This document shows positions 1 through 33,221 of a stretch of 33,221 nt of DNA, one piece after another. The notes under the pieces were generated by a model. That model saw nothing but the letters and a program-made list of their open reading frames with translations. It was not told where the DNA came from and ran no database searches. Numbering within the stretch: the first letter of the stretch is position 1; every line of letters begins with the position of its first letter. The position numbers were made by a program, and so were the translations under genes. The stretch comes from Verrucomicrobiota bacterium (GTDB lineage Bacteria > Verrucomicrobiota > Verrucomicrobiia > Limisphaerales > SIBE01), in contig VHCZ01000045.1 of assembly GCA_016871535.1 (NCBI GenBank), forward strand, positions 1 through 33,221. Reading direction: 5' to 3'.

Positions 1-126
1 GGCGCCTGGCCGGCTGCGGCGTTGCTCGTCGGTCACAGCCCCAAAACGGGGATGCTCCCTCCTCGCGCCTTGCATCCGGCCAGGCGGCGCTCCCGCCAAA
101 ACCGGAAGTTATTTTTGCACAGACCC
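1..126. mobile_element. Right half of a MITE-like inverted-repeat element (cut by the window edge)
   Basis: Positions 1-126 align without gaps to 27777-27902 and differ at only two bases (positions 3 and 11). The segment ends with the same terminal repeat (97-126, ending CACAGACCC) as the complete element at 27633-27902. The next bases are TAA, where the complete copy has TTA, so both fit a TNA-type target. The left half lies outside the window. No coding capacity is evident. Non-autonomous transposable element is an inference from the structure of the complete copy. Confidence 0.75.
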
Positions 127-258
127 TAAACACACGAAAGAAAAGGGGCATCTCTGGGCCGCGGCTGGTTTGGTGTTGGCGGGCACGTCCCAACTCGCGT
201 CTCTCATTTTCGTGGCTTTCGTGTGTTTCGTGGTTCCCGTTTTATGAGGCACGTGGGC
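127..258. repeat. Short inverted repeat with TTTCGTG phrases
   Basis: This stretch holds no gene. It carries 10-bp inverted arms CACACGAAAG (131-140) and CTTTCGTGTG (216-225), and the right arm sits in a run of TTTCGTGG/TTTCGTGTG phrases (208-233). It lies just downstream of the minus-strand HEAT gene and could fold in its transcript. There is no U-tract, so a terminator role is not supported. Confidence 0.45.
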
Positions 259-1773
259 TCAACGAAGCGAAACCTTGGCCGCAGCGCCTGGATCGATTCT
301 TTGGAGGGCTTTCAGAACTCCGCGCCTTTCGCTCCAAGGATTCTCGCTTCGTTTGATGAATTCGATCAGCGCAGGCACGATTGGTTTGGCGGCAGGACCG
401 ATTTCAACCAGGATTTGCAGCGCAAGATTGAGGTGGAACTTGTCCGAGAGGTCCTTTCGCGATTGAAGCAGGTCCTTAACGATTGGCCATATGGGATCGA
501 GGTTTTGGTCGATCCTCCAAATCGAGCGCGCGGCGATGAGACGATCCGAGGGATCCACAGACGCCAAGAGCTGCCGAAGTTTGGGGAGCGCTTTGGTTGC
601 AGAAGGCCCGACGTCACCCAAAAACCAGGCGGCCGCATCTGGCGAGAGAATGCCATAGGAGGCTACTTCAGACCTCGTAAAGCTTGGGACTTGGAGCTGC
701 CACGAGCCTCCCGCGTCTGATCCGCCCCGGTCGAATTCCTCCAACAGAATCGGCAAGGCAAGACGAGAATCACGTTCGATGTTTGCTATCACAACCGCAG
801 CGAGTACTCGCTCAACACCAATCCTGGTTTTGCGGACATTTAAGAGATCGGTCAGTGCAGGCCGCGCTAAAGGTCCGAGTTGTCTTAGGGTGTCCAGAGC
901 CAGGACGCGGAAACGCGGGTCCTCATGCTCCAGGAAAGGAACCAGGCTTGGGACAGCCGCGCCCGCGCCCGCCCCAATCCGGTTCAACGCATAAAGCGAA
1001 TTGGCGTGAAATTCTGGGTCCTTCAGCGCCCGCACGATCGCGGGCACTCCTTCGCTGGCCGTTGGGCCAATGTAGCCCAGCGCTGTAATTGGGTTGAATG
1101 GCTTTCCTTGCGGGTGGCTCTCGAGGTAGCGCGCGAGGGCAGGGACAGCGTTCTTTGCTGCTGGCCCCATTTGACCTAGACGTAGCGCAGCATTATCGGT
1201 GATCACTACGTCTGGATCATTGAGGAGATTGACCAAAACCTTCAAAGCCTCCGGTGAGTCTGCACCGACGAAACTCAGGGCTGACATGGCCGAGCAACGG
1301 ACATAGACATCGTTCGCGTGCTGGGCGATGTGCATCAGACCGGGAATGGCCTCCCTGCCGTCGGCACCCAGTTCGATAAGCCATTGTACCGCCGTTCCAC
1401 GAGCACCTACTACGTCGTATGGTTGCAGCGACGAAATCTTTTTACGAAGCGCGTCTGGAATTCTTCGCCAGATGGCCGACCAGCCGCGCTTCAGCAGGGA
1501 CCGCTTGGCATCGACGACCTCGACTAAGAGGGATGCGGCGCCGGGCCCGAAAGCATTCACAACTTGCGGTTCCAATGGCCCGAGGTTTATCCGCTTGCAC
1601 CAGCCCGCGACGGTGAGTCCATTGTAAGTCGGCTTGGGCTCTTGAAGGACTCTGTAAAGGATCACCCCATTGATCAGCAAAAAGAGAAACACCACCCGCA
1701 GGAGCAACCGCCTGGCCTTTTGGGCTTGAGCGGCCTGAGCGGGAATCTGGGGCGGCGAGCTTTCAGTTTCCAT
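259..1773 (-). CDS. Membrane-anchored HEAT-repeat protein
   Basis: 504 residues. A short cytoplasmic-type N-terminus rich in Ala/Gln is followed by one hydrophobic segment at about residues 24-42 (LLLRVVFLFLLINGVILYRV), which reads as a signal anchor. From about residue 120 to the end there are repeated helix pairs of HEAT/PBS-lyase type. Repeating phrases such as LGADGREAIPGL, MGPAAKNAVPAL, IGPTASEGVPAI and IGPAAKPIVPAL show the regular G-P-A-A-x-x-A-V-P-A-L spacing. HEAT solenoids bind other proteins; no catalytic residues are visible and the partner is unknown. The ATG at 1773 has no clear Shine-Dalgarno. The gene stands alone, with repeat-rich gaps on both sides. The HEAT assignment is firm, the cellular role is not known. 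Confidence 0.85.
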   Translation of the reverse strand: METESSPPQIPAQAAQAQKARRLLLRVVFLFLLINGVILYRVLQEPKPTYNGLTVAGWCKRINLGPLEPQVVNAFGPGAASLLVEVVDAKRSLLKRGWSAIWRRIPDALRKKISSLQPYDVVGARGTAVQWLIELGADGREAIPGLMHIAQHANDVYVRCSAMSALSFVGADSPEALKVLVNLLNDPDVVITDNAALRLGQMGPAAKNAVPALARYLESHPQGKPFNPITALGYIGPTASEGVPAIVRALKDPEFHANSLYALNRIGAGAGAAVPSLVPFLEHEDPRFRVLALDTLRQLGPLARPALTDLLNVRKTRIGVERVLAAVVIANIERDSRLALPILLEEFDRGGSDAGGSWQLQVPSFTRSEVASYGILSPDAAAWFLGDVGPSATKALPKLRQLLASVDPSDRLIAARSIWRIDQNLDPIWPIVKDLLQSRKDLSDKFHLNLALQILVEIGPAAKPIVPALIEFIKRSENPWSERRGVLKALQRIDPGAAAKVSLR

Positions 1774-2108
1774 GACGCAAGATGTCTAACCGCGGATTGC
1801 GCGGATTGCGCGGATAAAGGAACCAACGATTTGCCACGGTCGTCGCTCGGGATCCGCGCCCATCCGCGTTATCCGCGGTTCCGAGCGCGGTTCACATGAC
1901 CAATTAATGTTTCTGTCCCATGCCTTCGGCCGGCAAGTATGGAAACCCCATTGCAGCGGTTGCACAAGCTTGGCCGGCACGTTCGCGAGCACGCGGCCTC
2001 GTTGAGTCAGAGTCAAATATTGCTTGTTGTTTTGGATTTCGGATTCCAGATTTTGAATTTCGGATTTAACTTCGATTCGATGTTCGCACACCGACGACGC
2101 TACGAACC
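1774..2108. repeat. Gene-free gap with CGCGGATTG tandem and inverted repeats and a phrase-like repeat
   Basis: No supported gene in this 335-bp gap between two divergent genes. Three tandem copies of CGCGGATTG-like units (1791-1815) face several ATCCGCG units on the other arm (1850-1878), giving a long imperfect hairpin. At about 2031-2072 there is an AT-richer phrase repeat (TTGGATTTCGGATTC, then TTTGAATTTCGGATTT). An open frame across the gap (1786-2091, minus) translates these repeats and is not considered a gene. Promoters of both flanking genes must lie here, but no clear -35/-10 pair was identified. Confidence 0.5.
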
Positions 2109-2780
2109 ATGATACGGCAAGACTACCTCCTGGAGTGGATCAAACGCTACATCCGCTGGGTCGCGGAGATCATCGGGCTGGTCAAAACGCGCGATTATGA
2201 AGGAGCGATCCGGCGCATCGATCTCGCGCTGCGCACGCTGCTGGAGGTCGGCTCCGACTCCGTCACGGATCTCTCCGATGGCGAGATTCTGGCACGCTTG
2301 ACAATCGGTGAGCATGGCCAGCTTGTCCACGAGAAGTGCATGGTGATGGCCGCGTTGCTCAAGCAACTGGGAATCGTCAGCGCCGCCCAGCAGCGGCTCG
2401 ATCTGAGCCGCGACTGCTTCCTCAAAGCGCTGCACCTGATCCTGGGGTTGAAGTTGTCCGGACCGCCGACCGAACTGGCTGAATTCGCGCCCTCGGTCGA
2501 GGAACTCGTCGAAGCATTGAAGCCTTACGAACTCCCGCCCCGCACGTATGGCGCGATGGTGATCTATTACGAACAGGCCGGGAAATTCGCCAAGGCGGAG
2601 GATGCCCTGTTCGCGCTTCTGGAGGCTGTGCCGGGGCATGCTGAAGCCGTGGAAATGGGCATCGCTTTCTATGGCCGGCTTCTCGAACTCGGAGATGAAG
2701 CCTTGATCGCCGGAGGCCTGCCGCGTGCGGAAGCAGAGGGCGGGCTGGCTGAACTCCGCAGAGCCGGTCGCTCGAAGTGA
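2109..2780 (+). CDS. Uncharacterised protein resembling the DUF6483 family
   Basis: 223 residues, no signal peptide or membrane segment. It opens with MIRQDYLLEWIKRYIRWVAE, a charged-aromatic helix that resembles the start of DUF6483 proteins (recalled family pattern, not searched). The rest is helical with TPR-like periodicity, for example YYEQAGKFAKAEDALFALLE near residues 155-175. This suggests a soluble, all-helical, possibly protein-binding protein. No catalytic motif is seen. The ATG at 2109 is preceded by CTACGAACC, with no clear Shine-Dalgarno. The next plus-strand gene starts 232 bp later, so an operon is not evident. Confidence 0.7.
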   Translation: MIRQDYLLEWIKRYIRWVAEIIGLVKTRDYEGAIRRIDLALRTLLEVGSDSVTDLSDGEILARLTIGEHGQLVHEKCMVMAALLKQLGIVSAAQQRLDLSRDCFLKALHLILGLKLSGPPTELAEFAPSVEELVEALKPYELPPRTYGAMVIYYEQAGKFAKAEDALFALLEAVPGHAEAVEMGIAFYGRLLELGDEALIAGGLPRAEAEGGLAELRRAGRSK

Positions 2781-3012
2781 CCGGGAAGTCGTTTGCAGAC
2801 CACGGATGTCGCCCGGAGACCACAGATTCTCGTTGCCGCATTCCAAGGTGATTGCCAAGAATATACCGTTCTCGAAAAGCGTGGATCAAACGAGTGCGGC
2901 GCCTCATCAAGAATGTTCGCGCTTCCTCCAACCGCAACTTCAGCCGAGGCGTTTCGTTCCGGACGAGCCTCCGGAGTCACGCGAACGACCTTATCCTGAA
3001 CCTGCTCCTGAA

Positions 3013-3357
3013 ATGAAGACCGCCGATCCAACCGTCTGCCGCCTGAACGAGGTCGATCCCTACTCCATTCAATCCGGACGCGAATTGGATGCTCTGATTC
3101 ATTTCCAAGTCTTCAACAAGCCCTGGCACCTTGCCGCTCCGTGCTATTCAACCGACCGAAAGACAGCGGATGAACTGAAGCGGGATCTCGAATCCAAATA
3201 CGGGACCCCCATTGTCACCGGGAAGACGGCGATGCGCGTGCCGCTCTGGTTTGCGCGCTATGAGGTCGAGCCTGGAAATCCGACCGAGGTCCTGGCGGAG
3301 ACCTACCCGCTTGCGATCTCTCGGCTAGCCGTGCTGCGCGCTTTGGAAAAGTCGTGA
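3013..3357 (+). CDS. Phage ABA-sandwich-domain protein
   Basis: 114 residues from the ATG at 3013. The frame is open further upstream but that part is compositionally unlike a protein and overlaps the preceding gene, so the internal ATG was preferred. The pattern GRELDALIHFQVF, then PCYSTDRKTADELKRDLE, an aromatic strand and AETYPLAISRLAVLRALE matches the order seen in the small ABA-sandwich proteins of phages and prophages (family recognition from memory). These are of unknown function. Its TGA stop overlaps the GTG start of the next gene, so the two are probably co-translated. Confidence 0.65.
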   Translation: MKTADPTVCRLNEVDPYSIQSGRELDALIHFQVFNKPWHLAAPCYSTDRKTADELKRDLESKYGTPIVTGKTAMRVPLWFARYEVEPGNPTEVLAETYPLAISRLAVLRALEKS

Positions 3358-3734
3358 GTATGCGTCTGGCATCCGGAGCGTGGCCGCAAACCTTCAAGGA
3401 GGCGTACTGCGAGAAGTTTCACTGTCGCGACGCGGACTACGAGAGAGCGGTATTCCGGCCCTGTCTTTACCGCCATGCGCTGCCGCTGGCCAACTTGATC
3501 CTTTCCAAAAAGCCGAGTTTCTTTCAGGAAGACTTCGATCTGATCCGGGAGATCGGGAACATCGACAACACGGACAAGTTCCGGAGCGAGATCGACTTCT
3601 TCTACGGGCGAAATCTTCGGGACAAGAACCGGCTCCGGCGCCTCCTTCGAATCCGGCTTTCCGCCAAGCGCCTGCTGAAACTGAAGAACGAGGTGCTGCG
3701 GAACCTAATCTTCGCCGCAGTCCTGCAACGATAA
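3354..3734 (+). CDS. Hypothetical helical protein, translationally coupled
   Basis: 126 residues from GTG at 3354, overlapping the stop of the upstream gene by 4 bp (GTGA). An ATG two codons in (3360) is an alternative start. The sequence is helical and basic at the C-terminus (RDKNRLRRLLRIRLSAKRLL), with a conserved-looking centre FRPCLYRHALPLANLIL. No known domain was recognised. Coupling to the ABA-sandwich gene suggests a shared role, possibly of prophage origin, but that is only context. Confidence 0.6.
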   Translation: MSMRLASGAWPQTFKEAYCEKFHCRDADYERAVFRPCLYRHALPLANLILSKKPSFFQEDFDLIREIGNIDNTDKFRSEIDFFYGRNLRDKNRLRRLLRIRLSAKRLLKLKNEVLRNLIFAAVLQR

Positions 3735-3807
3735 GTCAGGAAGGAAATGGCACTCCGTGCCGCCGCGGAGAATACAAACCCAAGTCATGCCTGGCTCCGT
3801 TGTTGTT
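3735..3807. other. Gap between hypothetical gene and tRNA-Lys
   Basis: 73 bp without a gene. It lies immediately 3' of the minus-strand tRNA. No hairpin with a U-tract is evident on either strand. Confidence 0.4.
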
Positions 3808-3883
3808 TGGTGGGTTGGCCGGGACTCGAACCCGGGACCAACGGCTTAAAAGGCCGCTGCTCTACCGACTGAGCTACCAACCC
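3808..3883 (-). tRNA. tRNA-Lys (anticodon UUU) with encoded CCA
   Basis: Read on the minus strand, the gene starts GGGTTGGTAGCTCAG and ends CCAACCC-A-CCA, so the 7-bp acceptor stem pairs fully and the CCA is encoded (3808-3810). The D-loop has TAGCTCAGTCGGTAGAGC. The anticodon arm is GCGGC-CTTTTAA-GCCGT, giving anticodon TTT. The T-arm is CCGGG-TTCGAGT-CCCGG. All landmarks are in place in 76 nt. An integrase pseudogene starts about 55 bp from the 5' end of this tRNA. Confidence 0.97.
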
Positions 3884-3938
3884 ACAGATTTGGCCGTGAA
3901 GGTGATCTCGACCCGAACTAACGGGCGGTCACTATGCC

Positions 3939-4999
3939 TTGCTTCAACAGTGCGGCAAGCAATTTCGACGTTCCCGACGTTCCCTTACTGTAAATCAGAC
4001 GAAGGACCGGAAACTTGCAGAAAGGAGAAGGGCACTTCGCGGGCAGGTCGGGGCGTTGACCATTTCGGAGGATTCAAACCTGACTTTTGAGCAGACCGCC
4101 AAACATTGGCTGGAAACCGTGAAGCACGCCTTAAGTCCCAGCACGGTCGTTCGAAAGGAGATCCACATCAGGGAGCTTGCGCCGTTCTTCGCGGGAGCTT
4201 CGATCAGGAACGCGACACCGCACCATTGCGACCGGTGGGTGTCAGAGCGCGGACCGAAGATTGCGCCCCAAACGTTCGCGCACGAATTGGAAGTGATGAG
4301 GGCGGTGTTCGATTTCGCGATGGAACGCGGATTGATCCTCTCGAACCGGCGGTGAGTATTCGGCGAAAGCGGATTATTCCCGCGAAGATCGATGTGCCGA
4401 CCCGCGAGCAATTCAAAAAGCTCGTCGCTCAAATCAGGTTTTCGGATGGCCGGAATGACAGTCAGGAGAAAGCCAAGCACGGCGCCGATCTCGTCGAGTT
4501 CCTGGCGTACTCCGGCGCGCGGTTGGGTGAGGCCGTCGCCGCCAGGTGGCAAGATGTGAAATTCGAGTCAAACATGATTTGGATTCACGGCACAAAAACC
4601 GAATCGAGTGATCGCCTGATTCCAATGACCGGCGCGCTGAAACAATTCTTGGAAAGGCTCGAGGCCGAGACCGAGCCAAAACCAGAAGATTCCATTATCA
4701 AAATTCAGAGCGCGAAGAAGTGTCTTCAAACGGCCTGCCGGCGACTTGGATTTCCTCACTTCACTCATCACGATTTTCGACACTTCTTCGCCACGACGTG
4801 CATCGAATCCGGTGTGTACATTCCCACGATCAGCCGTTGGCTCGGGCACAAGGACGGTGGATCGCTCGCCATGAGAACTTACGGGCATCTGCGGCAAGAA
4901 CACAGTCTGGCGATAATCAAGAAGGTGAGCTTCGATGATTCCACCGCGGACAACGTAGTGCGTCTAACCCAAGAGGCACCGATGGAAGCTTCGTCCTAA
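3939..4999 (+). pseudogene. Frameshifted tyrosine recombinase / integrase
   Basis: Two overlapping frames make one integrase. The first (3939-4355) carries the core-binding domain (LTFEQTAKHWLETVKHALSP onward) and runs into a TGA just after ERGLILSN. The second carries on with PAVSIRRKRIIPAKIDVPTR and the whole catalytic domain to 4999. Restoring one C near 4344-4349 (AACCGG to AACCCGG) joins them, so a single-base deletion or a sequencing error is the likely cause. The catalytic half looks intact: Arg in SGARLGEA, Lys in HGTKTESS, His-x-x-Arg in HHDFRHFF, His in WLGHKDGG and Tyr in MRTYGHLR. The start is uncertain (TTG at 3939, no ATG in frame). It sits beside tRNA-Lys and upstream of a toxin-antitoxin pair, which suggests the scar of an integrative element. 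Confidence 0.85.
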
Positions 5000-5012
5000 A
5001 ATTGTCGTGAAC

Positions 5013-5049
5013 TCACTTTTCAAGATCCTGCGGGCGTGATTGAAAGTGA
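5013..5049. repeat. Inverted repeat upstream of the toxin-antitoxin pair
   Basis: TCACTTTTCAA (5013-5023) faces TTGAAAGTGA (5040-5049) with one extra T in the left arm. It lies 25 bp upstream of the antitoxin start, where such operons often carry an autoregulatory operator. The operator role is inferred from position only. A weak stem-loop after the integrase is the alternative. Confidence 0.4.
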
Positions 5050-5074
5050 ATGACGGATCAGGTAGGTTTTTGTC

Positions 5075-5290
5075 ATGAGTTTCACTCAGGTTCTGGAAGA
5101 ACTTCCGTCGTTGACATTCGAACAGCGTCAAGCCGTGATCCGGCGGGCGTTGGAGCTCGATGATCCGCCGCTGTCGGAAAGCGATGAAAAGCTCATCGAA
5201 GCGCGGTTCGCGGCTCACCGTGCAGATCCGAACTCGTCCGTGCCACTCGATGAGATGAAAGCGCGTCTTCGTTCGCGCTTGAGATCATGA
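5075..5290 (+). CDS. Antitoxin of the addiction-module-component family
   Basis: 71 residues. The body MSFTQVLEELPSLTFEQRQA, then VIRRALELDDPPLSESDEKL and a C-terminal PNSSVPLDEMKARLRSRLRS is typical of the small 'putative addiction module component' antitoxins that pair with RelE/ParE toxins. The helical part is thought to contact the toxin. A Shine-Dalgarno-like AGGTAGG lies about 8 nt before the ATG. Its TGA overlaps the toxin ATG (ATGA), so the two genes are translationally coupled. An inverted repeat just upstream may be the operator. Confidence 0.85.
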   Translation: MSFTQVLEELPSLTFEQRQAVIRRALELDDPPLSESDEKLIEARFAAHRADPNSSVPLDEMKARLRSRLRS

Positions 5291-5595
5291 GTTGGCGCGT
5301 CGTCGTGCGGCCGGAAGTTTGGGACGATGTTGACGAGGCCACCAGATGGTATGACGCCCGCGCCGATGGTCTCGGCAACGAGTTCGTCGAAGAAGTCATT
5401 CGAGTTCTTGACGCGCTCGCTGACAACCCACTGCTTAATTCCCGCCGCCACCCGCGTAAGAATATCCGTTGGCGTTATCCTGAACGATTTCCTTACCGCG
5501 TAATCTTCGAAGTCTCAGAAGATGACGGTGTCGTGATCGTAGGTGCCGTGCTCCACGCGGCCCGGCATGATCGGCACTGGCAAGGGCGTTTCTAA
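5287..5595 (+). CDS. RelE/ParE-family toxin
   Basis: 102 residues. VVRPEVWDDVDEATRWYDAR, then LGNEFVEEVIRVLDALADNP, followed by RWRYPERFPYRVIFEVSEDD and VGAVLHAARHDRHWQGRF, is the classic ParE/RelE fold order: two N-terminal helices, then the PYRVIFE beta strand and the terminal AVLHAARHDRHW strand. Such toxins either cleave mRNA on the ribosome (RelE) or poison gyrase (ParE), and the sequence does not decide which. It overlaps the antitoxin by 4 bp. Length is normal and no damage is seen, so the pair may still be active, unlike the neighbouring integrase. Confidence 0.9.
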   Translation: MSWRVVVRPEVWDDVDEATRWYDARADGLGNEFVEEVIRVLDALADNPLLNSRRHPRKNIRWRYPERFPYRVIFEVSEDDGVVIVGAVLHAARHDRHWQGRF

Positions 5596-5631
5596 AGAAT
5601 TCGCCGCAGCATTTCCTCCGCGGTCAACACG

Positions 5632-5868
5632 TCACCGCTTCTTGAGCCGCGCAGTCAGTTGCTTTCGAGTGAACGGCTCGTGCGCTTTCGCTCGAAGCGC
5701 CTCGACGCGGCGATGACGCCAGTCAATTTTAGCATCGATTGCTGCCTTGTGGTCGAAGTAATACGCAAATGCGGCGTGCGCCTGCGCCATCGAAAGATGG
5801 GGATGCTGTAGATGAATCTCTTCCGGGCTGTGGCCGTAAGCCAGATGATCGAGAATCACTTCGATCAC
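5632..5868 (-). pseudogene. DUF433-family antitoxin-like protein, apparently 5'-decayed and orphaned
   Basis: 78 residues from a GTG at 5868. VILDHLAYGHSPEEIHLQHP followed by LSMAQAHAAFAYYFDHKAAI is the C-terminal half of DUF433, a winged-helix family usually acting as antitoxin beside a PIN-like (DUF5615) toxin. The family resemblance continues for several codons upstream in the same frame (IDDTNVK), but no ATG/GTG/TTG occurs before the in-frame stop at about 5962, so the true start seems lost. No PIN-like partner lies downstream; only 36 bp separate it from the convergent RelE/ParE toxin. It could still be translated from the GTG. Decayed antitoxin is the best reading. Confidence 0.6.
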
Positions 5869-6150
5869 CTTGACGTTGGTGTCGTCAATCCAACCAGCGT
5901 CGCCCCAGACGCAGAGAACTCGGCCGGGCTGCGTCTGGTGGCCAACCGCAATTCGGCCAGGTCACCCCGATTTGCGGCAGTCCGCCCGTAGGCCATTGTC
6001 TTCGGCTCCAAAGGGAGACTCGTTCTACGAAGAAAGCCCACAGCCTCATGTGCCAGCACGGCGTCAAAGGTTATTGGCAAAGGCGCAATGTCAGGCTGAG
6101 GGCTGCCATTTGAGGAGCGGGCTTCAGCCAGGCATGAGGTTCGATGGTCT
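5869..6150. other. Gap without a supported gene
   Basis: The minus-strand frame 5865-6080 reads through here, but its sequence shows no recognised domain and it overlaps the decaying 5' end of the DUF433 gene. Nothing else clear was seen. It may be the remains of whatever preceded the DUF433 gene. Confidence 0.4.
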
Positions 6151-7248
6151 TCACCGCACGAGCCGCATCACCCGCACTCGATGGGTCTCGCTGTCGCCGA
6201 TGAAGATCGATCCGTCCGTATCGACGAACACCCCGTGTGGCCGGGCCATCTTGCATTTCAGTGGATCGCCGTCCGGGCCGTCGCCTTTCTCGCCGGTGCC
6301 CGCCACCAGTTCCACCGTTCCCTTCTTCAGATCAATCATCCGAATGGTGTGACTCTCGGTATCGGCGAAGAAGATATTTCCGTCCTGTCCGATGCTGATG
6401 CCCTTCGGGCCGGAGAGTGCGGCCTCCGGCGCGGGACCGCCATTTCCGGTGAAACCCTTCTTTCCGGTGCCGGCGGTGTGAGAAATCTTGCCCGCCTGCA
6501 AATCGAGCTTGAAGACGGCATTGCCTTCACGCAGGGCCAGCCACAGATTTCCGGCACGGTCGAAGTCGATCGCCCGCGGCCCGTTCAGCGGCGTGCCAGA
6601 AATCGCGGCTCCGTCCGGCGTGGCGCTTCTTTCTCCGGTCCCGGCGAATGTGGAAATGAGACCCGTCTTCATCTCCACTCTGCGAACGCGATGGTTTCCG
6701 ATGTCGCAGATGTAGAGGTCGCCTTTCGAATCGAATTGAATGCTGTGCGGTTGCCGAAACGTGGCCTTCGCCGCCAGCCCGCCGTCGCCGGAAAAACCAG
6801 GCTGTCCAGTTCCGGCCACGGTGGAAATGATTTGCGCTTTCGCATCCACGCGCCGGACCAGATGATTTTGCATTTCGACAAAGAACATGTTCCCGGCCCG
6901 GTCAAAACGGATTTCGTAAGGCTCGTTCAATTCGGCTTTCAACGCGGGGCCGCCATCCCCGGAGGAACCGCGGTTGCCGGTGCCGGCCACGGTGGAGATT
7001 GCCCCATTCGCCGCCACTTTGCGAATCACGTGATTGGCCATGTCGCAAATGTAAAGCGCCCCCTCTGGGCCGCGGACGATTCCGAACGGATTGTTCAATT
7101 GCGCCTGCGTGGCCGGTCCGCCGTCGCCGGAATAACCCGCCTGGCCCGTCCCGGCGAACGTCTTGATCTCCCAATGCGGGGCGGCGGTTCCGATCGGGGC
7201 AATGATGGAGAGAACGTAAAGGGTTGCCGCCATACTGAGGTCTCGCAT
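6151..7248 (-). CDS. Secreted NHL-repeat beta-propeller protein
   Basis: 365 residues from ATG at 7248 (an ATG five codons in, at 7233, is equally possible). The frame is open for another 102 codons upstream, but that part translates an intergenic palindromic repeat. MAATLYVLSIIAPIGTAAPH forms a signal peptide. Six propeller-type units follow, each opening with AGTG, for example AGTGQAGYSGDGGPA, AGTGNRGSSGDGGPA and AGTGKKGFTGNGGPA, and each ending in an NHL strand such as LYICDMANHVIRKV. NHL propellers bind proteins, RNA or ligands; in secreted bacterial forms the role is generally unknown. The gene appears monocistronic. Confidence 0.85.
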   Translation of the reverse strand: MRDLSMAATLYVLSIIAPIGTAAPHWEIKTFAGTGQAGYSGDGGPATQAQLNNPFGIVRGPEGALYICDMANHVIRKVAANGAISTVAGTGNRGSSGDGGPALKAELNEPYEIRFDRAGNMFFVEMQNHLVRRVDAKAQIISTVAGTGQPGFSGDGGLAAKATFRQPHSIQFDSKGDLYICDIGNHRVRRVEMKTGLISTFAGTGERSATPDGAAISGTPLNGPRAIDFDRAGNLWLALREGNAVFKLDLQAGKISHTAGTGKKGFTGNGGPAPEAALSGPKGISIGQDGNIFFADTESHTIRMIDLKKGTVELVAGTGEKGDGPDGDPLKCKMARPHGVFVDTDGSIFIGDSETHRVRVMRLVR

Positions 7249-7284
7249 ACGCCAATTGATTCGGAAGCGCCAGGGGTGCGACCG

Positions 7285-7418
7285 GTAGCGCAGATTTGCA
7301 TTCTGCCGTATCGCGGAATTGTATTCCGCCCGCGCCGGTCCTGATCCATCGCGCCGGAACTTGCGGGCGCGCTGCCGATTGCAAATCGGCGATACGGCAG
7401 ATTGCAAATCTGCGCTAC
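7285..7418. repeat. 30-bp inverted repeat of the GTAGNGC word family
   Basis: Left arm 7285-7314 and right arm 7389-7418 match 29/30 when one is reverse-complemented. Each arm begins GTAGCGCAGATTTGCA and ends CCGTATCGC. Between them lie more small palindromes (GCGGAATTGTATTCCGC at about 7313-7329 and GCCGATTGCAAATCGGC at 7374-7390). The unit lies in the 5' region of the NHL gene and reads through in frame with it, which explains the overlong open frame. Confidence 0.75.
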
Positions 7419-7554
7419 GAGGGCAAGTCGGATCCACGGCGGGGAGAGCATGAATGTGTCGGCCATTGCGGGAACGGCAAAATACCGTCCAGGATTTTCG
7501 CGAAGTGCAGGATTCAGACATAAGACCTTCAGTTTGATTTTTCCCGTGTCGCAA

Positions 7555-8442
7555 CTAATGCGCTGCCCCGCGGCTTGGTTCGATGTGAACGAGCACGTCA
7601 TAGATCATGGGCAGTTGGCTTCGAACCCGGTCTTTGACCTGATGCGCCACTTCGTGCGCCCGGAGCACGGTCATCTGGGGATCCACTTCCAGGTGCATAT
7701 CCACGAAGTAATGGTAGCCCATCTTTCGCACCAGACATTTTTCGACGGCGGCGACGCCGGAAGTTTCCTCTGCAACCCGCCGAATCTCGGCACACAACGC
7801 CAGGTCCGGCGACGCGTCCATCAGCTCATCCATCGCCGGACGCAGCAGCCGCCATCCGTTCCAGGCAATGATCCCGGCGGCGACAATCGCGGCAATATCG
7901 TCCGCCGATTCGTATCCCGGCCCGCCGATCAACGCGATGCTGATGCCGATCGCGGCGGCAATGGACGTAATCGCGTCGCTACGATGATGCCAGGCGTCTG
8001 TGTGCACGGCGGTGCTCCCGACCGTTCTTGCCTCGCGCAGGACGTAGCGAAACAGTCCTTCCTTGACCGTCACGACAAGGAACAAAACCGCCAGCGTGAA
8101 CGGCGCCGGCGCCAGGTGCGGGCGAAGAATCTCTTCCCCGGCTTTCACGGCAATCCAGACCGCGGCCAACAGCAGAGTCGTGGCCACGACCGCGGCCGCG
8201 ATTGGCTCCGCTTTGCCATGCCCGTAGGGATGGTCCGCATCCGCCGGCTGAGCGGAAACGATCAAGCCGCGCCACACCACTAACGAACTGAAAATATCGG
8301 CGAAGGATTCCACGCCATCCGCGATCAACGCGTGAGCGTGTCCGAGAAGGCCGGCGGTGAGCTTCGTGGCGGCGAGGACAATATTCACCATCATCCCGAT
8401 CGCCGTGACACGCAGACTCCGGTTAAGCCTTCGGTCTGTCAT
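7555..8442 (-). CDS. Cation diffusion facilitator (CDF) metal exporter
   Basis: 295 residues with six predicted membrane helices at about residues 12-33, 38-57, 82-101, 114-132, 158-175 and 180-198, then a cytoplasmic alpha/beta domain to the end. Family signatures are ADGVESFADIF in helix 2 (Asp42, Asp49), DHPYGHGKAEP in the loop (70-80) and HTDAWHHRSDAITS in helix 5 (His152/His153, Asp156), which provide the transport metal site. CDF proteins use the proton gradient to expel Zn, Fe, Mn or Co. The metal is not decided here; a Glu stands where Zn-type members usually have His in helix 2. Its ATG directly abuts the TAG stop of the DUF1015 gene, so the two are co-transcribed. Confidence 0.92.
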   Translation of the reverse strand: MTDRRLNRSLRVTAIGMMVNIVLAATKLTAGLLGHAHALIADGVESFADIFSSLVVWRGLIVSAQPADADHPYGHGKAEPIAAAVVATTLLLAAVWIAVKAGEEILRPHLAPAPFTLAVLFLVVTVKEGLFRYVLREARTVGSTAVHTDAWHHRSDAITSIAAAIGISIALIGGPGYESADDIAAIVAAGIIAWNGWRLLRPAMDELMDASPDLALCAEIRRVAEETSGVAAVEKCLVRKMGYHYFVDMHLEVDPQMTVLRAHEVAHQVKDRVRSQLPMIYDVLVHIEPSRGAAH

Positions 8443-9657
8443 CTAGAGCATGTGACAAAACATCCCGTCGCGCAGCTTAGGCTCGAACCAGGTGCTCTTG
8501 GGCGGCATGATCCCGCCGGCGTCCGCGATGGCCATCAAGTCTCCGATGCTCGTGGGAAACATGGAGAAGGCGCAGGCGAATTCGCCGCTCTCAACTATTT
8601 TCTCCAGTTCCGCCGTTCCGCGAATGCCGCCGACAAACTGGATACGTTTGCTGGTGCGCGGATCATCGATTCCGAACAACGGGGCGAGCACGTATTTTTG
8701 CAGCAGGGTCACGTCGAGTTTCTCGATGGGATCGGTCGTGGCGGCGAATCGCGGACGGCAGTTCAATGTGTGCCACTGGCCCGCAAGGTAGAATCCCAAC
8801 TCGTGCTTTCGCGCCGGAGCCGCCGCGCCGGGAGATTTGATGATAAACACGCCGTCCAGTTTCTCCAGAACCTGCGGCGGCGTGAGGCCGTTCAAATCTT
8901 TCAGGACCCGGTTGTAAGGGAGGATTCGCACCTGGTCGTGCGGAAAGATCACGCTGAGGAAGTGCGCGGTGTGCCCGGCGCCCTTCCGACTTTGAAAAAC
9001 CCGCGCCGCCGACGCGCTGCGATGATGGCCATCCGCAATGTAGAGCGCTGGCATGCGCGCAAACTGGTCCTCAATGAATCGAAGCTCCGCAGCATTGTGG
9101 ATCGTCCACGACGTGTGGCGGACGCCGTCCGTCGCAGTAAAATCGACATCCGGAGCTTGAGCCGACGTTCTCGCGAACAATTCATTCAGCGCCGGATTGG
9201 AAGGATAGACCAGGAAGACCGGACCGGTTTGGGAATTCAACGCTTCGATGTGGCGCACGCGATCGTCTTCCTTGTCCGGCCGGGTCAGCTCGTGCTTCTT
9301 GATGAGATTCTTCAGGTAGTCTTCGCAACTGGCCGCGGCGACCAGGCCAAGCTGGCTGTGCTTGCCCATGATTTGCCGGTAAAGATAAAAGCACGGCTGC
9401 GGATCGGTCCTCAGGGCGCCGTCAGTGATTAGTTTCGAGAAGTTCTCCAGGCCTTTGGCGTAAACTCGCCCGCCATAAGGGTCAATCCCTGGCGGCAGGT
9501 CGATCTCCGGCTTGCTGACGTGGAGAAAGCTGAGCGGGTTCCCCGCCGCGATTTGGCGCGCTTCCTCCGAGGACATCACGTCGTAAGGCAATTCGCACAC
9601 ACGCGCCGCCAGGTCGGGCCGCGGCCGCAGGGCTATGAAAGGTTTGATGGTCGCCAT
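8443..9657 (-). CDS. DUF1015-family protein
   Basis: 404 residues from ATG at 9657; an ATG 11 codons upstream (9690) is possible but adds a basic tail unlike the family. The start MATIKPFIALRPRPDLAARV with CELPYDVMSSEEAR and the central IADGHHRSASAARVFQ are hallmark DUF1015 segments. The domain fills the whole protein. The DGHHR motif suggests an active or binding site, but the biochemical role was not recognised. No signal peptide or membrane helices. The stop codon TAG touches the ATG of the CDF exporter, so the pair forms a two-gene operon; whether the functions are linked is unknown. Confidence 0.9.
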   Translation of the reverse strand: MATIKPFIALRPRPDLAARVCELPYDVMSSEEARQIAAGNPLSFLHVSKPEIDLPPGIDPYGGRVYAKGLENFSKLITDGALRTDPQPCFYLYRQIMGKHSQLGLVAAASCEDYLKNLIKKHELTRPDKEDDRVRHIEALNSQTGPVFLVYPSNPALNELFARTSAQAPDVDFTATDGVRHTSWTIHNAAELRFIEDQFARMPALYIADGHHRSASAARVFQSRKGAGHTAHFLSVIFPHDQVRILPYNRVLKDLNGLTPPQVLEKLDGVFIIKSPGAAAPARKHELGFYLAGQWHTLNCRPRFAATTDPIEKLDVTLLQKYVLAPLFGIDDPRTSKRIQFVGGIRGTAELEKIVESGEFACAFSMFPTSIGDLMAIADAGGIMPPKSTWFEPKLRDGMFCHML

Positions 9658-9784
9658 AAAAACGCGCCGCGGAAAATAGAGACCCCGCATGGAAAAGGCA
9701 CGCTCATATTGGGCTGGTGAGAATCCGAGAATCCAACTGGGCGGCGGTGGACTCGAGTGAAGGGGGCGTCGTTAGCCCGTACCT

Positions 9785-9806
9785 GGCCGGATTCCGACAT
9801 CCGGCC
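9785..9806. repeat. Hairpin downstream of the retropepsin gene
   Basis: GGCCGGAT (9785-9792) and ATCCGGCC (9799-9806) form an 8-bp GC-rich stem with a six-base loop. It lies 14 bp beyond the stop of the minus-strand gene at 9820. No U-tract follows on either strand, so intrinsic termination is uncertain. Confidence 0.45.
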
Positions 9807-9819
9807 CGTCGCGAGCGTC

Positions 9820-10233
9820 TCACTTCAGTTTGTTGACCGCTACGTCCGGATGCGATGGATTGGGCAGGAGGCGGCGATTTGTGCAGTCCACGATGAGGTC
9901 CATTTTCTCAAGCAACGTCTGGCCGATGAGCACCTCATCGCCCAGCACAAGCGCGTCGTCGCTAGTGCGGCGTTCCAGAATGTCAAACATCACGCCGTAG
10001 GCCAGGCGCACCGATTCTTTCTGCCCGTTGGCATATTCAACGACCATGTGGTCCAAGGGTTGGATGCCTAACCGGTCCAGCAACGGCTGCGGAATGCACG
10101 AGCGGACTGCGCCGGTGTCCACCATGGCATTCGCTTCAATGCGCCGAACCGATTGCGGGTCGAGTTTCCCGGCCGCTGCGGCGGCCAGATCGGCAACGTT
10201 GCACAGTTTAACTTGAACGCGGACTTCACCCAC
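9820..10233 (-). CDS. Retropepsin-like (clan AA) aspartic protease domain protein
   Basis: 137 residues from GTG at 10233. The frame continues to a TTG at 10272, but the start GEVRVQVKLCNVADLAAAAA matches the usual N-terminus of this small family. The core is AMVDTGAVRSCIPQPLLDRL with the catalytic-type Asp-Thr-Gly at residues 39-41. Next comes the strand region VLGDEVLIGQTLLEKMDLIVD, whose GQTLLE occupies the place of the second retropepsin psi-loop, and the tail RLLPNPSHPD. Retropepsins work as homodimers with one Asp per subunit. No signal peptide, so it is likely cytoplasmic; substrate unknown. Single gene, divergent from the isomerase gene. Confidence 0.8.
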   Translation of the reverse strand: MGEVRVQVKLCNVADLAAAAAGKLDPQSVRRIEANAMVDTGAVRSCIPQPLLDRLGIQPLDHMVVEYANGQKESVRLAYGVMFDILERRTSDDALVLGDEVLIGQTLLEKMDLIVDCTNRRLLPNPSHPDVAVNKLK

Positions 10234-10339
10234 GCGGCAAAGATAGGCGCGAGGCGCTGATTCCAAAAGCAAAATCTCAAATCCCTACAAATAGATTCCC
10301 AAAAGTCCGAAACCTCCTTAGCATCCGGCCTTCACGACT

Positions 10340-11380
10340 ATGGCAAACAAACACCGCTACCAATTCTGCTTCGGCCCGTGGAACATCAGCGAAGGCGGCG
10401 ATCCGTACGGGCCGCCCACGCGCCCGACGCAATCGTTCGATTGGAAACTCGCGAAACTGAAACGGCTCGGCTTCGACGCCATGATGTTTCACGATGACGA
10501 CGCCGTTCCGGACATCGACGGCAAATCCGACGCCCAGATTCGCAAGGAAGCCCGGGAACTGAAAAAGCGGCTCGACGGCATGGGCATTGCCGCGGAAATG
10601 GTCGCGCCCCGGCTTTGGTTCAGCCCCAAGACCATCGACGGCGCGTACACGAGCAACGATCCCAAGTGCCGCAGGTACGCGATCGGACGGTCCCTCCGTT
10701 CCATCGACATCGCGAAGGTGCTCGGGACCGATTTGATCGTTTTGTGGCTGGCGCGGGAAGGCACGTATCTTCGCGAATCGAAGAATGGCCGGCGCAGCGT
10801 CGAGCTTCTGGTCGAGGCGGTCGATGCGATGCTCGCGCACGACCGGAAAGTCCGCATCGCCATCGAACCCAAACCGAATGAGCCGATGGACATCGCCTAC
10901 CTCCCGACCATCGGCCACGCACTGGCCATTGCCCAACTCACGCGCGATCCGAAGCGGGTCGGATGTTTGATTGAATCGGCGCACGCGCTGCTGGCGGGGC
11001 TGGATCCGGCGGACGAAATCGATTTCGCCTGCAGCTTCGGCAAACTGTGGTCGCTGCACTTGAACGATCAGAACGGATTGAAATTCGACCAGGACAAGCC
11101 TTTTGCGAGCCACAACCTGCGGGTCGCCTTCAATCAGGTGCGCGCGCTGGAGCGGAACGGTTATGGCCAGAATGGCGAATACGTCTGCTTCGACGTCCAT
11201 CCGTTCCGGACCACGAAGACCGAGCATTGGCTGGATCATCTGACGAACAGCCGGCGGACGTTCCTGCGGCTCGTCAAGAAAGCCCGCAGCTTCGACGAGA
11301 AGAGCGCCCGGCAACTCATCGCGGACCGCAATTACCAGGCGCTCGACCAGATGGTGCTGGAGCATTTGATGGATGGATGA
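10340..11380 (+). CDS. Xylose-isomerase-like TIM-barrel enzyme
   Basis: 346 residues. The metal and catalytic residues of class I xylose isomerases can be traced: FHDDD (His51, Asp54), IEPKPNEP (Glu176, Lys178), IESAH (Glu212, His215), HLNDQNGLKFDQD (Asp243, Asp250, Asp252) and CFDVHPFRT (Asp285). Such enzymes bind two divalent metals and interconvert aldoses and ketoses. It is shorter than the roughly 390 residues usual for actinobacterial xylose isomerases, and no xylulokinase gene lies nearby, so another sugar substrate is possible. It converges with the thioredoxin gene, and a shared hairpin lies between them. Confidence 0.85.
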   Translation: MANKHRYQFCFGPWNISEGGDPYGPPTRPTQSFDWKLAKLKRLGFDAMMFHDDDAVPDIDGKSDAQIRKEARELKKRLDGMGIAAEMVAPRLWFSPKTIDGAYTSNDPKCRRYAIGRSLRSIDIAKVLGTDLIVLWLAREGTYLRESKNGRRSVELLVEAVDAMLAHDRKVRIAIEPKPNEPMDIAYLPTIGHALAIAQLTRDPKRVGCLIESAHALLAGLDPADEIDFACSFGKLWSLHLNDQNGLKFDQDKPFASHNLRVAFNQVRALERNGYGQNGEYVCFDVHPFRTTKTEHWLDHLTNSRRTFLRLVKKARSFDEKSARQLIADRNYQALDQMVLEHLMDG

Positions 11381-11406
11381 AAAAAGCGTGGCTGACCAGC
11401 CACGCT
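11380..11406 (-). terminator. Intrinsic terminator of the thioredoxin-fold gene
   Basis: AGCGTGGCTG (11385-11394) and CAGCCACGCT (11397-11406) pair perfectly. On the minus strand the stem is followed by a run of six T (complement of 11380-11385). It lies 28 bp past the stop codon of the minus-strand gene at 11434. It also directly follows the isomerase stop on the plus strand, where no T-run is present. Confidence 0.85.
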
Positions 11407-11433
11407 GTTGGAGTTCAAAAGTGAAACGGGAGG

Positions 11434-11874
11434 CTACTTCTTGATGATCTTGTCCAGGTCGGCGATCACGGCTTGCGTGCCGCTGCCGGGGCGATACCCG
11501 ACCTTTTCGCCGACTTTCTTCCCTTTGTCGTCCACGATGACGAGCGTAGGGAATCCTCGGACGCCGTATTTGCCTTTCATCTCTTCATTGGCCTTTTTCA
11601 AGGCGTCGGATTGCGGCTTCGCGCGCGGGAAATCCGCTTCCACCAGCACAAAGTGCTTGCTGGCGTAGTCCTTGAATTCCGAGGTGGGAAACACTTCCGA
11701 CTCCAACTTTTTGCAGAACCCTCACCAGTCCGAACCGGTGAAGTTGATGAGCACCAACTTTTTCTCCTTCTTGGCCTGGGTCTGCGCTTTGGACAGATCC
11801 GTCAGCCATTCGGCGGAGACGCTTAATTGGAACAGGGCGAGGCCTGCCATTAAGCCCAGGGGGAGTTTTCTCAT
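11434..11874 (-). CDS. Secreted thioredoxin-fold protein with in-frame UGA at the first CxxC cysteine (candidate selenoprotein)
   Basis: From ATG at 11874 the frame runs to TAG at 11434 with one internal stop, TGA at 11724-11722 (codon 51). Read as Sec (U), the product has 146 residues: a signal peptide (MRKLPLGLMAGLALFQLSVSA), a helix, then the strand KKLVLINFTGSDW-U-GFC-KKLE, where U-x-x-C occupies the thioredoxin active site (family norm: W-C-G-x-C). The fold continues with VLVEADFP, the cis-Pro loop RGFPTLVIVDDKG and GYRPGSG. Everything after the UGA is well preserved and in frame, which argues against simple decay. A hairpin with a G-starting loop sits 27 nt after the UGA. A terminator follows the gene. 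The alternative is a nonsense mutation (TGC/TGT to TGA) or a sequence error. The SelA/B/C/D machinery is not in this window. Confidence 0.72.
11681..11704 (-). promoter_or_regulatory. Possible bacterial SECIS hairpin
   Basis: In the mRNA the segment folds as GGAA (11698-11695), loop GUGU (11694-11691), UUCC (11690-11687). It can be extended past single mismatches by GU/AC and GG/UC pairs out to 11704 and 11681. The loop begins with G and lies 27 nt after the UGA, within the 16-37 nt window known for bacterial SECIS elements. The stem is short, so a chance hairpin is possible. Confidence 0.45.
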
Positions 11875-12040
11875 AGCTTTACATAGTGAACTGAGGTTGA
11901 TTTGTTCGCGGTGGACAACGTCGCGCTACGTCGAACGCAGAGATGTGAAACCGACTTTTGTCCGCCACGCATGCACCATAGTCGCGAACGTTGAGCGCCG
12001 CAAAACAAAATAAACCGGACCGGAGCCGCGTCTAACCGCC
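11875..12040. other. Intergenic region between divergent genes
   Basis: 166 bp that must hold promoters for the minus-strand thioredoxin-fold gene and the plus-strand GH/GT gene. No confident promoter or operator was identified. Confidence 0.35.
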
Positions 12041-14656
12041 ATGCTGTTGTCGCAGATCAATCCCCGCCGCGTGAGAGTGGACGGCAAATTCTTTCGCGCG
12101 GGGGCTCGGAAATTCCATCCGAAGGGGGTGACCTACGGCCCCTTTGCTCCGAACGGGCGCGGAGAACCGTTCCCGGAAACCGAACAGGCGAAGAGCGATT
12201 TTGCTCAGATCCGCGAGTTGGGAGCGAATCTTCTGCGCGTGTATGACGTGCCTCCGGGCTGGTTTCTGGATCTGGCAGGCGAAAACGACCTGAAACTGCT
12301 GGTCGATATTCCCTGGAGCAAGCACCTCTGTTTCTTGGATTCGGACAGCGCCCGCGAGGCCGCGCGGGCGTCGGTGCGGGACGCAGCCAAGGCTTGCGCC
12401 CGGCATCCGGCGGTGTTTGCCGTGAGCGTCGTGAACGAGATTCCAGCCGACATCGTGCGCTGGAGCGGCGCGTCGCGAGTGGCGGAGTTCATCGATGAAC
12501 TGGTATCGATCGTCAAAGCGATTGCTCCGGATTGTCTGTGCACGTTTGGGAACTATCCGCCGACGGAGTTTCTTCGCTCCCGGGAGATCGATTTCCACTG
12601 TTTCAACGTCTATATCCATCATCCGAAGCCGTTCGAAAATTATCTGTCGCGGCTTCAGATGATCGCGGAGTTTAAGCCGCTTCTGCTGGGGGAAATCGGC
12701 ATCGATTCCTTGCGGGAAGGCGAAGATCGAAAGTGCGAGATCCTGGCCTGGCAGATCGAGTCTGCCTTCCGCGCCGGACTGGCCGGGGCGATTGTCTATA
12801 GCTTCACGGACGACTGGTTCAAGGGCGGTGAACAAATCACGGACTGGGCGTTTGGGCTTACGACGCGCGAGCGGCATCCCAAACCGTCGTTCTCCGCAGT
12901 CCAGAAAGCCTTTCGGACTGCGCCTTATTTTCCGCTCAATGAAGCCCCGCTCGTGTCGGTCGTGGTGGCATGCTACAACGGCGCGCGCACGCTGGCGGCC
13001 TGCCTGGATTCGTTGAAGCAGTTGAATTACCCGCGCTACGAGGTCGTGCTGGTGGATGACGGTTCCACCGATGCCACCGGCGAAATCGCCGCGCGGTTTC
13101 CCAACGTGCGTTACTTGCGCCACCCGCTGAACCAGGGGTTGTCTGCCGCTCGAAACACGGGCCTTGAAGCTGCCCAGGGCGAGATCGTGGCATTCACGGA
13201 CGCGGATTGCCGTGCCGACGAAGATTGGCTGCACTATCTCGTGAGCGATCTTTTGAACCGCGACTTTGTGGGCATTGGCGGCCACAACTTGCTCCCTCCG
13301 GAAGATTCCTGGGTTGCGGCAGCCGTGATGGTGTCACCGGGCGGCCCCACCCACGTCATGCTCACGGATCGGCTGGCCGAGCACATTCCCGGGTGCAACA
13401 TGGCGTTCTACAAATGGGCGCTGATCGAAGTGGGCGGGTTCGATCCGTTGTTCCGCAAAGCGGGCGACGATGTGGATATTTGCTGGAGGCTGCAGCAACG
13501 GGGTTACCGGCTCGGATTCAGTTCGTCGGGATTTGTCTGGCACTATCGGCGCTCGACGGTCCTCGACTATCTCAGGCAGCAACGCGGCTACGGAGAATCG
13601 GAGGCGCTGTTGGTCCACCGGCACCCGGAGTATTTCAACTGGTTTGGCGGCAGCCTGTGGCAAGGACGGATTTATTCTCCGGCCAAGTTCGGCGTCGTCA
13701 CGCGCCGGCCCATCATTTATCACGGGACCTTCGGGAGCGGATTCTTTCAAACCCTTTACAGCTCGCCGCCCGCCTTGACGCTCATGTTGCTGACGAGTCT
13801 CGAATATCACGTGCTGCTCACGCTGCCGCTGCTGGTTTTGAGCGCTTTGTTCGATCCGATCTTGCCGCTGGCCTTGACGAGTCTGTTGCTTTCGCTCGCG
13901 GTCTGCGGCACAGCGGCGGCTCAGGCGGAATTAGCTGCTTCCAAACGCCGATTCTGGTCGCGGCCTCTGGTGGCGCTTCTGTTCTTTCTGCAACCGATCG
14001 TGCGCGGTTGGTCGCGTTACAAAGGGCGTCTGACCGCGCCGCGCACACGCCTGGCCGATTACGAAACGCTCGATTCCTTGAGCCTGCGCGATGCCAAACA
14101 GAGTTTCACGGAGGCAGCTTACTGGAACGAACGCAACTTGGGACGATTTGAACTCCTGGCCGCGATCATGGAACGCCTGGACCGCCGCGGCTGGCCGAAC
14201 AAGGCCGACACGGGCTGGAGCAATTTCGATCTCGAAGTCCTCGGCAGCCGCTGGTGCCACCTGCAACTGTTGACTGCCGCGGAGGAGTTGGGCCATGGCA
14301 AGCGGTTGATCCGGTGCCGTCTCAAAACCCGGTGGACGCTCCTGGCCAAAGCGGCATTCTGGAGCTTGGTCGGGATCGAAGTGCTCGTCATCGGCTCGAT
14401 CGGGCCGATCTTCCCGTGGGTCTGGCTGCTGCTCCTGACGCTGCCGTTGGTGGGATGGTGGCTCGACACGGTCCAGAAAGATTTTCGCCGCCTGGTTGCG
14501 GTTTTTCTGGATGAGACCGCCAAGGACGTTGGTTTGGTAAAGATCGAGCGGCAAGTTCCGGTTGCGACGAAGGAGGCACCGAAGGAGCGCTCGGCTCCAA
14601 CCCAGAATGGCCAGCGGTTACGGTGGTTTTTGGGTCTGATCAAATCCAGACCGTGA
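12041..14656 (+). CDS. Glycoside hydrolase-like / family 2 glycosyltransferase fusion, membrane-bound
   Basis: 871 residues in three parts. (1) Residues 1-295: a TIM-barrel glycosidase-like domain of clan GH-A style, with SVVNEIP (Glu133, acid/base position) and LLLGEIG (Glu218, nucleophile position). (2) Residues 303-570: a GT2 domain with VSVVVACYNG, VDDGSTD (339-344), the metal-binding DADC (387-390), GCNMAFYK, EVGGFDPLFRKAGDDVD and the acceptor motif QQRGY (513-517). (3) Hydrophobic segments at about 577-625, 643-655 and 772-812. It may build a polysaccharide at the inner membrane while the GH-like part trims or binds sugar; that is inference. No signal peptide precedes the GH part, so it is predicted cytoplasmic. 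The gene stands alone. Confidence 0.85.
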   Translation: MLLSQINPRRVRVDGKFFRAGARKFHPKGVTYGPFAPNGRGEPFPETEQAKSDFAQIRELGANLLRVYDVPPGWFLDLAGENDLKLLVDIPWSKHLCFLDSDSAREAARASVRDAAKACARHPAVFAVSVVNEIPADIVRWSGASRVAEFIDELVSIVKAIAPDCLCTFGNYPPTEFLRSREIDFHCFNVYIHHPKPFENYLSRLQMIAEFKPLLLGEIGIDSLREGEDRKCEILAWQIESAFRAGLAGAIVYSFTDDWFKGGEQITDWAFGLTTRERHPKPSFSAVQKAFRTAPYFPLNEAPLVSVVVACYNGARTLAACLDSLKQLNYPRYEVVLVDDGSTDATGEIAARFPNVRYLRHPLNQGLSAARNTGLEAAQGEIVAFTDADCRADEDWLHYLVSDLLNRDFVGIGGHNLLPPEDSWVAAAVMVSPGGPTHVMLTDRLAEHIPGCNMAFYKWALIEVGGFDPLFRKAGDDVDICWRLQQRGYRLGFSSSGFVWHYRRSTVLDYLRQQRGYGESEALLVHRHPEYFNWFGGSLWQGRIYSPAKFGVVTRRPIIYHGTFGSGFFQTLYSSPPALTLMLLTSLEYHVLLTLPLLVLSALFDPILPLALTSLLLSLAVCGTAAAQAELAASKRRFWSRPLVALLFFLQPIVRGWSRYKGRLTAPRTRLADYETLDSLSLRDAKQSFTEAAYWNERNLGRFELLAAIMERLDRRGWPNKADTGWSNFDLEVLGSRWCHLQLLTAAEELGHGKRLIRCRLKTRWTLLAKAAFWSLVGIEVLVIGSIGPIFPWVWLLLLTLPLVGWWLDTVQKDFRRLVAVFLDETAKDVGLVKIERQVPVATKEAPKERSAPTQNGQRLRWFLGLIKSRP

Positions 14657-14864
14657 CTCCTGCCCGGTGCTGACGATCCGCAGCAATGATTCGGATGAAG
14701 GAACCGTGAACGTGAGTTTGTTCTGGAAGAGAACCTCCGCGTGTACCAGGTCTTCGATATTCCAGGAAAATACTTGAAGAAGGCCGACTTGCTGTTTGCG
14801 CTGACCGGCGCCGCTCAATCAAAGAGAACCAAAGCGCGAGTTTCAGGTTTCCAAGCCACGATGG
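14657..14864. other. Convergent gap with a possible protein remnant
   Basis: No gene with a start codon. One plus-strand frame (about 14700-14883) lacks a start but translates to a protein-like string (EENLRVYQVFDIPGKYLKKA). It is opened by an in-frame TGA and has no recognised family, so it is noted only as a possible remnant. Confidence 0.3.
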
Positions 14865-16325
14865 TCAGCGCTGGCCTGGAGTGACCTTCACCACCTGGAT
14901 TTTCATTCGACCGAGCAGATTGACCCAGGACCAGTCTTGCGTGCCTTCGGTCAGCTTGATGTGCGCGGCGTCGACGAATACTTGATTCCAGGTCGGATCG
15001 ACGCTCACCCATTGACGGCCATCGTGAATCTCGGCCCACGCGTGCCAGCCGAAGACGGGCGGTTCCTCATCCGCGTACATCACGCCGCCCACTTCGCGAG
15101 CGGGAATTCCCGCGGCCCGGGCCAGAGCCAGAAAGAGCAGCGTGATCTCCGTGCAATCGCCCGCGCGATTCTTCAAGACATCCAGAGCGGAGGACGCGTT
15201 GGCTGCCATCGTCTGGCGCACGTTCTTGAAAATCCAATCTTGAAACTTCGAGGCCTGGCCGAACGCGTCCTTTTCCTCGCCGGCAATCTCGCCGGCCAGG
15301 GAGCGAATTGCCTCCTGATCCGATTGAATGGCGGGGGTCGCCTTCAAGTATTGTTCGCGCTCCGAGGCGGCCAACTGCATTCCCTTCTCCAGCCTCCGGT
15401 CGCGCGACAACTCCAGAACCACCGTGTTCCCACGCCGGGAGTGAATCCGCTGGCGATGCGAGTTGGGCAGGGCGAATCCCGCCAGTCCGGTGATCTTTAA
15501 GCGAAGCGACTCGATCTTCTCCGGATCGCCCAGGCTCTTGTCGATTCGGATCGAGGAAGCGAGCAACATGTCGAACGACGTGCTGCCGGGCGTCTTGGCC
15601 AGGGCTTCCTCCTCCGCGCGCAGCTCGAACAGTCCACCCAGCATGCCCTTGAGCGGTGTGCCGTCCGGGAGCACCTCGAACGCCGCGTTCATGCCTTCGA
15701 TGTTGACCTCGACCGAATGCACGTCGGTCTTCACGCCGCCCCAACGGAGCGATCTGCGCCCGCGATACGTGAACACTTCTTTGGTGTCGATCTTCTCCTC
15801 ATTCCAGGACACCGAATAATGCTCGAACCTGGCGCCGCGTTTCGGAGGCCGCGTCAGCCACGCTTCCAATGCGCGCGCCGATTGGATCGTTTCCCGTGGA
15901 ACCGGGACCCGGCGTTTGGTTTCGCCGCCGCGTGTTCGCGTCGTGATCACCATTTCCGCGCCGTCCCGAACGGCGACGCGCGTGATCTCATTATCGTCCT
16001 CCAAAGTTCGCTCTTCGCCGAAGATGATTTCGCCCTTGCCGTCGAGCGCGAAACAGGTGGTGGATTTGTCTTCAAAGCGCGTTCGTTCGCCTCCGGAGAC
16101 AAAGCTCCCCTGCATTTCAAAAGTGGCGACGGCGACCTCCTGGCCTTCGTGCCGGCCGAGCTTTAATTCGTCGATGGCCCAGCCGAACTTGTGATTTTTC
16201 AGATAAACGCCGTAAGCCTGGCGGCGCTGGCTTTTCTCAGCGTAGGCGCGCAGGGATGTGGAATCCGGTTCCGCGGCCTGAAGGGCCGTTCCAAGGCCGC
16301 AAGCCAGGCAAAGGCCCGCCGCCAT
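14865..16325 (-). CDS. Secreted transglutaminase-like (cysteine protease fold) protein
   Basis: 486 residues from ATG at 16325; the frame extends upstream only through an intergenic palindrome. MAAGLCLACGLGTALQAAEP is a signal peptide. Residues about 20-300 form a beta-rich region of unknown type (GVYLKNHKFGWAIDELKLGR onward). The C-terminal part is a transglutaminase-core domain with the triad Cys391 (NRAGDCTEITLLF), His428 (FGWHAWAEI) and Asp443 (WVSVDPTWNQ). Such bacterial proteins usually act as proteases or as protein-modifying enzymes in the envelope. Substrate unknown; all three catalytic residues are present. Convergent with the GH/GT gene. Confidence 0.88.
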   Translation of the reverse strand: MAAGLCLACGLGTALQAAEPDSTSLRAYAEKSQRRQAYGVYLKNHKFGWAIDELKLGRHEGQEVAVATFEMQGSFVSGGERTRFEDKSTTCFALDGKGEIIFGEERTLEDDNEITRVAVRDGAEMVITTRTRGGETKRRVPVPRETIQSARALEAWLTRPPKRGARFEHYSVSWNEEKIDTKEVFTYRGRRSLRWGGVKTDVHSVEVNIEGMNAAFEVLPDGTPLKGMLGGLFELRAEEEALAKTPGSTSFDMLLASSIRIDKSLGDPEKIESLRLKITGLAGFALPNSHRQRIHSRRGNTVVLELSRDRRLEKGMQLAASEREQYLKATPAIQSDQEAIRSLAGEIAGEEKDAFGQASKFQDWIFKNVRQTMAANASSALDVLKNRAGDCTEITLLFLALARAAGIPAREVGGVMYADEEPPVFGWHAWAEIHDGRQWVSVDPTWNQVFVDAAHIKLTEGTQDWSWVNLLGRMKIQVVKVTPGQR

Positions 16326-16364
16326 AAGACGGTATTTTCCTCTCCCTGAAGGGACCGTCGATCC

Positions 16365-16384
16365 GGCAGACCTGCAGGTCTGCC
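16365..16384. repeat. Perfect 20-bp palindrome
   Basis: GGCAGACCTGCAGGTCTGCC is its own reverse complement. It lies 40 bp upstream of the transglutaminase start and belongs with the other palindromic words of the window. It could form a hairpin or a dimeric protein site; neither is shown. Confidence 0.6.
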
Positions 16385-16494
16385 TTACCAGGAGGTGAAC
16401 TTCTGAGGTTGACCAGTTGCATCGCATGAGATCGGCGCATCAAATACCACGGGTTCGATCCGGGAGTCGAGACTGGTTCACGTTGACCCAAAGC

Positions 16495-16511
16495 CCAGGT
16501 TGGAAGCCTGG
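16495..16511. repeat. Palindromic word at a gene-truncation junction
   Basis: CCAGGTTGGAAGCCTGG is an imperfect palindrome with the same TTCC/GGAA centre as units at 19346-19438 and 29333-29351. It stands 15 bp before the first recognisable codon of the truncated Ig-like gene. Confidence 0.55.
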
Positions 16512-16526
16512 TATACGTGTTTAACG

Positions 16527-17482
16527 CAGTGGCGTCTGAACGGAGTGGAATTGCCCGGGGCCACGAACACGGTGCTGACGTTGACCAACGTGACGGCTGC
16601 TAACGCCGGCGAGTACAGCGTGCTGGTTCAAAACCGGATTGGAACAGTGATTAGTGAACCGGCGACGCTGACGTTTCAAACGCCGCCGCGCATCCTCGTG
16701 CAACCGGTCGAGCGCGCCACCACGATTGGCGGCACGGCCAGCTTCAGCGTGGTCGCCGAAGGCAGCGCGCCGCTGACGTATCAATGGCGCTTTCAAGGCA
16801 AGACCATTCTGGGCGCGACGAACTCGACTTACACGTCACGCGACGCGCAACTCTCGCAGGAAGGCCGTTATCAGGTCCAGGTCAGCAATCCCGCGGGCAG
16901 TGTGATGAGTCAGGACGCGCTATTGTGCGTGCTGGAAACGGACAAGACCGTCCACTTCATGTCGATCAAGAGCCAGCCGGATCGCACCAGCCGCCTTCTG
17001 CTTTGCGGACTCGCGGGCACGCCGCCGGTCTTGCAAGCCTCGACCGATTTCAAAGTCTGGACGCTGCTGACGAACTTCACCTTCCGCGGCGACAACCTCT
17101 ACGAGTATTTCGACAATGAGGCGCCCCGGTACGGCCATCGCTTTTATCAAGTGGCGCCGCCGTTCCCGATCAAGCTGGCCGCGCAGCCAACGGATCAGGC
17201 TGTGCGCGTTGGCGGTTCCGTGACCTTGAGCGCCGTGGCGGAAGGTACCGCGCCGTTCGCTTATCAGTGGCGGCACAATGGCGCGATCTTGCCCGGCGCC
17301 ACAAACGCGTCGCTGGTTCTGACGAACGTGCAAACGCCGCAGGAAGGCGTGTATCAAGTTCGGGTGACGAACTTGGTCAGCAAAGTGACCACGCCGGAGG
17401 TTCAGTTGTGCGTGCTGGGTCCGGCGATCCCCAGGCCGCCGGCTCGCCGCACCGCTTTTATCAAGTCTTGCCGAGTCCGTAA
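16527..17482 (+). pseudogene. 5'-truncated, frameshifted Ig-like-domain protein fragment
   Basis: The frame starts abruptly in mid-domain at QWRLNGVELPGATNTVLTLT, the second half of a bacterial Ig-like domain. One complete Ig-like domain follows (PPRILVQPVERATTIGGTAS to the CVLE strand). Next is a SQPDRTSRLLLCGL...FKVWTLLTNF module ending RYGHRFYQVAPP, then another Ig-like domain (AAQPTDQAVRVGGSVTLSAV onward). Near 17418-17425 the frame shifts by one base: the other frame restores the expected ending SPHRFYQVLPSP, stop at 17482, whereas the unshifted frame ends in RRTAFIKSCRVRKPPL. No start codon, signal peptide or upstream domains remain. It is the tail of a large secreted or adhesin-like protein, cut off at a palindromic repeat. 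Confidence 0.75.
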
Positions 17483-17496
17483 GCCGCCGCTGTAGA

Positions 17497-17632
17497 TGGG
17501 AGCACACGCGCCCTCGCGTGTTCCGACTGGCGCCCTCGGAGTCGAAGAAACCGTCTCATCAAATGATCTCTCTTTCGGACGGAAGACGGTGGTCGGCGAG
17601 GGCGCCGACCACCGCACGCGAGGCGCGTGCGG
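17497..17632. repeat. Cluster of three hairpin words with CCCT/AGGG loops
   Basis: Three stem-loops lie in series. 17499-17524 is GGAGCACACGCG, CCCT, CGCGTGTTCC (imperfect). 17588-17613 is an 11-bp perfect stem GGTGGTCGGCG with loop AGGG. 17614-17630 is GCACGCG, AGG, CGCGTGC. All share a loop of CCCT or its complement. They lie between convergent genes and downstream of the carboxypeptidase stop (17663). Confidence 0.65.
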
Positions 17633-17662
17633 CTCCCCACGCGAACCACGTCGTCAGGCGGG

Positions 17663-19393
17663 TCACCGTGGCGATCGCCCAGTGCTGTCCAATTCTGTCA
17701 GTATCACTGCCAGCGCATCCACTTCCTCCCGCCCGGATCCGTTCGGATTGAAGTAATTGTTCAGCATGATCGAGAAGGCGAGCGGCTCGCCACCGGCCGT
17801 CGTCACGTAACCGGAGAGCGTATCGACGTAGCGAATGTGACCGGTCTTGGCCCGAAGATTCCCTTCCGCTTTCGTCTTCTTCATCCGGTTGCGCAACGTG
17901 CCGTCCACGCCGGCCACCGGCAGAGACTCACGAAAGATTTCGGCGTGGCGATGGCGACTCATGAACTTCAACAGTTGCACCGTGGCATTGGGCGTGAGCA
18001 AGCAGGACCGCGAAAGTCCGGAGCCTTCTTCCAACTGCGCCTCGTGCTGCGGAATGCCGGCTTCCTTCAGGAACTGCCTCAGTTCTGCCACACCCAGTTC
18101 TTCCGAGGTTCTCTGGTAAAGGTTGGTTCGGGCTGTTGCGTCGGAGGATTGATTAGCTTGTGACCCCGCAAGCCTCGGCGACTCACTCGCGCCGCGTTTC
18201 TCCAGACCCGCCGCCGCGCCCGCTTGCAAGAGGAGAAGCTGGGCGTAGAGGTTTTGCGAGGGTTTCATCATCTTGGTTAAGAGTTCTTGCAGCGGCCTCG
18301 ACTCGACAACCGCGAGCTCAATCAGGTCGCTGGAGTCCCTTCGGTCCACTGCAGAATTGGTCCCGCTCACTGCGCGTGCAGTTCCTGTAACCGTCATCCC
18401 ATGCCGCGCGAGCGCCTCCTTCAATTGCACCACGAAAAAGAGCGCCGGATCATGCACCGCAACTGCGTCCGCCTGCGGTGAAGCTTCCCGCGGCATTTGG
18501 CCGGTCACATAAACCACATTTCCGCCGAGCGGACGATGAATCTCAAGCGCGCGCCGGCCACCTTTGGCCACGGTCTGCGTGCGATTGATGAAGGTGACGA
18601 AACGGGTGTCCGGTTTGACCGCGATCTCGCAGGGATCACCGACGCCTTGGCCAGGCTTGAAAATGAGATCGAGCACATTGTCCTCCAGGGTCAGCGCCGA
18701 GGCTTCCGCGCCGTAGTAATACTGCAAGTCATCCCAGGTCCACCCGGAGCCGTAGGGCGGACCGCGAAAATAAGTCGCGTCGCCGATCAAGTCTCCTTCG
18801 ACTCGCTTCACGCCGGCTTTGGCCAGCGCCTCGATGAGAGGCTGGAGCGACTTTTCATAATCGCCATTGTTGAAGCGGGCCGCAAAGGAAGGATCGCCGC
18901 GCCCATAAACGATGAGGTCCGTTTTCAAAGTGCCCGCGCTGTCGGGGCGGGCCGCAGCGTAGAGAGACGTCTTGATCCGGAATTCCGAGCCTAACCGCTC
19001 CAGCGCCAGCGCGCCGGTGTAGAGTTTGGCGTTGGACGCCGGCTTCATCAGTTTCTGGGCATTGTGTTCGAAGAGGGTCCTGCCGCTCTGGAGCGAAACA
19101 ACTTTCACGCCCCAAGCCGCCGCGGAGAACCGAGGCTGCGCCAGGAACGCGCTGATCCGGCTTTGGAATGCCGACAGCGTTTTGGAAGGGCGCCGGGCAT
19201 TTCTCGATTCGGCGCCTGCGCCGAAGGTCTGGCTTTGGAAGATAAGAAGGCAGGCAACAAAAAATCCGATGGCGCTTGCCTTGACCGCGGAAGGGAGGCT
19301 CCGCCGATAGCAGAAGGGCGATACGGCGCAGCGCGGAATTGTGGCGCAGACATTCCTGTCTGCGGGTTGGCGGGACTTTCCAGTCCCGTCCAT
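17663..19393 (-). CDS. dacB: D-alanyl-D-alanine carboxypeptidase/endopeptidase, PBP4 (DacB) type
   Basis: 576 residues if started at the ATG at 19393, the nearest start codon before the signal peptide. The three penicillin-binding motifs are present: SNAK (Ser120, Lys123), SQN (378-380) and KTG (515-517), with GVDGTLRNRM before the last. The order and spacing fit class C PBP4 enzymes, which trim or cut peptidoglycan peptides in the periplasm. The hydrophobic core IGFFVACLLIFQSQTFGAGA (about residues 42-61) is the secretion signal. Residues 1-25 are encoded by palindromic intergenic repeats, and no ATG/GTG/TTG lies between them and the signal peptide, so the start is uncertain or repeat-derived. 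Residues about 397-428 look like a low-complexity insertion. Confidence 0.9.
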   Translation of the reverse strand: MDGTGKSRQPADRNVCATIPRCAVSPFCYRRSLPSAVKASAIGFFVACLLIFQSQTFGAGAESRNARRPSKTLSAFQSRISAFLAQPRFSAAAWGVKVVSLQSGRTLFEHNAQKLMKPASNAKLYTGALALERLGSEFRIKTSLYAAARPDSAGTLKTDLIVYGRGDPSFAARFNNGDYEKSLQPLIEALAKAGVKRVEGDLIGDATYFRGPPYGSGWTWDDLQYYYGAEASALTLEDNVLDLIFKPGQGVGDPCEIAVKPDTRFVTFINRTQTVAKGGRRALEIHRPLGGNVVYVTGQMPREASPQADAVAVHDPALFFVVQLKEALARHGMTVTGTARAVSGTNSAVDRRDSSDLIELAVVESRPLQELLTKMMKPSQNLYAQLLLLQAGAAAGLEKRGASESPRLAGSQANQSSDATARTNLYQRTSEELGVAELRQFLKEAGIPQHEAQLEEGSGLSRSCLLTPNATVQLLKFMSRHRHAEIFRESLPVAGVDGTLRNRMKKTKAEGNLRAKTGHIRYVDTLSGYVTTAGGEPLAFSIMLNNYFNPNGSGREEVDALAVILTELDSTGRSPR

Positions 19394-19545
19394 CGGGCGA
19401 CTGGAAAGTCGCCCAAACCAGCAGGCTGGAAAGCCTGCTCTACGACCGAGTTCAAGGAATGCCTCCAAGGTTCCTGGATCATCGGTAGGGCGGCGCTGCT
19501 GCGCCGCCGCATCGGGAAAAAAACGGCTGGGCGGCAGCACCGCCC
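19318..19545. repeat. Array of six palindromic words upstream of and inside the 5' end of dacB
   Basis: In order: GCAGACATTCCTGTCTGC (19346-19363), GGGACTTTCCAGTCCC (19372-19387), GGGCGACTGGAAAGTCGCCC (19395-19414), GCAGGCTGGAAAGCCTGC (19421-19438), GGCGGCGCTGCTGCGCCGCC (19489-19508), GGGCGGCAGCACCGCCC (19529-19545). Four share a TTCC/GGAA centre with different stems. The leader GTAGAGC (minus strand at 19443) or GTAGGGC (plus, 19486) precedes two of them. GGCGATACGGC (19318-19328) also occurs at 7388-7398. Confidence 0.7.
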
Positions 19546-19602
19546 TGCCAGGTTTATGGCTGGAATTCACAGACAACAACGGCGCGTTCGAGCCGGGCCG
19601 CG

Positions 19603-20397
19603 CTACACGGCGATGGGCGCCTTGATGGCCGGGTGCGGGTCATATCCAACCAACTCGAAATCCTCAAATCGGAAGTCGTGGATGTCGCGGACGTCCGGAT
19701 TGAGCTTCATTTGCGGGAGCGGACGCGGCTCGCGCGTGAGCTGGAGCCGGGCTTGCTCCAGATGATTGCTGTAGAGGTGCAGATCGCCAAACGTGTGGAC
19801 GAAGGTTCCGGGCTTCAAGCTGCAAACCTGCGCGACCATCATCGTGAGCAACGCGTAGGAAGCGATGTTGAAGGGGACGCCCAGGAACAAGTCGGCGCTG
19901 CGCTGATAAAGCTGGCAGCTTAGCTCGCCCTCTTGGACAAAGAATTGAAACATCGTGTGGCAAGGAGGCAGCGCCATTTGCTCGAGTTCGCCCACATTCC
20001 AGGCGCTGACGATGAGACGCCGGCTGTCGGGGTTGGTCCGAATCTGACTGATCACTTCGTCGATCTGATTGATGGAACGGCCATCGAACGTTTTCCAATG
20101 GCACCATTGAGCGCCGTAAATGCGGCCCAGATTGCCTTCCGGGTCCGCCCATTCATCCCAGATCGTCACGCTGTGGTCGTTGAGGTATTTGACGTTTGTG
20201 TCGCCCCGGAGGAACCACAGCAGCTCGTAGATGATCGACTTCAGGTGCAGTTTCTTGGTCGTGAGCAAAGGAAATCCCTCAGACAAAGGAAACCGCGCTT
20301 GCGCGCCGAAGACTGCGTAGGTGCCGGTACCGGTCCGGTCGCTTTTGAACTTTCCCTGCTCCAGGACCAGGCGGAGCAATTGGTGGTATTGCAGCAT
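19603..20397 (-). CDS. thyA: Thymidylate synthase
   Basis: 264 residues from ATG at 20397, the same length as the E. coli enzyme; the 13 codons upstream in frame are not conserved-looking. It makes dTMP from dUMP using methylene-tetrahydrofolate in the cytoplasm. Recognisable segments: [20 protein letters not shown] (phosphate-binding Arg), [38 protein letters not shown], the active-site [12 protein letters not shown] with the nucleophilic Cys, [20 protein letters not shown], and the tail [10 protein letters not shown]. No companion dihydrofolate reductase gene is next to it. Confident assignment. Confidence 0.98.
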
Positions 20398-20744
20398 GAC
20401 AAGGAAAGCTTTAGTGAGCCGGACGGTCTGCCGCAAGCTTTAGCCGTATGGTATTCGGAGGAATTGGTGAATCGCCTTCACCCGAAACCTTTCCCCCAAG
20501 AAAAAAGCCCGTTCCCATTGAATTTAAGCCCTTTCATCGGTAGGGCGAGCCTGTCCCGGCGAGCCGCAAAGCCGTTGAGTGAATGATGGTTGATCGGCTC
20601 AGCGAGGATGCTTCGCCCTACCCAACTCGAGGCCTAATTCATTGGTTCTCGACAGAGGACCTCCTCGTCTCCAGAATCCGCCGCATCGGTTCGACTGATG
20701 CAGCTTGGAAATCGTGCAACTCATAGCTAATTCCAGGAGTTCCT
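20398..20744. repeat. Intergenic region with a GTAGGGCGAGCC hairpin repeat
   Basis: No gene. At 20539-20622 a long imperfect inverted repeat has outer arms GGTAGGGCGA (20539-20548) and TCGCCCTACC (20613-20622), and inner parts GGCGAGCCG (20558-20566) against CGGCTC (20595-20600). A related copy lies at 20832-20914. A strong Shine-Dalgarno, AGGAG, ends 5 nt before the ATG at 20745. Confidence 0.65.
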
Positions 20745-23700
20745 ATGACCCCTTGGCCTGATTCTTCTGATTCTATTTCTCCATCATCGTTCTCGCCGAG
20801 TTCCACGCTCGAGGCGGAAACCTCCCATGAAGGCAGGGCGAGCCTGTCCTCAGCGAGCCGATTTGGACGTGTTCCAAGCGCGTGGAGCGGCTCGCCGGGA
20901 CGGACTCGCCCTACTTTGTTCGTGGGGCATGACCAGGTCCGTAAGCCACAGGAAGCTTTCCAAGCACCGCCCCTGACGCCTTTCCCCTCCGCCCGAGCCA
21001 TCGCGGCGGCGCTGCTGCTCTGCGCTTTGGTGATCGATTCAGCTATGCACGCCCAGGTCGCTTCGCCGCCGGATACCTCCGCCCCCACGGTGGATGTCCT
21101 CGTGCCTGCGGCTGGCAAGACGGTGTTTGAATTGGATCTGATCGAAGTCATCTTCAGCGAAAACGTCACGGGCGTGGACGCCGCCGACGTGCTCGTCAAC
21201 GGAATTCCGGCCACGAATGTCAAATCGACCTCGCCGCGGAACTACACATTTTCCTTTCCTCAACCGAGCGCCGGCGAAGTGAAGGTGACCTGGGCCGCCA
21301 ATCACGGCATCGCGGACCTGGCCACTCCGCCAAACGCGTTCCGAGGCCTTCCCTGGAATTACACGCTCAACCCGGATCGACCGCTGCCGAACCTGGTCAT
21401 TTCCGAATTCCTGGCGGACAACACGGCGGGCATCAAAGATGACAACGCTTCCAGAAACGATTGGGTCGAAATCCTCAACCTGAGTTCGGAAACCGCGAAT
21501 CTCGAGGGCTGGTTTCTCACGGATGACGCGGCGGACCCGATCAAGTGGCGTTTCCCCGCCGTGCCTCTCGCGCCAAATTCCTATCTCCTGGTCTGGGCTT
21601 CGGGGAAGGACCGCGCCGACGCCACTGCACCGTTGCACACGAATTTCAAATTGGCCAGTGAAGGGGGTTACCTGGCGCTCGTCAGCCCGGCCAAGAAAGT
21701 TGCTTCCGATTTCGGCCCGGCCTATCCGGCGCAGCGCCCCAACGTTTCTTTCGGACGCGACAAAGTCGATCCATCGCTCACGGGCTATTTCGATTTTCCA
21801 ACGCCGGGCGCCACCAACATGGTGAGCGGCCGCGGTTTCGCGCCCGACCCGGTTTTCTCGGTCAATGGCGGAGTGTTTACCGAGGCGAGCCTGACCGTCG
21901 CCCTCTCAGCGCCATCCGGCGAAATTCGCTACACGCTGGACGGCTCGATGCCGACGCTGACTTCGACGAATTACACCGGAGCGCTGGAATTGACGAACAA
22001 CACCATCGTGAGCGCGCGCGTTTTCAAGGACGGCTTGCTGCCAAGCCGGATCGCGGTTCAGACCTATAATTTCTTTTCCGCGAGCATGACCAATTTCAGT
22101 TCGAATCTCCCGCTGTTGATCATCAACACCGCAGGCAAGACCATTCCGCAAGACCGCCGGCTCCGCGCCCACGTGTCGAGTTTCGAGGTCAAGGATGGCC
22201 GCGCCCGCCTGCTCAGTCAGCCGGACTTTGAAAGCGTGGCGCAGGTCGAAGTGCGGGGCCAGACTTCGGCCGGTTTTCCGAAATTGCCCTACAACTTGGA
22301 GATTAACGACCCTTACGGCAACGACGTCGAGGTGCCGTTGCTCGGTTTGCCGCCGGAATCCGATTGGGCGCTGGTCAACCCGTATTCCGACAAGCCGTTC
22401 ATGAATAACGCGCTCGCCAACGAGCTTCACCGCAAAATGGGTCACTACGCGTCGCGCACGGTGTTCTTCGAGCTCTTCATCAAGTCCACGCCCGGACGCC
22501 TCAACTACCCAGCCGACTACAAAGGCATTTACACCCTCACGGAGAAGATCAAGATCGATCGCAGCCGCGTGGACCTCCAGCGGCTCTCGTCCTATGACGT
22601 CGCCGAGCCCAACATCACCGGAGGATATATCATCAAGAAAGACAAAGACAGCCCCGGCGACCTGAGCTTGACGACCTCGGGCGGCGGCGGCTTCGGCGGC
22701 CAGGCGCTTAAATACCACGAGCCGAAGCCGGTTGAACTCCGGATCAATACCGCCCAGCGGAACTGGATTCGGAATTATCTCAATCAATTCGAGCGCGCCC
22801 TCTACGCCACGAATTGGCTGACTCGGACCGGAACCAATCATTACTCGCATTACATCGATACGGATTCGTTCGTGGACTACCACTGGATCGTCGAGTTCAG
22901 CAAGCAGATCGACGGATATCGCTTGAGCAATTACATGCGGAAGGAGCGAGGGGGCAAACTCAAGATGGAGCCGATCTGGGATTGGAACCTCGCATGGGGC
23001 AACGCCGACTACCTCGAAGGCGAGCGGACCAACGGGTGGTATTACACGCTGCTCGGTGAGAGCGAACACCCCTGGCTGAGGCGTCTCATCACCGGCACGG
23101 CTTCCCCGACCACTCGAACCGGCGATCCGGACTTCAATCAGAAAATCGCCGATCGCTGGAGCGAGCTGCGCACGGATATTCTGAACGCGAGCAACGTCGT
23201 CGCCCGGGTGAACGAAATCGCCGCTTACTTGAGTGAAGCGGCGAACCGCGATTTCGCGCGCTGGCCGCGGCTCGGCGCTTACATCTGGCCCAACCCACGG
23301 ATCTACTCCTCGCCACGAACCTACAGCGGAATCATCTCCAACATGAACAACTGGATCGTGGGCCGTTACGCGTGGATCGACCGCCAGTTCGTGCCAACTC
23401 CCACCCTCAGCCTGCCCGCCGGTCGCGTCGCCCTGGGCGCGGCGATCACGATGGCGGCGCCCACGGGAACCGTCTATTTCACCGTGGACGGAACGGATCC
23501 ACGTTTGTCGGGTGGCCGGCTCAGCGCCGCGGCGAGGCGTCACGATGGCCAACCATTTGCCCTGAACAACAACGCCCGCATCGTCGCCCGCGCCCTGCAA
23601 GGCACGAACACCTGGAGCGGTCCCGTGGCGGCCACGGTTGTAGTCCAAACCCCGCCTCTGGCCGTGAGCGAAATCATGTTCCACCCGGCGCCGCCCCCGA

Positions 23701-25520
23701 CCGGAAGCACGAACTCGCCTGAGGATTTTTCCTACATTGAGTTGCGCAACACGGGCAGCGCTCCGTTGAACCTCGTTGGCTTTCGCTTCACGCGCGGAAT
23801 CGAGTACGTGTTCGCCACCGACAGCAGCGTCACGACTCTTCAACCGGGCGGCTACACCGTGCTCGTCAAAAGCCGCGCCGCTTTTTCATCTCGATATCCG
23901 GGCGTTTCGAATATCGCCGGCGAGTATTCAGGAAACCTCGATGACGGCGGCGAACGAATCGCGATTGACGGACCGCTCAAGGAACCGGTCGTGGACTTCT
24001 GGTACGATAACCGGTGGCATCCCGCGACGGCGGGCAATGGTTTCTCGCTCGTGCTCGTGAATGAGGGTATGTCGCCGGAGAATCCCTCGCTTCGCGCAAG
24101 CTGGAGAGTCAGCAGCCGCGCGGGTGGATCGCCCGGCCAGGCCGATCCGACGCCGCCTATTCTGCCGGGCGTGCTCGTGAATGAACTTTTGTCCGATGCC
24201 ATTTCACCGCAGCTCGATATAGTCGAACTGTTCAATCCGGAAAGTGCGCCGGCAGACATCAGCGGTTGGTTTCTGACCGATGATTTGCACGAACCGAAGA
24301 AATACCGCATCCCGGATCGGACGGTGATCCCTGCCAAAGGGTACTGGCTGCTCGATGAAAAGAAGTTCAATTCGGGCGCGCCGCGTAGCTTTGCTTTCAA
24401 CGACGCCGGCGAAGAAGTGTATCTCTTCTCCGGCGACGGCCTCAACCTGACGGGCTACGGCCAGGGATTCAAGTTTGGCGCATCGTTGGGTGGCAGCACG
24501 TTTGGACGCTATGTGATCAGCACCGGACAAGGGCATTTTGTCACGCAACGGCAAACTTCGTTTGGAGGAGTCAATGCGGGGCCTCTGGTCGGCCCGGTGA
24601 TCATCAGTGAAATCATGTATCAGCCTCCGCCCATCGGCTCGACCAACAACACGTTGCACGAATTCATCGAGGTCAAAAACATTTCAACCCAGGCGGTGCG
24701 TTTGTTCGATCCGGTTGCCGCCACCAACACCTGGCGGTTGAAAGGGGCCGCCGTTTTTAATTTCCCGACCCATGTCACTTTGCCGAGCAACGGCTCGGCA
24801 TTGATCGTCAATTTTGATCCCCAGACCGAGCCGAACACTCTGGCCGGATTTCGCGCCGCATACGGCCTTGGCTCGGATGTTATGCTGTTCGGTCCGTACA
24901 AGGGCAACTTGAGCAACGAAGGGGAACGCGTCGGCCTCTACCGGCCGGGCGTATCGGCCTCCGGACCGGTCCCAGACATTCTGGTGGACGAAGTCGATTA
25001 TGCGACGGCGTCTCCCTGGCCGACGGGCGCCACTGGCAGCGGGCTTTCGATTCAACGTCGAGCGGAGGAACAATACGGCAACGATCCGGCCAATTGGCTC
25101 GCGGCGGCGCCAACTCCAGGACGCGGCATCGCCGTGGCCGCGAACGACACGGACGGCGACGGTTTGCCGGATGATTTTGAGCTCGCGCATTTCGGCAATT
25201 TGCTCTCCGGGCCGCTCGATGATCCGGATCGCGACGGCGTGCCGAACCGGGAGGAATCCGTGGCCGGGACCGACCCGAAGGACGCCTCCAGTTACCTGCG
25301 CGTCGAATCGTTGCGCGTGGATGGCACCACGGCGCGGCTTTCCTTCCGAGCTTCTGCCGGCAAAACTTACAGCGTGCTATACCGCGACGACATCACGAAA
25401 GGCGCCTGGCTGAAACTCGCGGATGTCCCCTCGCGCCCGGCGGCCGGCGACGCTCAAGTGAGCGACACCACGAGCCGGCCTGCGCGTTACTATCGACTCG
25501 TGACTCCCCTACAACCGTGA
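20745..25520 (+). CDS. Giant secreted CotH-domain protein with lamin-tail and chitobiase C-terminal-like domains
   Basis: 1591 residues from the ATG at 20745, which has AGGAG at ideal spacing. The signal-peptide-like AIAAALLLCALVIDSAMHAQ comes only at about residues 86-104, after a stretch encoded by a palindromic repeat; GTG at 20922 (residue 60) is an alternative start. Domains: Ig/SwmB-like (110-205), lamin-tail 1 (217-330), chitobiase-C-type (370-440), CotH (450-880, with MEPIWDWNLAWGNADY), a second chitobiase-C-type (884-960), lamin-tail 2-4 (from about 968, 1141 and 1283), calcium-type DTDGDGLPDDFE and DPDRDGVPNREE (1467-1500), and a terminal beta domain. CotH proteins are secretory-pathway kinases in spores and eukaryotes; here a cell-surface role is inferred. 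A pseudopilin gene follows 15 bp later. Confidence 0.88.
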   Translation: MTPWPDSSDSISPSSFSPSSTLEAETSHEGRASLSSASRFGRVPSAWSGSPGRTRPTLFVGHDQVRKPQEAFQAPPLTPFPSARAIAAALLLCALVIDSAMHAQVASPPDTSAPTVDVLVPAAGKTVFELDLIEVIFSENVTGVDAADVLVNGIPATNVKSTSPRNYTFSFPQPSAGEVKVTWAANHGIADLATPPNAFRGLPWNYTLNPDRPLPNLVISEFLADNTAGIKDDNASRNDWVEILNLSSETANLEGWFLTDDAADPIKWRFPAVPLAPNSYLLVWASGKDRADATAPLHTNFKLASEGGYLALVSPAKKVASDFGPAYPAQRPNVSFGRDKVDPSLTGYFDFPTPGATNMVSGRGFAPDPVFSVNGGVFTEASLTVALSAPSGEIRYTLDGSMPTLTSTNYTGALELTNNTIVSARVFKDGLLPSRIAVQTYNFFSASMTNFSSNLPLLIINTAGKTIPQDRRLRAHVSSFEVKDGRARLLSQPDFESVAQVEVRGQTSAGFPKLPYNLEINDPYGNDVEVPLLGLPPESDWALVNPYSDKPFMNNALANELHRKMGHYASRTVFFELFIKSTPGRLNYPADYKGIYTLTEKIKIDRSRVDLQRLSSYDVAEPNITGGYIIKKDKDSPGDLSLTTSGGGGFGGQALKYHEPKPVELRINTAQRNWIRNYLNQFERALYATNWLTRTGTNHYSHYIDTDSFVDYHWIVEFSKQIDGYRLSNYMRKERGGKLKMEPIWDWNLAWGNADYLEGERTNGWYYTLLGESEHPWLRRLITGTASPTTRTGDPDFNQKIADRWSELRTDILNASNVVARVNEIAAYLSEAANRDFARWPRLGAYIWPNPRIYSSPRTYSGIISNMNNWIVGRYAWIDRQFVPTPTLSLPAGRVALGAAITMAAPTGTVYFTVDGTDPRLSGGRLSAAARRHDGQPFALNNNARIVARALQGTNTWSGPVAATVVVQTPPLAVSEIMFHPAPPPTGSTNSPEDFSYIELRNTGSAPLNLVGFRFTRGIEYVFATDSSVTTLQPGGYTVLVKSRAAFSSRYPGVSNIAGEYSGNLDDGGERIAIDGPLKEPVVDFWYDNRWHPATAGNGFSLVLVNEGMSPENPSLRASWRVSSRAGGSPGQADPTPPILPGVLVNELLSDAISPQLDIVELFNPESAPADISGWFLTDDLHEPKKYRIPDRTVIPAKGYWLLDEKKFNSGAPRSFAFNDAGEEVYLFSGDGLNLTGYGQGFKFGASLGGSTFGRYVISTGQGHFVTQRQTSFGGVNAGPLVGPVIISEIMYQPPPIGSTNNTLHEFIEVKNISTQAVRLFDPVAATNTWRLKGAAVFNFPTHVTLPSNGSALIVNFDPQTEPNTLAGFRAAYGLGSDVMLFGPYKGNLSNEGERVGLYRPGVSASGPVPDILVDEVDYATASPWPTGATGSGLSIQRRAEEQYGNDPANWLAAAPTPGRGIAVAANDTDGDGLPDDFELAHFGNLLSGPLDDPDRDGVPNREESVAGTDPKDASSYLRVESLRVDGTTARLSFRASAGKTYSVLYRDDITKGAWLKLADVPSRPAAGDAQVSDTTSRPARYYRLVTPLQP
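20832..20914. repeat. Palindromic repeat inside the 5' end of the CotH gene
   Basis: GGCAGGGCGAGCCTGTCC (20832-20849) faces GGACGGACTCGCCCTAC (20898-20914), with inner parts CAGCGAGCCG and CGGCTCGCCG. The left arm differs from the copy at 20540 by one base over 17 (GCAGGGC versus GTAGGGC). It codes for about residues 30-57 of the longest reading of the CotH protein, before the signal peptide. Confidence 0.7.
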
Positions 25521-25535
25521 CATAAGAGAAACCCC

Positions 25536-26390
25536 ATGAAAACAACCGCTTCCTTCCGAAAAGCCCGCCTCGGTTTTACCTTGATCGAACTCCTCGTCGT
25601 TATCGCCATCATCGCCATCCTGGCGTCTTTGCTTTTGCCTTCGCTGGCGAAATCCAAAGAACAAGCCACGGGAGCCCGATGCCAGAGCAATCAAAAGCAG
25701 CTCGGCCTTGCCTTTTACATGTACGCAGATGACAACAATGACAATGTGGTCGGCATGAGCACGTATCGCCAGGGACGCGACTTTTGGACAGGCCCCAAGC
25801 CTGTTCCCGGGGGCTTCACAGGTTCCGCTCAAGCCAGAGCGCTGGCAGAAGCCAAGGAGGGTCTCCGGCAGGGCAAACTCTTTCCGTATGCACCCGCCGA
25901 GGATGCGTGGCACTGCCCTGGAGACCGGCGCTGGAAATTGCCGCCCGGCCGGGGATTCGCCTACGATAGCTACGGCGGCGCGGGCGGGTTGGATGGCGAA
26001 GATGAAGCCAATTCCATCCGCAAGTACAGCCAAATCCTCTATCCGACGCGCAATTATGTGTTCGTGGAAGAGGCCGATGATCGCGGCTGGAATCTCGGCT
26101 CGTGGCTGATCGACCCGACACCGTCGGCGTTCACTTGGGTTGACGCCGTGGCCATCTGGCACAATAAGAAGAGTACGCTCAGTTTCGCGGACGGCCACGC
26201 CGTAACACATCGTTGGCTGGGCGAGGCCATGCTCAAAGCCTCCGACGTCAAACCGGGGGTCTCGAAATTTGGCGCCACCGCTCGGACGCCTGCGGACAAA
26301 CAGGATATCTGGTACATGAAGTACGGCTACACCCATCGCAGGCAAGCCGAGTTCGAGAAACTTTGGGAGGGCGTTCCTTTTCGACCTTAG
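25536..26390 (+). CDS. Pseudopilin-like protein with type IV prepilin N-terminus
   Basis: 284 residues. [20 protein letters not shown] carries the prepilin peptidase site G|FTLIE followed by the hydrophobic helix [16 protein letters not shown], which is the usual export and assembly signal of type II secretion pseudopilins. The soluble part contains [20 protein letters not shown] and the [13 protein letters not shown] motif, as in the large H-x9-DG/DUF1559-like secreted families abundant in Planctomycetes and Verrucomicrobia. It starts 15 bp after the CotH gene and is probably co-transcribed. Its TAG stop lies within CCTTAGGGTCTGT, the same 13 bases as the left border of the transposable element at 27628. 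Role beyond surface display or secretion is unknown. Confidence 0.92.
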
Positions 26391-26719
26391 GGTCTGTTCA
26401 GTATGGGGATGAGGCGAGACTCAAGTGCCCGGAGCCAAAGACGATTTCGACCTTGCGCGTGATCACCGGGTGCGATTAAGAGTGCCGGTCAGTTGCGATT
26501 CGATTGACTACCCTCTCTCCCCGCGAGGAACGACTGGGGAGAGAGATAGAGAGAGGAGTTTCTTGGAAAAGCGAAATCGCATCCAAACGCGCCTCCTCTC
26601 CCTGGCCCTCTCCTCCCTTCGGGAAGAGAGGGAGAAAACTTCGTGGACCGACAGTTTGATCTCACCCGCGATAGCCAGGCAACCTTGACGCGCCTGAACG
26701 CAGACTTCATCCTGGACTT
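26391..26719. repeat. Gene-free gap with CT/GA-rich inverted repeats
   Basis: No supported gene. CCCTCTCTCCCC (26512-26523) faces GGGGAGAGAG (26536-26545), and CCTCTCCC, CCCTCTCC, CCTCCCTTC pair with GAAGAGAGGGAG (26600-26637), forming long purine/pyrimidine hairpins. The left edge has a 13-base match to the end of the inverted-repeat element. Confidence 0.5.
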
Positions 26720-27547
26720 ATGTCATCCATTCGTTCTCGAATCGCGCCATTCTGCATCTTAATCATCGCTTTCACGACTGCGGTTTGCAGCGTCGCTCGG
26801 GCCCAGGAACCCAGGCGTCTCCTCCTCATCGGCCAGGGACCTGACGGACATCCGCCGGCCACGCACGAATTCATGGCCGGCGTCCGCGTGATGGAAAAAC
26901 TTCTCGCCCCGCACAAGGACGTGCGTGTTACGGTCACGAAAGCCGACGAACCCTGGACCGAGGGACCCGCGCTGATCGACCAGGCCGACGGCATCGTGAT
27001 GTTCGTCACGCAAGGCGCGCGCTGGATTCAGAACGACCCGCAACGCCACACCGCGTTGAAACGTCTGGCGCAACGGAAAGGCGGCATTGTGGCGCTCCAC
27101 TGGGCGGTCGGCGCGCACGACGCCAAACACATCGAAGGCCAGCTTGAGCTTCTTGGAGGCACACGCGGCGGGCCGCAGCGGAAATACAAAGTGCTGGAAA
27201 CCGACGTCACCGTGGTGGATCCGAAACATCCCATCACGACCGGGGTGAAGAGTTTTCGAGTCCACGACGAATTCTATTACCGTCTGGATTTCGTCAAACC
27301 TCCGTTGCGGGTCCATCCCCTCCTGACCGCGCGTATCGAGGACCATGATGAAACGGCTTGCTGGGCGTGGGAACGGCCTGATGGCGGCCGGTCATTCGGC
27401 TTCGTGGCCATTCATTTCCACAGCAACTGGCAACGCAGGGAATATCGCCGTCTGGTCGCGCAGGGAATTCTCTGGACGCTCGGCCAGCCGATTCCCCATG
27501 CGGGCGTGAACGTGGACATCGATCCCAAAGCGCTCGAACTGAAGTAG
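26720..27547 (+). CDS. Secreted ThuA-like (trehalose-utilisation type) domain protein
   Basis: 275 residues. The signal peptide is about residues 1-28 (IAPFCILIIAFTTAVCSVARA). The rest is a ThuA-like class I glutamine-amidotransferase-fold domain: RLLLIGQGPDGHPPATHEFM, then DGIVMFVTQGAR, GGIVALHWAVGAHD, VVDPKHPITTGVKSFRVHDE, FYYRLDF and the end GRSFGFVAIHFHSNWQRREY. In Verrucomicrobia and Planctomycetes such exported forms are common in sugar-degradation settings; the enzymatic activity is unproven. No carbohydrate-related gene is adjacent. A single-gene unit is likely, because the repeat-filled gaps on both sides are over 300 bp. Confidence 0.9.
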   Translation: MSSIRSRIAPFCILIIAFTTAVCSVARAQEPRRLLLIGQGPDGHPPATHEFMAGVRVMEKLLAPHKDVRVTVTKADEPWTEGPALIDQADGIVMFVTQGARWIQNDPQRHTALKRLAQRKGGIVALHWAVGAHDAKHIEGQLELLGGTRGGPQRKYKVLETDVTVVDPKHPITTGVKSFRVHDEFYYRLDFVKPPLRVHPLLTARIEDHDETACWAWERPDGGRSFGFVAIHFHSNWQRREYRRLVAQGILWTLGQPIPHAGVNVDIDPKALELK

Positions 27548-27632
27548 GAGCTTTGTCTTGTTGGAATCACCAAGAAAAAACCGTTTGGTTTCTCGCCAGG
27601 CGGAATTTCTCACTTAGTTTGAATCAACCTTA

Positions 27633-27902
27633 GGGTCTGTGCAAAAATAAATTCCGGTTTTGCTGGAGGCGATTTCGCTTTCTGGCGAGGCACGACGAAG
27701 GAGCATAGCCAGGGCTCTGCGACTGAGGAGAAACGAAGCCAGAAAGCGAAATCGCCCCAGCCCTCCGGGGCGGGGCGGGGCCTGGCTGGCTGCGGCGTTG
27801 CTCGTCGGTCACAGCCCCAAAACGGGGATGCTCCCTCCTCGCGCCTTGCATCCGGCCAGGCGGCGCTCCCGCCAAAACCGGAAGTTATTTTTGCACAGAC
27901 CC
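27633..27902. mobile_element. Complete 270-bp MITE-like element with terminal inverted repeats
   Basis: The ends, 27633-27662 and 27873-27902, are inverted copies matching at 29 of 30 bases and begin GGGTCTGTGCAAAAATAA. TTA flanks both sides (27630-27632 and 27903-27905), a likely 3-bp target duplication. Inside are two stem-loops: an 18-bp perfect stem GGCGATTTCGCTTTCTGG (27668-27685 with 27739-27756) and an imperfect 14-bp stem (27780-27793 with 27848-27861). No transposase is encoded, so movement would need one supplied elsewhere. A 3-bp TNA-type target resembles the IS1031 group of the IS5 family, a weak inference. A partial second copy is at 1-126. The remaining gap, 27548-27629, holds nothing notable. 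Confidence 0.85.
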
Positions 27903-27913
27903 TTAGCTTAGCT

Positions 27914-28303
27914 TTACCGGCAGTGCCGAAACACCGGCGGCCCATGATGGTGGTGATGCGGCCCGAATCCGAAACTGAAACTCACCACGGGACGCGGCGC
28001 GACGTACACCGGCGCCGGCCGGACATAGACCAGGCGTGGTTGCACATAGACCGGCTGCGGATAAACGACAACCGGCGCGTGCTGAACAACGACTGGTGGA
28101 GGGGCTTGCACCACGGGCGCGGCGTAATACGCCGGAGCGTGGTAAACGGGAACTGGCTCAAACGATTTGGCGATGACAGCGCCGGCGACCAGGCCGGTCA
28201 AAACTTTGCCGGCCGTGGCCCACTCTTTATCGCCCGCGGAGGCCGACGGAGCGCTCATGCCCAGCACTGCCAGACTTGTGAAAGTTGCGATCCAAGTTTT
28301 CAT
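27914..28303 (-). CDS. Exported Pro/Val/Tyr-rich low-complexity protein
   Basis: 129 residues. MKTWIATFTSLAVLGMSAPS followed by ASAG is a signal peptide with a clean AxA site. A short Ala/Gly/Val helix (VLTGLVAGAVIAKSF) is followed by a disordered repeat region of PVY, YVxP and PVVV units (VYVQPRLVYVRPAPVYVAPR) and a histidine-rich end FGPHHHHHGPPVFRHC. Similar PVY-rich exported proteins are annotated only as hypothetical. The His cluster could bind metal, which is speculative. AGAAAGG sits 8 nt before the ATG. The stop codon lies 11 bp from the transposable element's right end. Confidence 0.8.
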   Translation of the reverse strand: MKTWIATFTSLAVLGMSAPSASAGDKEWATAGKVLTGLVAGAVIAKSFEPVPVYHAPAYYAAPVVQAPPPVVVQHAPVVVYPQPVYVQPRLVYVRPAPVYVAPRPVVSFSFGFGPHHHHHGPPVFRHCR

Positions 28304-28394
28304 ATTTTTGCCTTTCTCTAAAAGCTGTACGTATGGACTGAGGAATTTGTTTTTTATTCAACAGCCCTGTGCTACGCTTTGTAGGGCGATCCGC

Positions 28395-29324
28395 ATGACA
28401 AGCTTGCACTCGAACAAAGGAAGCTCCCGGCGCCGGCGCCTGCCTCGCTCGTTCAAGGACCTCACCCCGAGCCAGCATTTCAATCCGCGCACGTTCTTTC
28501 GCGAAATGGTTTGGAAGGCGCTGTTGACGCGGCGAATCGGCCAGCACAAAAAACCGGCCTTTCCCAAATTGAGCCCGGGACAGGTCGCGCTCACCTGGAT
28601 CGGACATGCCTCCTTTCTGGCGCAGTTCAGCGACTTGAACGTGCTGATTGATCCGAACTTCGCCAACTGGCTTTTCCTTTTGAAGCGGATCAAACGAGCG
28701 GGTTTGAAAATCAAAGACCTGCCTCCGATCGATCTGGTCCTGCTCACTCACGCGCACTTCGATCACTTTCACAAGCCGACGCTCCGCCGCTTGCCGGCGC
28801 CGAAAATCGGAGTCATGCCTTGGGGCGTTGGCGATCTCGCGCACGGCCTCGGCTTCGACCGCATCATCGAACTGCAATGGTGGGAGAGCTTCTCGCACGG
28901 AGAATGGAGAGTCACGCTGACTCCGAGCAAACACTGGGGCGCGCGCGTGCTGCGCGACCAACATCGCGGCTACGGCGGCTTTGTTCTCGAACACCAAGGC
29001 CGCCAGATTTTCCACGCGGGCGACAGCGCCTGTTTCGACGGCTTCAAAGAAATCGGCAATCGCTTCTCACCGGAAATCGCGTTGTTGCCGATCGGGGCGT
29101 ATTATCCCGAATCGTTTCGGCGGGTTCACATGGGGCCGGATGAAGCGATCAAAGTTTTCCGCGACTTGCGGGCGCGCTGGCTGGTGCCGATGCACTACGG
29201 CTCGTTCCGTCTTTCCTTCGAGGAACTGGACGATCCGCCGCGCTGGCTGAGCGAACTTTGCCACAGGAACGGGCTAAGCCATCATTTGAAGATTCTGGAG
29301 GAGGGCGTGCCGCAGGTCTTCTGA
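28395..29324 (+). CDS. MBL-fold metallo-hydrolase (UlaG/NAPE-PLD-like)
   Basis: 309 residues from ATG at 28395; the open frame upstream overlaps the divergent gene and is not protein-like. The metallo-beta-lactamase motif HAHFDH (His119, His121, Asp123, His124) follows LTWIGHASFLAQF and LNVLIDPNF. Further ligands lie at TPSKHWGAR (His180), FHAGDSACFDGFKEI (Asp210) and VPMHYGSF near the end. ALLPIGAYYP and HMGPDEAIKVFRDL are typical of the branch that includes NAPE-phospholipase D and UlaG-like lactonases. A two-metal hydrolase is expected; substrate not known. No signal peptide, so probably cytoplasmic. Confidence 0.92.
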   Translation: MTSLHSNKGSSRRRRLPRSFKDLTPSQHFNPRTFFREMVWKALLTRRIGQHKKPAFPKLSPGQVALTWIGHASFLAQFSDLNVLIDPNFANWLFLLKRIKRAGLKIKDLPPIDLVLLTHAHFDHFHKPTLRRLPAPKIGVMPWGVGDLAHGLGFDRIIELQWWESFSHGEWRVTLTPSKHWGARVLRDQHRGYGGFVLEHQGRQIFHAGDSACFDGFKEIGNRFSPEIALLPIGAYYPESFRRVHMGPDEAIKVFRDLRARWLVPMHYGSFRLSFEELDDPPRWLSELCHRNGLSHHLKILEEGVPQVF

Positions 29325-29332
29325 AACGTAGG

Positions 29333-29351
29333 GCAGGCTTCCAGCCTGCCA
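29333..29351. repeat. Palindromic word GGCAGGCTTCCAGCCTGCC
   Basis: This 19-bp palindrome starts 9 bp after the MBL-fold gene stop. With its leader it reads GTAGGGCAGGCTTCC (from 29329). It may act as a stem-loop between the convergent genes, but no U-tract follows. It shares its word with 19421-19438. Confidence 0.65.
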
Positions 29352-29399
29352 CTGTGGAGTCATCCTGCCTTGCGAATGACGACAGGGCAACGGAGGCGT

Positions 29400-30353
29400 T
29401 CAGAGACTGAGGTGGCCGAGGGCGAGCAAGCCGTAGAACGTGTACTCGCAGTCCAGCGTTTCATCGCCCCAGCTTCCGTGAAACGCGCCTTCATTGGTCC
29501 AAAGACTGTCCACGAAATCCAGACAGCTTTCCTTGATCGCGCTGAAATCGACCTGCATTCCGGACAGGGCGTGCAGAGCGGTCGCCGTGGAAAGCAAATC
29601 CGGCATGGGCGCGGCCGGCACCGCCAGAAAGCCGCCCTGGGGATGACACCGGGCGAGAAGCCAGTCGCCGATGGCGGGGTTCAAAGGCTGGCCGAGATTC
29701 CTCAGCAGCGTGATGGCAGCCGCCGTGGCGTTGGTCGAACCCACTGCAGCTTGCGGCTTGCGGCTTGCAGATTGCGAGTGGCGTTCGTTGGTCCACGCGC
29801 CGTCGGAGGTTTCCAGAAACTTGAAGGATTGCACCAAACGGAGCGGTTCGGGCAATTCGGCTTTCAAATCCTGATGCGCCCCCAGAGCAAGAAAACCCGC
29901 GTAGGCAGTCCCAAACTCAGCGCCCGCCGCCGGATTGTACCCGCCATCCTGGCTTCGAAAGTTGCCGAGGCGGCGCAGAATATGGCGTTCGATGTTATTC
30001 GATGGGACCTGATTTGCGGCCCCAACCGCCGCACGCGCTCGCGCCAGGCAACAGAGGTGGACATAATCCAACCCTTCGCCGCTTCCGAATCCGGCTACGT
30101 ATTTCGCGGTCTTCGCAAACCGCTCGGCCAGGTCACCTCTTTGAACCTTGAACTTCGAACTTTGAACTTCCAACGCCAGCAGCGCGTCGAGCCCGAACAC
30201 CGTGTAATAGAGATCGCTCCGGTCGTTGCGATCTCTGAATCCGCCGTCGGGATTTTGCTGCCCCAGCAAGAAGGCGCGAACGAGTTCGGTGGATTCGCCG
30301 AGAAGCTTCGGGGCCAGGCGGGCGACTTGGAGCATTTCCAACCGCAGGCTCAT
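29400..30353 (-). CDS. Alpha/alpha-toroid prenyltransferase/terpene-cyclase-like protein
   Basis: 317 residues. Repeats of the prenyltransferase/squalene-oxidase type recur: QQNPDGGFRDRN (about 32-43), SQDGGYNPAA, TSDGAWTNERH, HPQGGFLAVP and WTNEGAFHGSW, each followed by helices, as in geranylgeranyltransferase beta subunits and squalene cyclases. The metal ligands or the DxDD motif of characterised enzymes were not identified, so the reaction is open. The ATG overlaps the Doc gene's TGA (ATGA), so it is translated in the same operon as the TA pair and probably the polyprenyl synthetase, which could provide a substrate. Two segments (SSKFKVQ near residue 66 and SQSASRKPQAAVG near residue 200) are translations of intergenic-type repeats. 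Confidence 0.75.
   Translation of the reverse strand: MSLRLEMLQVARLAPKLLGESTELVRAFLLGQQNPDGGFRDRNDRSDLYYTVFGLDALLALEVQSSKFKVQRGDLAERFAKTAKYVAGFGSGEGLDYVHLCCLARARAAVGAANQVPSNNIERHILRRLGNFRSQDGGYNPAAGAEFGTAYAGFLALGAHQDLKAELPEPLRLVQSFKFLETSDGAWTNERHSQSASRKPQAAVGSTNATAAAITLLRNLGQPLNPAIGDWLLARCHPQGGFLAVPAAPMPDLLSTATALHALSGMQVDFSAIKESCLDFVDSLWTNEGAFHGSWGDETLDCEYTFYGLLALGHLSL
29745..29778. repeat. GCTTGCG phrase repeat inside a coding region
   Basis: CTTGCGGCTTGCGGCTTGCAGATTGCGAG consists of three or four near-identical GCTTGCR units. It lies in the minus-strand toroid gene, in frame, and encodes the SASRKPQAA stretch. Confidence 0.6.
30139..30172. repeat. TTTGAACCTTGAACTT phrase repeat inside a coding region
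   Basis: Four tandem units of the type TTGAACYT (TTGAACCTTGAACTTCGAAC, then TTTGAACTTCC) lie in frame in the toroid gene and encode EVQSSKFKVQ. The unit is AT-richer than the gene around it. Confidence 0.6.
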
Positions 30354-30733
30354 GAGCCAAACAGTTCTCGCAGCAGCGCGGCTAGCTCTGCCTTCGACAT
30401 TTCCTTCTCGGCGATGGCGATCATCGCGTTGTAGAGCGGAGATGCTTCGCAGTCCGTGGCAACGCGGTTGCCTTCGAGAAAGGTCAATGCGGAACCGATC
30501 GCCGCTCGTTTGTTGCCATCCAGAAACGCTTGCGCCTCCGCGATGTGATAAGCGTACGCGGCCGCAATGTCGAACAGATCACCTCTTCCGTAGAAGAAAG
30601 CATTCTGCGGGTGGAAAATCGCGGACTCGAGCGCTCCCTGATCCCTTATTCCAAGGGTGCCACCGAATTTCTCGATGGCTTCGCGGTGGACCGCTTGAAC
30701 CTGCTCGAAGGTGAGAAAATCAGGCTCGCGCAC
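30350..30733 (-). CDS. Doc/Fic-family (death-on-curing) toxin-like protein with His-to-Gln active site
   Basis: 127 residues from GTG at 30733, which overlaps the antitoxin stop (TAGTG). FLTFEQVQAVHREAIEKFGG, GIRDQGALESAIFHPQNAFF, FDIAAAYAYHIAE and QAFLDGNKRAAIGSALTFLE follow the Doc layout. Doc toxins phosphorylate EF-Tu using a loop H-x-F-x-D-x-N-K-R. Here the motif reads Q68-A-F-L-D-G-N-K-R, so the catalytic His is replaced by Gln while the Asp, Asn, Lys and Arg remain. It is either a non-canonical subfamily or inactive. Its TGA overlaps the start of the toroid gene. Confidence 0.85.
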   Translation of the reverse strand: MREPDFLTFEQVQAVHREAIEKFGGTLGIRDQGALESAIFHPQNAFFYGRGDLFDIAAAYAYHIAEAQAFLDGNKRAAIGSALTFLEGNRVATDCEASPLYNAMIAIAEKEMSKAELAALLRELFGS

Positions 30734-30936
30734 TATTGGGCAAGCTTGCTGAGCAGGTCCGAATGTTTGGTGAAGACCTTCTGCTTCGCGGTTGCAAAGC
30801 TGGCCTCGTCCATGTACCGCGGTTCCACCGTGGACGCTGCCGCCTTCAAATCAAGCTGTTGAACAAACTTCGCCACTTCAACCTTTTCCTCGAGTGGCAA
30901 AGCTTTGATCTGTTCGATGATCTCAAGCGCACTCAT
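30733..30936 (-). CDS. Small antitoxin-like partner of the Doc protein
   Basis: 67 residues from ATG at 30936; the frame is open upstream only through low-complexity Arg/Gly codons. SALEIIEQIKALPLEEKVEV followed by AKFVQQLD resembles the helical N-terminus of VapB/DUF2281-type antitoxins; the C-terminal part (PRYMDEASFATAKQKVFTKH) is the likely toxin-binding tail. The TAG stop overlaps the GTG of the doc-like gene. It starts 45 bp after the polyprenyl synthetase stop, so co-transcription with that gene is likely. Confidence 0.75.
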   Translation of the reverse strand: MSALEIIEQIKALPLEEKVEVAKFVQQLDLKAAASTVEPRYMDEASFATAKQKVFTKHSDLLSKLAQ

Positions 30937-30980
30937 TGGAGGAACTATACCCCGGGAATCGCCGCGGGCAAGGCGCGCCG

Positions 30981-32786
30981 TTACGCCGCCGCCTCTGCGG
31001 CCACGTTGCGTTCCGCGGCGTTTTTCTGCTCGAATTCCTTGCACCACCCTTTGATTTCGGTGTCGTTGAAAATCTTGCCAATGACGCGGCGCAACAGTCC
31101 TTTGAGGCTGGCGTTCTCGAGATCGCGCAGGGAACGGATCGCTTCTTCTTTGTAAGTTTCCAGCAACGTTCTCGCCCGTTCGTCCGCCTTCAGTTCGGCA
31201 TAGAGCGCCTCGATCTGCTCCACGTCCACACCCGGCTTCGGCGCGCGGCGCCAGAGCGAATCCAGCAATTGCTTCTTTTCTCCGGACGCGCGCTCATGCG
31301 CTACGCCAAGAAGCAAGCTGGGGCGCATCCCGGCGATGTCGTTGGTTTCGCCCTTGACTCCCAGATCGCTCAGATCGTCGCGAATCTGATACGCGATACC
31401 GAGGGCTTCGCTGTAAGCGCGAAGCGTATTCTCAATATCTTCGTAGCCGCCGTCGCCCGACAGCGCGTGATTCCCGGATGCGCGGCTGCCTTCGGCGTAG
31501 AGAGCGCCCAGCTTCAACGCGACTTCGAAGGCCGGCGCAGTCTTCTTCCGGAAAATCTCCAGAACCTGCAGCGATGTCATCGGCTCGGGCTTCCGCGCCC
31601 AACACAATTCAGCGCCCTGGCCCCGGCAAAGCTGGCGCTGGCCTTCGGAAGCCACGCGCAGCATTTCCCCCTTTTGCTCGGCGCGCGCGCGGCACGACGC
31701 AATCAACCGATACCCCTCGCCGATCAGCAGATCACCGACGTTCAGCGCGACCGCGATCCCATGCTCCTCGTGCAAAGTCTTTTCGCCGTAGCGCAAGGCG
31801 TCGTTGTCTTCGATGTCGTCATGGATGAGGGAGGCCTTGTGGAAACATTCCACCGCCACGGCCACCTTGCGGATATCTTCCGGCAACGCAGCGCCCGGCG
31901 TATCCCGCAACGCTTGAAATGCCGCCACCGTCAGGAAGGGCCGCCAGCGTTTCCCGGCGCGCATGAGCCAGTCGCGCGCGATCTTCTCCGTCTCGCCTTC
32001 GCCCGGACCCATGATCAAGTCGAGCGAGGCGGGCGTGAACCAGAAATCCACTTCGTCCCGCAACGCGCTCAAATCCAGGCGGCGCGTTTGGTCGTCGCTG
32101 CTCAAGTGGATGTAGTCCCAAACCCAGTCCAAATCGACCGTGGTGTCGATGCAATCGTCCTGGAGCAGCGGCACCGCCACGCCGGGAATCGCCGCCGATT
32201 CCATGTATGGAAAAGCGCGCTCCAACACACTCAGACAACTGACGCCCACGATGGCCTCGATTTTGCCGGTCTGGATGAGCGACATCACGATGGCGGAGCC
32301 TTCGGCCACCAGCACGGCGTAACCGAGTTTCTCGGCCTCCGCCTGCAAATCCTGGATCGTGCACAGCCCGCATTGTTTGCACAGCAACCCGAATTCATCG
32401 AACGGCGCCGGGCACTTGCTCTCGACACGCAGACATTTCGGCAGGAGCAAAAGCCGCCGCTCGAAGGGAACCTGAGCGAGCGTTTCGCGCCAGAGTTCAT
32501 TGTTGATGAGCACGCCGATGTAATCCCGGTAAATCGGATCGCACTGAAGCATTTCAACGACACGATCAGCGTGCCCCTTCAATTCCTCCAGCGGCAACGG
32601 CGGCACCGGGTTGTGTTCGGCCACGTAATGACGGATGGATTGCAGGATTCGCGTGCGCTCGAACGGCGTTTGCGGAACATTCTTCTTGGGCGGGCGAAAC
32701 CGTTGCTGGACGACGTGCCGGGGAATGGCGAGGGGATTGAAGCTGCCGGCCGGCTTCATGGTGATTGGCTGGGTGACAGAACTCAT
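30981..32786 (-). CDS. DUF116 domain fused to a polyprenyl (isoprenyl diphosphate) synthetase
   Basis: 601 residues in two halves. Residues about 40-240 are a DUF116-like domain with a cysteine cluster KCLRVESKCPAPFDEFGLLC, then KQCGLC (Cys118, 125, 136, 139, 142) and Cys184 and Cys212, which suggests bound metal or an Fe-S centre. Residues about 255-600 are a trans-prenyltransferase: KRWRPFL, first Asp-rich motif HDDIEDND (Asp323, 324, 327) and second YQIRDDLSD (Asp470, 471, 474). The latter enzymes condense isopentenyl diphosphate onto an allylic primer. The role of the DUF116 half is unknown. The ATG is at 32786. Downstream on the same strand lie the antitoxin, Doc-like and toroid genes. 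Confidence 0.88.
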   Translation of the reverse strand: MSSVTQPITMKPAGSFNPLAIPRHVVQQRFRPPKKNVPQTPFERTRILQSIRHYVAEHNPVPPLPLEELKGHADRVVEMLQCDPIYRDYIGVLINNELWRETLAQVPFERRLLLLPKCLRVESKCPAPFDEFGLLCKQCGLCTIQDLQAEAEKLGYAVLVAEGSAIVMSLIQTGKIEAIVGVSCLSVLERAFPYMESAAIPGVAVPLLQDDCIDTTVDLDWVWDYIHLSSDDQTRRLDLSALRDEVDFWFTPASLDLIMGPGEGETEKIARDWLMRAGKRWRPFLTVAAFQALRDTPGAALPEDIRKVAVAVECFHKASLIHDDIEDNDALRYGEKTLHEEHGIAVALNVGDLLIGEGYRLIASCRARAEQKGEMLRVASEGQRQLCRGQGAELCWARKPEPMTSLQVLEIFRKKTAPAFEVALKLGALYAEGSRASGNHALSGDGGYEDIENTLRAYSEALGIAYQIRDDLSDLGVKGETNDIAGMRPSLLLGVAHERASGEKKQLLDSLWRRAPKPGVDVEQIEALYAELKADERARTLLETYKEEAIRSLRDLENASLKGLLRRVIGKIFNDTEIKGWCKEFEQKNAAERNVAAEAAA

Positions 32787-33098
32787 GGTTGCGCGCGATT
32801 CAGGTCGTTTCTGTTTGAACTGCCAGTCATGGCGAGGAGTATCGCCGAGTCTCAGGAAATGAGCCAGCCTTCTTTGTCAAATCCTGGGCAAGATCAGTTT
32901 CGGCCACCTGGCTTACGACGCGAAGGCAGCAGGTTCGGTTACTCGAAAATGGCGCGGACCGCCAAACACGCGCCCTGACCACGGATAAGATTTCAGAACC
33001 ATTCAACCGATTTAACCCATTTAACGATTTAACGTTGTAACGAATTGGTTGCAGCGCCAGCCGCGCTGGATCCATTCGTGGTGAAGCCGGGATTTGGA
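32787..33098. repeat. Divergent intergenic region with a TTTAACG phrase repeat
   Basis: No supported gene in 312 bp. At 32998-33042 a phrase repeat reads ATTCAACCGATTTAACCC, then ATTTAACGATTTAACG, much richer in AT than its surroundings and in the style of the repeats at 2031 and 30139. Promoters for the minus-strand synthetase and the plus-strand gene at 33099 should lie here, but none was picked with confidence. Confidence 0.45.
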
Positions 33099-33221
33099 AT
33101 GCCCTCGCCACTCGACCTTCCCGAGGTTTCTGGTCTATTCTCGTCCGTGCATCGTGAACTGGGCGACCTCCGCGCGCGCTACGAACGGCTGAAACTGCTG
33201 CACCAGGTCAGCAAGGTCATC
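33099..33221 (+). CDS. Start of a gene running off the window (possible GAF-domain regulator or kinase)
   Basis: 41 codons from the ATG at 33099 (an in-frame GTG at 33081 is also possible), open to the window end. After a short Pro-rich start (MPSPLDLPEVSGLF) comes an amphipathic helix, RELGDLRARYERLKLLHQVS and KVI. A helix of this form commonly leads into GAF domains of sigma-54 activators and histidine kinases. That resemblance is from memory and rests on few residues. Confidence 0.55.
   Translation, partial: MPSPLDLPEVSGLFSSVHRELGDLRARYERLKLLHQVSKVI

Follow-up and report, generated by a model that had tools for sequence, protein, structure and literature searches.

Does the TGA that interrupts an otherwise open thioredoxin-like gene in this Verrucomicrobiota genome specify selenocysteine (Sec)? 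The gene lies on the minus strand of the window, by which we mean the whole 33,221-nt stretch of DNA that was analyzed. It runs from ATG at 11874 to TAG at 11436-11434, and its sole internal stop is a TGA at codon 51 (11724-11722). The initial annotation had described a frame broken only by this TGA, at the place of the first Cys of a C-x-x-C motif, and had expected automatic annotation to report a truncated 90-residue fragment. Frame reading and alignment agreed with the former statement, and ORF calling with table 11 agreed with the latter, yielding only a 90-aa fragment with a TTG start (11706..11434). With TGA translated as U, the protein begins MRKLPLGLMAGLALFQLSVSAEWLTDLSKAQTQAKKEKKLVLINFTGSDWUGFCKKL, the last 13 of these residues spanning the active site. 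The features of the locus are as follows.

11434..11874, minus strand: probable selenoprotein coding sequence of 146 residues with stop codon TAG, based on Pfam PF13098 and a frame that is conserved before and after the TGA in seven genomes.
11722..11724, minus strand: in-frame TGA, read as Sec51, first place of U-x-x-C; TGA in seven genomes of the order and in the more distant genome G670, TGC or TGT in 29 other aligned homologues.
11713..11715, minus strand: Cys54, the predicted resolving cysteine of U-G-F-C; an invariant column of alignment A1.
11548..11550, minus strand: Pro109 of the GFPT loop, invariant in A1 and assigned to the cis-Pro position of the thioredoxin fold by its place in that fold.
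11812..11874, minus strand: probable signal peptide, residues 1-21, with a hydrophobic N-terminus and a low pLDDT of 54-55 for residues 1-20.
11687..11698, minus strand: candidate apical hairpin of a bacterial SECIS element (bSECIS), GGAA-GUGU-UUCC, present in the minimum-energy fold with its loop 27 nt past the UGA, within published limits.
11385..11406, minus strand: hairpin resembling an intrinsic terminator, nine pairs followed by TTTTT, about 27 nt past the TAG; weak by count (1 found against 1.4 expected in shuffles).

Judged by eye, the signal peptide would be cleaved following SVSA. In seven relatives with the TGA and three with Cys, about 1.5 kb on each side of the homologue contained none of the window's flanking genes. 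Elsewhere in the window, a tRNA-Lys (3808-3883, minus) adjoins a gene of the phage integrase family (PF00589; 4106-4999, plus), a possible border of an integrated element. A single 601-aa frame (30981-32786, minus) matches both DUF116 and polyprenyl synthetase and appears to be a fusion.

Homologues were surveyed first in 40 relatives and then in 293 genomes of the same order, 209 of which contained one. One TGA within an otherwise open frame was identified in seven genomes of the order belonging to three families, namely the window's own genome, its congeners G001 and G002, G003 and G005 of the same family, and G037 and G061 from two further families. The codon position was identical in all seven (FTGSDW-U-G-x-C). 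Among the matches listed, every stop-bearing sequence contained one TGA. The homologue alignment suggested by the initial annotation placed Cys at position 51 in all 29 non-TGA rows, encoded by TGC (27) or TGT (2). When 388 genomes of the phylum were searched for the GSDW-TGA DNA pattern, nine matches were obtained, of which the window itself and G670, a member of the same class from a more distant family, were true homologues. The other seven were chance frames in which thioredoxin similarity was absent. The six TGA relatives within the order shared 49-58% identity with the window protein, a range that becomes 45-58% when G670 is included.

Both the TGA form and a Cys homologue are carried by G003. 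No second homologue was detected in the window's own genome at E <1e-5, so that no close Cys copy substitutes for the selenoprotein there. A scan of the named genome contigs with the protein returned only distant Cys thioredoxins (25-36% identity) and no close relatives. In the phylogenetic tree the Sec forms did not group as one clade (three changes, weak support), and they may have had a single origin.

These comparisons bear on two readings in which the TGA is not a sense codon. A Cys codon, TGC or TGT, misread as TGA through a sequencing or assembly error would take a single base change from TGC, and the window does come from a fragmented assembly. However, the TGA occurs at the identical position in seven other, separately assembled genomes, and the probability of such an error appears negligible. 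A pseudogene or nonsense polymorphism, from which no more than the 90-aa TTG fragment would be produced, is in keeping with the output of standard ORF calling, but that start would omit the Sec codon and the first strand. Moreover, further stops or frameshifts were absent, and the TGA is retained across genera and families, with TAA or TAG never found among the matches listed. Among the seven TGA genomes, dN/dS was 0.07-0.42 before the TGA and 0.14-0.55 after it, a range covering the pairs with estimable dS, the remaining pairs having saturated synonymous sites. The stretch past the TGA was as protein-like as that ahead of it. Loss of function is thus highly improbable. The same-codon TGA in separate relatives is not explained by sequencing error or random nonsense mutation, and together with dN/dS below 0.6 on both sides where measurable it indicates neither an error nor a pseudogene.

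The initial annotation had also proposed a search of the same genome for selA, selB, selC and selD, and all four were present (6.67 Mb, 460 contigs, 96.8% complete). The tRNA-Sec on contig C178 scored 68.6 bits with Infernal, and ARAGORN assigned it the anticodon TCA (UCA). SelA (391 bits) and SelB (323 bits) were encoded adjacent to each other on C102. SelD (370 bits) was encoded on C173 by a gene with an internal in-frame TGA of its own, in a U-x-x-K context (SSCAG-U-ASK). Among the 54 genomes of a panel, selB was detected in 6 of the 7 with the TGA versus 10 of the remaining 47 (Fisher p 0.0018, kinship not corrected). The TGA genome G061, the assembly of which is 79% complete in 1080 contigs, gave no detectable selA, selB or tRNA-Sec, while G670 contained selB and gave no tRNA-Sec at the strict threshold. 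Matches to selA and tRNA-Sec were obtained from G017 and G165 with no selB at E 1e-60, and to selA alone from G021; the assemblies may be incomplete, or the Sec trait may be partial there.

Other probable selenoprotein genes adjoin selC at locus L001 (G000:C178). One is SelW-like (minus, roughly 1710-1942) and encodes MSVEISIEYCTA-U-NYEPHA, its C-T-A-U being written TGC ACG GCT TGA. With C in place of U, it matched TIGR02174 at 69 bits against a cut-off of 34, and the CTAU-NY motif also adjoined selC in six additional genomes (L106, L108, L109, L113, L115 and L117). The other, starting at 2107 on the plus strand, encodes a ResA/TlpA-like secreted protein with WASW-U-GCRN (TGA near 2572) and a TPR-like tail; its nearest NCBIfam model, WAxxUGC_long, scored 162 bits, below the cut-off of 300. 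Since the same genome has UGA where standard selenoprotein families have Sec, Sec is the simple reading of the codon at 11724. At L001, a 483-aa frame (131-1582, minus), integrase-like as judged by eye, continues from the tRNA-Sec, and its arrangement suggests that selC may serve as an integration site.

In the published bSECIS model, the apical loop has 3-9 nt with a G within the first two positions, the stem has 4-16 bp, the spacing from UGA to loop is 16-37 nt and the folding energy is -7.5 kcal/mol or lower (PMC13188914). The window fold with the candidate hairpin reached -11.7 kcal/mol over 60 nt. The bSECIS check proposed by the initial annotation therefore gave a hairpin that is compatible with the model but not discriminating, as 13 of the 29 Cys homologues passed a similar test and the hairpin was statistically indistinguishable from theirs. 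Synonymous-codon shuffles attained its folding energy in 32% of cases, and covariation in a fixed shared hairpin register was nil. Several positions near the TGA differed between the two forms. Leu57 was TTG in 7/7 Sec genes versus 4/19 Leu codons in Cys genes (p 0.0005, kinship not corrected), and Gly47 was GGT in 7/7 versus 6/29. Residue 53 in A1, the one directly before the C of U-x-x-C, was Trp in no Sec form, and TGG was used in 20/29 Cys forms. These biases may result from SECIS constraint or from shared descent.

The weak bSECIS evidence and the undetected machinery in G061 would fit readthrough of the UGA as a different amino acid (Trp or Cys by near-cognate decoding), and Sec insertion is itself deduced here from the genes. 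Nevertheless, the position is that of a catalytic Cys elsewhere, the genome contains a complete Sec system along with other standard selenoprotein genes, and TGA status associates with selB, all of which make such readthrough very unlikely. We conclude, with a probability of about 0.92, that the gene encodes a selenoprotein of thioredoxin-like fold. The Sec genes, the Cys in other homologues and the TGA conserved in relatives thus support the selenoprotein reading of the initial annotation.

With Cys at U51, the protein matched Thioredoxin_2 (PF13098) with E 8.7e-18 and 65 bits against a gathering cut-off of 27, and Thioredoxin_7 was matched too. The AlphaFold2 model built from 36 homologues had a mean pLDDT of 91.3, with 54-55 for residues 1-20 and at least 94 in all later blocks. 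DsbH (2JU5) was the best PDB match both by profile (E 3.3e-38; next 8.5e-13) and by structure with Foldseek (E 2.5e-12), where the reducing gamma domain of DsbD came next. A secreted thioredoxin had been proposed at first; the thioredoxin-like fold and the signal-like N-terminus agree with this, but the closest characterized relative in both searches is chlamydial DsbH, not a classical thioredoxin. The NCBIfam DsbH model NF043050 matched most of the protein, but the score of 119 bits falls short of the model's cut-off of 190; the protein is therefore called DsbH-like and not filed as DsbH.

DsbH of Chlamydia pneumoniae (2JU5, NF043050) shares with the window protein a secreted single thioredoxin domain and the location of C-x-x-C. 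The two proteins are 34% identical in the structural alignment, and DsbH has Cys at the first active-site position where the window protein would have Sec. The Sec-containing thiol:disulfide interchange protein WP_011366075.1 of PF13098 has the same Pfam domain and U-x-x-C placement, the likeness being drawn from its description in selenoprotein inventories (PMC13188914, PMC9312934). Sec-containing thioredoxins of PF00085 (U-x-x-C) also have the thioredoxin fold with Sec at the attacking position, whereas the window protein carries a probable signal peptide, and its PF13098 score of 65 bits exceeds the 41 bits obtained with PF00085. Weak similarity in the thioredoxin domain was found with two much longer fusions, the TsoB rhodanese/DsbD fusion-like selenoprotein NF045694 (48 against a cut-off of 805) and the Trx7/PDZ selenoprotein NF041199 (21 against a cut-off of 300).

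According to PMC5193440, DsbH is an oxidoreductase of the periplasm that works in the reducing direction, and as of 2016 it was unreported outside chlamydiae. Given this, and because DsbH is the closest solved relative in sequence and fold with the reducing gamma domain of DsbD next on fold, homology and the structural model make a DsbH-like reducing role probable, at a lower level of confidence than the selenoprotein assignment. The selenoprotein might instead act as an oxidant, an isomerase or a peroxide-reducing enzyme, for PF13098 spans several redox directions and function is read here from homology alone; we consider these roles unlikely, though far less so than readthrough with another amino acid.

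For a DsbH-like reductase, the following mechanism can be proposed. UGA codon 51 would be decoded as Sec by SelB and tRNA-Sec, and the N-terminal signal peptide would direct export to the periplasm, where the protein is predicted to fold as a DsbH-like thioredoxin domain. Sec51 would then provide the attacking selenolate, and Cys54 would resolve the mixed selenide-sulfide. The enzyme would most likely reduce disulfides of the cell envelope, with both the reducing direction and the substrates presumed by analogy, and a membrane electron carrier of the DsbD/ScsB type is a putative electron donor that could recharge it. On a broader view, the protein could represent a Sec subtype of DsbH-like periplasmic reductases, forming a selenium-based extracytoplasmic reducing route with the Sec TlpA-like protein encoded beside selC, and Cys and Sec would have been exchanged repeatedly within one orthologue family; we see the chances for and against this as evenly balanced.

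Inventories of prokaryotic selenoproteins include U-x-x-C proteins of PF13098, PF00085 and many thioredoxin-like families, as well as SelW, SelD and UGC-type TlpA proteins (PMC13188914, PMC9312934). Novelty is therefore smaller than the initial annotation had implied, as the PF13098 entries with U-x-x-C show. In the literature searched, DsbH was not found linked with selenocysteine, nor was a DsbH-like Sec subtype found named. Verrucomicrobia are not mentioned in the main text of either inventory.

With the present analysis, one more lineage is seen to have the full Sec system, accompanied by several probable selenoproteins. As standard annotation yields a 90-residue fragment without the catalytic Sec, it would give a wrong picture of the lineage's envelope redox system. 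Within the order, one small soluble enzyme occurs naturally as a series of close homologues with either Sec or Cys, and with both forms present in G003, the enzymatic benefit of Sec becomes directly testable.
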